From: a virus
DNA length: 46,756 nucleotides
IMG/VR virus record: IMGVR_UViG_3300008107_000091
Coordinates: 1 to 46,756 of that record
Reading direction: 5' to 3' (one strand)
Of this stretch, positions 1 to 46,756 are shown in pieces. The notes beneath the pieces were generated by a model. That model had not been told where the DNA came from, did not search any database, and saw only the letters and a program-made list of their open reading frames with translations. The translations under genes and the position numbers were made by a program. Position 1 is the stretch's first letter. Every line of letters starts with the position of its first letter.

Positions 1-624
1 CGACGCGTTGTTATACGCGTGGTAACCAGCGTTGAACTTGACGATGAACTCGACAATGTTGCCGCTGCTATTCGCAGTGTCCACCACCACATCAACCACA
101 CGGAACGGCAACGAAGTCGCTACGTTGTTGATGTAAACACCCATCTTGCTGTCACCCGTGACCGAAGAGCCCGTGTTGAGCACGAGTTCCGCGTTCGTAC
201 CAAACGAGTTGGCGCGGGAAACATAAGCCGGGAGAAGTCCGCCCGAGGTGCTATTCGCAACGTTGCTCGCCACGTTCACAACCTTGAAGAGAGCGTTCGG
301 GTCGTCAGCAACATACGCAACGATGTCGTCAGCAACGACACTGCCCGGATAGTACTGCGAGAAGAGCTTCTGCTTCGTGGTCGGGTTCGTGTACGAACAG
401 CCGAGGAACACACCGATGACGCCCGCAATCGGGGAGGCATCGTTTTGAAGGGTCGTGATGATGACATTTCCCGACGAGTTCAACTGAACGACATCACCGT
501 TGTAAATAGCGGTGCCGTAGTTGCTCCCAATCGGAATCTGTCGCGTAGCACCCGCAAACGGAAGTCCGCCGATCAAATTGACCGGCTTCAAACCGTAAGG
601 TGCATCAACAGTGGGATAAGCCAT
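1..624 (-). CDS. Virion structural protein, head region (3' end missing)
   Basis: The gene reads leftward from an ATG at 624 preceded by a good AGGAG site and stays open through the left edge, giving 208 visible residues. It starts MAYPTVDAPYGLKPVNLIGG. The protein is rich in Asn, Val, Ser and Thr, with alternating beta-strand-like patterns and no signal peptide or membrane segment. It lies last in the packaging/head block, just downstream of the scaffold gene. I know similar 'APYGLKPVNLIGG' proteins from environmental podoviruses as structural proteins. It could be a head decoration protein or the major capsid protein; the sequence alone does not decide this. Confidence 0.7.
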   Translation of the reverse strand, partial: MAYPTVDAPYGLKPVNLIGGLPFAGATRQIPIGSNYGTAIYNGDVVQLNSSGNVIITTLQNDASPIAGVIGVFLGCSYTNPTTKQKLFSQYYPGSVVADDIVAYVADDPNALFKVVNVASNVANSTSGGLLPAYVSRANSFGTNAELVLNTGSSVTGDSKMGVYINNVATSLPFRVVDVVVDTANSSGNIVEFIVKFNAGYHAYNNAS

Positions 625-644
625 TTGATACTCCTAAAGTGAAT

Positions 645-1094
645 TTATTTACCTTTACCGAATGAGACCGTCGTCTTTCTGTCGTTAAACAGCGGCATAC
701 GCTCATCATTCAGTCTCATGAAATTGTTGTCTACAGACTGCATCTGAGACTGCGCTTGCTTGGCGTAATAATCATCACGCTGCTTCATCAGTTCAGCCGG
801 AGCCTTACAGAGCAACAACCCGCCAATCTCAATATTGTCTTTAAAACGACTATTGGGATCAGCTTGTAGCATCAGTCTGGGTTGTTCAGAAGCCTTAACC
901 GGCTCCCATCCTTCCCGAAACTTTGCGGATGTATTCGACGGGTCAGCTTGACCCATGATCGAAGTCCGAATCCAACGGAACACCCAGCCATTCTGCGCTT
1001 CCGGTTCAGGGAGCGTTTGGGGTGGGGTCCACGCCATCTTTCGTTGCGCCGATTCCCGATTTTCGAGTTCGCGTGCAAGTCTATTTTCAGCCAT
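645..1094 (-). CDS. Conserved small head-region protein
   Basis: A 149-residue protein starting MAENRLARELENRE. An ATG six bases further upstream (1100) is in frame, but the GGAG at the end of the scaffold gene is better spaced for 1094. The start overlaps the scaffold stop, so translation is probably coupled. The N-terminus is charged and helical, the middle has a Pro/Trp-rich stretch (MAWTPPQTLPEPE), and the C-terminus is basic. No catalytic motif is visible. Its place between scaffold and structural protein suggests a head-assembly role. That is inference from position only. Confidence 0.65.
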   Translation of the reverse strand: MAENRLARELENRESAQRKMAWTPPQTLPEPEAQNGWVFRWIRTSIMGQADPSNTSAKFREGWEPVKASEQPRLMLQADPNSRFKDNIEIGGLLLCKAPAELMKQRDDYYAKQAQSQMQSVDNNFMRLNDERMPLFNDRKTTVSFGKGK

Positions 1095-2067
1095 TGTCAT
1101 TCTCCAGTTGGACCATTGCTTTTGCGTACTGTTCGTTGCTCAACCCCAATTTCTTAGCGATAGCAACTTGAGTCGGTGTCAGGCGGACCTGACGCGGCGC
1201 GGTTCCCCGCGTTACCGGAGCCACTACATTGGCTGGTTTATTTGTGCGAGCAGGTTTCTCACCCTGCTTCGTTTGAATCGGCTTTTCCTCTTCTACCTCA
1301 AAGTAGTCGGGGAATCGCTTCTTCATAGTCGCGTTAACTCGGTCGTAATAATCGTCACTACGTGGATCGACTCCAGACCGGACCAGTTTTTCATGCAGTC
1401 CAAGGGCGAGGGCGGTCATCTCCTCGTCGGTGCCAAACCACGGATTTTTATCCTTCCACGCTTCGGCTTTTGGGTCCGTAACGGGTTGGGGTGCCGGGGG
1501 CACTTGGTACTGTTGACTTTGTTGTACACCCGAATCCTCTTCTTGTAAAGAGGGCCGGAAGTTTTCGTATTGCTTAATTCGGAACTTGGCTTCAGTCATG
1601 GCCTCCTGAGCATCAGCGATCTTCTCAGCATCACCAGACTCATAAGCCTGTTTCAGGCGCTCTTTAGCAACGATCAACTCGTTACTAGCAGCCTTAGTAA
1701 CTTCCTGAATATATGCTTTTTCACCATTACCAAGGCGGTTCTTAAGCTGCTTAATCTCCTGTTCGCGGGCCTGTGCAAACCGCAGGGCTTCCTCACGCTC
1801 ACGGAGGGCACGCTCTTTCTCACGACGCTCGTCGTGCCAGACCTTTTTCATCTGGGAGAGGCGCTTCTTGACCTTCTCAGAGTAGTCTTCAAGATCGTCG
1901 TTATCTAACTCCTGAACGACATCTTTGGGTAAGGGTTTACGGTTACGATCTTCAATCGGGGTATCGTCTACCACCTCGACCTTAAAATCGTCTTGTGCTT
2001 CTGGCTTACTAGCCTCAGCAGTCTCCTGCTCAGTTTCGTCAGGAAACTTAAATTCCATCTGTTCCAT
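1087..2067 (-). CDS. Capsid scaffolding protein
   Basis: 326 residues with the composition expected of a podovirus scaffold. The first 70 residues are strongly acidic. Residues of about 60-180 form a highly charged, heptad-like helix (KVKKRLSQMKKVWHDERREK and onward, rich in Glu, Arg, Lys and Gln). A Pro/Gln-rich linker follows, then a basic C-terminus of the kind that binds coat protein. Translation starts at an ATG behind GAGGT, spaced eight bases. It lies between the co-chaperonin and the head structural gene, where scaffolds sit in T7- and P22-like phages. It would guide procapsid assembly and then leave the head. Confidence 0.75.
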   Translation of the reverse strand: MEQMEFKFPDETEQETAEASKPEAQDDFKVEVVDDTPIEDRNRKPLPKDVVQELDNDDLEDYSEKVKKRLSQMKKVWHDERREKERALREREEALRFAQAREQEIKQLKNRLGNGEKAYIQEVTKAASNELIVAKERLKQAYESGDAEKIADAQEAMTEAKFRIKQYENFRPSLQEEDSGVQQSQQYQVPPAPQPVTDPKAEAWKDKNPWFGTDEEMTALALGLHEKLVRSGVDPRSDDYYDRVNATMKKRFPDYFEVEEEKPIQTKQGEKPARTNKPANVVAPVTRGTAPRQVRLTPTQVAIAKKLGLSNEQYAKAMVQLENDNG

Positions 2068-2078
2068 ATTGATTTACC

Positions 2079-2456
2079 TCAAGCTCTGCGGATTCCACGG
2101 GGATCTTCGACCACCGCTTCCACCGTATCGTCGTTAATGATGCGGAACTCACGTCCGTGAATAACTACTCGGGTACCGGCATAGGGGCGGGTCAACACGA
2201 AGTCGCCTTCCTTACACCACGGGCCGGTGGGGAACCGGTCCTTATCCTTGTAGCAAAGACCACCCATCTTCACGACAAAAAGCACTACAGTAGTTAGTTC
2301 TTCCGTACGCTTCGTGTCGTCAGACTTGATGATCCCACCCTCAAACTCCTCTTCTACATGCGGTACTGCACACAGAATTCGAAAGCCTTGGGGTTCTGGC
2401 AGGAGTTTGGCTTTAGCAGCCTCTTCCTGTGTCTTTTCAATGTCGATACTACTCAT
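2079..2456 (-). CDS. GroES-like co-chaperonin
   Basis: 125 residues with the GroES beta-barrel layout. The sequence has PQGFRILCAVP near residue 25, then a mobile-loop region ending in GGIIKSDD, then the conserved late part GDFVLTRPYAGTRVVIHGRE and a final strand with RIINDDTVEAVV. The family caps the GroEL chamber. Phage members such as T4 gp31 replace host GroES to fold large capsid proteins. The first 25 residues are a charged extension absent from cellular GroES. The start overlaps the upstream small gene by eight bases. Position beside portal and scaffold fits a role in head-protein folding. Confidence 0.78.
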   Translation of the reverse strand: MSSIDIEKTQEEAAKAKLLPEPQGFRILCAVPHVEEEFEGGIIKSDDTKRTEELTTVVLFVVKMGGLCYKDKDRFPTGPWCKEGDFVLTRPYAGTRVVIHGREFRIINDDTVEAVVEDPRGIRRA

Positions 2457-2640
2457 CCTGATCTATCCTCTTTGCAAGGTCTTTGATGTATCCCACTGCG
2501 AGGTCGAGACCCTGTAACGCCCCGCATAGGCGTTTGTATTCCGCCTCATCCAATTTTCCTTGGATCAGGTTTTCTACAATTAAATTGCGCTCGTCCTTGA
2601 GTTTTGCCTCAAGGTATTCCAAAGCGTTTGAATAACCCAT
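2449..2640 (-). CDS. Small helical protein of unknown function
   Basis: 63 residues starting MGYSNALEYLEAKL. It is almost entirely predicted helix with a charged, heptad-like pattern, has no Cys and no membrane segment. Its ATG overlaps the portal stop codon (TAATG) and its end overlaps the co-chaperonin start, so all three are likely translated in series. I do not recognise a family. A small head-assembly or DNA-binding accessory role is possible but unsupported. Confidence 0.6.
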   Translation of the reverse strand: MGYSNALEYLEAKLKDERNLIVENLIQGKLDEAEYKRLCGALQGLDLAVGYIKDLAKRIDQDE

Positions 2641-5180
2641 TACTCACCTGCTGGTGTTTCCACCTGTTTGCGCCGCAACTCGGCGTCGTCCTTTGCCTTG
2701 CCTATCTCTAGACCAAGGCGCACTCCTTCCATCTGTTGCTTGGCTGACAACGCAGCCTTGTCCTTCTGAATGTCCACGCCGAGACGCGCTGCCTCAAGCT
2801 GCTGACGCCCAGAGATCTCTGCTTTGCGAAGCTCCAACTCGTCGGCCTTGGCGGCAGCGTCCATGATGTCTTTTTGCTGCTTGCGTTGGATATCGGCCTG
2901 CTGAATCTGTGCTTCGATCTGCATCTGCTGCGCTTTGGTCTGCGCCTGAAGCTGCTTGATCTGCAAGTCCATCATCTGCATCTGCACGAGTGGGTCTTGT
3001 GCTTGCTGCTGGGCCTGCTGCATCTGAACTTCTGCGGTGTCCTTCTGAAGGACTCGTGCGGCAGCGGCTGCTGCCAGTTGTGACAACTGCGCCTCGAACT
3101 CCGGCGGCAGGTCGTATTCTTCTCGGTCGTCTTGCGGAAGCGGGGGCAGTGCAGCACCCAATTGCTTCTCGATTTCACGGCGGTACTGGAACGCCATATG
3201 CTCCATGATGTGAGCCTGAAGTGCAGCCGTGATCTGCTGCGCCATCGGATTCTGCCCAATCTGCTGAGCGATCTTCGGGTCTTGTCCCAACGCCGTATGA
3301 GCAGCGATATGCGCTTCGTGGTCTTGATACATAAACGCCTTCACGGGCTTACCCGTCATGACATCCATGTTCTCAGTGATCGGATCTCGTGGCTTAGCAT
3401 CAGCAGGTAGCGGCACAATGCGATCCGCATTCTTCACGCCCAAAGTCTCAATCATCTGACGATGCAGGTAGGGCAGGTCGTAGAGTTGCGGAGCCGTTTG
3501 AGAAAGCTGAAGTACAGCCTGATACTGCACCACTTTCTGCGACATCGTTGACGCGTTCGGATCACTGACCGGGATGACATCAACATCATCGTAGTCGGCC
3601 TTCTTGGCCTTGCGATCACCAACTTCCGGCTCGTACGAATACTCATCCGGGGTGTTGTCACGAATGATGCCAGCCAGCAGTTTGAACTCCTGCTTCATCG
3701 CGTAGTACACGCGAGCCTGCACCGCCGTCATGACCTTCAATACTCTTTCAAGTACGGCCAGCGTCGTACCGACCGGAGCCTGCGAGGACATATCGGAAAT
3801 CTTAAGATCCGACACCGCAGCAAAACGGCGTCCTTCCTCGACAATCCGATCCATCAACTGAGCCAAAGTCTGGCTCGGCTCCTTGTAGGGGAGGGGGAGG
3901 ATGTTGTCGCGGATCGCACCACTTGGGATATCTACGTCTCGGAATTCTCCCGGCGCAATCGGTGTGTCATCACCCTTGATACGAAGCCCGCGTGACTTGA
4001 GACCACCCGGTAGATTGCTGAGAGTTCCCGCATCGACAAGTTGGCGAAGGAGCGAAGTGGCGGCCTTGCTGTGCCCACCGATAAGGTGAATAAGGCCGAA
4101 ATAATAGAAGCCAAAGCCGGGGATATATCCGTAGTGGACGAAGTGCTGTCGCTTCTCTTTAAGTTCATCGTCTTCTTTCCAATTACGACGAATCGCTAGA
4201 ATCGTCCCCGTCCCCTTCTCAATCGTCACCACGTAAGGCAGCGCTATACCGGTCTCGTTGTTGTCCTTATCAACATCCGGATAACCCGGCAGATCAATGT
4301 TGACGTGCATCTCAAGAAGCTGGAACCGGTCGTCCATCGAAGCACTAAAGCCTTGATCTTCAGCCTTCTGCTTCTCCACCTCGTCCATAACCCGCATCGG
4401 CTCACCAAGATCGACATCTCGGTAAAACCCAGCGTACTGCAACTTCCTCAACTCATTCTTGGTCTTACGCATCCGGTGCGTAACACGCTCAGCCGTCTCA
4501 AGGTTCGGCGCACCGTACGGCACCACGATATCTTCAGCCGGGATATACACCGCCGTCTGACGACCCAGTGACGGATCAAAGTACACCTTCTTGAAGGCGT
4601 TACCTGCGAGAGCCAGACTCAACAACAACCGCTCATGCTCCGGGCGGTACTCTTTCATCACCTCGGTTAACTGATAATTCATGTCATCCGCAACGCGAAC
4701 GGCAGAATCTTTCTTCTCCGGGGTTTCCTTGCCTATGATCTTTGCTTTGACCGGACCCATCGCCGGGAAGGTCTCGATGATCGTCTCGGACTGGAACTTA
4801 ACCGCACTCTCCATCAAGAGCGGGTGAAACACACCACACGCACCGGGCCACGGCTCTGTTCGATCCTCGTAGCGAATGCCGAGAATTTTGAGTCCTTTAA
4901 CGTACGTATCCAACCAGTCTTTGCGACTTGAAAGATCTTGCTCGTAGTTACCGATCAACTCACCAGCCAGACTCTGCAACTCATTCTCGCCCATGAAGTC
5001 AGCGAGGTTGGCATCAAAGTCTTCGGCACGTGGCTCGGACTTGACCATCTCAACCACTACGCCATCCATGCCGATAGCAACGCTCTCCGGATCTTCAATC
5101 ATGATCTCGATTGCGGGTTCTTCTGCCGCAAGAGCTTCAAGACCCATCGGAGCCTGCATTAAACTTTTATCGACGGCCAT
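2640..5180 (-). CDS. Portal protein (head-tail connector)
   Basis: 846 residues, the length class of large P22/T7-like portals. The N-terminus is acidic. The conserved body contains RTEPWPGACGVFHPLLMESA near residues 105-125, a stretch on serial helices (EYRPEHERLLLSLALAGNAF), the membrane-free core GFGFYYFGLIHLIGGH and a helix-rich crown region. The last 170 residues are a Gln/Ala-rich coiled coil (AEVQMQQAQQQAQDP and onward), like the barrel of P22 gp1. The ATG sits seven bases after AGGAGA. It lies next to TerL, as expected for the dodecameric ring through which the terminase pumps DNA. Confidence 0.88.
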   Translation of the reverse strand: MAVDKSLMQAPMGLEALAAEEPAIEIMIEDPESVAIGMDGVVVEMVKSEPRAEDFDANLADFMGENELQSLAGELIGNYEQDLSSRKDWLDTYVKGLKILGIRYEDRTEPWPGACGVFHPLLMESAVKFQSETIIETFPAMGPVKAKIIGKETPEKKDSAVRVADDMNYQLTEVMKEYRPEHERLLLSLALAGNAFKKVYFDPSLGRQTAVYIPAEDIVVPYGAPNLETAERVTHRMRKTKNELRKLQYAGFYRDVDLGEPMRVMDEVEKQKAEDQGFSASMDDRFQLLEMHVNIDLPGYPDVDKDNNETGIALPYVVTIEKGTGTILAIRRNWKEDDELKEKRQHFVHYGYIPGFGFYYFGLIHLIGGHSKAATSLLRQLVDAGTLSNLPGGLKSRGLRIKGDDTPIAPGEFRDVDIPSGAIRDNILPLPYKEPSQTLAQLMDRIVEEGRRFAAVSDLKISDMSSQAPVGTTLAVLERVLKVMTAVQARVYYAMKQEFKLLAGIIRDNTPDEYSYEPEVGDRKAKKADYDDVDVIPVSDPNASTMSQKVVQYQAVLQLSQTAPQLYDLPYLHRQMIETLGVKNADRIVPLPADAKPRDPITENMDVMTGKPVKAFMYQDHEAHIAAHTALGQDPKIAQQIGQNPMAQQITAALQAHIMEHMAFQYRREIEKQLGAALPPLPQDDREEYDLPPEFEAQLSQLAAAAAARVLQKDTAEVQMQQAQQQAQDPLVQMQMMDLQIKQLQAQTKAQQMQIEAQIQQADIQRKQQKDIMDAAAKADELELRKAEISGRQQLEAARLGVDIQKDKAALSAKQQMEGVRLGLEIGKAKDDAELRRKQVETPAGE

Positions 5181-5190
5181 CTAAATTCTC

Positions 5191-6705
5191 CTAGTAATAC
5201 CCTTCGTGCCTGTGGCTCTTGAACCATTTAGTCGGTTCTGGCTCATCATTTGGCAAACGAATAAACCCTCCCTGCCGGAATCGCAGGAGAGCTAGTGTTG
5301 TCGAGTCCACTAAGTCGTCATGAGTTCCAGCCGGAAAGTCGTTACACTCTTCGACTACTTCCCATGCCCAGCGACGGTCAGGCACCCATACAATGCCTGA
5401 AGAAAACAAGTCCGTCACGGCATTTACACGTGATATCTTATCCTGCCCCTTACCCGGCGTGAATTCTGATATCGGTACGCCCATCCGACGCATCTCCTGA
5501 TACAGCGCCGCACCGTTGGATTTTTTCTCAACAATAAAGGTGTCCGGGTTCCACTCTTTGTACTCCTCCAACACCATCGCCTTTAGCTCTGGGAACTCCA
5601 GTCGTTGCTTGATCGAGTTCAGTAGGATGATGTTGTAGTTCTTGGTCTCCTCGTTGAAGAAGACCCCCCACGTAGTCAGGGCGTTGTAGTCCGAGCGGTT
5701 TGTTTTCTCTTGGGCGGCGTCAAGCGACATAATAATGTGCTCACAAGGTGGGGGGTTCTCTGGCTCCCAGACCTGCCACCACTCTCTTTTAATAAGAGCG
5801 CCTTCCTCCGAAGTCGGCTGCTGCATGTACTGGGCCTGCCAATACCGCACATCCATGCTGGCCTTTTTCGCCAGCAACTCGTCAATGCCCCAGAACTCAG
5901 GCCAGAGCGGTTTCTCATTTAATATGGCCGGGAACTCTACGACCTCCCACTGGTCTGCCCCGTCTTCGCGGGTCATGTGATCCACGATCTTGCCGGTCAG
6001 GTCCATCTTGCTCCATCGGGTCATCACCACGATGATCGCACCACCCGGCATTAGTCGTTGGACCGGTCCTGACTGGAACCACTCCCACGCTGGCTCGAAT
6101 ACGTCTGCACGACCCTGTTTAGCTTCTTGTTCAGAGTGAGGGTCATCAATAATAAAGAGGTCGGCACCGCGACCAGCAAGAGCACCGCCCACACCAATAG
6201 CGAAATACTCGCCATTAAAATTTGTGCCCCAACGAGAAGCACTTTTACTGTCGGCCTGAAGCTCGACTTGAGGAAAAATGTCACGGTAGCTCTCCGATCC
6301 CACCAAATTACGCACCCGACGACCAAAGTTCACCGCGAGATCCGCAGTGTGGGACGCCATGATGACCTTCTTCTGGGGAAACTTGCCTAGAAACCACGCA
6401 GGAGCGAGATAACTGATCATCTCCGACTTGCCATGTCGCGGGGCGATGTTGACGATGACCCGTTTCTTCTTACCCGACGCGATTTCCTCGAAGATCTTGC
6501 CCAGACGACGGTGGTGCGGCCCCACTTTGTAGCCCGGATACACATGATTAATGAAGTCGAGGAACGATTCCTTACCCTTGGCCTGCGTAATCTGCTGCTG
6601 ATAGTTCTTTAATAGCTCAGCCACGCGCCGTTTCTCTTTGTCCGGCATCGTCGGCAGGGCTGCTTTCAGCTTTTGCAGCTTGTCAGGTGTAAGTTGCAGG
6701 CTCAT
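5191..6705 (-). CDS. terL: Terminase large subunit (TerL)
   Basis: 504 residues with a full ATPase-nuclease layout. The Walker A-type loop is NIAPRHGKSE near residue 85, and Walker B is ADLFIIDDPHSE near 185. The C-terminal RNase H-like nuclease begins at IIMSLDAAQEK near 325 and ends with the acidic AGTHDDLVDSTTLA near 455. The enzyme cuts concatemeric DNA and drives it through the portal. Its ATG overlaps the stop of the upstream zinc-ribbon gene by four bases (ATGA) with no usable Shine-Dalgarno, so it probably depends on coupled translation. No intron or frameshift is seen. Confidence 0.93.
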   Translation of the reverse strand: MSLQLTPDKLQKLKAALPTMPDKEKRRVAELLKNYQQQITQAKGKESFLDFINHVYPGYKVGPHHRRLGKIFEEIASGKKKRVIVNIAPRHGKSEMISYLAPAWFLGKFPQKKVIMASHTADLAVNFGRRVRNLVGSESYRDIFPQVELQADSKSASRWGTNFNGEYFAIGVGGALAGRGADLFIIDDPHSEQEAKQGRADVFEPAWEWFQSGPVQRLMPGGAIIVVMTRWSKMDLTGKIVDHMTREDGADQWEVVEFPAILNEKPLWPEFWGIDELLAKKASMDVRYWQAQYMQQPTSEEGALIKREWWQVWEPENPPPCEHIIMSLDAAQEKTNRSDYNALTTWGVFFNEETKNYNIILLNSIKQRLEFPELKAMVLEEYKEWNPDTFIVEKKSNGAALYQEMRRMGVPISEFTPGKGQDKISRVNAVTDLFSSGIVWVPDRRWAWEVVEECNDFPAGTHDDLVDSTTLALLRFRQGGFIRLPNDEPEPTKWFKSHRHEGYY

Positions 6706-6929
6706 GCGACAGGAGGTGGGGGATTTGGGTTAAGTTTCTCGTCTGTTTGAGTCCAAAGTGCTGCAACGGGGTACAAACACTCCTCGCAATACACTCTGCC
6801 ATCTGTCGAAAGGTAAAAAGTCGGTTGCTCGCAGTTCCCACAAGCCACGATTGCGACTTCTTCCTCGGCTTCAACAGCCTTTTTTGGCTTCTTCCCCTTA
6901 AATCCAACCACATCACCCACGTGATGCAC
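6702..6929 (-). CDS. Small zinc-ribbon protein
   Basis: Up to 75 residues from a GTG at 6929; other in-frame GTGs lie at 6920 and 6914, so the start is uncertain. Two CxxC pairs, in CGNCEQPTFYL and YCEECLYP, are spaced about 20 residues apart and look like a structural zinc ribbon. The N-terminus is basic and the C-terminus Pro-rich. It overlaps the end of the small-terminase candidate and the start of TerL, so the three are co-translated. A role in packaging or nucleic-acid binding is inferred from position. Confidence 0.6.
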   Translation of the reverse strand: MHHVGDVVGFKGKKPKKAVEAEEEVAIVACGNCEQPTFYLSTDGRVYCEECLYPVAALWTQTDEKLNPNPPPPVA

Positions 6930-7494
6930 CGTTTTCTTCAGTGATCACCGTGTATTCAATGCCTTCCAGCACCGAGAGAAGCTCCTTTTCCACTTCCTCA
7001 ATCGGCTTGATGATGTGCGTAACCTCGCTACGCCTCTTAAATGCGTCAATCCCGTCCACTTCGCCCAAGGCTTTGAGGGCATTGATGCGCGTTTTCAGGT
7101 CATCTGCCTGCTCCGCTGCCTCAAACAGCTTATTCACCACGTAGAGCTTCAGGTCAGATAGCTCCTCCACGATCATGTGGTTGTACCGGGCAGCTAACCC
7201 CGCATACAAAGCGATGGTTTCGTTCGGATACTTGGCGAAATCAGGTCGGACCTTGGGGTTCTCGATCATTTCGCGGGCTAATTCTTGTGCGGACGCGCTG
7301 TCAGATTCGGTCGGGATGATGGGCTGGCACGATATGTCCGATATGAACTTGATGGTTCTAGCCCGCATGTCCAGTTCTTCAGCCGGGGACAGGTCCGGTA
7401 GCGCCTCAGCCGCGTTTGCCGGGAGAGCAAGGTTCTCTTCGATGTCAGGGACTAGCGGCTGCATTGTTGCGAAATATATACGAATTTTGGGCAT
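6913..7494 (-). CDS. Small terminase subunit candidate
   Basis: 193 residues from the ATG at 7494, or 183 from an in-frame ATG at 7464; neither has a clear Shine-Dalgarno. The protein is mostly helical. The first half has a conserved-looking MRARTIKFISDIS, and the second half a long amphipathic helix (LSDLKLYVVNKLFEAAEQAD) followed by INALKALGEVDGIDAFKRRS. Its size, helicity and place as first gene of the packaging operon, upstream of TerL, match small terminase subunits, which recognise phage DNA and form a ring. I see no decisive motif, so the assignment is mainly by context. Confidence 0.5.
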   Translation of the reverse strand: MPKIRIYFATMQPLVPDIEENLALPANAAEALPDLSPAEELDMRARTIKFISDISCQPIIPTESDSASAQELAREMIENPKVRPDFAKYPNETIALYAGLAARYNHMIVEELSDLKLYVVNKLFEAAEQADDLKTRINALKALGEVDGIDAFKRRSEVTHIIKPIEEVEKELLSVLEGIEYTVITEENGASRG

Positions 7495-7878
7495 GGTACC
7501 AAATTGGATACCGGGGGGTGTTTTATAGCGAGGGGGTGGGGTCGGCCCAGCCAGATTTTGAAAAATGCGTGGTGATTTGTGCGGATCAAAGTGAGATGGG
7601 CGACGCAGCGGAGTCCCAACTGTGCGCGGCGGGGTGGGGTACGGTGGGGGTCAGGTTGGCCGGGTTCCGGGATTGGCGAGGGGGGCGGGGTAGACGCGGC
7701 GAGACCGCGAGAGGCGAGGGGCGCGTATCTGTTTCAAGCTGTACCCGGTTGCACCATGCGCGGCGAGACCCAACCCGGCGAGCGCGAACGTACCGCGCCA
7801 ACCTAGTCCAGACGTAGCCTAGACCCCGCAGAACCGCGCCCGATTATGTGGCGAGAAAACCACGCGAATAAACCGCGT

Positions 7879-8011
7879 GGAACAACGTAAGGCTTTGAAA
7901 TATCAGGAAATAAATGGCCGTGTTCCAGCTTTGTTCCAGATGTAGATTCTAGCGGAACAAGCTAAAGCCTTGAAATATCAGGGAAAAACCGGGTTTTGTT
8001 CCATGTTCCAG
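7879..8011. repeat. Two imperfect direct repeats of about 60 bases
   Basis: Unit 1 (7879-7939) and unit 2 (7954-8011) share GGAACAA at the left, then TAAGGCTTTGAAATATCAGG or TAAAGCCTTGAAATATCAGG, then two TGTTCCA copies at the right. Because GGAACAA and TTGTTCC are complementary, each unit could form a long stem-loop. A more diverged third unit lies at 8235-8297. Confidence 0.7.
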
Positions 8012-8080
8012 TAAAAACGCGGGGGGGTCTGGCAAAACCCGGAGAGAATCAGGCAAGAGAGGCAAGGGAGCGCGGCGCGT

Positions 8081-8191
8081 TAAAAAGCTCCAAATTAATT
8101 TGAAAACCGTTCGTTTTTTAAAATTCCCTTTTTTCTCTCTTTTTTCTCTTATCTTATTATCTATAAATTCTAATAAAAACAACAAGTTACG
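8081..8191. other. A+T-rich tract, possible DNA-unwinding element
   Basis: A markedly A+T-rich run with long T and TCTCTT pyrimidine tracts, bracketed on both sides by the GGAACA repeats. Low duplex stability next to iteron-like sites is the classic arrangement of an origin. No gene is visible in it. Confidence 0.45.
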
Positions 8192-8386
8192 CCGCCCCCC
8201 TCGCCGTTTCGCCGTTCCAGAGTATAAGAATCACGGAACAAAAGCTGGAACAAACTTTCGGTAAGCCCTTGATTTTATTAGACTTTTTTTGTTCCAGACT
8301 TTTCGCCCCTCTGGAACAACTGGAACAAGCCCCCGCCCGGCAAGATACTAGGCAAAAAAAGTCACTAAATAGTCGCGCCGGGGGGC

Positions 8387-8415
8387 TTCCAATAAGTAAA
8401 GAAAAGTTATTTAAT
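8387..8415 (+). promoter_or_regulatory. Weak sigma70-type promoter with 5' hairpin
   Basis: TTCCAA, 17 bases, then TTTAAT. The -10 matches consensus in five of six positions and the -35 poorly. It is followed by an inverted repeat CCGGGT (8418-8423) / ACCCGG (8436-8441) and the leader ACTAACCCGGAGAAAACAC before the ATG at 8455. The same order of promoter, 5' hairpin and leader occurs at 11190 and 12683, which supports this otherwise weak call. Confidence 0.4.
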
Positions 8416-8454
8416 GTCCGGGTCGAGCAAAAACTAACCCGGAGAAAACACAGA

Positions 8455-8628
8455 ATGAAACTAGTACACATTGCCAACCTCACGGGCGGCGCGTTTTTTA
8501 GCTTTGTTGGCTTCATGGGCGTCGCTCATGGGGTCGAGTCTTCCGCCATATTCGGCGGGGGTTTTTTGGTCGCCGTTGGATGCTTCTACATCTGCGGCGC
8601 GGTTCATTGCCTAACCCGGAGCATCTAA
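8455..8628 (+). CDS. Small two-helix membrane protein
   Basis: 57 residues from the ATG at 8455, eleven bases after GGAG; longer in-frame starts lie inside the repeat region and are rejected. Two hydrophobic segments (GGAFFSFVGFMGVAHG and IFGGGFLVAVGCFYICGAV) make a small integral membrane protein with a short loop. It is the first gene of the rightward early cluster. Early phage membrane peptides often act on host processes, but no family is recognised here. Confidence 0.6.
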   Translation: MKLVHIANLTGGAFFSFVGFMGVAHGVESSAIFGGGFLVAVGCFYICGAVHCLTRSI

Positions 8629-8631
8629 ACC

Positions 8632-8853
8632 ATGCAAAGCCTAAACCTGAATAAATCAGAGCGACGCGAAATAGCCTTGCTCACAGCATCCCTCGCACCC
8701 TCTGCGAATATCGCCCGCCGCCTTGCCGCGCTCCACCGTGCCGCATCCCGTCGCAGTCAAGAGCAGATCGAGCAACTGATAGGCGAGTGGCGCTTGTGGG
8801 ATTTTCTCGAAGTCTTGCCGGGTAACGTCATCGTGCCGAGAGTGGAGGGCTAA
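8632..8853 (+). CDS. Small helical early protein, unknown
   Basis: 73 residues starting MQSLNLNKSERREIALL. The Arg/Ala-rich middle (RRLAALHRAASRRSQEQ) is amphipathic helix, giving a basic protein that might bind nucleic acid. It begins three bases after the preceding stop at a TAAACCATGCAA junction that recurs at three starts in this cluster. No family is recognised. Confidence 0.55.
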   Translation: MQSLNLNKSERREIALLTASLAPSANIARRLAALHRAASRRSQEQIEQLIGEWRLWDFLEVLPGNVIVPRVEG

Positions 8854-8856
8854 ACC

Positions 8857-9051
8857 ATGCAAACAATAAAAATGAAGCGCGAGAATGTTTTTTATGTCCG
8901 ATTTCGGCACATTGTGAACGGTGAAATTTTCACGCTCCCAATTGTCGCCGGGTCATTAAATGAGGCTCATAAAAAAGCCCTCGATTATCCCTATGAAAAT
9001 AACTGGTACGAAATAATCCGCGAGGATATGTGTAAGGGGGGCGAACAATGA
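8857..9051 (+). CDS. Small early protein, unknown
   Basis: 64 residues starting MQTIKMKRENVFYVRFRHIV. A short beta-rich N-terminus is followed by SLNEAHKKALDYPYENNWYE, a layout seen in small phage proteins that have a strand-strand-helix fold. Its Shine-Dalgarno (GGAGG) lies within the last codons of the previous gene. Its end overlaps the next ATG by four bases. Confidence 0.55.
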   Translation: MQTIKMKRENVFYVRFRHIVNGEIFTLPIVAGSLNEAHKKALDYPYENNWYEIIREDMCKGGEQ

Positions 9052-9239
9052 AACCCCGCGTGAAAATATACAAAAACGGGTGGGAAACCATGCTCGAAAA
9101 GTCTGGCCTTTGGTATTCCGCCAACGTCCGAAACGCCGCCGGGGAGATACACGACAAAGTGCGGTGTGATGACTACCGCGCCGCGCTTGAATACTTCCGG
9201 GCTTTTAACGCTATCGCCAAAAATGCGAGAGAGGGCTAA
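9048..9239 (+). CDS. Small early protein, unknown
   Basis: 63 residues starting MKPRVKIYKNGWETMLEKSG. Strand-rich N-terminal half, then a helix (DDYRAALEYFRAFNAIAKNA). It is translationally coupled to the gene before it by an ATGA overlap. The overall layout resembles the preceding 64-residue protein, so the two may be distant paralogs, but identity is too low to be sure by eye. Confidence 0.55.
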   Translation: MKPRVKIYKNGWETMLEKSGLWYSANVRNAAGEIHDKVRCDDYRAALEYFRAFNAIAKNAREG

Positions 9240-9242
9240 ACC

Positions 9243-9641
9243 ATGCAAGCCGAATCACTAGCGAGACAATTTCTACCCATGTTCCCCGCCTTTTCTGTTC
9301 ACGTTATGCCGGGAGATTTTAAGGCTATCGAATGGGAGGGCTTCACAATTCGCGCCACAATTCACCGCGACGAAACAACCCGCCCGGATGACTTCGACTG
9401 CTACAGCCCGGACGATATCGCCGCGTGGAAGTGTGGCGAATGGGAATATGTGGGCGTGGTTTTGTCCGTTTGGGTGGACGATATTTGTCTAGACGATCAT
9501 GCCGCAAGCCTTTGGGGTATCGACTGCAACTACCCCGGAGCCGATAACCTTTATTTGTCCGAATGTGCGGATGACTTACTCGGGGAAGCTCTCGGAGCCG
9601 CCCGCACCGCTCGCGTCAAACTGTTAGCCAAACTCAAATAA
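9243..9641 (+). CDS. Acidic early protein, unknown
   Basis: 132 residues starting MQAESLARQFLPMFPAFSVH. It is strongly acidic, rich in Asp and Trp (for example WVDDICLDDHAASLWGIDC), with four Cys that are not in a zinc-finger spacing. Low pI and aromatic content recall phage DNA-mimic or inhibitor proteins, but this is only a compositional hint. The start follows the previous stop through an identical 18-base junction (GAGGGCTAAACCATGCAA) also found at 8845-8862. Confidence 0.55.
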   Translation: MQAESLARQFLPMFPAFSVHVMPGDFKAIEWEGFTIRATIHRDETTRPDDFDCYSPDDIAAWKCGEWEYVGVVLSVWVDDICLDDHAASLWGIDCNYPGADNLYLSECADDLLGEALGAARTARVKLLAKLK

Positions 9642-9672
9642 ACCAATCCAACCTCACCAAAGGAAAAAGCCA

Positions 9673-10482
9673 ATGCAAACTCAAAACATTTTCGCCGCCT
9701 CAACTCACGAGACCGGCGACACCCTCAAAGTATCCATCCTCGCCGCCTTGCGAAAATTTATAGGCCAACGGCCGGGGCTAGACTTTGCCAATTATGGAGA
9801 CGCGGCAAGCTATCGCGCCGAATCGCGCTCAATCACGCAAGACTTGAATCACGCAAAAACATTATTGCGAAAGGTCGAAACGGCCTCCGGAATCTCGGGG
9901 CTTAATTTGATCGAAGCGACACGGGGTAGCCGGGTCAAGATTGAAACCGTGCGGGATTGGGAATGTAACTGCGGCGCGAAATACAGCGCACCCGTGAAAA
10001 CGGGGACAACGGCTAACCTATCCGGGGAGGCCACCGCATGGTGCCCGAGATGCAAGGCGCGTCCGGTTATGGGTTCCGCGCATAGGATTAGAATTGACTA
10101 CACAACCGGGCAATACTTCCCGACTGAATACCGGGCGGCGGTTGCTAGACTTTGCGCCAATGCCTTATGGGACTATATCCGCGAGTCATCCATGCCCTCT
10201 CCGGTCTACTTTGTGGAGTGGCAAAACGAGCGCGGCGAGTATGTCCGGGCTAATCGGGAGCCTTTTAAATATCAGGACGCGGCAGAAGCTCAAGCCAACC
10301 TAACCCGCCGCATTAAAGAGCAAGAAAAAGCCGCATTCACCACACCCCCGCACGGCTACGGATTCACCACGATTCGGGAAGCCTACAGAACCCCAAAGGG
10401 CTATATATCGGGCGGCGATTGGCTCCGGGCATACTTTGTCCGCGAGTTGGGGCGCGGCATTGCTTCACGGTTTTTTAATTGA
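9673..10482 (+). CDS. Zinc-ribbon-containing early protein, unknown
   Basis: 269 residues, ATG eight bases after AAAGGAAAAAG. The N-terminal 75 residues are helical. Residues of about 97-140 contain two Cys pairs, CNCGAKYSAP and WCPRCKARP, which should bind one zinc ion. The C-terminal part is mixed, with YFVEWQNERGEY followed by a basic helix. It is the largest gene of the early cluster. A nucleic-acid-binding role is plausible from the ribbon, but no known family is recognised. Confidence 0.6.
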   Translation: MQTQNIFAASTHETGDTLKVSILAALRKFIGQRPGLDFANYGDAASYRAESRSITQDLNHAKTLLRKVETASGISGLNLIEATRGSRVKIETVRDWECNCGAKYSAPVKTGTTANLSGEATAWCPRCKARPVMGSAHRIRIDYTTGQYFPTEYRAAVARLCANALWDYIRESSMPSPVYFVEWQNERGEYVRANREPFKYQDAAEAQANLTRRIKEQEKAAFTTPPHGYGFTTIREAYRTPKGYISGGDWLRAYFVRELGRGIASRFFN

Positions 10483-10496
10483 GAGGGGGCGGGACA

Positions 10497-10961
10497 ATGA
10501 AAACGAAGCTAGAACAATGGAAGCACCCCGAGAATTATGCGGGTGAAGTGTGGCCGGGCTATCGCATATTCCTAACCCAAAACCGAGACTCGGACGCCCT
10601 CACCCGGTCGAATTTCGAGCGCGGCCTTGCGCTTATCGGCGGCGAGTCTGAAACCGTGCAAGTCGTCCGCGAGCGTCATTGGGCTTGCGGTTGGGTTGAG
10701 TGGATAGGGATACATGAGGACGACGCGGAAGCGATAGCAAAGGCGGAAGCGATACTCGAAAAGCTAGACGGCTACCCGGTGCTCGATGACGATCACTTTT
10801 CGGAGCTTGAATGGAATGAAGCTCATGACGTATGGGCGGGGTTGAGCTTGCGCGAGCGGGTAGACCTTTGCAGAGAGGCAGGGCTATCCATATTCGCCGC
10901 CCGTTATCCTGATATGCCCCGCGACGATAGCGGCTACATTTTCGAGAGCTTGCGGGGTTAG
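10497..10961 (+). CDS. Conserved acidic early protein, unknown
   Basis: 154 residues from the ATG at 10497 behind GGGGGCGGG; a start at 10479 is in frame but overlaps the previous gene. The conserved-looking stretch NYAGEVWPGYRIFLTQNRDS is followed by RERHWACGWVEWIGIH and an acidic helix. I have a weak memory of similar hypothetical proteins in other proteobacterial phages, with no known function. It ends 20 bases before a strong terminator that closes this early operon. Confidence 0.6.
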   Translation: MKTKLEQWKHPENYAGEVWPGYRIFLTQNRDSDALTRSNFERGLALIGGESETVQVVRERHWACGWVEWIGIHEDDAEAIAKAEAILEKLDGYPVLDDDHFSELEWNEAHDVWAGLSLRERVDLCREAGLSIFAARYPDMPRDDSGYIFESLRG

Positions 10962-10980
10962 GTTTTCCGGGTAGGTTTTT

Positions 10981-11009
10981 GGGGCGGGACGATACCGCCC
11001 CCCTTTTTT
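10981..11009 (+). terminator. Rho-independent terminator
   Basis: GGGGCGG at 10981-10987 pairs with CCGCCCC (10995-11001) across a seven-base loop, followed by CC and a run of six T. It ends the 8455-10961 gene cluster. Confidence 0.85.
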
Positions 11010-11269
11010 ACTAGGTTTTTGCCTGTTTTGTCCGGGTGCGAACGCGCCGCCGAGTATTTTTTACCGGGCTTTTTAGGTTGACAGGGATTTTTTCCCGGTG
11101 CGAACGGGTTTCAGGTTGGGTGCGTACCCGTGCTGAAAAAGCCTAGCAAAAAGGGATATTAAAAAGTATTGAAAGGCGATTTGAACCCCTTGACAGGGTG
11201 CGAACGCGAGCTTATTGTCGAGACGTTGTTAAGATTCTTTAACTAACTAGGAAAAAGCGAGGTGCGAAC
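11010..11269 (+). promoter_or_regulatory. Intergenic region with four GGTGCGAACG motifs
   Basis: No gene is seen. The ten-base motif GGTGCGAACG is exact at 11035, 11097, 11197 and 11261. Two TTGACA hexamers occur (11078 and 11190); only the second has a reasonable -10. Each motif contains GT-GCGA-AC, which could form a tiny GNRA-loop hairpin. The last copy overlaps the start of the 48-residue gene, so the motif doubles as its ribosome-site region. Confidence 0.55.
11190..11218 (+). promoter_or_regulatory. Sigma70-type promoter
   Basis: TTGACA at 11190-11195, 17 bases, then TATTGT at 11213-11218. A hairpin GTTAA/TTAAC (11228-11243) lies at the predicted transcript start, followed by ACTAACTAGGAAAAAGC. 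It drives the small-gene operon from 11270. Confidence 0.6.
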
Positions 11270-11416
11270 GTGAGTGAAGAACAGAAACGGGCATTAGATG
11301 CCATCCAGAATTTCATCATCTGGTACACAAGCGACGAGACTTTGCGCGAGCGGATGAATGATGCCGCCGTGGATTACGTCGAAGAGGATCACGTTTTAAA
11401 TGAGGTGCGGGCATGA
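11270..11416 (+). CDS. 48-residue acidic protein (GTG start)
   Basis: A GTG directly after GAGGTGCGAAC opens a frame of 48 codons starting MSEEQKRALDAIQNFIIWY and ending in a TGA that overlaps the next ATG by four bases. It is helical and acidic. The GTG start and short length make it easy to miss. Coupling to the following gene and the promoter just upstream support it as real. Function unknown. Confidence 0.6.
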   Translation: MSEEQKRALDAIQNFIIWYTSDETLRERMNDAAVDYVEEDHVLNEVRA

Positions 11417-11610
11417 AAAAGTTTGTGGTGTCACTCGCCCGGATCGAACACCGGGTCTACCAGATTGAGGTCGAGGCCAACGATAAAGACGAGGCCGAAG
11501 AATTAGCCCTCGAAACATGGTACGAGGATGACGAAGCCTTTATGGACTGCGGGTGCGTACACGCCGAAGAATTTATTAATGATGTTGAAGAGCAGCGGGA
11601 GGCAGCATGA
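11413..11610 (+). CDS. DpnD/PcfM-like small protein, copy 1
   Basis: 65 residues starting MKKFVVSLARIEHRVYQIEV. The strand-strand-helix layout, with the two-strand start and an acidic helix (EANDKDEAEELALETWYEDD), resembles the DpnD/PcfM family of small phage and plasmid proteins, whose role is unknown. It has a paralog immediately downstream. ATGA overlaps join it to both neighbours. Confidence 0.5.
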   Translation: MKKFVVSLARIEHRVYQIEVEANDKDEAEELALETWYEDDEAFMDCGCVHAEEFINDVEEQREAA

Positions 11611-11777
11611 AAACTTATAGCGTGACGATCCGAGCGACCGTCGTAAAGACTTTGAGAGTTGAAGCTGAAGACGAAGAAACCGCCACCACAATGGCGCACG
11701 AAGACTTTACCGTTCAGCTAACTGATGACCTTGAAGATTACGAGGAAGAAACTTTGCGCGTGGAGGAGGCTGCATGA
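11607..11777 (+). CDS. DpnD/PcfM-like small protein, copy 2
   Basis: 56 residues starting MKTYSVTIRATVVKTLRVEA. It has the same layout as the preceding gene: two strands, then a helix with EDEETATTMAHEDF, and the same alternating hydrophobic pattern. It probably arose by tandem duplication. Starts and stops overlap both neighbours by four bases, so translation is coupled. Confidence 0.5.
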   Translation: MKTYSVTIRATVVKTLRVEAEDEETATTMAHEDFTVQLTDDLEDYEEETLRVEEAA

Positions 11778-12025
11778 ACAACCTGATCCCCGAGCCGAAC
11801 GTCGGCAAGCGTAAAGACAAGGTGAGTACCGGACTGACCGAGGCACAGATGAGTGTGATCCGGTGCGCTTTTGCGGACTTGTGCGGGTCGATGCAGGTTT
11901 ATTTGCAGGACGATATCACCGCGCATGATTGGCGAGCGCACATGACAACCATCTTGGAGTTGCAAGAGGCGTTCGATTTTGTCGGTGCGTTGCCGCCTGA
12001 CTTGGATGATGGTGATTTGTCATGA
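11774..12025 (+). CDS. Small early protein, unknown
   Basis: 83 residues starting MNNLIPEPNVGKRKDKVSTG. A flexible N-terminus is followed by two helices (LTEAQMSVIRCAFADLCGSM and HMTTILELQEAFDFVGAL) and an acidic tail. It is joined to both neighbours by ATGA overlaps. No family is recognised. Confidence 0.55.
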   Translation: MNNLIPEPNVGKRKDKVSTGLTEAQMSVIRCAFADLCGSMQVYLQDDITAHDWRAHMTTILELQEAFDFVGALPPDLDDGDLS

Positions 12026-12261
12026 CCAACGAATTAAAACCCCCACAGACTCCGCAAGAGGCGTTAGAGCTTGCCTTGACTCTGGCTGCGACTGCACCGG
12101 ACGGCGAGAAGATGATGCAAGCGGCGCGGATTGCGTTTGATATCGCCCGGTCTATGTCGCTTGAAGAGTTTGCGGAAGCGATGGATACCATCGAGGCGCG
12201 GACAGATATGCGAGAGCGTGCCCTCTTTGGTGACACCATCGAAAACTTGAAAACGCATTGA
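12022..12261 (+). CDS. Small helical early protein, unknown
   Basis: 79 residues starting MTNELKPPQTPQEALELALT. It is Ala-rich and helical throughout, with no Cys and no membrane segment. It is coupled to the previous gene by ATGA and followed by a GGTGCGAACG motif that serves the next gene. Function unknown. Confidence 0.55.
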   Translation: MTNELKPPQTPQEALELALTLAATAPDGEKMMQAARIAFDIARSMSLEEFAEAMDTIEARTDMRERALFGDTIENLKTH

Positions 12262-12270
12262 GGTGCGAAC

Positions 12271-12450
12271 GTGAAAACATTTGAATTACGGAACGACTGG
12301 GTTATCCCGGTCAAGGGTGACAACGAGTATGACATCGATCTGGAGTTGTATGAGCTACGCGAATGGTGGTGCAGACCTCGCCAGATCACGCGGCAGTTAG
12401 AGTTGCCATTGGATGAGCCGCGAGAGTTTATTAACTACAAGCCGTTTTGA
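12271..12450 (+). CDS. 59-residue protein (GTG start)
   Basis: A GTG after GAGGTGCGAAC, the same ribosome-site context as the gene at 11270, opens 59 codons starting MKTFELRNDWVIPVKGDNEY. The C-terminal part is Arg-rich (WWCRPRQITRQLELP). The shared start context and tight packing support it as a real gene. No family is recognised. Confidence 0.55.
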   Translation: MKTFELRNDWVIPVKGDNEYDIDLELYELREWWCRPRQITRQLELPLDEPREFINYKPF

Positions 12451-12460
12451 GGTGCGAGCC

Positions 12461-12655
12461 ATGATGAACGACAAAGAGATGGTGCAAGCGATACTCGACT
12501 ACGAGTTGTATCTACACCCGGATGACATTCACGAGCGGTACAAAACAGTTTTGAAGTACGGGTTCTATGGCTTGGTTCATCAGCCGTTCATCACACTTCA
12601 ACAGATGTGCCGTGAGCGCGGGATCGACTACGAAAGACGGTGTGATGAGGATTGA
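12461..12655 (+). CDS. Small early protein, unknown
   Basis: 64 residues from the ATG at 12461, preceded by TGAGGTGCGAGCC; a longer in-frame start at 12413 overlaps the upstream gene and is rejected. The sequence starts MMNDKEMVQAILDYELYLHP and continues with two helices and a basic-acidic tail. Last gene before a new promoter. Function unknown. Confidence 0.55.
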   Translation: MMNDKEMVQAILDYELYLHPDDIHERYKTVLKYGFYGLVHQPFITLQQMCRERGIDYERRCDED

Positions 12656-12682
12656 TTGAGGTTCGATCAAAGAATGAGGGGC

Positions 12683-12711
12683 TTGACTAATTAGTAAAGC
12701 TATGTTATACT
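12683..12711 (+). promoter_or_regulatory. Strong sigma70 promoter
   Basis: TTGACT at 12683-12688, exactly 17 bases, then TATACT at 12706-12711; each hexamer matches consensus in five of six positions. The best promoter in the window. It drives the 77-residue gene at 12761, which ends in its own terminator. Confidence 0.85.
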
Positions 12712-12718
12712 ATGCTCC

Positions 12719-12735
12719 GGTTGAATGGTTCAACC
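12719..12735 (+). promoter_or_regulatory. Perfect inverted repeat at the transcript start
   Basis: GGTTGAA and TTCAACC flank a three-base TGG loop, starting eight bases after the -10 hexamer. In RNA it would be a 5'-terminal hairpin that could stabilise the message. In DNA it could be an operator for a dimeric repressor. Confidence 0.6.
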
Positions 12736-12760
12736 GACTATAACTAATCGGAGAAAGCAC

Positions 12761-12994
12761 ATGACTAACCTCACCAAAGAAAACCTCATCAAGAAGTACG
12801 ACGCGCCCGAGGGCTACCGTTATCTCATCGTCGCCCAGAGGAACGATGACTTGCTTTGTGTGGCGAACGATATGCAGGACATATTGGATTGGTACTGGAA
12901 GTACTTCGATGTGATCTCGGAGAAAGCCGCCAAAGATTATTTAGTCATTGATATTGAGAAAGGCCGACGATTCAGCATTAAGAATATGCACTAA
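12761..12994 (+). CDS. Small protein under its own strong promoter
   Basis: 77 residues from the ATG at 12761, eight bases after CGGAGA; a start at 12725 lies in the 5' hairpin and is rejected. It begins MTNLTKENLIKKYDAPEGYR and contains an acidic, aromatic stretch (DMQDILDWYWKYFD). Monocistronic, with the window's best promoter and a terminator, so it is probably made early and in quantity. No family is recognised. A host-takeover protein is a guess from this context. Confidence 0.65.
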   Translation: MTNLTKENLIKKYDAPEGYRYLIVAQRNDDLLCVANDMQDILDWYWKYFDVISEKAAKDYLVIDIEKGRRFSIKNMH

Positions 12995-13000
12995 CCGCGT

Positions 13001-13030
13001 GGGGGCGGGTGCGAACTCGCCCCCTCTTTT
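13001..13030 (+). terminator. Rho-independent terminator
   Basis: GGGGGCG (13001-13007) pairs with CGCCCCC (13018-13024), followed by TCTTTT. The loop carries a GGTGCGAAC motif. Confidence 0.8.
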
Positions 13031-13047
13031 GAACCTAGATAAACACG

Positions 13048-13332
13048 ATGACACCAGAAGGCAAAGTCAAACAGAAGGTCAAGAAGTACTTGACCGAGAT
13101 GGGTTGTTACTACGCGATGCCCGCCACAGGTGGGTACGGGTTGAGTGGTACGCCGGACTTTCTTGTGTGTTATCGGGGTGCGTTCGCGGCCATTGAATGT
13201 AAGGCCGGTGGGAACAAGCCGACTGCGCTGCAAGAGGCAGCGATGCAAAGGATTCGAGATGCGGGCGGACTCGCCCTCGTCATTGATGAGACCAACGTGG
13301 ATCAACTAAAGGAGTTGTTTGGGTATGAATAA
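13048..13332 (+). CDS. VRR-NUC domain nuclease
   Basis: 94 residues, the usual size of a stand-alone phage VRR-NUC. The restriction-endonuclease-like core is complete: TPEGKVKQKVKKYL helix at the N-terminus, GTPDFLVC with the first metal-binding Asp near residue 37, then AFAAIECKAG with the ExK pair near residue 51. QEAAMQRIRDAGG supplies the following helix. Relatives cut branched DNA such as Holliday junctions. It fits a role in resolving replication intermediates before packaging. First gene of a new group after a terminator. Confidence 0.82.
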   Translation: MTPEGKVKQKVKKYLTEMGCYYAMPATGGYGLSGTPDFLVCYRGAFAAIECKAGGNKPTALQEAAMQRIRDAGGLALVIDETNVDQLKELFGYE

Positions 13333-13699
13333 GAAGCCGTCGAGAATTTTAGATTCGGTGCAGGAGATGAAAGCTGCGCTCGATGCACTCGATGCGTTGG
13401 GGAAGCCGAAGAAGTCAAAGGCAATACAAGAGGGCAACGACTTGGCGAATAAAATTTTCCAAGAGACTTACGACAAATACCACCCCGACCTCGTTAACAA
13501 CCCGCCGCATTACACAGCGGGGGGGATAGACTTTTTAGATTTTGCTGAAGCGAAGGGGCTGACCGAGAATGCGTACCTGTTCAACGTCGTGAAATACGTT
13601 GTTCGAGCGGGCAAGAAGGTCGGTGTCGATCCGATTCAGGACTTGGAGAAAGCAGAGTTTTACTTAAAGCGAGAGATCGCACGGAGGAAGCAAGCATGA
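13325..13699 (+). CDS. DUF3310 family protein
   Basis: 124 residues from the ATG at 13325 behind GGAG. The C-terminal 65 residues carry the family signature: VNNPPHYTAGGIDFLDFAEA, then LFNVVKYVVRAGKK and QDLEKAEFYLKREI. The N-terminal 55 residues are a charged helix. The family is widespread in phages and of unknown biochemical role, often near nucleotide-metabolism or replication genes. It overlaps the nuclease gene's end and the next gene's start. Confidence 0.78.
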   Translation: MNKKPSRILDSVQEMKAALDALDALGKPKKSKAIQEGNDLANKIFQETYDKYHPDLVNNPPHYTAGGIDFLDFAEAKGLTENAYLFNVVKYVVRAGKKVGVDPIQDLEKAEFYLKREIARRKQA

Positions 13700-14265
13700 A
13701 GACGATTGAGGTAGAGATCCGTGGCAACACGCCACTTTTGATTCACCGCTTTGCTGAACAGGCAGAGCAAGGCAAAGCCACACGCCGAGTCATGGTGGAT
13801 AGTTCTAATCCGCGTGATGAAGCAACCAAGAACGCATACGTTGCGTCCGATGGGACGTATTACTTCAACGCCTTTTCGATCCCGGCGACGATGGCGAATG
13901 CGGGCGTGAACCACAAGATGCGTGGGAGCCGCAAGACTTTGAAGTTCATCGTGCCTTCGGCTGTGCGAGTGGATACCGACACCATCACCATACTGGGTGA
14001 GGATGGGAAACCTGCGCCGAACTTCGAGGTGGATGGTCGTCCGGTCACGATCCCGGCAACGAAGGGTCGAGTGATGCGATACCGCCCTCGCTTTGATAAG
14101 TGGGGTGCGAAGTTCCGCTTGATCCTGAACGATCAGATGTTGTCATCCGAGGACGCGCATCGCTTGTTAAATGAAGCGGGTGAGAGCATGGGTATCGGTG
14201 ATTTTAGGCCAGAGAAACGTGGCCCATTCGGAACATTCCGCGTGACAAGTTTTCGAGAGATTTAA
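13696..14265 (+). CDS. Conserved phage protein, possible Cas7/RAMP-like fold
   Basis: 189 residues. It opens with KTIEVEIRGNTPLLIHRF, a strand followed by a TPLL(I/M)H turn. The middle is IPATMANAGVNHKMRG, the kind of 'substrate loop' helix seen in RAMP proteins. The end is a Gly-rich segment, GIGDFRPEKRGPFGTFRV, which resembles the G-loop and last strand of Cas7/Csm3-type RNA-binding proteins. I infer a possible RAMP fold from these features; no structure or search supports it here. The gene overlaps DUF3310 by four bases and ends six bases before the GGYNN array, with the same orientation. Confidence 0.55.
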   Translation: MKTIEVEIRGNTPLLIHRFAEQAEQGKATRRVMVDSSNPRDEATKNAYVASDGTYYFNAFSIPATMANAGVNHKMRGSRKTLKFIVPSAVRVDTDTITILGEDGKPAPNFEVDGRPVTIPATKGRVMRYRPRFDKWGAKFRLILNDQMLSSEDAHRLLNEAGESMGIGDFRPEKRGPFGTFRVTSFREI

Positions 14266-14383
14266 TTTGAGGCAAGGTCTGGCGCGGTCTGGCGAGGTTG
14301 GGCAGGGTCTGGCACGGTGCGGTGAGGTAAGGTGAGGTGGGGTGAGGCCGTGTGAGGTGGGGCTATGTCTGGTGTGGTTTGGC

Positions 14384-14405
14384 TTTTAGGGGGCAAAGAA
14401 TTTTT
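14384..14405 (+). repeat. Array separator, copy 1
   Basis: A 22-base element with core TAGGGGGCAAAGAATTT flanked by T-runs. Identical at 14511 and 14659. It is preceded by TTGGC. Confidence 0.95.
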
Positions 14406-14510
14406 AAGGCGGGGCAAGGTGAGGTTGGGTCGGGTCGGGTATGGCTCGGCGGGGTCTGGTGAGGTGAGGTTAGGCGATGCCCGGTGTGGCGAGGCGCGGT
14501 AGGGTTTGGT

Positions 14511-14532
14511 TTTTAGGGGGCAAAGAATTTTT
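14511..14532 (+). repeat. Array separator, copy 2
   Basis: Identical over 22 bases to copies 1 and 3, preceded by TTGGT and followed by one more T. It begins 127 bases after copy 1. Confidence 0.95.
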
Positions 14533-14658
14533 TGAGGCGTGGTGCGGTCAGGCTCGGCGTGGCTCGGTTGGGTGTGGTGAAGTTAGGTAGGGTGGGGTAC
14601 GGCGTGGCGTGGTGGGGTCGGGCATGGTCGGGTAAGGCGGGGCATGGTGAGGTTTGGT

Positions 14659-14680
14659 TTTTAGGGGGCAAAGAATTTTT
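14659..14680 (+). repeat. Array separator, copy 3
   Basis: Identical over 22 bases, begins 148 bases after copy 2. The fourth block ends instead in ATGGT followed by a T/A-rich stretch and the ribosome site of the next gene. Confidence 0.95.
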
Positions 14681-14808
14681 TAGGTGGGGTCTGGCTATGC
14701 GAGGCGTGGTCGGGTTAGGTTAGGTCTGGCAAGGCAGGGTACGGTGTGGCGTGGCGTGGTCAGGCCGGGTTTGGTTGGGTATGGTTTTATTTTTACGAGG
14801 TAACAAGT

Positions 14809-15450
14809 ATGAATTCAGTACAGATTGGACGACAACGATTCAGTAACATCTTCTGGGGCATCGTGGATGAGCGGGTGGATGACTACCCGTATGAGGTCAT
14901 TGAGAAGATTGTTGAGGATCAGCAGAAGCTGCGTGCTGATGCAGACTACAACACCGGGTCAGTCCCGTATGACGATGCGGTAGAACTCTATAAGTTGGCG
15001 AAGTTCTTTCAGCCGAAGATCATTGCCGAGGTGGGTACGTTCATCGGTGTATCGACGACCGTGATGTATGAAGCTTGCAAAGGAGAGGTAGATATCTACA
15101 CCTGCGATGTGTCGAACGACATCAAGCTCAACCTACCGTTTCATGTCCACCAATACCCCAAGACATCATCGACAGATATGTTCAAGGACTTGGCCGATAA
15201 GAAGGTCAACGTGGACTTGCTGTATCTGGACGGTCGGTTGCAGCAAGAGGACTTCCAGTACTTCCCGAAGATTATTCATGACCAGACTATCTTTGTGTTC
15301 GACGACTTTGAAGGCATCGAGAAGGGCGTGGTCAACGCGATGATGTTGGAGGGTGCGAACCGACTGCTGATCTATCCGCGTGAGAGCAGGAAGACGGCGG
15401 TATCACTTCCGTTCACTTTGTTGCATTTTGTGCCGCAGGAGGCCACATGA
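14809..15450 (+). CDS. Class I SAM-dependent methyltransferase-like protein
   Basis: 213 residues from the ATG at 14809, behind CGAGG; upstream in-frame starts lie within the array and are rejected. Motif I is clear: IIAEVGTFIGVSTTVMYEA near residues 70-90. It is followed by IYTCDVSND (acidic end of strand 2) and VDLLYLDGRLQQEDF (motif IV region). This matches the Methyltransf_24-type Rossmann fold. The substrate is unknown. Because glycosyltransferases follow, sugar or small-molecule methylation is a fair guess. Its ATGA overlap links it to the next gene. Confidence 0.72.
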   Translation: MNSVQIGRQRFSNIFWGIVDERVDDYPYEVIEKIVEDQQKLRADADYNTGSVPYDDAVELYKLAKFFQPKIIAEVGTFIGVSTTVMYEACKGEVDIYTCDVSNDIKLNLPFHVHQYPKTSSTDMFKDLADKKVNVDLLYLDGRLQQEDFQYFPKIIHDQTIFVFDDFEGIEKGVVNAMMLEGANRLLIYPRESRKTAVSLPFTLLHFVPQEAT

Positions 15451-15563
15451 TCAGGTGGATACTGGGTTTATTCAAACGTGCTGACGAGTTTCGCAAGAAA
15501 GAATGGGCACATGTGCCGCCCCCTGCATGGGGAGCAAAGCGTGGTGGGAGGGATTACTGGTGA
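15447..15563 (+). CDS. 38-residue basic protein
   Basis: An ATG overlapping the methyltransferase stop opens 38 codons starting MIRWILGLFKRADEF and ending in an aromatic, basic tail (GGRDYW). The stop overlaps the GTG of the next gene. Tight coupling on both sides supports it. The N-terminal hydrophobic-basic segment may associate with membrane. No family is recognised. Confidence 0.5.
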   Translation: MIRWILGLFKRADEFRKKEWAHVPPPAWGAKRGGRDYW

Positions 15564-16165
15564 GTGACTATCGCGTAAAAATTAGTGTATCAAATGCGCG
15601 TATCAGACGAGCGATGGAAGCAGCGGGATATACATCCATACAGGCCATGTGCTTAGAACATAAACTGCGGCTCGACATAGTTTATAAGCTGGTCAACATG
15701 AAGATGTCACCGCTAGGTAATGACGGAAGGTGGCACTCCACGACGCTAAAACTAGCAGATGCTTTAAATGTTTTACCTGACGACCTGTTCAGCGAACGAC
15801 AAAAGACTGTTACGTTGAAGACCAACGAAGGGCATCGAGACGTAACAGAGTCAGAACTAGCTGCGATTGCCGCTGAGCAAAATTGGAACGAGCGGCTTGA
15901 AGATATGCGGGACAATGACGCGATCAACCAGATCGCTTCAGAAGAGACTGGGAAAGTGTTGAATGCTGCGATGGAGCATTTACTTACCCCGAAAGAGACA
16001 GAAATTATAAAGTGGCGGTACGGTTTTGAAGGTACACGCAAATCACTGGATGAGATAGGCGCAAAATATAATGTTTCCCGTGAGCGAATAAGACAAATAG
16101 AAAACAAAGCACTTAGGAAATTACGAAGGCCGTATGTGCAAAAGTTTTTTGAAGAAAATACATGA
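15560..16165 (+). CDS. HTH protein with a sigma70 region 4 domain
   Basis: 201 residues from a GTG at 15560 spaced eight bases after GGAGGG. Residues of about 8-85 look like an XRE-type helix-turn-helix (RRAMEAAGYTSIQAMCLEHK and the following LADALNVLPDDLF). The C-terminal 60 residues are a canonical region 4.2 of a primary sigma factor: LTPKETEIIKWRYGFEG, then SLDEIGAKYNVSRERIRQIE and KALRKLRRP. Region 2, needed to open the -10 element, is missing. So it is unlikely to be a full sigma factor. It more likely binds -35-like sites or the RNA polymerase flap and redirects host transcription. Confidence 0.78.
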   Translation: MSDYRVKISVSNARIRRAMEAAGYTSIQAMCLEHKLRLDIVYKLVNMKMSPLGNDGRWHSTTLKLADALNVLPDDLFSERQKTVTLKTNEGHRDVTESELAAIAAEQNWNERLEDMRDNDAINQIASEETGKVLNAAMEHLLTPKETEIIKWRYGFEGTRKSLDEIGAKYNVSRERIRQIENKALRKLRRPYVQKFFEENT

Positions 16166-18048
16166 GTTCAAAACAAATGAGTGAGAAGAAAGGGCAGACC
16201 CTAGCAGATGCAGCGAAGTCTATCTTCGACAAAGGCTTGGCAACGGCGGGTGAAGGCAAGTATGACGAGGCCATCGGCATCCTTGAGAACATCAATCAGA
16301 TTCACCCTGCCTTTGTTGCATCGGCTTTGCAGACCGGGCGTTGTCACTGGGAGATGCATCGTTGGCAACCGGCGAGAAAGTATTTTGAATTAGCGCAACG
16401 TCTCGACCCGACCAACGATGACACGGGCTGGACTCTGGGTTTGCTTGCTTTGCAGATGGGCGACTTCAAAGCTGGGTGGGAAGGTTACGAGCGACGATGG
16501 GGTAGCAAGACTTTTAACTCTCCTCGCATCTCTACGATCCATCCGCAGTGGGAGCAGGGTCTTGGCTTGGAGCGCCCGATTGTGTGGACGGAGCAGGGCA
16601 TCGGTGATCAGATTCTCTACGCATCGCTCATCGAGGCGTTGGCGAAGGAGGTCGAGTCCGTTGTTGTGCTAGTGGATATGCGGTTGGCTCCGCTGATGCA
16701 GCGTGGCTGCAAGGCCGAGAACGTGACGTTCCTGCCGCACAATGCCAAGGTCAAGATGACGGAGCATGACTCGCACATCCCGATTGCAAGCCTTGGTAAA
16801 TACTTTATCAATAGTGTTTACGACATCTTGCCAACCCGTAGTGAGAGTTACATCAAGGCTGACCCGCACCGGGTTGGACTGTTGAAGAAAGAACTCAAAT
16901 TGGAAGGCAAGCGAGTGATCGGCCTGTCATGGGCAAGTACTGCACCTGCCATCGGTGAGCATAAGTCTGTGGGATTGGAAGGGTTCAGGTCGCTGTTCGA
17001 TATACCCAACAGCGTGTTCATCAATCTTCAGTACGGCAAGCCGCAGGAAGAGGCGAAAGACTTTCACCCGAACCTGATCACGACGCACATTGATACCTTC
17101 TTGGACTTGGAGAACGTCGCTGCGCTTATGGAGTTGTGTGACGTAATCGTTTCTCCGTCCAATGCCAACGTGCATCTGGCTGCTGCGATGGGAAAGCCTG
17201 TCATGCTGCTCGATGCGAACAAGTTGTGGTACTGGAACAATCGAGCCGGGTATCGGAGTCTTTGGTATCCCGAGGTGAAGATCTTTCAGCGCGAGAACAT
17301 GAACGCTCCGTGGGACTTGCAGGTTCGCCAAGTCAAGGAAGAGTTGGAACGGATGTATATGCTGCGTGATCCCTCGTACAACCACTTTGCTTTCTTCCAT
17401 GTGGGCGATGACATTTCTCAGCCACAGAAGATGGTGAAGTCGCTGCTACGGCACAATCCTGATGCCTTCATCACGATGTATACGGATTGCTACACACCAG
17501 ATGTGATGGGTATCACGCGACGAGTGGAGAGCGAAGTTAATCGGGAAGAGTTGTGCTATCACCGAGTCAAGGCATACGCCGAAACCTACGCGAGTTCAAT
17601 CCTCCCCGCCATGTACTTGGATACGGATATGTTGGTGCAGGACAAGATCGTGGTGAAAGACTTGTTGGAGCCATACAAAGATGTAGTGTTCCTGCGAAGA
17701 GAGTTTCAGCGTGACGCGATCTTCAATGTTGACCAACGTGGGATCAACTTCTCCGAGTATGAAGGCAAGACGATTGACGAGGTGTATCCGTACGTAGGCT
17801 GCACAATCGTTGCCAAGAATCCGCAGGTGTGGAAGGACTTACTGGCGATCTACGATGCGCTCGATCCAAAGTTCCGCAGATGGTACGGCGACCAAGAAGC
17901 GTTACGTATCTATGCCAAAAAGTATCCCGAGCGGGTGAGCGAGATCAATGAGTCTGTGTATGGTTGTTTACCTGAACACAAGACCGACGATGCCAAGATC
18001 CTGCACTTCAAGGGCGAAGCACGAAAGAAGCTGTTCGAGGTGGCGTGA
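16162..18048 (+). CDS. TPR protein with two glycosyltransferase-like domains
   Basis: 628 residues. Residues of about 15-115 hold tetratricopeptide-like repeats (AGEGKYDEAIGILENINQIH). Residues 120-395 resemble the TPR-linked, GT-B-type transferases, with IVWTEQGIGDQILYASLIEA and a late CDVIVSPSNANVHLAAAMGK, which is the nucleotide-sugar region. Residues 400-628 form a second, GT-A-like domain with the acidic YLDTDMLVQ near 488, a DxD-type metal site. It could transfer two sugars in series. It overlaps neighbours by four and one bases. The acceptor, host glycan or phage structure, is unknown. Confidence 0.7.
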   Translation: MSSKQMSEKKGQTLADAAKSIFDKGLATAGEGKYDEAIGILENINQIHPAFVASALQTGRCHWEMHRWQPARKYFELAQRLDPTNDDTGWTLGLLALQMGDFKAGWEGYERRWGSKTFNSPRISTIHPQWEQGLGLERPIVWTEQGIGDQILYASLIEALAKEVESVVVLVDMRLAPLMQRGCKAENVTFLPHNAKVKMTEHDSHIPIASLGKYFINSVYDILPTRSESYIKADPHRVGLLKKELKLEGKRVIGLSWASTAPAIGEHKSVGLEGFRSLFDIPNSVFINLQYGKPQEEAKDFHPNLITTHIDTFLDLENVAALMELCDVIVSPSNANVHLAAAMGKPVMLLDANKLWYWNNRAGYRSLWYPEVKIFQRENMNAPWDLQVRQVKEELERMYMLRDPSYNHFAFFHVGDDISQPQKMVKSLLRHNPDAFITMYTDCYTPDVMGITRRVESEVNREELCYHRVKAYAETYASSILPAMYLDTDMLVQDKIVVKDLLEPYKDVVFLRREFQRDAIFNVDQRGINFSEYEGKTIDEVYPYVGCTIVAKNPQVWKDLLAIYDALDPKFRRWYGDQEALRIYAKKYPERVSEINESVYGCLPEHKTDDAKILHFKGEARKKLFEVA

Positions 18049-18716
18049 TGAAAATCTTTATCGGTTGGGACAGTCGTGAGGACATTGCATATCAGGTATG
18101 CAGAGAGTCGTTGGCTAGAAACTCTTCCGAGTGGCTCGACATCAAGCCGATCAAGCAGCAGGAGATGCGCGAACGGAACCTGTACTGGCGGGAGCATGAC
18201 CCTCTCTCCTCTACCGAGTTCTCTTTCACCCGTTTCCTCGTACCGTATCTTGCAGGATACGAAGGGTGGGCACTGTTTATGGACTGTGACTTCCTCTGGC
18301 GAGGCGATGTGGCAGGGATCATGGACTACGCTGACCCGAGCGTTCCTGTCATGGTGGTGCAGCACAGATACAAGCCGAAAGAGACGATCAAAATGGACGG
18401 TGCGGTACAACACCAATACCCGAGAAAGAATTGGTCGAGCCTGATGCTGTTCAACTGCGGCCACGAGAGTGTGAAGCATGGGCTGACATTGGAGCAGGTC
18501 AACATCGGCACTGGGATGTACTTACATCAACTGAAATGGGCGGGGACACACATCGGTGCGCTGCCGATTGCATACAACTACTTGGAAGGGTGGCATACGA
18601 AGAACGACTGCCCGAACCCCGTGGCTGTTCACTTCACACGAGGTGGCCCTTGGTTCAAAGACTGGGGCAACGTGGAATACGCCGACGAATGGTTAGCAGT
18701 AGCGAAGGAGATGTGA
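18048..18716 (+). CDS. Glycosyltransferase, GT-A type
   Basis: 222 residues from the ATG at 18048, one base inside the previous stop; a GTG at 18045 is the alternative. It opens with MKIFIGWDSRED, the nucleotide-sugar strand of many small transferases. FMDCDFLWRGDVA near residues 78-90 is the DxD motif. A late HFTRGGPWFKDW is the expected acceptor-side loop. It probably works with the preceding bifunctional protein. Confidence 0.75.
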   Translation: MKIFIGWDSREDIAYQVCRESLARNSSEWLDIKPIKQQEMRERNLYWREHDPLSSTEFSFTRFLVPYLAGYEGWALFMDCDFLWRGDVAGIMDYADPSVPVMVVQHRYKPKETIKMDGAVQHQYPRKNWSSLMLFNCGHESVKHGLTLEQVNIGTGMYLHQLKWAGTHIGALPIAYNYLEGWHTKNDCPNPVAVHFTRGGPWFKDWGNVEYADEWLAVAKEM

Positions 18717-18717
18717 C

Positions 18718-18987
18718 ATGGCAAGAGTAGAAGCAGCGGTGAAGCCGCCGAAGGATGCAGAGTACGCCGAGTTGATCGTGGATAAGACCCACGTGAAGGC
18801 TGTGCCGAGCGAGACGGTATGGGCAAAGATTGGTGACAACGGCGATCTTGAAGTCATCCGGTGGGACATCATCGAGATGTATGCCAAGCAGTACGACATC
18901 GACAATAACAATCGTACGCAGTCCCATGTGATGTGCAAATTATTAGTATTGGTGCGAGATGAAACGAGGAAAGAAAATCGAGGGTAA
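18718..18987 (+). CDS. Small protein of unknown function
   Basis: 89 residues starting MARVEAAVKPPKDAEYAELI. Mixed strands and helices with a basic tail. It follows the transferase by one base and its 3' end overlaps the next gene by 29 bases. No family is recognised. Confidence 0.5.
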   Translation: MARVEAAVKPPKDAEYAELIVDKTHVKAVPSETVWAKIGDNGDLEVIRWDIIEMYAKQYDIDNNNRTQSHVMCKLLVLVRDETRKENRG

Positions 18988-19390
18988 GGTCTACACGAGG
19001 CTATCGAGGTTCAACGTGGTTCTTACATTCGAGCAGTATAAGTTTTTACTGGAACGCAAACGTATAGCACGAGAATTTGACGAGCGTGTGAAATACAAAG
19101 ATTTAGTGGAGCTATGGGGTATTGCTCAATACCACATGGCAGGTGCAGTTCACCGAGGTATAAAACAGTATGACGACAGAATCAAAGCCGAGGGTGGTAA
19201 CGGAAACGTCAATGATTGTAGACAATCTGTCCCCGCCCGGCGCGTGGAAAGACGAACTGAAAGCTGCCCCTTGGGGCTATGGTCAAAGTCAGCAGAAGCG
19301 CGTCGAGCGATCCTTGCAGAATATACGGAGAGCGGGACTGTTCGACGAGGCTACAGTCCTCTCGTTAGAGTTGAGTACTTTGAAGACTGA
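18959..19390 (+). CDS. Basic helical protein; C-terminal part uncertain
   Basis: 143 residues as an open frame, start behind GGTGCGAG. The first 80 residues look real: basic N-terminus, YTRLSRFNVVLTFEQYKFLL and a charged helix. After about residue 80 the sequence becomes Arg/Ser-rich and unlike a folded protein, exactly where another good frame begins at 19170. Either the two genes overlap by 221 bases or this one carries a frame disruption that lost its true stop. DNA binding is possible from charge only. Confidence 0.45.
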   Translation: MKRGKKIEGKVYTRLSRFNVVLTFEQYKFLLERKRIAREFDERVKYKDLVELWGIAQYHMAGAVHRGIKQYDDRIKAEGGNGNVNDCRQSVPARRVERRTESCPLGLWSKSAEARRAILAEYTESGTVRRGYSPLVRVEYFED

Positions 19391-19436
19391 ACTGGATCAC
19401 TTGCGGGAAAGGGTGGAGATGGCAAAATTTAAATAG
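19170..19436 (+). CDS. Small coiled-coil protein, overlapping frame
   Basis: 88 residues starting MTTESKPRVVTETSMIVDNL. The middle is WGYGQSQQKRVERSLQNIRR and the end a leucine-rich coiled coil (LSLELSTLKTELDHLRERVE). Its composition is more protein-like than the competing frame over 19170-19390. A stop lies three codons upstream in its own frame, so it is not a simple fusion with the preceding gene. Confidence 0.55.
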   Translation: MTTESKPRVVTETSMIVDNLSPPGAWKDELKAAPWGYGQSQQKRVERSLQNIRRAGLFDEATVLSLELSTLKTELDHLRERVEMAKFK

Positions 19437-19452
19437 GGTAAAATCATGACCT

Positions 19453-19878
19453 ATGAAGATCACCTATGGGCAAGTTGATCCTTCAGATCCGGGCATCAAG
19501 CGGCAACTAAAAGTGCTGCAAAAGGCGTGTCTCCCGGCGGATGGTCTGTACTTTCCCGAGGACGGGGTGTGGTGGATGGCGCACCACAGGGCTACCCCAG
19601 TTGGATTTAGTTGTCTGTCGCCATCACAGCAAATGGAAGACGGGATATATCTGGGTCGTTGTGGTGTGCTGAGTGCCTACAGGGGGTACGGTATTCAGCG
19701 GCAGATGATCCGGCTGCGAGTTCAGTGGGCTAGAAGGCATGGGTATAGATGGGCTGTGTCGGATACCACCGACAATATACCGAGTGCCAACAACCTGATC
19801 TCGTGTGGCTTCAGGCTATACACCCCCAAAGTTTTGTACTCGTTCGCAAGAGCGTTGTACTGGAAGAAAAGACTTTGA
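19453..19878 (+). CDS. GNAT-family acetyltransferase
   Basis: 141 residues. The acetyl-CoA-binding motif A is visible: GRCGVLSAYRGYGIQRQMIR near residues 75-95, with RGYGIQ as the pyrophosphate loop. The following NIPSANNLISCGFRLY is the usual motif B region. The size fits a minimal GNAT. It would transfer an acetyl group to an amine; the substrate is not predictable. The start is set by the first ATG after the previous gene; no strong ribosome site is seen. Confidence 0.78.
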   Translation: MKITYGQVDPSDPGIKRQLKVLQKACLPADGLYFPEDGVWWMAHHRATPVGFSCLSPSQQMEDGIYLGRCGVLSAYRGYGIQRQMIRLRVQWARRHGYRWAVSDTTDNIPSANNLISCGFRLYTPKVLYSFARALYWKKRL

Positions 19879-19887
19879 GGGGGGTTG

Positions 19888-20268
19888 ATGCCATACAAGG
19901 ACGAGGCCGTACGCAAGGCCAAGCAGAAGCTGTACTCACGGAAGTGGTACGAAGGAAATCGGAAAGAAGTTATTAAAAGAGCGAGAAAGGACAGAGATAA
20001 AAACAGAGTAGAGTGGATCGCATACAAGTCGAAGCAGCGGTGTAGTCATTGTCGGAAAAAGCACCCGGCTATCATTGACTTTCACCATGTCATCAAAGAA
20101 GGTAAGCGATCTGTTAATTACTTGGCTGTGAGACAAAGAAACATAACCGAGGCAATCAAGGAAGCAGAGGAGAAATGCATACCGCTCTGTGCCAACTGCC
20201 ATCGGATACTGCACTGGATTGAGACGAGAAGAGCGATGTACAAAAGGAGAAAGAAGGGTGGAAATTGA
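19888..20268 (+). CDS. HNH-type endonuclease-like protein
   Basis: 126 residues from the ATG at 19888 behind GAGGGG. The N-terminal 50 residues are very basic. The zinc site has two Cys pairs, CSHCRKKH and CANCHRI, around residues 52-100, with the catalytic-type DFHHV between them. This is the HNH layout of small phage nucleases, free-standing or packaging-associated. No intron is near, so homing is not obvious. A role in DNA cleavage is inferred. Confidence 0.72.
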   Translation: MPYKDEAVRKAKQKLYSRKWYEGNRKEVIKRARKDRDKNRVEWIAYKSKQRCSHCRKKHPAIIDFHHVIKEGKRSVNYLAVRQRNITEAIKEAEEKCIPLCANCHRILHWIETRRAMYKRRKKGGN

Positions 20269-20464
20269 GGACGATATCTTGGATTTGATTCAGGCATTAC
20301 CCACTGAAATCAACGATGCTTCGACGACAACAGAGATGAAGTTTCTCACTGTGGGCAGCGTGTTGTGGGCTTGTCGGGACGAGATTATTTGGTTACGCAA
20401 AGAGGTAGCGAGGTTGAAGAATGACAGTCGTCGTAAAAAAGCAAAGAAGATGTACGGAGTGTAA
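20258..20464 (+). CDS. Small acidic-to-basic helical protein
   Basis: 68 residues from a GTG at 20258, ten bases after AGGAGA, overlapping the HNH gene end. It begins MEIEDDILDLIQALPTEIND, and the C-terminus is a Lys/Arg-rich helix (WLRKEVARLKNDSRRKKAKK). The longer frame from 20189 runs inside the HNH gene and is rejected. Function unknown. Confidence 0.5.
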   Translation: MEIEDDILDLIQALPTEINDASTTTEMKFLTVGSVLWACRDEIIWLRKEVARLKNDSRRKKAKKMYGV

Positions 20465-20606
20465 GCGTAAGTTCGCTACTCCAGAATCGTTCAGAGCACA
20501 TCGTTATAAGTTCGGCAGTTGCCGGTCGGTCGAAGCATTGGGCATCGCCGGTTTTGTGGAAACAGCAAAGGGTTGGCATCTAATCAGGATGAAGGTAGCT
20601 AAATGA
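20421..20606 (+). CDS. Small zinc-finger protein
   Basis: 61 residues starting MTVVVKKQRRCTECKRKFAT. One finger is visible, CTECKRKFATPESFRAHRYK with a later Cys (FGSCRS), a C2HC variant of the classical finger. The N-terminus is basic. It overlaps the previous gene by 44 bases and the polymerase start by four, so it may be co-translated with the polymerase and act on DNA. Confidence 0.6.
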   Translation: MTVVVKKQRRCTECKRKFATPESFRAHRYKFGSCRSVEALGIAGFVETAKGWHLIRMKVAK

Positions 20607-22465
20607 GTTTTGTCACGTTAGATTTTGAAACCTACTATGCCCCGGACTACGGGCTGAAGAAGCTCACGACCGAGGAGTACATCAACAACCCACGCTTTGA
20701 AGTGATCGGCGTGGCGATGAAGATTGATGACGATGCTCCCGTGTGGTTCAGCGGTACGAAGGAAGAGACCAAGGCTTGGCTCAACCAAGTTGATTGGACT
20801 AACTCCGCACTGCTTTGCCACAACATGCAGTTTGATGGAGCGATCTTGTCGTGGTACTTCGGGATCACGCCTGCTAAATATTTCGATACGCTGTGTATGG
20901 CTCGGGCTATTCATGGTGTCGATGCAGGTGGATCGTTGGCTGCGCTGGCAGAGCGGTATGGTCTTGGTAAGAAAGGTACGGAAGTTGTCGATGCCCTCGG
21001 TAAACGCCGCGCTGACTTTAGCAAGGAAGACTTGGCGCGTTATGCAGGATATTGCATAAACGATGTAAACCTAACCTACAAACTTTTCATTCGGCTTCTC
21101 GAAGAGGGGTTCCCGTCACCCGAGCTTGACCTAATCGACATGACTTTGCGGATGTACACGCAGCCGGTGTTGACGGTTGATGATGCGTTACTGGTAACGC
21201 GGCTTGAAGAGATCAAGCAAGAGAAGTCTACGCTGTTGTCTGGGCTGATGAGCAAGCTGGGCTGCGAGACAGAGGAAGATGTCCGCAAGAAGTTGGCCAG
21301 CAATCCGCAGTTCGCTGCGCTCCTGACCGAGTTTGGGATCACGCCCCCGACTAAGATCAGCCCGACTACGAACAAGGAAACATTTGCCCTTGCCAAGAAT
21401 GACGAGGGTTTCATCGAGCTAACGGAGCATGACGATCCGTTTATTCAGCAGTTATGTGCCGTTCGTCTCGGCACCAAGTCAACCATAGAGGAGTCACGCA
21501 TTGAACGCTTTATTCATATTGGTGCTAGGAATCGCGGCAGGCTACCTATCCCGCTCAAGTATTACGGCGCTCACACGGGTCGTTGGGCAGGCTCGGAAGC
21601 CGTCAACTTTCAAAACCTTCCTTCAAGAGACAAGAGAAAGAAGGCACTCAAGAATTCAGTGGTGGCTCCGCCAAAGCATGTCATTATCAACTGCGACTCC
21701 TCGCAGATCGAGGCTCGCGTCCTTGCGTGGTTGGCTGGCCAAGAAGATGTAGTCAAGCAGTTCCGTGATGGCGAGGATGTGTATTCGATCTTTGCCACGA
21801 AGATCTACAAGAAGCAGATCAGCAAGGCCAACCCGGTCGAGCGGTTCGTCGGTAAGACCTGCGTCCTTGGACTGGGCTACGGCACCGGAGCGAAGAAGCT
21901 TCAGCATACGTTGAAGACTCAACCTCCGGGGGCTGACCTGCCTGAAGAGGAATGCAAGCGCATCGTCGATCTGTACCGCAGTGCCAACCACAAGATTCCG
22001 GCGTTGTGGGAAGAGTGCGACAGGGCTTTGGTGCATCTGTCTGGTTGGCCAACCGGAGCCAAAGAGTATTCCATCGGTAAGCACAAGTGCTTGTGGATCA
22101 CGCCGCAAGGGATTCGCCTGCCGAATGGATTACATATCCGCTACTCGAAGCTGCGTAAGAGCAACGACCGGTTCATCTATGACTCACGCAAAGGTATCCA
22201 GTCTATCTGGGGCGGAGCGATGGTCGAGAACGTGGTGCAGGCTTTGGCTCGCATCATCGTGGGTGAGCAGATGCTAGAGATCCAGAAGCAGGGTTATCGC
22301 CCTGTGTTGACGGTGCATGACGCGGCTGTGATCGTGGCACCAAAAAGCGATATGGAACATGCGCTTACGACGATTACTCAAGTGATGTCAACGCCACCTG
22401 CGTGGGCTGAGGGCTTGCCCGTCGCGTGTGAAGCAAAGTATGGTGAGTCTTATGGCGAATGTTAA
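20603..22465 (+). CDS. Family A DNA polymerase with 3'-5' exonuclease
   Basis: 620 residues. The exonuclease domain opens with FVTLDFETYY (DxE) and continues with LLCHNMQFDGAIL and YCINDVNLTYKL. Polymerase motif A is INCDSSQIEARVLAWLAGQ near residue 365, motif B is FVGKTCVLGLGYG near 415, and motif C is VLTVHDAAVIV near 571. The usual HDE of motif C is HDA here; the catalytic Asp is kept. The family copies phage DNA. It overlaps the upstream zinc-finger gene by four bases and the downstream nuclease gene by 14. Confidence 0.9.
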   Translation: MSFVTLDFETYYAPDYGLKKLTTEEYINNPRFEVIGVAMKIDDDAPVWFSGTKEETKAWLNQVDWTNSALLCHNMQFDGAILSWYFGITPAKYFDTLCMARAIHGVDAGGSLAALAERYGLGKKGTEVVDALGKRRADFSKEDLARYAGYCINDVNLTYKLFIRLLEEGFPSPELDLIDMTLRMYTQPVLTVDDALLVTRLEEIKQEKSTLLSGLMSKLGCETEEDVRKKLASNPQFAALLTEFGITPPTKISPTTNKETFALAKNDEGFIELTEHDDPFIQQLCAVRLGTKSTIEESRIERFIHIGARNRGRLPIPLKYYGAHTGRWAGSEAVNFQNLPSRDKRKKALKNSVVAPPKHVIINCDSSQIEARVLAWLAGQEDVVKQFRDGEDVYSIFATKIYKKQISKANPVERFVGKTCVLGLGYGTGAKKLQHTLKTQPPGADLPEEECKRIVDLYRSANHKIPALWEECDRALVHLSGWPTGAKEYSIGKHKCLWITPQGIRLPNGLHIRYSKLRKSNDRFIYDSRKGIQSIWGGAMVENVVQALARIIVGEQMLEIQKQGYRPVLTVHDAAVIVAPKSDMEHALTTITQVMSTPPAWAEGLPVACEAKYGESYGEC

Positions 22466-23111
22466 ATGGTCATTCAGTAGTTTGAAGGACTTCATCAACT
22501 GCCCCAAGCAGTATCACGAGGTCAAGATCAAACAAAACTTCGTGAAGAAAGTCACGGAGCAGATGATGTATGGGACGGAAGTTCACAAGGCTCTGGAAGA
22601 TTACGTGCGTGACGGTACTCCGTTGGCTAAGAACTACCAGCGGTTTCAGCCGATGATGGATGTGCTGAGATCCACGCCGGGTGAACACTACCCCGAGTAC
22701 AAGATGGCACTGAATGCGAACAAGGAGCGATGCGACTTTGACTCACCTGACTACTGGGTGCGTGGCATCGTGGACTTGCTTGTGGCGGACTATCAACAAG
22801 CCTACATCGTTGACTACAAGACGGGCAGCAATCGCTATCCTGATCCGAAGCAGTTGAAGCTGATGGCGTTGATGACCTTTGAACATTTCCCTGACGTTGA
22901 GTACATCAAGGGTGGCTTACTGTTCGTTGCACACAATTCGTTTGTGTCCGAAGAGTATGAACGTGAAGACATTCCGAAACTTTGGTCTGTCTTTGAACCC
23001 GAACTGAGGAGATTAGAAATCGCTTTTGTATCTGACAAGTGGCCTGCAAGACCGACTCCGTTGTGTGGTTGGTGCCCGGTCAAAACTTGTGAGTTCTACA
23101 AGGAGCGATAA
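22452..23111 (+). CDS. Cas4/RecB-like PD-(D/E)XK nuclease
   Basis: 219 residues from the ATG at 22452; an alternative in-frame start at 22440 has no better site. The Cas4-type opening SFSSLKDFINCPKQYHE is present. The core includes GTEVHKALEDYV, VRGIVDLLVADYQQAYIVDYKTG (D and ExK-like DYK near residue 115) and QLKLMALM. The end has CGWCPVKTCEF, three Cys that with the N-terminal FINC could hold an iron-sulfur cluster, as in Cas4 and AddB. It probably trims DNA ends in replication or recombination. Confidence 0.8.
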   Translation: MANVKWSFSSLKDFINCPKQYHEVKIKQNFVKKVTEQMMYGTEVHKALEDYVRDGTPLAKNYQRFQPMMDVLRSTPGEHYPEYKMALNANKERCDFDSPDYWVRGIVDLLVADYQQAYIVDYKTGSNRYPDPKQLKLMALMTFEHFPDVEYIKGGLLFVAHNSFVSEEYEREDIPKLWSVFEPELRRLEIAFVSDKWPARPTPLCGWCPVKTCEFYKER

Positions 23112-23114
23112 CAG

Positions 23115-23246
23115 AATCCACACAAGGCATGAGTGTGTAGGATAGGGAGTTGCTACCTCACTCCTGCGTAACACCCAACGCATAACCGTGCCTGCTTAGA
23201 ACAGTTTTATAAAGCAATGCTTTTTCCGGGCTGTGTCTAAGCCGAC
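23115..23246 (+). ncRNA. Candidate structured RNA or leader
   Basis: Between the nuclease and helicase genes the sequence has a series of self-complementary elements: CACAC/GTGTG (23119-23137), GGAGT/ACTCC (23146-23164), TGCGT/ACGCA (23165-23182), and a larger one, GCTTAGA (23194-23200) pairing with TCTAAGC (23236-23242), which encloses ACAG/CTGT and AAAGC/GCTTT. A terminator follows. It could be a small RNA, or a leader that controls the helicase gene. No known family is recognised. Confidence 0.4.
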
Positions 23247-23248
23247 TG

Positions 23249-23267
23249 GCCCCCGTAAGGGGCTTTT
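23249..23267 (+). terminator. Terminator-like hairpin
   Basis: GCCCC (23249-23253), loop CGTAA, GGGGC (23259-23263), then TTTT. It ends 12 bases before the helicase ATG, so it may act as an attenuator. Confidence 0.65.
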
Positions 23268-23279
23268 GTGAGGAAACCT

Positions 23280-24872
23280 ATGAACATCGTAGATAACAAA
23301 GCGTTACAAATGGTGCTGCCGACTCCGATGGCAAACGCCGCGCTTACACACATAGCCAAGAGCAAATCCTTGGGCGGCGATGCGTACAGCAAAGAATTGC
23401 TGGTGTACTGGGATTATCCTGAAGCTGCATCGTTGGCATTCTATGTAGACGAACAAGCACCAGACAGTGCGCTGCCGAACGTTCCGTCACCGATGCTGCG
23501 GGACTACAACTGGCCGGGTATCTATAAGCCGTTCGAGCATCAGAAGGACACAGCTTCGTTCTTGTCGCTGCGCCAGCGAGCGTTCTGCTTCAACGAGGCA
23601 GGTACAGGCAAGACCTCTGCGGCTATCTGGGCTGCGGATTACCTGATGAATCTGGGGCACATCAATCGTGTCCTTGTCATCTGCCCGTTGTCGATCATGT
23701 ATTCCGCATGGCAAGCCGACATCTTCAAGACTGCTATGCACCGGACTTGTGGCGTAGCCCACGGGTCACAAGAGAAACGTCGCAAGCTAATCAAGGGCGA
23801 CTACGAATTCATCATCATTAACTTCGATGGTGTGCATACGGTCTTTGATGATCTGGCCAACGGCGGCTTTGATCTCATCATCGTAGACGAAGCTAACGCT
23901 TATAAGAGCGCAACGACGCGGCGCTGGAAGACGTTGGCTAAGTTACTGAAGCCCAGCACTCGGCTCTGGATGATGACGGGTACGCCAGCGGCGCAGTCAC
24001 CTGTCGATGCGTTTGGCTTGGCTAAGCTGGTTAGTCCGACCCGAGTGCCCCGCTATACCGGTGCATGGAAGGACATTGTGATGTACCAAGTCAGCCGGTT
24101 CACGTGGAAGCCAAGGCTCAACTCGGAGCGTCGGGTGCACGAGGCATTGCAGCCAGCCATCCGGTATACCAAGGCAGAGTGTCTCGACCTGCCACCTGTT
24201 GTGTACCAGACACGCGACGTACCTTTGACGCCACAGGTCGCTGCCTTCTATAAAAACCTGAAAGCTCAACTACTTGTAGAGGCAGCAGGCGAACAGATCA
24301 GCGCGGTCAATGCTGCCGCTGCGCTCAACAAACTCCTACAGATTTCAGGCGGTGCAGTCTACACAGACCAAGGCCAGACCATCGAGTTTGATGTGAAGCC
24401 CCGCCTCAATGCGCTCAAAGAAGTGCTTGATGAAACGTTAAACAAAGTTGTAGTATTCGTAGGGTTCCTACATACTATCGGTGTAGTAACCAAGTTTTTG
24501 AACAGTGAGGATATCAGTTGTGAAGTCATACAAGGTTCAGTCTCCGCCCGCGAACGCTCGCAAATCATTGAGCGATTCCAAACTCAACCAGACCCTCGCG
24601 TTCTAGTGGTGCAGCCTCAGTCTGCATCGCACGGCATCACTTTGACTGCTGCTGACACGGTAGTTTTCTGGTCGCCTGTGATGAGTGTAGAGACTTACCT
24701 GCAATGCGTTGCGCGTATCGACCGTGTTGGTCAGAAGAACAACATGACCGTCGTCCACCTGCAAGGCAGTGAAGTTGAGAAGAAGATGTATCGAATGCTG
24801 CAAGGCAAAGTCGATAACCATCAGAAGTTAGTAGACCTGTATAAACAAGAGTTGGAGGATAACGATGAGTAA
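23280..24872 (+). CDS. SNF2-family DNA helicase/translocase
   Basis: 530 residues from the ATG at 23280 behind GTGAGG. All SF2/SNF2 motifs are visible: Walker A NEAGTGKTSAAIWA near residue 107, motif Ia LVICPLSIMYSAW, Walker B LIIVDEANAYK near 205, motif III MMTGTPAAQSP, and motifs V-VI SHGITLTAADTVVFW and QCVARIDRVGQ near 480. Phage members move on DNA in replication, recombination or repair. It follows the structured leader and overlaps the next gene by eight bases. Confidence 0.88.
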   Translation: MNIVDNKALQMVLPTPMANAALTHIAKSKSLGGDAYSKELLVYWDYPEAASLAFYVDEQAPDSALPNVPSPMLRDYNWPGIYKPFEHQKDTASFLSLRQRAFCFNEAGTGKTSAAIWAADYLMNLGHINRVLVICPLSIMYSAWQADIFKTAMHRTCGVAHGSQEKRRKLIKGDYEFIIINFDGVHTVFDDLANGGFDLIIVDEANAYKSATTRRWKTLAKLLKPSTRLWMMTGTPAAQSPVDAFGLAKLVSPTRVPRYTGAWKDIVMYQVSRFTWKPRLNSERRVHEALQPAIRYTKAECLDLPPVVYQTRDVPLTPQVAAFYKNLKAQLLVEAAGEQISAVNAAAALNKLLQISGGAVYTDQGQTIEFDVKPRLNALKEVLDETLNKVVVFVGFLHTIGVVTKFLNSEDISCEVIQGSVSARERSQIIERFQTQPDPRVLVVQPQSASHGITLTAADTVVFWSPVMSVETYLQCVARIDRVGQKNNMTVVHLQGSEVEKKMYRMLQGKVDNHQKLVDLYKQELEDNDE

Positions 24873-25266
24873 CATCAATACGGAAGAAGCGGTTCAGGCG
24901 TATCTCAATATTCGTAGCGAGCGCGACAAGATCTTGCGCGAGTACGAGGCGAAGGACGCCAAGCTAAAAGAGGACATGTCCAAGATCGAGGCGTTGCTGC
25001 TCGACGTATGCAACAACATCAATGCAGACAGCATCAAGACTACGCACGGCACGATCATGCGTAAGCTCAACGAGCGGTTCTTCTGCCAAGACTGGGACAA
25101 CTTCAGGAAGTTCATCATCGAGAATGCCTCGTTGGAACTTCTGGAGAAACGAATTCATCAGGGCAACTTCAAGCAGTACATGGCCGAGAACGAAGCCGAT
25201 GGCCTGCCGCCCGGTGTTAGTGTGATGCGCGAGTTTGGCATCACGGTGCGTAAGGCTAGTAACTGA
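24865..25266 (+). CDS. Conserved replication-cluster protein
   Basis: 133 residues starting MSNINTEEAVQAYLNIRSER. A long N-terminal charged helix (residues 1-50) is followed by SIKTTHGTIMRKLNERFFCQ and a conserved-looking C-terminus with LPPGVSVMREF. It overlaps the helicase gene by eight bases. The pattern of long helix plus small globular tail resembles phage proteins of the Gam/host-nuclease-inhibitor type, but the match is weak and I do not assign that function. Confidence 0.6.
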   Translation: MSNINTEEAVQAYLNIRSERDKILREYEAKDAKLKEDMSKIEALLLDVCNNINADSIKTTHGTIMRKLNERFFCQDWDNFRKFIIENASLELLEKRIHQGNFKQYMAENEADGLPPGVSVMREFGITVRKASN

Positions 25267-25277
25267 GGAGTTTGAAG

Positions 25278-26126
25278 ATGAGTAACAGCATTATTGCAAG
25301 CATCCAGAATCAGCTTGCCAACGTTGAGCTTGGTCTGGACGAAGATACAAAAGCCATTGCCGGTAATAGTACCGGCGGTAACAAGCGTATCTCTATCAAG
25401 GGCGGCGTATTCCGCAAGATGGCAGGCGGTAAGGAAGTCGGTGCTATCGAAGACCGTCACATGAACGTGATCTTCGTGAAGATGGCACACAACCCGAGCC
25501 GTACCTACTACACGGGTGCATTCAAGGAAGGCGAGAAGGTCAGCCCTGCTTGCTGGTCGTCGGACTCCAAGGTGCCTGATCCCGAGGTGAAGAACCCGCA
25601 AGCATCGTCATGCGACAAGTGTCCGTGGTCGGTGAAGGGATCGGGTCAGGGTGGTACTGGCGCAGCGTGTCGTCTGTCATGGCGTACCGCAGTGGTGCTT
25701 CCGAACGATCCGAGCGGCGACATCATGCAGTTGGTTCTGCCTGCTACGTCTGCCTTCGGTGATGAGGACAACGGTCGCTGGCCGTTCCGTGCCTACGTCA
25801 AGATGCTGGCCAACCACAACATCTCGGCTGGTCGCGTCGTCACTAAGATGCAGTTTGACACCAAGGCTACAGCACCTCGCGTGTTGTTCTCGCCTGTGGC
25901 GGGTGTACCGGCAGACATCATTGATGTCCTCGCCAACCAAGCCAAGAAGCCCGCTGCTGAAAATGCAGTGAAGTTGACGGTATATCAGCAGGATGAGGGT
26001 GATGCTCCTGCTGCTCCTGCCGCCCCCGAAGCGTCGGTCGCTGAACCCGTTGTGACGAGCAAGGCTAAGAAACCTGCACAGGCAGCGGATGTGGCTGACG
26101 TTTTGAAGGAATGGACAAAGAAGTGA
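25278..26126 (+). CDS. Possible single-stranded DNA-binding protein
   Basis: 282 residues from the ATG at 25278 behind GAGGAG. It has one Cys pair, SCDKCPWSVKGSGQGG, and a third Cys in ACRLSWRTAV, suggesting a zinc site in a beta-rich core (residues 35-190). The C-terminus is Ala/Pro/Glu-rich and ends in DVADVLKEWTKK. A zinc-containing core and flexible tail between helicase and primase genes recall phage SSB proteins such as gp32. I know similar genes in environmental phages only as hypothetical, so the role is inferred. Confidence 0.5.
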   Translation: MSNSIIASIQNQLANVELGLDEDTKAIAGNSTGGNKRISIKGGVFRKMAGGKEVGAIEDRHMNVIFVKMAHNPSRTYYTGAFKEGEKVSPACWSSDSKVPDPEVKNPQASSCDKCPWSVKGSGQGGTGAACRLSWRTAVVLPNDPSGDIMQLVLPATSAFGDEDNGRWPFRAYVKMLANHNISAGRVVTKMQFDTKATAPRVLFSPVAGVPADIIDVLANQAKKPAAENAVKLTVYQQDEGDAPAAPAAPEASVAEPVVTSKAKKPAQAADVADVLKEWTKK

Positions 26127-26134
26127 GGTAGCTC

Positions 26135-26446
26135 GTGGCTCGCCCATACAGTGAAAGATTCCTACTAAACCTGCAAAGAGCGGACGGAGGTAGTCTCGGC
26201 GTCCAACTTGGCAGGCTGTGTGTAGAGGCGAACCTGCCTGCGGCTTACGTTGCTAAGGCTTTGGAAACCTCACGCATCAGCGTGTACAACTGGTTCCGAG
26301 GCAGGGGCATTCGTGAGAACAAGCGTAAGACCGTTGAGGTTTTCATGGATCTTGTTAAGCAAGACATGAAGGCTGGCTATCTTCCTGCTCGTACGATCAT
26401 TGACGCCAAGATTTACATCGAGTCGATGATAGGAGTGAAGATTTGA
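26135..26446 (+). CDS. Helix-turn-helix DNA-binding protein
   Basis: 103 residues from a GTG at 26135 behind GAGGTAG. The HTH is clear at residues of about 25-60: LGRLCVEANLPAAYVAKALE, then TSRISVYNWFRGRGI as recognition helix. This is the lambda-repressor-like class. The C-terminus is helical. It ends 15 bases before a strong terminator, so it closes this operon. It may act as a regulator of early or replication genes. Confidence 0.7.
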   Translation: MARPYSERFLLNLQRADGGSLGVQLGRLCVEANLPAAYVAKALETSRISVYNWFRGRGIRENKRKTVEVFMDLVKQDMKAGYLPARTIIDAKIYIESMIGVKI

Positions 26447-26461
26447 TTTGACCTTTCGGTT

Positions 26462-26488
26462 GGCGGGGGGCCTTCGCCCCCGCCTTTT
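26462..26488 (+). terminator. Strong Rho-independent terminator
   Basis: An eight-base stem GGCGGGGG/CCCCCGCC with a seven-base loop, followed by TTTT. It separates the HTH gene from the primase-helicase gene, which lies 20 bases beyond. Confidence 0.88.
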
Positions 26489-26507
26489 CTGTCTCTGCGA
26501 GTTGAAA

Positions 26508-29333
26508 ATGTTAAGACAATTTTACGAGAAAGCATTGCCATCGCAGGGCGTGTACTGTGTAACCGGTATCAAGGACAAGAAAGTTCAGAACCGGTTTGCT
26601 GAAACGCTCGATGATTTGATCAACATTATTGAGGAGTTAAAGGCTCAGGAATACAACCTATTCGTCGCGTTAAGTTCGTTCAATAGCTACAGCCGCAAGG
26701 CTGATAACGCGGCATTCTCGCGGTCGTTCTTCATTGATCTTGACGTAGATCCGGAGAACCCGAAGAAGTACAACAGCAAGGAAGAAGCCCTTGCTGCGCT
26801 AGATGAGTTCTTGCAGATATCAAAGTTTGCTCCGCCTATCCGCGTCGATTCGGGTGGCGGTGTCCATGCCTATTGGTTGCTGGATCAAGACGTACCTATC
26901 GTTGAGTGGAAGAAGTACGCCGAGAAGTTCAAGAAGTTCTGCGCTGAACATATCAAGATTGATATGGCGGTGACGGCAGATGCTGCCCGTGTCCTGCGCT
27001 GCCCAGATACTTTGAACTACAAGACCGATCCGCCACGCGAAACGAAGTTAATAGACACAGATCTGGGGCAGTACAGTTTCCACCAGATCCAAGAGTTCCT
27101 TGGGGTAATACCGCCTACGGTCGAAGAGATTCTGGCATCCATCGAGCCAGACCTGCCGCCGAAGCCAGACAATTTCGAGTACATCTTTTCCGATATCGTG
27201 GTGCAAAGCCTGACCGGGCAGGGCTGCAACCAGATCAAGAACATCGTTCTGAACCAAGCACTGGTTGAAGAGCCGTTGTGGAGAGCGGGGTTATCCGTAG
27301 CGGTGCGTTGTATTGATGGCAAAGAAGCCATTCATCAGATGTCCAACAAGCATCCGGGCTATTCACCGGATATGACGGAGAGCAAAGCGAATGAAACGCT
27401 CAAAGCGGAGTGGGCTTACGGATGCACCAAGTTCGAGGAACTTTACCCTGCCGGTTGTGACGGTTGCCCCTTTCGAGGAAAGTTCGGTAAGTCCGGACCC
27501 ATCCAACTCGGAAAGCGACTTAAAGAAGCCCCGTCAACCGAGACAATTAGTGAAGAGGACACAGTTCGGATTGAACAGAATCCCGAAGAAGTTCCGCTAT
27601 TTCCTACTGCGATCAGTCCCTATGTACGAGGGGCCAATGGAGGAGTCTGGTACAAACCCAAACCCGAAGTAGATGAAGACGGGAACATCGAGCAGGTCAA
27701 GCCGTATCAGTTGATTGCGAATGATCTGTTTGCCATCAAGCGTATGCACAGTCCGACCGAGGGCGAGTGCTTGTTGATGCGGTACATCTTGCCGAAAGAC
27801 CCGACCAAAGAGTTCTTGTTTCCGATGCGGTATGCGTATGCCTACGACAAGTTGAAAGAAACCCTAGCCTTCCACGGTGTCGGGTTCTCGCCAGAGATGG
27901 TGAAGCTTGTATCGGAATACTTGAGAAAGTGGAACGAGTTCCTACAAAACGTTAAATCAGCAGAGATCATTCGTATGCAAATGGGATGGACAGAAAACTA
28001 CGATGCCTTCATCACGGGGGCTTTAGAGATCATGGCTTCAGGCGAGGAGCGACCAGCAGCGACTTCGCCTCTTGTCAAGAACGTGTCGAAACTATTCCGA
28101 CCGACAGGCAGCTACGAGAAGTGGCAGGAGTCTGCCAATGCCTTCAACATTCCAAGCCTTGAGCTACACGCGCTGGGTTTGCTTGCTGGGTTTGGTTCGC
28201 CCTTGATGCGTATGACCTCGACGGCAGGCGGCGTGATTAGCTACATGAGTCCCGAGACCGGTATTGGTAAAACTGGATCTATGTATGCCGGACTCAGTGT
28301 GTTTTGTGATCCTTACTACATCAGCTTGGCCGATGGCTCGGCTACAGATAACGCTCTAACGGGGCGGTATCTTGCTATCAAAAACATTCTGTTCGGCCTT
28401 GACGAAGTGTCGAACATTGATAGTGAGATACTGTCCCGCCTCATCCACCGCATCTCGCAGGGTCGTGCCAAGGCTCGTATGCAGTCCTCGGTCAATGCCG
28501 AGCGTGAGATCGAGATGGGTGCGGCACTCATCGCTGTCATGACTACTAACCAGTCTTTGTACGACAAGCTCAAGCAGGTCAAGAAGAGTCCGGACGGTGA
28601 GATCGCACGTACCATCGAGTTCCGACTTGAGATGCCGCAGGCATTCATCGACGATCCCGGCCTGTCCAAGAAGATCGTAGACCCGCTGCGTTTCAACTAC
28701 GGTCATGCAGGGTCGATCTTGATCCGCCAGATCTACAAGCGGGGCGATACCGAGGTCCGGGCGATCATCGAGAAGTGGGCAGAAAAGTTCCGTGATGACT
28801 ACGGCAGGAACCCGGCATACCGGTTCTACGAGAACATGATCTCGTGCTGCTTTGCTGGCGGTGAACTGGCCGTGGAAGCGGGCATCGTTGACCTAGACCT
28901 GAACCGGATCTACCGGGTGGTCATGCGGACGATGAACGAGATGAAGAAGCAGGTCTTCAACCTGAATGACATGGACTACAAGTCCCTCATCGCGGACTTT
29001 TTTAACAAGTACCATACCGGCTTCTTGATCTTCAACGAAAGCCAAGTCATCAACGAGCCTCGCAGTGCCATCGTGGGACGCATCGAGGTGCATAACAGTG
29101 TGCAGTACATCAGCAAAACAGAGTTCCAGAAGTATCTGGCCAGCCCCGGCTTGCAGATTAGTAGCACTGCGGCTGAACGCGCTTGGCTGAAGAACGGCAT
29201 TCTGAAGGAGATTAAGAAGCAGCGCCTGACGACGGGCTGGAAGCAAGGCACTCACCAAGCTGCCGTATCCTGCTACGTATTCAACACGGAAGGACTGCCG
29301 GAGGACTACCTTGACAAGCCCTCGTCTGACTGA
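26508..29333 (+). CDS. Primase-helicase (AEP-like plus DUF927-type ATPase)
   Basis: 941 residues from the ATG at 26508; a longer in-frame start at 26448 runs through the terminator and is rejected. The N-terminal archaeo-eukaryotic-primase-like domain has RSFFIDLDVDPEN (DxD) near residue 76 and VDSGGGVHAYWLL (sxH motif) near 115, then LRCPDTLNYK. A Cys cluster (YPAGCDGCPFRGKFG) lies near 325. The C-terminal part is a DUF927-type ATPase with Walker A SPETGIGKTGSMY near 585 and LFGLDEVSN near 630. It would unwind DNA and lay primers for the family A polymerase. Confidence 0.8.
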   Translation: MLRQFYEKALPSQGVYCVTGIKDKKVQNRFAETLDDLINIIEELKAQEYNLFVALSSFNSYSRKADNAAFSRSFFIDLDVDPENPKKYNSKEEALAALDEFLQISKFAPPIRVDSGGGVHAYWLLDQDVPIVEWKKYAEKFKKFCAEHIKIDMAVTADAARVLRCPDTLNYKTDPPRETKLIDTDLGQYSFHQIQEFLGVIPPTVEEILASIEPDLPPKPDNFEYIFSDIVVQSLTGQGCNQIKNIVLNQALVEEPLWRAGLSVAVRCIDGKEAIHQMSNKHPGYSPDMTESKANETLKAEWAYGCTKFEELYPAGCDGCPFRGKFGKSGPIQLGKRLKEAPSTETISEEDTVRIEQNPEEVPLFPTAISPYVRGANGGVWYKPKPEVDEDGNIEQVKPYQLIANDLFAIKRMHSPTEGECLLMRYILPKDPTKEFLFPMRYAYAYDKLKETLAFHGVGFSPEMVKLVSEYLRKWNEFLQNVKSAEIIRMQMGWTENYDAFITGALEIMASGEERPAATSPLVKNVSKLFRPTGSYEKWQESANAFNIPSLELHALGLLAGFGSPLMRMTSTAGGVISYMSPETGIGKTGSMYAGLSVFCDPYYISLADGSATDNALTGRYLAIKNILFGLDEVSNIDSEILSRLIHRISQGRAKARMQSSVNAEREIEMGAALIAVMTTNQSLYDKLKQVKKSPDGEIARTIEFRLEMPQAFIDDPGLSKKIVDPLRFNYGHAGSILIRQIYKRGDTEVRAIIEKWAEKFRDDYGRNPAYRFYENMISCCFAGGELAVEAGIVDLDLNRIYRVVMRTMNEMKKQVFNLNDMDYKSLIADFFNKYHTGFLIFNESQVINEPRSAIVGRIEVHNSVQYISKTEFQKYLASPGLQISSTAAERAWLKNGILKEIKKQRLTTGWKQGTHQAAVSCYVFNTEGLPEDYLDKPSSD

Positions 29334-29517
29334 GCCTGAATGGTTGCTGCCATTCGACGCAATGTATGTCGGAGATAGCTTCTTCGTCCCAACCTTGAAA
29401 CCTGCGGAGTTGATCTACGTGATTGACACGCGGGCCAAGGTTGCGGGCGTCAAGATCAAGGCATACGCCACGACCAAGGATGGTCTACTTGGCGTCAGAT
29501 GCTGGCGTATCCGATAG
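29311..29517 (+). CDS. Small conserved phage protein (TTG start)
   Basis: 68 residues from a TTG at 29311, six bases after a good GGAGG inside the primase gene; no better ATG gives the conserved N-terminus. The sequence EPEWLLPFDAMYVGDSFFVP, followed by KPAELIYVIDTRAKVAGVKI and LLGVRCWRI, is one I recognise as a recurrent small phage protein of unknown function. It overlaps the primase end by 23 bases. Its TAG lies four bases from the stop of the converging late gene. Confidence 0.68.
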   Translation: MTSPRLTEPEWLLPFDAMYVGDSFFVPTLKPAELIYVIDTRAKVAGVKIKAYATTKDGLLGVRCWRIR

Positions 29518-29522
29518 GATAC
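29507..29522. terminator. Inverted repeat at convergent gene ends
   Basis: GTATCC and GGATAC flank a GATA loop, covering the rightward stop codon and reaching the leftward one. With no T-run it is a weak terminator candidate, but its place between two convergent operons fits bidirectional termination. Confidence 0.35.
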
Positions 29523-32500
29523 TACTCCTCGGGGAACCGGTAGTACTTGTAAGTCTCCACGAAGTTACGCTTGATAGCGTCCTCGTTGTATTGGATATCG
29601 TCCAAGTATTCTTTGCGTTCCTTTGGCGTCAGACTCGGATCACGCTGGATCTGTTTCTTCATAGTACTGATCTCGCGTAGCTGACCGTTGACAACGCTCT
29701 CGTATGCCTCAGTCAAAACGTCGATGTTTGGATTGGCTTCAAGATACCGATCTAACTGTTCAGGATCTGAGTAGTCACGGAATGTACGATAGGGCCGCGC
29801 ATGAGACTTGATCCACTCTGACGCTTCGCGGAATTGTGCGGCGTCATAGTTGGACATTTTACCGATAAAGCGTTTGATGAACGGGATATCTCGTTTGATA
29901 TCGCTTTCTTTCTGGCCGTTAAGTACCAAAGCCATATTGAAAATGTTCTCGGCAAGTGCGTTGGGACCATCTGCGTAAGTATTCAAGGCAAAGGCAATCG
30001 TGTCCGGCTCCCAGTCAACGTTACCGTTAGTTTCTTCAAGTAAAATTTTAGCTGCCATGTTGTGCCATTCGGACGGTCTGCTACCACCAGAATAAGCATC
30101 AGCATATTTGCCCATTCGTGAGTCATAGATTGGATTGCCGAGGCTATCCATGTTTACGGTATATTCAAAGAGGGGTCGTGCCGCAGATGGTAAGACGGTA
30201 CTAACCAACCATGCCGGGAAATGCTCAGTCATACTGATACGAGAGGCTGGCAGCGGCATGAACGAGTCCAAACCGATCTCAACCATGTTGCTCGCAAAAT
30301 CCTCAAAGCTCTGATTGCCTGAGAATAGAGCAGCGAACTGCGCTCCCGCAGCGGGGAATGCACCTGCACCAAATCCCCACGGCATCTGAAGGAAGTTATC
30401 TTTACCGTCTTCGCCTTCCAAGAATGGAACCGGTAAGCGCATGTAACGTGTCCAGCGAGACATACTATCGGTCGCAATTTGGTTGCGCCCTTCGTCATCA
30501 TCCGGAGCCATCGCCGCTGCCATTGCATATATAAGTGCGCCTGATGTAAAAAAGATAGGCGCAGCAACAAGGGCGTTCTTACGACGTTGGTTATAGTTCT
30601 CAATAAACCTACGGCGGTTCTCATTCTTTTTGTCGATACGGTTCTGAAGTTCAGCGATTTTATCTGGGTCGGCTTTGGGATTCGCTTCTTCTTTCTGTAG
30701 CGCCTCTTCATCGTACTGAGTATCCATCTGCGCCCAGACGGACGGTTCAGCATTTTTAATTGCGTCCTCAGCGGAAGTAGTCGCGGTACGTATTACTTTG
30801 ATAAAGTTGACGGCACCGGTCGCAGCAGGTTTGAAGAACATGTAAAACGCGGACATCTTTCTGCCCCACGTACCAATCTTACGGAAGTTCATCAGTTCAA
30901 GAGCGAAGGTTGCTGCCTCACGCTTGAGATCAGCCATGATGTCTGGATTATTGACATCAACATTCTGTGCCTTAGCTTTGGCAACATTATCCTTGAGCCT
31001 TGTGGTGTATGCCGCCACACGACTAGTGTATTCAAACGTCGCACCGAAGACATCAAACCAGCGACTCAAAGCCTCCTTGGTACGAATAATTTTACTCGGA
31101 CCAACTCGCTTCATGAGTGCTTCGACTTGATCTTCGACGTTGAACCCTTGCGGATAAAGTGCACTGCCACCGTACTCGATAAAATCTAAGGCATCTCGGT
31201 AGAAACCATCCTTAGACATCAATCTTTCCAACGCCGCAGAATCTCTGGAAGTCGTTACACGAGACAGGTTGAATGACTTTGCCATCAATCCGGTACGGAG
31301 TACGTTACCGATAAGCTCAGCAGCGTACTTACTACCTTGACCAAATCCTTCCTTAAACGTAATCAACCCGAAATTGGTCATGCTATTGACCAAAAAATCC
31401 ATCGGGGGGAAGTTCAAGTTAAAACGGGTATGGAATTGCCCAATCAGACTATTGAAATCAGCGAGGCGTCTGAGTACAGGGTTAGCTTTTTCGTACGGCG
31501 TCTTGATAGATTCAAGCTGCCTTTCATCCGTCAGTTCATAGACATGGACATCGCCGTTAGGCTGGTAATCCAAAATCTTGTTCTTGCCTTTAAGAACACT
31601 TAAATCAAAGTTGGGGTCATTACGCTCATCAAACGTAACAACTTCAGGATCTTTCGATTTGACCTTGATGAATCCCTGCTTGATGTTGTTAACAAGGACA
31701 GGCAATAAGTCCTTTCGCCCTGCTTGAGAAGCAGCTACATAAGCGTTTGCAAACGATTGCAAGATGGGATCTTCAAAGTCAGTTTTACGCCCTTCCCATG
31801 ACTGCTCTACTTCCGCCAGTTCTCCTGACAATCTTTGGGAACTGTAGTCAAGATCTTGATCAGATCCCGGCAGACCTTGGAACGGCACGTAAGTATCGCC
31901 CCATTGATAGGACGCAACGATGCTATCAACTTGAGGTGCCCAGTAGTTTGCTTCCTTACTAAGCTCGCGTTGAAGTTCTTGTACGCGGTTCAACTTCGCA
32001 CGTACGTCGTCAATTAGCGGCTTCAAGGGACCACTATTGTTGTACTCGTCAATCTTAGCCTGCAACGCTTCAGGCGTATACAACGGCTCATCCTTTGTTC
32101 CGCGTGGAATGACATCGTAGATCTTGTCATTGATGTCAATGGACATCTTCTTGCCACGGGTACCAACAGGGCTATACCCAGTCTCAGACTTGAACTTATT
32201 GACGAGCACACGCATGACATCTTGAATCTGCGCTGCTTGATCAGGCGGCAACTTGCTACGTTGTTTTTCAAGGAAGGCACGATAATCAGCCGGGGTCATA
32301 TCTGCTGTACCAGCGGGTACAAACGGAAGCCCTGCTGAGGGGATCTTAATATCGTTCCGCAACGGAACTTCACGCAGATACTTGGTTTCTCTGCGCTTCA
32401 TCTCGTGCTGTGCGATGAAGATCTTACTGAGCCTATTTATAGCCGCCTTCAGGCTAAGTCCAGAATTGAGAGCAAACTCCTTGATAGCATCCTGTACTTC

Positions 32501-35500
32501 ACGGATAGCCGGATCAACTCGTCTGACAATAATGTAATCAGTGATGTTGGGCGCACGAGCAATCTCAGATGCAATGTTATTACGATCTGGTCCCGTAATA
32601 ATTAACGTGCCCTGCAACCCCTTTTCATCATCCATCGTGTCAATCACGATGTGCTTATTCTGGAACTTGCGTACAAGATCTTTAAACAAAGTCTTGTTTT
32701 GGAATTGCTCAGAGAGTTTCTTGATGAGACTAGAGATACCGCCACCACCAAGTGATGCAGGGGCAAAGTCTTCAAGATCGTGCGGCTTCTTGCTTGGCTT
32801 CTGACCGGGCTTCTTGCTCGGCTTTTTGCCGGGTTGAACAGATAAATACACCGGAACTTCAGAAAGCATTTCCTCGGTTCGATATTTACCGTCCGCCTTG
32901 GCGAGGCTATCCAGTGCGCGAATGACAGCAGCATCAGACTTTAGGCCAAAGATGTCTTTAGCTTTTTCGATGAACTCACGTAACCATCGCTTCAACTGCC
33001 CGACAATAGTCGGGGAAAGACCATAACGACCAGCTACGATACGCGACCCGTTGACTGCCCAGAACTCAGATGGGTTGACATACTGATAGTGCGACTTAGG
33101 AACATCACCGTTTTTGATGGCACTAAGAGCTTTGTCATATTCAGCCTTCTTGTTCGCTGCACCCGTTAGGTAGTGATAATTAACGATAGCGTTGAAAAAG
33201 GCTTTTTCAGCTTCAGTCTTCGCGTTTTTCTGAGCCTTTAACAACTGCCGTGTATATGCTTTGTGTATACCCGCACGGATATTAGTCGGCATCAACCGTT
33301 CAAGGTGGTGCAGGATTTCATGCGTAGCAGTATTGGTATCACCCACGCTAGAAAAAACGGTGGCAATACGGCTGGCAGAATCATAAAACCCAGCAACTCC
33401 TTTCATGCCTTCCGGCTGCTGTCGTATTGAAATACCTAAGTCGGCAACAAGCAGAGGATTTTGCCGTACAAACCACTCAGCAAGATCGGCGCTTTCATCG
33501 GACAACGTGCCAATACGTTTGGCATTCAGTAAACGCTCACGAATGTACTCAGCACCTCGTACGCGAGGGCGAACCATACGTTCTTTCTGAGTTTTAACCA
33601 GCAGATCACCAGCACGGTTAGCAAAGTCGTCCGCTGTCAATTCACCCGCATCGTATTCGGCTTTTGCTTTGCTTAGCTCACGCCGCAAAGACGGTGCCCG
33701 CTCCTGAGTCTGCTCAGGTATGGCAGGTGTAGCTTCGTTCAGTTCATCGAGGCTGAGGAAGCGTTGTTCGGTAGGCTCTAATGCAGCGGGGCGTGGCGCT
33801 TCTCCTTCATCAAGTCGTTCAGGAGCACGGCTAACAGGCTCCAGTCCTGCAACGGGAGGTTCTGTAACTTCTGGTCCTGCGGGTCCAACTCGTGGTACAG
33901 GCAGTCCAGTGCCTCCTGCAACTGCTCCAGTGACAGCTTCGCTAACACCTGTTGGTACTGGTTCACTGGGCACCTCCGCCTTGGGAGCCTTGGGTTCAAT
34001 AACATTCAGTGCAGCGAGATACCCCTTTTGAAATCCGGGTATTTCAAGCTCATAAGCACCCTGTACGCTACCGGTTTCAGCAATAGCATTCATCGCTTGC
34101 TTCACAATTTGTGAAGCCTGTTCTTCGCGCATAGGTTGGGCTTTCTTTACCGCAGCCTCCATCTTCATGATGGGGTACGTATCGCCCATATCTTCAATTT
34201 TAAAGACCGGAACTTCCTTAGCGCCTAACTCACGTAACGCTTCAAGCCTGTGCTGACCTTCTATGACGTTATTATTTTGGTCTACAATGATGCGACTGAA
34301 ATAGCCATCATCACTTGCAATCTGTTTAGCAAGCTCATCAACGCGCTTACGTTCACCTGACTGTTCCGAAACACCGCCCTTGAGTTGCTCAATCGGTACA
34401 GTCTCGTTACCAATCATGCGCGGATAATTAAAATTGGCGTCGGCTACTTCATAAACATCATCGGTCGGCGGACGGATATCCTTCCCTGCCAACACATCAA
34501 CCTGTACCGCTTCTGGCGCTGGTATTTCTGGCAACGCAGGGGCTTCAACAGCCGGTGCCTCAACAGGCGCAGCTAAGACTTCACGCAACGCATTCAGCGT
34601 GGTCTCTTTGTTGGCGTTCTTATCAAGTTCAATGCCGAGTTGCTTAGCAAGGCTACGCGCACGGAACAGTGCAATCGGCTTACCTTCATCAGCAAGCTTG
34701 AGTAGTTGCTGAGCGTCGTCTACTACGGCAGGAGGCAAGCCCTCGGTGACTTCCGGAGGTGCTTCAATAGCCTCGATACCGCGCAGCGCGGGGGCAAGCT
34801 CACTAGGCGGAGGCGGGGCTTCTCTAGCACGGACAGGTTCAACACCCGGTTCAATCGGCGCTGGTTCTTCTGGAAGTGGTTCTTCCGGCGGCGGTTCAAA
34901 CCCACCCTTTTGGTCACGTTCTCTAACAGCAAGATAAGTAGCAGCAGCAATCGGACCACCACTGACAGCCGTAGCAATGCCCGTTAAAGCCTGACGACGA
35001 GCCTGAATTGCTAGTTTTTCCTCAAAGGTTTCAGCCGCTTCAAGTTCTTGATCTAATTCATTTGCATAAGCATTGACAGACTGACCGAACGTAGCAATCT
35101 GCTCAGTAGTCATGTCGCCTGCGACAAACTTTAGAAGCTGTCTCTTAGCACCGTCTAAGGTCTTAACTCCAAGAGCGTCAATCAAAAACTTGGTCGGCAA
35201 AAGTTCCGTGCCGACTTCGATGGCAGCATCAACACCAGCATAACGTGCAGCTTCAGGTGCGGTCAGCCCTTCAGCACGAGCCTCGCCGTATGACTCAGCA
35301 CCAGTCTGAAGTCCAGCAGAAGCCAGAGCAGGTAGCGGATTGCGTGTAGCAATCGAGGCAACAATACCCGGCAAGTTACGAACAAGGCTCTCACCGCCAC
35401 CACGAATACCCTGTTCAAGCAAAGTCAGATCATCCGGGGTCGCTTCCGCAACGCGCTTTTCACTGGCCTTGCGCTCTTCCTTCAGGCGTTCCGTAGCCTG

Positions 35501-35959
35501 CTTCTTAACCGCTTTTAGTTGCTCGTTACTCGTAATGCCATAGACCTGTTCCCAGTAAGCACGAAGACCGCCGACGCGATCCACATCTTCATAAGATACG
35601 CCGGGAGGCAGTTGGTCGATGGAGTTGGGTAACTGGTCAATGATGGACTGGCGGACGCCGCCCACACCCTGCTTAGCACCTTCGGCAAGCTGAGTGCCGA
35701 AACCCTTGGTCAAACCCTTCCCGCTCAGGCTATACCAAGCCCGACCTTCTTCCTCGGGGGCTTCTTCAGGTTTAGTCTCAGCCGGTTTCGGTGCCGGTGG
35801 CGTAACAGGTTTTGCAGCCTCAGCCCGCTGAGCCGGAGTCAGCAATTGATCAACGTCATATCCTGCACTGCCAAGCCGATTAAGAAACTCTTCCCTTGAG
35901 ATATTATCAGGGACGTTCCTAATCAACGTGCCATTCGGCATCCGAACATTGCGGGGCAT
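29522..35959 (-). CDS. Giant polyvalent ejection protein
   Basis: 2145 residues in one frame. Several domains are visible. Residues of about 515-590 look like a ParB/sulfiredoxin-like nuclease domain (VPIEQLKGGV and NNVIEGQHRLEALREL). Residues near 878-890 hold TATHEILHHLERL, an HExxHH zincin protease motif. Between them are long Pro/Glu-rich linkers. Residues of about 1500-1640 (NFPPMDFLVNSMTNFGLITF and on) look like the LPD38-type region of phage polyvalent proteins, and a hydrophobic segment lies near 1795-1815 (APIFFTSGALIYAMAAAMA). Such proteins are packed in the head and injected with the DNA, where the enzymes defend or take over. It starts behind AGGG and is the last late gene. Confidence 0.78.
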   Translation of the reverse strand: MPRNVRMPNGTLIRNVPDNISREEFLNRLGSAGYDVDQLLTPAQRAEAAKPVTPPAPKPAETKPEEAPEEEGRAWYSLSGKGLTKGFGTQLAEGAKQGVGGVRQSIIDQLPNSIDQLPPGVSYEDVDRVGGLRAYWEQVYGITSNEQLKAVKKQATERLKEERKASEKRVAEATPDDLTLLEQGIRGGGESLVRNLPGIVASIATRNPLPALASAGLQTGAESYGEARAEGLTAPEAARYAGVDAAIEVGTELLPTKFLIDALGVKTLDGAKRQLLKFVAGDMTTEQIATFGQSVNAYANELDQELEAAETFEEKLAIQARRQALTGIATAVSGGPIAAATYLAVRERDQKGGFEPPPEEPLPEEPAPIEPGVEPVRAREAPPPPSELAPALRGIEAIEAPPEVTEGLPPAVVDDAQQLLKLADEGKPIALFRARSLAKQLGIELDKNANKETTLNALREVLAAPVEAPAVEAPALPEIPAPEAVQVDVLAGKDIRPPTDDVYEVADANFNYPRMIGNETVPIEQLKGGVSEQSGERKRVDELAKQIASDDGYFSRIIVDQNNNVIEGQHRLEALRELGAKEVPVFKIEDMGDTYPIMKMEAAVKKAQPMREEQASQIVKQAMNAIAETGSVQGAYELEIPGFQKGYLAALNVIEPKAPKAEVPSEPVPTGVSEAVTGAVAGGTGLPVPRVGPAGPEVTEPPVAGLEPVSRAPERLDEGEAPRPAALEPTEQRFLSLDELNEATPAIPEQTQERAPSLRRELSKAKAEYDAGELTADDFANRAGDLLVKTQKERMVRPRVRGAEYIRERLLNAKRIGTLSDESADLAEWFVRQNPLLVADLGISIRQQPEGMKGVAGFYDSASRIATVFSSVGDTNTATHEILHHLERLMPTNIRAGIHKAYTRQLLKAQKNAKTEAEKAFFNAIVNYHYLTGAANKKAEYDKALSAIKNGDVPKSHYQYVNPSEFWAVNGSRIVAGRYGLSPTIVGQLKRWLREFIEKAKDIFGLKSDAAVIRALDSLAKADGKYRTEEMLSEVPVYLSVQPGKKPSKKPGQKPSKKPHDLEDFAPASLGGGGISSLIKKLSEQFQNKTLFKDLVRKFQNKHIVIDTMDDEKGLQGTLIITGPDRNNIASEIARAPNITDYIIVRRVDPAIREVQDAIKEFALNSGLSLKAAINRLSKIFIAQHEMKRRETKYLREVPLRNDIKIPSAGLPFVPAGTADMTPADYRAFLEKQRSKLPPDQAAQIQDVMRVLVNKFKSETGYSPVGTRGKKMSIDINDKIYDVIPRGTKDEPLYTPEALQAKIDEYNNSGPLKPLIDDVRAKLNRVQELQRELSKEANYWAPQVDSIVASYQWGDTYVPFQGLPGSDQDLDYSSQRLSGELAEVEQSWEGRKTDFEDPILQSFANAYVAASQAGRKDLLPVLVNNIKQGFIKVKSKDPEVVTFDERNDPNFDLSVLKGKNKILDYQPNGDVHVYELTDERQLESIKTPYEKANPVLRRLADFNSLIGQFHTRFNLNFPPMDFLVNSMTNFGLITFKEGFGQGSKYAAELIGNVLRTGLMAKSFNLSRVTTSRDSAALERLMSKDGFYRDALDFIEYGGSALYPQGFNVEDQVEALMKRVGPSKIIRTKEALSRWFDVFGATFEYTSRVAAYTTRLKDNVAKAKAQNVDVNNPDIMADLKREAATFALELMNFRKIGTWGRKMSAFYMFFKPAATGAVNFIKVIRTATTSAEDAIKNAEPSVWAQMDTQYDEEALQKEEANPKADPDKIAELQNRIDKKNENRRRFIENYNQRRKNALVAAPIFFTSGALIYAMAAAMAPDDDEGRNQIATDSMSRWTRYMRLPVPFLEGEDGKDNFLQMPWGFGAGAFPAAGAQFAALFSGNQSFEDFASNMVEIGLDSFMPLPASRISMTEHFPAWLVSTVLPSAARPLFEYTVNMDSLGNPIYDSRMGKYADAYSGGSRPSEWHNMAAKILLEETNGNVDWEPDTIAFALNTYADGPNALAENIFNMALVLNGQKESDIKRDIPFIKRFIGKMSNYDAAQFREASEWIKSHARPYRTFRDYSDPEQLDRYLEANPNIDVLTEAYESVVNGQLREISTMKKQIQRDPSLTPKERKEYLDDIQYNEDAIKRNFVETYKYYRFPEE

Positions 35960-35962
35960 TAA

Positions 35963-37381
35963 CTAACCCTGTGGAAAGGCCGAAGGAAATTCTATCTCAT
36001 CTATACCGCCACCAATTTGAAATAGCGATTTAATATCTTCCTTCTCACGCTGGAGAATCTGATCTATTGCGGTTTGAGCAGCCTTTTTCTGCTCGGCAGT
36101 CGCATTCTTATTCCGCAACACTTTCTTAGCATCCCGATAGTCTTCAGGTGCATTGAATGCGTTCTTATCCCAATCCTTTTGCTTATCAAGAAGTTTGGCT
36201 GTGACGTATCTATCTAAATTAGCAGCGCGTTCAGCCGCCCGAGCCGTTGCACGCTTTTCGTCACCAAGCTCTTGGATGCGGGTACGCGCTGTTGCTGCAC
36301 CCTCGGAGTACCGCAGACGCTCCATAGCCAACTCGTTCTCGCCCAGCGTTTTAGCCAGAGCATTAACCTCGCCACGAGCCTGATTAGCCAGAGCACGGGC
36401 TTCCTTGTCGTACCCAGCCTGACGCAGTTCTTCAGCCTGCTGGAGGTCCAACATCCGGTCTTCGTAACGCTGACGTAATTCACGCTCACGCTGCTGAAGC
36501 TCCATCATGGCCGGAATGCCACGGGCGAACCCAGCACCAATCGAACCCAATCCTGTTGCACCGGGACGCGAAGCAGCCTCCATAATCTGGGCACCGATCT
36601 GAGCCAACGCCAAACCACGTGTCCGCTTACTCTCAGGCTCGATCTCTTCGCCACGCTTCTGCAACCGCTCACGCATGGCCTGAGCCGCTTTGCCTTCCCC
36701 TCTTGCTTCTGCCTCGGCACGAAGTTGAGCGGCGTATCCCGCAACCGGACGATTCGCACGTTCTAGCGCGGTTTCGTATTGCTTCGATATGGGAATGATC
36801 TGGTCATTTGAACGTTTGCCAGTTTCTTCACGGACTGTCGGACCTTCTGCCCGTCGTGTCTTAGCCTGCTTAATCTGAGGATCAAGGTAGCGACGCACGG
36901 CGTTCTGTTGATTGGGCGACATCGTTTCAAATTCAGGTACAAACTGTTTGATGATGTCCAGTTCTTCCGCATTACCCAACAGATCGCCATTAGCCAACGC
37001 GACCACGCCACCACCCGCAAACTTCGGGTACTCCATACGGCCAGCATCAATCGCACCAAGTCCACGATCCATCGGCTGCGGAGCCGGGGGAGGTGCCTGC
37101 ATACCGGCAATACCGCCTTGCTGACGCTGCATTTGTTGCTGCTGTTCAGCCATGTTCAACTGATCTTTAATTGTCGGCGGCGTCTGCGGGGGCTGAACCT
37201 GTTGCTGCTTCAGTCGCTGGAACTGATTCATCATGGCGTACAGATCCGTCAGCGGAGCCACGCCCTGCGTAGCCATACTCTTGACGTACTGAATAGCCTG
37301 ATCAGGCGGCATACCCTTGGACATGGCCTGCTGAAGCGAAGCCATCATTGCACGACCCGTGCCGCTAACTGGACCGATCAT
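35963..37381 (-). CDS. Virion protein, probably internal or ejection
   Basis: 472 residues, no signal peptide. The N-terminal 110 residues are Gln/Met/Pro-rich. A short motif YPKFAGGGVVALANGD near residue 120 is shared in style with the 1000-residue protein (FADGGAV and similar). The rest is long charged helix rich in Ala, Arg and Glu. Position between large virion genes suggests an internal core protein. It ends three bases before the polyvalent gene's ATG. Confidence 0.6.
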   Translation of the reverse strand: MIGPVSGTGRAMMASLQQAMSKGMPPDQAIQYVKSMATQGVAPLTDLYAMMNQFQRLKQQQVQPPQTPPTIKDQLNMAEQQQQMQRQQGGIAGMQAPPPAPQPMDRGLGAIDAGRMEYPKFAGGGVVALANGDLLGNAEELDIIKQFVPEFETMSPNQQNAVRRYLDPQIKQAKTRRAEGPTVREETGKRSNDQIIPISKQYETALERANRPVAGYAAQLRAEAEARGEGKAAQAMRERLQKRGEEIEPESKRTRGLALAQIGAQIMEAASRPGATGLGSIGAGFARGIPAMMELQQRERELRQRYEDRMLDLQQAEELRQAGYDKEARALANQARGEVNALAKTLGENELAMERLRYSEGAATARTRIQELGDEKRATARAAERAANLDRYVTAKLLDKQKDWDKNAFNAPEDYRDAKKVLRNKNATAEQKKAAQTAIDQILQREKEDIKSLFQIGGGIDEIEFPSAFPQG

Positions 37382-37384
37382 TGT

Positions 37385-38884
37385 TTATTTCCCCGTGGTT
37401 GAGCCGAGACCACCAAACAGACCGCCCAAGCCTAATCCAGCACCGACAATCTGACCGAACATACTACCCGGTGCTTGATACATCGTCTGCGTCTGACCTG
37501 TTGCCGGGAGACCACGCAGGATACCCGACATGAACTCTGCTTGCTGATACGGCAGGCGCTGCTGGTTAAGGAAGTCTTGATACTGCTGATTGAGCAACTC
37601 TTGACCAAACGCTTGCTGCTGTCCGCCAGCACCCAGTTGAGCAGAGGTAATGCCCATCTGCTGCTGATACTCCTGCTGACCCAAGTTACCCAACATACCC
37701 GCCGCAGCCAACTGCTGCTGAAGACCCTGCATACCCAAGCCAGCCCCAAATTGACGGGACTGTTCGGCAAGGTTCGCACCCGACAGACCGTACTGGGCAC
37801 GCTGCATTGCATTCTGCTGCGAGAACTGATTGGCCTGAGCCAACTGAGCCAGAGCCTGTTGCTGAGCCTGAAGCTGCGCGGCCTGATTCATCTGCTGTGC
37901 CTGCAAGCCCTGACCCGCACCAAACTGCTGCTGATTGATCAATGCCTGAAGGTTAGTCTGACCCGCCTGCTGTTGAGCAGCCTGATTAGCCAATGCAGCC
38001 TGAAGACCCGACTGAGTACCAAGCTGCTGAACGCCAAGCAGTGCGGCCAGATTTTGCTGACCCGTGGTGAGTCCCGCTTGTTGGTTAGCCAGTCCAGCCT
38101 GAAGCATACGAGCACGGTCAGCGTTGTACTGAGCCTGTGCCTGCTGGAATGCACTCTGGCTACCCTGTGCCTGAATGTCGCCTAACTGAGAAGCAAGGTT
38201 ACGTCGTGCTTCAGACTCCAGAATGGCCTCACGAGTGCCGCCCGATGCACCGGCACGAACACCGGCTGCTTTGAGTGAAGGGAGTTGGCGGGCATAATCA
38301 CGGACAGCAGCTTGTTTCTGTCGGTCAACAACTTCCTGCATGTACGGCGACATGTATTGAGAAGCCGCACCAAGACCAAACTGATCCGCACTAACGCGCT
38401 CAGCCGGACCCATCTGATACTGCTGCAACGCGCCAATACCGACACGCTCCGGGCCAGCCATTTGATACGAAGTACCCGGCGCAGCTTGAGCGCGCTCAAA
38501 GGTAGTCCCCATCCGCTCAAACTGGGGAGATTCGTAGAACTGACGTTCTGCTGCGGGGGTGTATTGCCCTAGTCTGGCAGCATCAATACCTGCAAGTCCG
38601 GCAAGACCTGTAGCCTGAGTAAGTTGATCTGAAGGCCGCATCCCCGCAATGCTTCTAAATGCCTGCTCTTGCAGGGGGCTAAATCCTTCCAGACGCTGGA
38701 TAGAATCCATGACTGGTTTGCCTTGAGCATCCAGTACAGGCTTACCTTCAGCATCCAATCTTGGACGCGCATACGGCTGATAGCCCTGCTGCGACAGAAC
38801 CTGAGCCTGACCTACTAGCTGAAGGATTGGGTCTCGCAGCCAGCTAGGAATGTTGGTTTGAATTTGTTCAGTAGGAGTAGCCAT
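37385..38884 (-). CDS. Gln/Ala-rich virion protein
   Basis: 499 residues; residues of about 190-430 are dominated by Gln, Ala, Leu and Gly, with loose repeats such as NQAAQQQAGQTNLQALINQQ. The N-terminus (SWLRDPILQLVGQAQVLSQQ) and a block with YMSPYMQEVVDRQKQAAVRD are more regular. This low-complexity helical composition is common in internal core and tail-tip proteins of podoviruses. The ATG follows CGGGAG. No enzyme motif is visible. Confidence 0.6.
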   Translation of the reverse strand: MATPTEQIQTNIPSWLRDPILQLVGQAQVLSQQGYQPYARPRLDAEGKPVLDAQGKPVMDSIQRLEGFSPLQEQAFRSIAGMRPSDQLTQATGLAGLAGIDAARLGQYTPAAERQFYESPQFERMGTTFERAQAAPGTSYQMAGPERVGIGALQQYQMGPAERVSADQFGLGAASQYMSPYMQEVVDRQKQAAVRDYARQLPSLKAAGVRAGASGGTREAILESEARRNLASQLGDIQAQGSQSAFQQAQAQYNADRARMLQAGLANQQAGLTTGQQNLAALLGVQQLGTQSGLQAALANQAAQQQAGQTNLQALINQQQFGAGQGLQAQQMNQAAQLQAQQQALAQLAQANQFSQQNAMQRAQYGLSGANLAEQSRQFGAGLGMQGLQQQLAAAGMLGNLGQQEYQQQMGITSAQLGAGGQQQAFGQELLNQQYQDFLNQQRLPYQQAEFMSGILRGLPATGQTQTMYQAPGSMFGQIVGAGLGLGGLFGGLGSTTGK

Positions 38885-38896
38885 TATCGCTCCCGA

Positions 38897-41800
38897 TTAA
38901 GCAGGTAACAGTCGGTCAGTTTTCACAGCAGGGGCTTGCTTAGTTTTGCCCGTACGTGCCTTCCGAACCTGCGCCATCATTTGATACAGTTTTTTGGCTC
39001 CTGCCTTAGTGGAGCCATTACCGAGATGCGATACCACATCAGCCGGGATGACGAACTCGCCATCAGCCAACGCAGCACGTTGTACACTCTTGCCACGAAT
39101 CACAGCAGGGATATCGTCAGACATTCCATCGCCGGGACCGTCTAGCAACTTACCGCCAGCCTTGTACTCAGGAAGGCTACCAAGTCCGCCAGCAGCAAAG
39201 CCAAAGTTGTAATCTTCACCGATAGCCCCGCCATCAGCAAACTGCATTACATCCCCATACGGATTCTGGGCTTGCATGAAATCGGCAAGAGCAGCGGGGT
39301 CCATACTCGGTCCCATGCCTTGAGTATTAGCTTGCTGAGTCTGCTGAGTAGTGGCAGGGGGAGCACCAGCATAAACAGGTCTTTCACTGACAATTTTAAA
39401 TTTCTTGTCGCCCTTGACCTGCGCGTTACTGATCGGCTTGCCCTGCATAAAGTTATGGATCAGATCCGTCATCATGAAGTCTTGGATGCGACGAGCATCT
39501 TCGTTTTGCGGACCTGATCCCATCGAGTTCAGCCACGGCTGTACGACCTGTCGATACATGACATTAGCATCTGCATCTTTGGGAACAACGCCATTCTTCA
39601 CAGCATTGTTGATGACCTGCGTCATGTCGTACACAAAGTCTTCGTTGCCCGTACGTCCGTACTTCTCTTGACCAGCAAATTCGTTTTTGTTGGTGCGGTA
39701 GAAATTGATAAAGCCTTGAGCAAGTTCTTCAGGCGGAGCAGCGCCTAACCCACGACCTTTATCAACCGCGTCCCAATAATTACGCAGGGCTACATCACCG
39801 TACTCTTTGGTGTTGACAAGAGAAGCACCAATAGCAGCAACAGCCGCCGCTGCCAACGCAGTGACGGGACCACCAAATTGAGCAGCGGTCATAGCCGCAT
39901 TAAACGCGGCTCGCCCTTCTTTACCGGATTCAATCGCCTTAGCGGTATTGTATGCCCCGAGCGCAGCCGTTGCTGCACCTGTCGGAGTTCCAAGACTGGA
40001 GAAGTCCACACCTGCTTTTAAATTACCAAGACTGAAACCTGCTTTAGGATCAGTCAGCGCCCAGTTTTTGAATGCATCAGCATACTCAGTCGGCATTCTT
40101 TGTAGTGCAGCAGATATTCCTTCGGTGCCGCCCATCTGTCCGGCTTTCACTAATGCTTGGAAAGCAGGCATACCGATCTTGGAGATCAACATACTTTGCT
40201 GGAGACTTTCGCCAGCCGTACCGCCACCGGTAGTGGTAGTAGTATCTCCGCCACCCGAGGTATCACCGCCGCCACCACCCGGAGGAGTTGGAGTATACGG
40301 GCTTCTTACTGGGGCAGTAAAAGCCATGAATTCGGGATTCTTCGCCCGGCGATTTAATTCAGCCACGTAGTCCATCGTCGGCTTGGTATCAACCGGCGGC
40401 TTGGGCGGAGCATTGACCATCTCCATATATCGCTGCCGTTGATCTGCAAACGGATTCTCAGGAGGCAAAATCGCTGGGGGTGATGGCTTAGGTTGCGGGA
40501 GAGTCAGCAACGGATTCTCAAAACGAACATCCGAGTTATCTCGGTTTGGATCAACCACCGCCGGGTCTTCATATTTCGGTGCCGGATCAAATACTGCACC
40601 GCCGTCAGCAAACCGCTCTTCACCCGTAAACGGGTCAACCTTCGTATCGTAACCAGACAACACCTCGCGGGGCTGCGGCACGTTCGACAGGTACTGTGGC
40701 GAGTAGTTGGCCTTGACAACCGTGGAAAGCGGGTAGTTTTGGTTCGGATGCGGGTATGCCATCGGCAGGTTCATATCCTGACCAGATGCCTGCACAGACC
40801 CACCAGCGGCGTAACCCGGTGCCAATTCATACGGGTTGTAGGGTACAAGACCTTTTTTGGTTCTCTTGTAGTACGTTCCCGGCAAGAAGTAACCGTACTC
40901 TTTACCGTACCCATACATCGGGTTAAAGCCGCCCGGTATATACATCGTGTCATCGCCGTAAGGACTATCTGACGGCATCTTGTACTCAGGCGTAAAGGCG
41001 TCTGCTACACCCGCAAATGTGGCGCTTCTGGACAAACTCCTACCAAAGTCAGACTCAAAACCGCCACCGAGCCGGTCGATGAATGTGCTACGAGCCTGCG
41101 GGGATTTGAACAACGAGGTAATACCCTCGCCTATACCTCGAAGCCCCGTATTAGCGGCGGCATCAGGAGCCATATAAGCAATGTTTGCTGCGCGTCCTGC
41201 GGCTAAATCTGCGGCTGTGGGAGCACCCTTGAATGCGTTGGCCGACTTGAAGAAATCAAGTCCATCCGAAGAGGGAGGAGGCGCAATTTTGATAGGTATC
41301 TGACCACCCATACCAGAAGCCACATCTGGCGGACCCATCAAATCTGCCGGGACAGTCGGATTAACTACAGGCGTGGCACCCACCGTCTGCTTGGCAGCTT
41401 CAATAGCCTTATTTGTTTTGGCTACCTCTTCAGCAGAAACACGGGGAGCGGCCTCCGTCAAGGATGCGCCTTGCAGGGCTTGGGCGATATTGGCCCCGCT
41501 GTACGCACCCAGACCCGCCATCAAACCTTTTTGCAAGTCGCCTTCAATGAGGCCAGTAACTCCGCCAACCAACAGACCCGTGCCGATAGCCTGATTACCG
41601 AACCCAATAGTCTTGGCAACACCAGCCAAAGCCGGTCCAATAACCGGAATGCTGGGCAGGATCGCCCCAGCGATCATCGGCAGAATCTTCTTGAGGAACG
41701 AGAACTGGGGTTCGCCCGTCACTGGGTCATACAGATCCCGCTCGTTGGCACCGTAGGCCATAGCAAGTTGTTGCAATCCCGCCACTTCACGGGGGGTCAT

Positions 41801-41899
41801 CTTGACCCGCATTACGTCCGAGTCAGCATACGGAGACGCAACCAAGGAGCCTAACCCGGCCTGAGATGGATTCATGTATTGCGGGTCGTTGTTGTACAT
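38897..41899 (-). CDS. Large virion protein with GG-motif repeats
   Basis: 1000 residues from an ATG just after GGGGGGAG. The N-terminal 130 residues include hydrophobic Gly/Ala stretches (LPMIAGAILPSIPVIGPALA). A Pro-rich and Gly/Thr-rich linker lies near 530. Short motifs of the type FADGGAV recur (near 370, 432 and 945). The end is GPGDGMSDDIPAVIRGKSVQ followed by LADGEFVIPADVVSHLGNGS, a block I have seen in large virion proteins of environmental phages. It is probably an ejection or tail-associated protein. The only sizeable gap in the late operon precedes it. Confidence 0.65.
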   Translation of the reverse strand: MYNNDPQYMNPSQAGLGSLVASPYADSDVMRVKMTPREVAGLQQLAMAYGANERDLYDPVTGEPQFSFLKKILPMIAGAILPSIPVIGPALAGVAKTIGFGNQAIGTGLLVGGVTGLIEGDLQKGLMAGLGAYSGANIAQALQGASLTEAAPRVSAEEVAKTNKAIEAAKQTVGATPVVNPTVPADLMGPPDVASGMGGQIPIKIAPPPSSDGLDFFKSANAFKGAPTAADLAAGRAANIAYMAPDAAANTGLRGIGEGITSLFKSPQARSTFIDRLGGGFESDFGRSLSRSATFAGVADAFTPEYKMPSDSPYGDDTMYIPGGFNPMYGYGKEYGYFLPGTYYKRTKKGLVPYNPYELAPGYAAGGSVQASGQDMNLPMAYPHPNQNYPLSTVVKANYSPQYLSNVPQPREVLSGYDTKVDPFTGEERFADGGAVFDPAPKYEDPAVVDPNRDNSDVRFENPLLTLPQPKPSPPAILPPENPFADQRQRYMEMVNAPPKPPVDTKPTMDYVAELNRRAKNPEFMAFTAPVRSPYTPTPPGGGGGDTSGGGDTTTTTGGGTAGESLQQSMLISKIGMPAFQALVKAGQMGGTEGISAALQRMPTEYADAFKNWALTDPKAGFSLGNLKAGVDFSSLGTPTGAATAALGAYNTAKAIESGKEGRAAFNAAMTAAQFGGPVTALAAAAVAAIGASLVNTKEYGDVALRNYWDAVDKGRGLGAAPPEELAQGFINFYRTNKNEFAGQEKYGRTGNEDFVYDMTQVINNAVKNGVVPKDADANVMYRQVVQPWLNSMGSGPQNEDARRIQDFMMTDLIHNFMQGKPISNAQVKGDKKFKIVSERPVYAGAPPATTQQTQQANTQGMGPSMDPAALADFMQAQNPYGDVMQFADGGAIGEDYNFGFAAGGLGSLPEYKAGGKLLDGPGDGMSDDIPAVIRGKSVQRAALADGEFVIPADVVSHLGNGSTKAGAKKLYQMMAQVRKARTGKTKQAPAVKTDRLLPA

Positions 41900-41912
41900 A
41901 CTCCCCCCACGG

Positions 41913-41925
41913 GGTCAAGTTGACC
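41913..41925. promoter_or_regulatory. Perfect palindrome in the late-operon gap
   Basis: GGTCAA-G-TTGACC, 13 bases, upstream of the 1000-residue gene. It could be an operator, but no clear -10/-35 pair is next to it. Confidence 0.35.
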
Positions 41926-41938
41926 GGATAGTATCATT

Positions 41939-42553
41939 TCAGGTAGAGACATTCGACACCCACGTAACTGTGATAATAACTGACGGGATCTCGGGAATGT
42001 TCCCCGAAGCGGGGGCGGCAAGCAGGATTACGTTTGTATCCGGTGACTGCCAAGCAATCTCAAAATAGTCCCCATCAGACATCGTAATGACCCAGTTCCA
42101 AGCAGCAACGATTTCGTTGTTGGGGCCGTCTATAACTATTTTAGTGGCGGAGTACGCCACGTTGTTCCCGTTGACCCGTAGCCATATAAATACGTCCGTT
42201 GCTCCACCGCCAGTTTTGTCTAGCTGTGCCGAAAACTGAATGTTGTATACGGCGGTTTCCGAAACGTATACCCGGTTCGTATCCTTGCTAACGCTAAATA
42301 CAGTTTCTTGGTTGTCGTAGGTGCTATTAACCTTCATCAAGTTAACAGTATTGGCAACCGGGTTCGTCTGCGTAGTCGTATCGTAAAAAGATCCGTGCGG
42401 CTTGGGTGCGTTGAACGAGTTCGATACGAGATTGAAGAAAAGGCGCAGGATGTTAGAGAACTGATCCTGATAACGTTGTTCATACGCATTCGGAGCCACC
42501 GGTAGGTTCGGGGCCACAAGGTTACGAACTTTTTGTAACCGCGTATTACTCAT
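41939..42553 (-). CDS. Virion protein with jelly-roll-like C-terminus
   Basis: 204 residues. The first 55 residues are helical (NAYEQRYQDQFSNILRLFFN). The rest is beta-rich, with VYNIQFSAQLDKTGGGATDV and FIWLRVNGNNVAYSATKIVI, the pattern of C1q/TNF-like jelly rolls used in phage fibres and head decorations. It overlaps the upstream tail gene by four bases. A surface or fibre role is inferred. Confidence 0.6.
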   Translation of the reverse strand: MSNTRLQKVRNLVAPNLPVAPNAYEQRYQDQFSNILRLFFNLVSNSFNAPKPHGSFYDTTTQTNPVANTVNLMKVNSTYDNQETVFSVSKDTNRVYVSETAVYNIQFSAQLDKTGGGATDVFIWLRVNGNNVAYSATKIVIDGPNNEIVAAWNWVITMSDGDYFEIAWQSPDTNVILLAAPASGNIPEIPSVIITVTWVSNVST

Positions 42554-44877
42554 CTACGACCATCCGGACGTACGTCGATACGCATCATACCCATCTGCCA
42601 CGCAACGCCAAGATCAACCGAATCAAGTCGGAAGGACATCTGACGGCCACGGACACGGGTATATACCTGACCGGTATACTGCTCAATCGGTATCTTCGAA
42701 GTCTCCTGAACAGTCGGACTGTCAGCAGGGGCGTAATTAGTGCCTGAGTTCTGACGAGCCTTGACTGTCAAAGTTACGCTTGGGGTATTCGACGATGAGT
42801 TGTTGAACGTCAGGTCAGGCAGGATGCGCCACACGTACCCAAAAGACTGCCCGTCTTGAATATCAAAATCTGACGACTCGATGTAAGCAGCAATAGGACG
42901 GATTTCGATCAAGGACCGATCATCATTACCGTACTCATGGTTCATGATCTGATTGGGTATCTCGTAGGTTACCCGCGAGTACTGAATATGGCTTGCCGCA
43001 GTCGTGCCGTTATAACCACGAACACATCCGGTCAGAGAAGTAGACGTAATACCTGTGTAGTAAATTTGCTCCGAATCAATTGTTACAATACCCGGGACCG
43101 GATAAGTGGTAGCATTTAGCAGAGTAATATTGGTAACAGACGAGTTTATTGCCGAACTCAAATAAGAAGTCTGTAAGCTAAAAGCAGCCATTGGATACTG
43201 ACGCAGCGGCGAATCCAGCCAGTAACTGCGGGGCAAATTACCGTAGTACCAAATCTGTTCTAGGTGGTTATAAATCACGTATCGGTCGTTAGTGAGGCTA
43301 TTGGACGACGGGTAAAACCACCAAATTTCGTTATATCCTTGGTTAGCTCCACAAACAACTTGAGAGATCTGCTCTGGATTTATGTCAGTGAAGATGTACT
43401 GACGAAGGGTGCAAGGCAGCGTCTCCACACGACCTGAATACATATAGAACTTATCCGTACCCATCCAGTACGTCACGTTGTTAATTGTGATCGCCGCATT
43501 CGGGGAGATGATGGAGATATTGTCCATCAGCAAGTTGATACCCCACACATACGGAGGGCCGAGGTACTGCATAGAGAACAGCGCGGCGTCGGTCCAAATC
43601 AGGATTTCCTGACGAGTGTCCGTAGAAGCAACAACGTACGAACCGTACGAAAGCCGGGTCTCACCTGACTGATTCAGGGTTGATGGCACCCACTCAAACG
43701 GATTATCAGCATCTGACCAGCGAATCAAAAGCGGGTCAAAAGTCTCACTAAAGTTGGTTGGATTGTATGGGTTAGATCCGAAGGCAATACAGAAGTTACC
43801 GGAGCTAGATGTAGCCACCTGATAAGTCGTGTTTGGTACGTGTTGCCCTGCGTAACTAAACGTGTAGCTACCCGCCGAACCTGACGTAGTTGCGGCTGAG
43901 ATGGGTACAGAAGTACTACCCAAGACATAAGCAGTCGTGACGTAAGTCCCCGCCGGAATCCCAGTACCCGTAACGACAGCGCCAGTATCAATCCCGGTGG
44001 GGTCCGAAACAGTTATTGTAGTTACACCGCTTAAAAACGTAGCCGCCGTAGTGTGCTTGACCTGCGTATTGGCGTATGAGTTGAGCGTTACCGCCCGTGC
44101 CCAAGTCGAAGTGTCTTTGACCCAATAATAAATCGGACCGCCGCGAGGGTTGATCAATAGGTTTTCTTGATCGTTATCTTGTGACCAAAGACGTAGTTGG
44201 TTAGAAATAGCAGACCCAACACCCCATCCGCCGAAGCCCCACGGACCGTAACCCCAACCAAGACCACTAGAGTAGGTGGCACTACCCGCGTCGATTTCCA
44301 AAGCAGCCGTAACTGCACTGCCACCACCTGTGCCTGTACCTGTTGCAGCAGTAGAACCTACTATAGCGAATGTAGTGCTAGATGGGGTCTCAATAACTTC
44401 AAACGAACCAATACCCAACGCAGCCGAATACAGCGTGATGCCGTTAACTGTGACAGGAGTTCCGGCAGGGCTATTAGTAAATGTAACCCACGTACCTATT
44501 GTCAGATCATGGTTAGCCGAAGTTGTGACGATAACTTTATAGCTACCGTTCGTCGTGGCAAACGGATCAGTGGGTAATGTAACTGTAGAAGCCAGCGGGG
44601 TAATGTCGTGGTAGATACCTAAATACTCAACATAAAACTTCTGGTTGGTACCCAGACCTAAAAGGTTTTCGGTAACAAGTGTGATCCAATTGAACAGCGA
44701 CCGGCAGGTACCAACAAACGTATTGGTCGGGGCGGTTTGGTTGATCCAACCGCCGATCTTTTCTGCATACCCCGAACGGAACCGAACCTTGTCGCAAGCA
44801 AAGTAGCCACCTTCGTTAGCGTAGCTAGTCGATTCCTTGTTAACCCCCGGACGGAGCGTAAGTTTTTGTAACGGCAT
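42550..44877 (-). CDS. Tail protein (stabilization or tubular type)
   Basis: 775 residues. The start LTLRPGVNKESTSYANEGGY followed by DKVRFRSGYAEKIGGW is a signature I know from large tail proteins of environmental podoviruses, similar in layout to P22 gp10. An Ig-like Thr/Ser/Gly-rich insert covers residues of about 90-350. The C-terminal part has WRILPDLTFNNSSSNTPSVT and GRQMSFRLDS. Overlaps with both neighbours (TAATG and ATGA) indicate coupled translation. It probably joins the portal ring to the tail needle or fibres. Confidence 0.72.
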   Translation of the reverse strand: MPLQKLTLRPGVNKESTSYANEGGYFACDKVRFRSGYAEKIGGWINQTAPTNTFVGTCRSLFNWITLVTENLLGLGTNQKFYVEYLGIYHDITPLASTVTLPTDPFATTNGSYKVIVTTSANHDLTIGTWVTFTNSPAGTPVTVNGITLYSAALGIGSFEVIETPSSTTFAIVGSTAATGTGTGGGSAVTAALEIDAGSATYSSGLGWGYGPWGFGGWGVGSAISNQLRLWSQDNDQENLLINPRGGPIYYWVKDTSTWARAVTLNSYANTQVKHTTAATFLSGVTTITVSDPTGIDTGAVVTGTGIPAGTYVTTAYVLGSTSVPISAATTSGSAGSYTFSYAGQHVPNTTYQVATSSSGNFCIAFGSNPYNPTNFSETFDPLLIRWSDADNPFEWVPSTLNQSGETRLSYGSYVVASTDTRQEILIWTDAALFSMQYLGPPYVWGINLLMDNISIISPNAAITINNVTYWMGTDKFYMYSGRVETLPCTLRQYIFTDINPEQISQVVCGANQGYNEIWWFYPSSNSLTNDRYVIYNHLEQIWYYGNLPRSYWLDSPLRQYPMAAFSLQTSYLSSAINSSVTNITLLNATTYPVPGIVTIDSEQIYYTGITSTSLTGCVRGYNGTTAASHIQYSRVTYEIPNQIMNHEYGNDDRSLIEIRPIAAYIESSDFDIQDGQSFGYVWRILPDLTFNNSSSNTPSVTLTVKARQNSGTNYAPADSPTVQETSKIPIEQYTGQVYTRVRGRQMSFRLDSVDLGVAWQMGMMRIDVRPDGRR

Positions 44878-45365
44878 TAGCGTACTCCAGACAGGTACAA
44901 CGCCCGTTCATCATTGCGACGTTTGACCAGACCCGGCAGCACCCGGCCACCAGCCTTAGTCCACTTTAAGAACTCATCCGCTGCCTCGTCAAAGTCCCCT
45001 CGGTTTGTCTTCATCCGGAGAGAAGATCTCTGAAGATTTCCCAATCCCACGTTGAAGGCAAAAGAGACGAGAGAATCAAAGAGTCCTTGGCGACCAGAAG
45101 CAGCAGGGCAAAGTCTAAGTACACCACGCTCAAACCGGCCAAGATCTTGAGCAAGAATAGTGTCCACTTCTCCCATACTGAGGATACGATCCCAGCCTGC
45201 CGGTATCGGTAGATTCTTGCGCTCATGGAATGGGACATTTGCGTGTGTTGGGTCAATAACGTGGCCGACGCCGACAGTCCACAAGAGGGCAGGGCAGCGG
45301 TAAGGTTTATTCCTTACCCCCTCGTGGTGTTTGATCATGTCGATGGCGGCAGCGGAGACTTTCAC
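44877..45365 (-). CDS. Endolysin, GH24 lysozyme
   Basis: 162 residues, the normal size of T4-type lysozymes. The catalytic Glu is in IDMIKHHEGVRNKPYRC near residue 15, followed by LLWTVGVGHVID with the conserved Thr near 30. Further core segments are FDSLVSFAFNVG and GLVKRRNDERALYL. No signal peptide is present, so release depends on the holin-like protein just upstream. The start is a GTG overlapping the holin stop. Confidence 0.9.
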   Translation of the reverse strand: MKVSAAAIDMIKHHEGVRNKPYRCPALLWTVGVGHVIDPTHANVPFHERKNLPIPAGWDRILSMGEVDTILAQDLGRFERGVLRLCPAASGRQGLFDSLVSFAFNVGLGNLQRSSLRMKTNRGDFDEAADEFLKWTKAGGRVLPGLVKRRNDERALYLSGVR

Positions 45366-45847
45366 TTCTTATTGAACGCCTGCGTCCCGAACCAAAATGC
45401 GATGATCGAGGACAGGATCAGCATCTCGTCATCCGAGAAAACATTCTCCATCGCAATCGCAAACGGGATACCAGTTGTGTAGGCGTACCAAACCCCGGCT
45501 ACGTTCAGCGCCACCAACTCCAGTACGAAGATATAGGTCACAACCGGACGCACCGAAGCACGTAGATTAATCATCCATTGCGAAGCGCCTTTGCCGATTT
45601 CGATGTCGTGCTGGTACAAGGCTTGGCGTTCTTCACCCGCCGTCTGCGTCTGGATTTGCTCCAGTTTGATTTCCTCGACCCGTGCCTGTGCGATAAAGCC
45701 ACGTTCAGCAAGGGCCAGTTCACGCTCACGCTGCGCTGCAACAAGGGCGAGTTCATGTTTTTTGTCCTGCCGGTCTTGGAAGATAGACAGGATTTTGGGC
45801 AGGCCCCCTGCGAGGAAAGATAGAAAGGTTGAGACTAAAGTCATCAT
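45362..45847 (-). CDS. Holin-like membrane protein
   Basis: 161 residues (ATG at 45847 or 45844). A hydrophobic N-terminal segment (LVSTFLSFLAGGLPKILSIF) is followed by a long charged helix (residues 25-85) and two membrane segments, VVTYIFVLELVALNVAGVWY and MLILSSIIAFWFGTQAF. This matches the three-segment holins first seen in gene-transfer agents. It lies directly before the endolysin, completing the lysis pair. Confidence 0.75.
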   Translation of the reverse strand: MMTLVSTFLSFLAGGLPKILSIFQDRQDKKHELALVAAQRERELALAERGFIAQARVEEIKLEQIQTQTAGEERQALYQHDIEIGKGASQWMINLRASVRPVVTYIFVLELVALNVAGVWYAYTTGIPFAIAMENVFSDDEMLILSSIIAFWFGTQAFNKK

Positions 45848-46260
45848 TTGGAAGCCCTCACAACATCATCACCCTTGGTCACAACTACGTGATCACCCTC
45901 AACATCAACCCGCATTGGCATTTCTTTCCGATCCAACTTGTCGAGCTTGGTGATGAGTTCCTTGATGACTTCAAACTCGGGCTTCTCTTCCTTTTCGTTA
46001 GCCCCAGCAATGCCATTCAGCATCGAGATAAGGGCAGTCAACGACGCGCCAAGCAAACCCATAACGGCTGCAATCTTGTCTCCATCCAATGCGAGGCTCG
46101 ACAACACGCCGATCACCACAATAACTGTGATGTACTTCAAGCCGTCCTTACCAATAGCTTTACCCGCTACGTCCTTTGCAGAGGACTGCGCTTCCAGACG
46201 GTTGAGTTCCGCCTGAACCTTAGCTTTGAACAATTCAATATCGGTGGTTTCGTGTTCCAT
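45844..46260 (-). CDS. Membrane protein of the lysis region
   Basis: 138 residues from the ATG at 46260, four bases after GGAGAT; a GTG at 46272 is in frame but lies in the upstream gene. A charged N-terminal helix (residues 1-40) is followed by two hydrophobic segments (YITVIVVIGVLSSLAL and VMGLLGASLTALISMLNGIA) and an acidic tail. Two membrane spans next to the holin and lysozyme suggest a second holin or antiholin. It is coupled to the holin gene by ATGA. Confidence 0.6.
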   Translation of the reverse strand: MEHETTDIELFKAKVQAELNRLEAQSSAKDVAGKAIGKDGLKYITVIVVIGVLSSLALDGDKIAAVMGLLGASLTALISMLNGIAGANEKEEKPEFEVIKELITKLDKLDRKEMPMRVDVEGDHVVVTKGDDVVRASK

Positions 46261-46262
46261 TC

Positions 46263-46756
46263 TTATCTCCACTTAGGTCCGTCGAACCATGCCGCAATCG
46301 AGTGCCGCTTCCCTTCTGTTACAGGCAGCGCCGCATGACGCACAAACGAGGGGAAGAAGATAACCGTGCCCTGCTGCCGCATTTCCTCGGCGTTCGGGTA
46401 GTGCGTAACGTGTTCAAACGTCAGGTCGCCGCCCTTGTACTCGGCAGGGTCCGTCAATTGAATGACGCACGAGAGTTTGCGGTGGTAGTACGGATCGCCA
46501 TTCATATAGAAAATGTCGTGGTGCGTCTTGTACTCGCCTTGTCTCTCGCCGTCATATTCTGCGATCTGGTAGTAGTCGATCTTGCTGATATGCACATCGA
46601 TCCAATCACGGTTAGCCCAGATGGCAAGCCGCCACAACTCGTCAAATATATAATCAAGTTCGGTATCGCCCTTGTTGACGAAGCAGATGCTTGAGCGACG
46701 GAACGAGTCGTCCGCCTTGATGCCTGCATCCGTGCCGATCTGAGCCTCGCTAGGCT
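46263..46756 (-). CDS. 2OG-Fe(II) oxygenase (5' end missing)
   Basis: 164 residues are visible; the frame is open through the right edge, so the true start lies outside. Conserved pieces are RRSSICFVNKGD near the visible start, an HxD in YKTHHDIFYMN, YHRKLSCVIQLTDP, a distal His in FFPSFVRHAALPV and the 2OG-binding Arg in GKRHSIAAWFDGP. This is the prolyl-4-hydroxylase/PiuC class, common in environmental phages. It hydroxylates protein or nucleic-acid targets with iron and 2-oxoglutarate. The target here is unknown. It heads the lysis and tail operon. Confidence 0.8.
   Translation of the reverse strand, partial: PSEAQIGTDAGIKADDSFRRSSICFVNKGDTELDYIFDELWRLAIWANRDWIDVHISKIDYYQIAEYDGERQGEYKTHHDIFYMNGDPYYHRKLSCVIQLTDPAEYKGGDLTFEHVTHYPNAEEMRQQGTVIFFPSFVRHAALPVTEGKRHSIAAWFDGPKWR

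What the first reader, a model, noticed from the sequence alone, without database searches (positions are those of the whole stretch)
7879..8328. Iteron-like TTGTTCCAG cluster around an A+T-rich tract: candidate origin
Twelve copies in both orientations lie within 450 bases, flanking an A+T-rich pyrimidine tract, in the only large non-coding divergent region. This is the standard arrangement of a replication origin, and no origin is otherwise visible. A multi-site operator is the alternative.
Basis: partly seen in the sequence, partly recalled or inferred. Interest (0 to 1): 0.65.

Follow-up and report, generated by a model that had tools for sequence, protein, structure and literature searches.

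The report
Iteron replication origin of a podovirus
The repeats are almost certainly where this water-borne phage starts copying its DNA: a landing pad for its own primase-helicase, built like the origins of satellite elements that parasitise phages, with a landing-site sequence that relatives keep changing while the layout stays fixed.

Summary
Twelve GTTCC-core sites lie at 7877-8328 (11 TGTTCC/GGAACA against 0.24 expected, maximum 3 in 5,000 simulations). They flank the most A+T-rich 100 bases of the record (8081-8190).

The origin reading is strongly supported but unproven; no replication data exist. All 27 records (window included) that hold both this terminase and this primase-helicase, with the upstream DNA present, carry an iteron cluster at the same place. 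Layout is conserved (tandem sites 7-12 bases apart, ~43- and ~22-base steps, element TAAGTNNTTGATTTT beside the A+T tract). Iteron sequence is not: TGTTCC, TGTTCT, TGTACG, TGTKCC, TGTGTC, TGTTC[AG].

The likely reader is the 961-aa primase-helicase (26448-29333): PrimPol, DUF927/MCM-like ATPase and a C-terminal winged helix. Its best structural matches are SCCmec Cch and SaPIBov1 Rep, self-loading initiators whose relatives bind iterons with this domain. That domain also tracks iteron sequence best among protein segments, modestly.

'Two iteron sets flanking an A+T-rich region' was described as unique to phage-inducible chromosomal islands; here it is in lytic-type phages. Verdict: new variant of a known kind, origin about 0.86. 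Rivals are a terminase (pac) site or an operator.

The parts
7877..7885 (-). iteron TTGTTCCAC (half of convergent pair 1)
7888..7912 (+). element copy 1, TAAGGCTTTGAAATATCAGGAAATA
   Evidence: 83% identical to copy 2 over 35 nt
7920..7928 (+). iteron GTGTTCCAG (pair 1 partner, 42 nt from 7879)
7931..7939 (+). iteron TTGTTCCAG, tandem
7952..7960 (-). iteron TTGTTCCGC (half of convergent pair 2)
7963..7987 (+). element copy 2, TAAAGCCTTGAAATATCAGGGAAAA
7996..8004 (+). iteron TTGTTCCAT (pair 2 partner, 43 nt from 7954)
8003..8011 (+). iteron ATGTTCCAG, tandem
8081..8190 (.). A+T-rich, pyrimidine-rich tract; probable unwinding (melting) region; lowest-GC 100 bases of the record
8166..8189 (-). element copy 4 (degenerate), TAACTTGTTGTTTTTATTAG, abutting the A+T tract on the - strand as in relatives
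8212..8220 (+). degenerate iteron CCGTTCCAG
8233..8241 (-). iteron TTGTTCCGT
8245..8253 (-). iteron TTGTTCCAG (half of convergent pair 3)
8262..8282 (+). element copy 3, TAAGCCCTTGATTTTATTAGA, closest to the family consensus TAAGTNNTTGATTTT
8289..8297 (+). iteron TTGTTCCAG (pair 3 partner, 43 nt from 8247)
8311..8319 (-). iteron TTGTTCCAG
8320..8328 (-). iteron TTGTTCCAG, tandem
26448..29333 (+). predicted initiator, 961 aa (likely start at 26508, Met 21): N-terminal AEP/PrimPol, DUF927 MCM-like AAA+ helicase, C-terminal winged helix (about residues 845-947)
6913..7494 (-). probable small terminase subunit (rival reader of the repeats)
   Evidence: position next to TerL; no Pfam or PHROG hit; homologues at the same place in all 25 relatives checked

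Best explanation
The 7877-8328 region is the phage's replication origin, of the iteron type used by phage-inducible chromosomal islands (SaPI/PICI) and, more loosely, satellite P4. Proposed mechanism: the C-terminal winged-helix domain of the 961-aa primase-helicase binds the TGTTCC iterons. Tandem and inverted sites about 2 and 4 helical turns apart place a ring or pair of rings on each side of the A+T-rich tract. The MCM-like DUF927 ATPase then loads there and melts the A+T tract, perhaps helped by the conserved TAAGTNNTTGATTTT element that abuts it. The fused PrimPol primes, and the phage's own family A polymerase extends. Shown here: the site architecture, its conservation, the link with this protein, and the protein's fold relatives. 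Inferred: binding, melting and initiation.
For: (1) The cluster far exceeds chance and flanks the lowest-GC 100 bases of the record. (2) All 27 records, window included, that carry both this TerL and this primase-helicase and hold the upstream DNA have a cluster at the equivalent place. Layout is conserved (41-44 and 22-24 base steps), and the element lies within about 30 bases of the lowest-GC 50 bases wherever it is recognisable. (3) The initiator profile hits PDB 5dgk (Cch) at 8e-14. The AlphaFold model's top PDB matches are Cch (1.9e-19) and SaPIBov1 Rep (5e-15), and PrimPols match the N-terminus. The C-terminal domain alone matches Rep and Cch first, then HSF winged helices. HTH_56 'Cch helix turn helix' is the only family matched by more than two members of this domain: 14 of 44, best 3.9e-5, window 0.001. 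(4) Literature: PICI origins always have two iteron sets flanking an A+T-rich region, and rep-ori drives plasmid replication (PMC6092414); SaPI Rep recognises iterons through its C-terminal domain, and DUF927 Cch is its relative (PMC7581432). (5) Across 23 non-redundant phages the C-terminal domain is the protein segment whose divergence best follows iteron divergence: r=0.32, p=0.0005; given the core, r=0.27, p=0.02. It does better than TerS. (6) A composite pattern (element plus two iterons) pulled at least 120 stretches from viral contigs; 14 of 18 such records over 24 kb encode this primase-helicase and 3 others a DUF5906 primase-helicase. None of 398 Pseudomonadota genomes has it.
Against: No binding, footprint, read-depth or nascent-strand data exist. 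GC skew is confounded with gene orientation; fourfold-site coding-strand skew is 0.13, 0.13 and 0.06 in the left, middle and right gene blocks. The initiator gene is 18 kb away, whereas PICI origins lie just behind rep. The covariation is modest and gives no residue-level code: G090 (TGTTCC) and G087 (TGTTCT) have near-identical recognition helices. Relatives with an unrelated primase (023Pt_psg01, HTVC023P) still have repeat clusters near TerS, so a cluster at this place is not exclusive to this initiator.
Confidence: 0.86

Rival explanations
1. It is a terminase recognition (pac/cosB-like) site: TerS binds the repeats upstream of its own gene and starts packaging there.
For: The cluster lies 0.4 kb upstream of the probable terS in the window, and clusters lie near terS in 023Pt_psg01 and HTVC023P, which have a different primase.
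Against: TerS divergence follows the iterons less well than the initiator's C-terminal domain (r=0.25, p=0.06; TerS given CTD p=0.18; CTD given TerS p=0.03). The same composite site lies 70 bases behind a DUF5906 primase-helicase gene in G096. A long A+T-rich melting tract between two iteron sets is not a pac feature (own knowledge).
Confidence: 0.07
2. It is a multi-site operator that controls the divergent early and late promoters, bound by a phage regulator (for example the 103-aa HTH protein at 26135-26446 or the sigma-like protein at 15503-16165).
For: Divergent genes on both sides; sites in both orientations; HTH proteins are encoded.
Against: No sigma-70-like promoter lies within 7877-8328 (consensus scan only, other promoter types not covered). 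Twelve sites spread over 450 bases around the lowest-GC tract, with fixed 2- and 4-turn steps and a conserved second element in relatives, is unusual for an operator. The composite is shared with phages of quite different gene content whose common feature is a primase-helicase.
Confidence: 0.05
3. It is the origin, but read by another protein or by a host factor, with the primase-helicase recruited indirectly. (A sub-case of 'origin', counted inside the 0.86.)
For: The TAAGTNNTTGATT element is shared with phages whose iterons differ and whose helicases are DUF5906 or DnaB-like. No residue-level code was found in the winged helix.
Against: The initiator's own C-terminal domain resembles the domain by which SaPI Rep binds iterons, and it is the segment that best tracks iteron sequence.
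Confidence: 0.15

Closest known systems
SaPI/PICI replication origins with Rep (SaPIBov1 Rep, PDB 8tch) and SCCmec Cch (PDB 5dgk)
   Same: Two iteron sets flank an A+T-rich region; the initiator is a DUF927/MCM-like AAA+ helicase with a C-terminal winged helix.
   Different: Here the replicon is a tailed phage with its own terminase, portal and DNA polymerase. The primase is fused at the N-terminus, the initiator gene is 18 kb from the origin rather than just upstream of it, and a further conserved element (TAAGTNNTTGATTTT) abuts the A+T tract.
Satellite phage P4 ori/crr with alpha protein
   Same: Repeated short TGTTC-type iterons (TGTTCACC) in both orientations next to A+T-rich DNA, with 10-11, 22 and 43 base steps, read by a fused primase-helicase.
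   Different: P4 has opposite site polarity at the 22 and 43 base steps, a separate crr, a different helicase family and a diverged C-terminus.
Iteron plasmid origins (RepA/RepE/TrfA type)
   Same: Iterons plus an A+T-rich unwinding element.
   Different: No Rep_3/RepA-type protein was found among the ORFs scanned, and iterons here are on both strands. Not pursued further.
HTVC023P/HTVC027P/023Pt_psg01/DSL-LC04 phages
   Same: About 50% identical TerL, similar late genes and family A polymerase.
   Different: The three examined (HTVC023P, 023Pt_psg01, DSL-LC04) use an AEP-TOTE primase with a UvrD-like helicase; none of the four has a match to this initiator. DSL-LC04 has no comparable cluster in the 48 kb read; HTVC023P and 023Pt_psg01 have different repeats near terS.

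Membership tests
SaPI/PICI-type iteron origin | two sets of short iterons flanking an A+T-rich region | tested here: met
   definition from PMC6092414
SaPI/PICI-type iteron origin | cognate initiator of the Rep/Cch (DUF927) or Pri-Rep type with a C-terminal DNA-binding domain | tested here: met
SaPI/PICI-type iteron origin | origin lies immediately 3' of rep | tested here: not met
   the initiator gene is 18 kb away in the window; so it is not filed as a PICI origin, only as working like one
SaPI/PICI-type iteron origin | initiator plus origin drive autonomous replication | not testable with these tools
   needs a plasmid replication assay
Phage-inducible chromosomal island (the element) | small satellite without its own virion genes | tested here: not met
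   terminase, portal, endolysin and virion proteins are present
P4 ori | TGTTCACC type-1 iterons with P4 polarity, and alpha protein | tested here: not met
Rep/Cch helicase family (DUF927) | DUF927 AAA+ core and Cch-like fold | tested here: met
   Pfam DUF927 1.5e-17, above its cutoff; 5dgk at 8e-14; Foldseek 1.9e-19
Rep/Cch helicase family (DUF927) | C-terminal HTH_56 winged helix | tested here: inconclusive
   E=0.001 on the isolated domain, below Pfam's curated score; 14 of 44 relatives match; fold match probability 0.97-0.98 but E-values 0.02-0.2
pac/TerS site | bound by TerS and is the packaging start | not testable with these tools
   covariation with TerS is weaker than with the initiator

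The most novel reading that the evidence does not exclude
A large, undescribed class of aquatic phage origins consists of two modules: an almost invariant element (TAAGTNNTTGATTTT) beside an A+T tract, and quickly changing iterons read by the winged helix of a self-loading primase-helicase. Helicase families (DUF927, DUF5906, possibly DnaB-like) and iteron sequences are swapped behind the same element. Satellite islands (PICI, SCC) would then share their replicon with virulent phages, and iteron switching may act like plasmid incompatibility or as escape from satellites.
Probability: 0.45. Interest if true: 0.78.

Novelty: new variant of a known kind. Interest (0 to 1): 0.64.

Why it matters
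[quoted passage not shown] Finding it, with a Rep/Cch-type initiator, in a large group of lytic-type aquatic phages suggests where satellites' replicons came from, or with whom they exchange them. It gives a marker (TAAGTNNTTGATTTT next to tandem iterons) for finding origins in uncultured phages. The natural set of at least six iteron classes on one layout is ready material for working out how the winged helix reads its site.

Tried and rejected
tRNA and Rfam searches of the window were empty. A blastn search of the region against cultured phages found nothing homologous. Sigma-70 scan: the one promoter-like match in 7400-8800 lies outside the repeats, and counts are no higher than in shuffles. 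A first motif EM drifted to poly-T and was discarded; trinucleotide counts after TGT were used instead. A residue-level recognition code in the winged helix was sought and not found. Skew at fourfold sites could not separate origin from gene direction. Pseudomonas phage Rollin, the best cultured hit to the initiator (25%), shows no such cluster or element in the 41 kb read. A literature search by the letters of the element found only unrelated papers. The E. coli genomes hold no convincing copy of the composite. A local scan of the composite loci for the initiator was uninformative, because the loci are too short.

Full report
Observation. Twelve GTTCC-core sites, six on each strand, lie at 7877-8328. 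Eleven TGTTCC/GGAACA in 600 bases compare with 0.24 expected and a maximum of 3 in 5,000 simulations. The tract they flank, 8081-8190, holds the lowest-GC 100 bases of the record. Three convergent pairs 42-43 bases apart each enclose a copy of a second element (TAAGGCTTTGAAATATCAGG, TAAAGCCTTGAAATATCAGG, TAAGCCCTTGATTTTATTAG). A degenerate fourth copy, TAACTTGTTGTTTTTATTAG, runs on the minus strand into the A+T tract.

What the record is. It is a 46,756-base linear virus record. Leftward genes encode a TerL, portal and GroES-like protein; rightward genes a family A polymerase, SNF2-type helicase, PD-(D/E)XK nuclease and a primase-helicase; a second leftward block holds virion and lysis genes. 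TerL relatives among cultured phages are about 50% identical (DSL-LC04, 023Pt_psg01, HTVC027P, HTVC023P). Complete cultured relatives are 58-62 kb and many of the longest contigs are about 60 kb, so the window is probably about three quarters of a genome.

Conservation of the site. Contigs with 76-95% identical TerL carry the same kind of cluster upstream of TerS. Counting the records that hold both this TerL and this primase-helicase and have the upstream DNA, all 27 (window included) have a cluster; one further record (G019) is cut off too early to tell. The layout repeats: tandem sites 7-12 bases apart, an inverted site 41-44 bases away, further sites 22-24 bases on, and the element TAAGTNNTTGATTTT within about 30 bases of the lowest-GC 50 bases. 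Not every record shows every step. The iteron itself changes: TGTTCC in most, TGTTCT (G046, G051, G076), TGTACG (G018, G075), TGTKCC mixtures (G002, G004), TGTGTC (G089, and L077, whose record has no primase on the fragment), TGTTC[AG] (G094) and mixed TGTTCT/TGTTCC (G045, G047, G072). Three TerL relatives (L045, L050, L104) with 3.4-10 kb upstream lack any cluster; they are fragments and their replication genes are unknown.

The likely reader. The 961-aa protein at 26448-29333 has DUF927 (1.5e-17). A profile of 14 relatives finds SCCmec Cch (PDB 5dgk) at 8e-14. An AlphaFold model (mean pLDDT 84) has as top PDB matches Cch (1.9e-19) and SaPIBov1 Rep (8tch, 5e-15), with PrimPols for the N-terminus. 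Folded alone (pLDDT 86), the last 121 residues form a winged helix; its best matches are again SaPIBov1 Rep and Cch (probability 0.98 and 0.97, though E-values are only 0.02-0.2), then HSF winged helices. Pfam's 'Cch helix turn helix' is the only family matched there by more than two members (14 of 44). [quoted passage not shown] PICI origins always show two iteron sets flanking an A+T-rich region, and a rep-ori segment drives plasmid replication (PMC6092414).

Covariation. In 23 non-redundant phages the distance between iteron sequences correlates best with the distance between C-terminal domains (r=0.32, p=0.0005; given the rest of the protein r=0.27, p=0.02); twelve non-overlapping segments were tried and the others were weaker. 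TerS is weaker (r=0.25, p=0.06) and adds nothing significant once the C-terminal domain is given (p=0.18), while the reverse holds (p=0.03). This is modest evidence: some phages with near-identical recognition helices have different iterons (G087, G090).

Wider occurrence. The composite TAAGTNNTTGATT-N(4-26)-TGTTCC-N(1-4)-TGTTCC was found in at least 120 stretches of viral contigs, where the scan stopped. By my arithmetic fewer than one would be expected by chance even in 1e11 bases of even composition. None of 398 Pseudomonadota genomes has it. Of 18 such viral records over 24 kb, 14 encode this primase-helicase. Three others (G096, G097, G099) encode a DUF5906 primase-helicase instead, and in G096 the site begins 70 bases behind that gene, the SaPI arrangement. 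For the fourth (G103) no candidate was found. Cultured Morganella phage Henu15 has the element with TGTTGCAG iterons, and Xanthomonas FoX6 and Vibrio 1.123.O have it with other repeats. These cultured hits are individually weak by E-value and rest on the repeated copies seen on inspection.

P4. Its type-1 iterons (TGTTCACC) have 10-11, 22 and 43 base steps like the window's, but with opposite site polarity. I read this as the same kind of geometry, not membership.

Alternatives. A pac site is the strongest rival, because clusters stay near terS even in 023Pt_psg01 and HTVC023P, whose primase and helicase are unrelated. The covariation test and the DUF5906 case speak against it. An operator is less likely given the conserved melting-type layout and the shared replication proteins. 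A GC-skew minimum near 7 kb agrees with an origin here but coincides with the change of gene direction.

Verdict. Origin of replication of the SaPI/PICI working type, in a lytic-type podovirus, with probability about 0.86. Shown: architecture, conservation, association and fold relationship. Inferred: binding, melting and loading. That the phage is lytic is itself inferred, from the lack of any integrase or repressor among the annotated genes of what is probably an incomplete genome. It is not a PICI and not a P4-type origin. The invariant element and the switching of iteron class are, as far as the searches of the held literature go, undescribed.

Noticed in passing
L377 (phage P4) 9310-9413: P4 ori type-1 iterons show the same 22 and 43 base steps as the window's sites but with opposite polarity.
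   Followed up: partly
L378 (Xanthomonas FoX6), L379 (Morganella Henu15), L381 (Vibrio 1.123.O): Copies of TAAGTNNTTGATT (FoX6 and Vibrio 1.123.O also have diverged ones) sit in intergenic DNA with quite different repeats (for example TGTTGCAG in Henu15), beside primase-helicase or DnaB-like genes in FoX6 and Vibrio 1.123.O.
   Followed up: partly
L383 (023Pt_psg01) 13574-13784; L364 (HTVC023P) 11467-11764: Clusters of seven TGTGCC and eight TAGGAA repeats near terS in relatives whose primase is of the AEP-TOTE type with a UvrD-like helicase.
   Followed up: partly
L382 (DSL-LC04) 20474-21118: No iteron cluster, but TAACCTATTGATTTTAAAGG and an inverted repeat lie in the equivalent divergent gap; may be a further origin variant.
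   Followed up: no
L027, L037, L055, L064, L072, L086, L103 (first 300 bases): Many short contigs of this group begin within or just beside the iteron cluster, as if assembly (or the genome end) breaks there.
   Followed up: no
window 7520-7720: G-rich stretch (runs of GGGG, GCGAGGGGGTGGGGT repeats) between the probable terS and the repeats.
   Followed up: no
window 14001-15000: GC skew of 0.43, far above the rest of the record, around the start of the methyltransferase-like gene.
   Followed up: no
window 26135-26446: 103-aa protein with a weak HTH_31 match, encoded directly before the primase-helicase; could be a regulator or loader partner.
   Followed up: no
L217: Only one genome contig (an Alphaproteobacteria MAG, 32 kb contig) encodes this initiator (42%), a possible but unproven hint of the host.
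   Followed up: no
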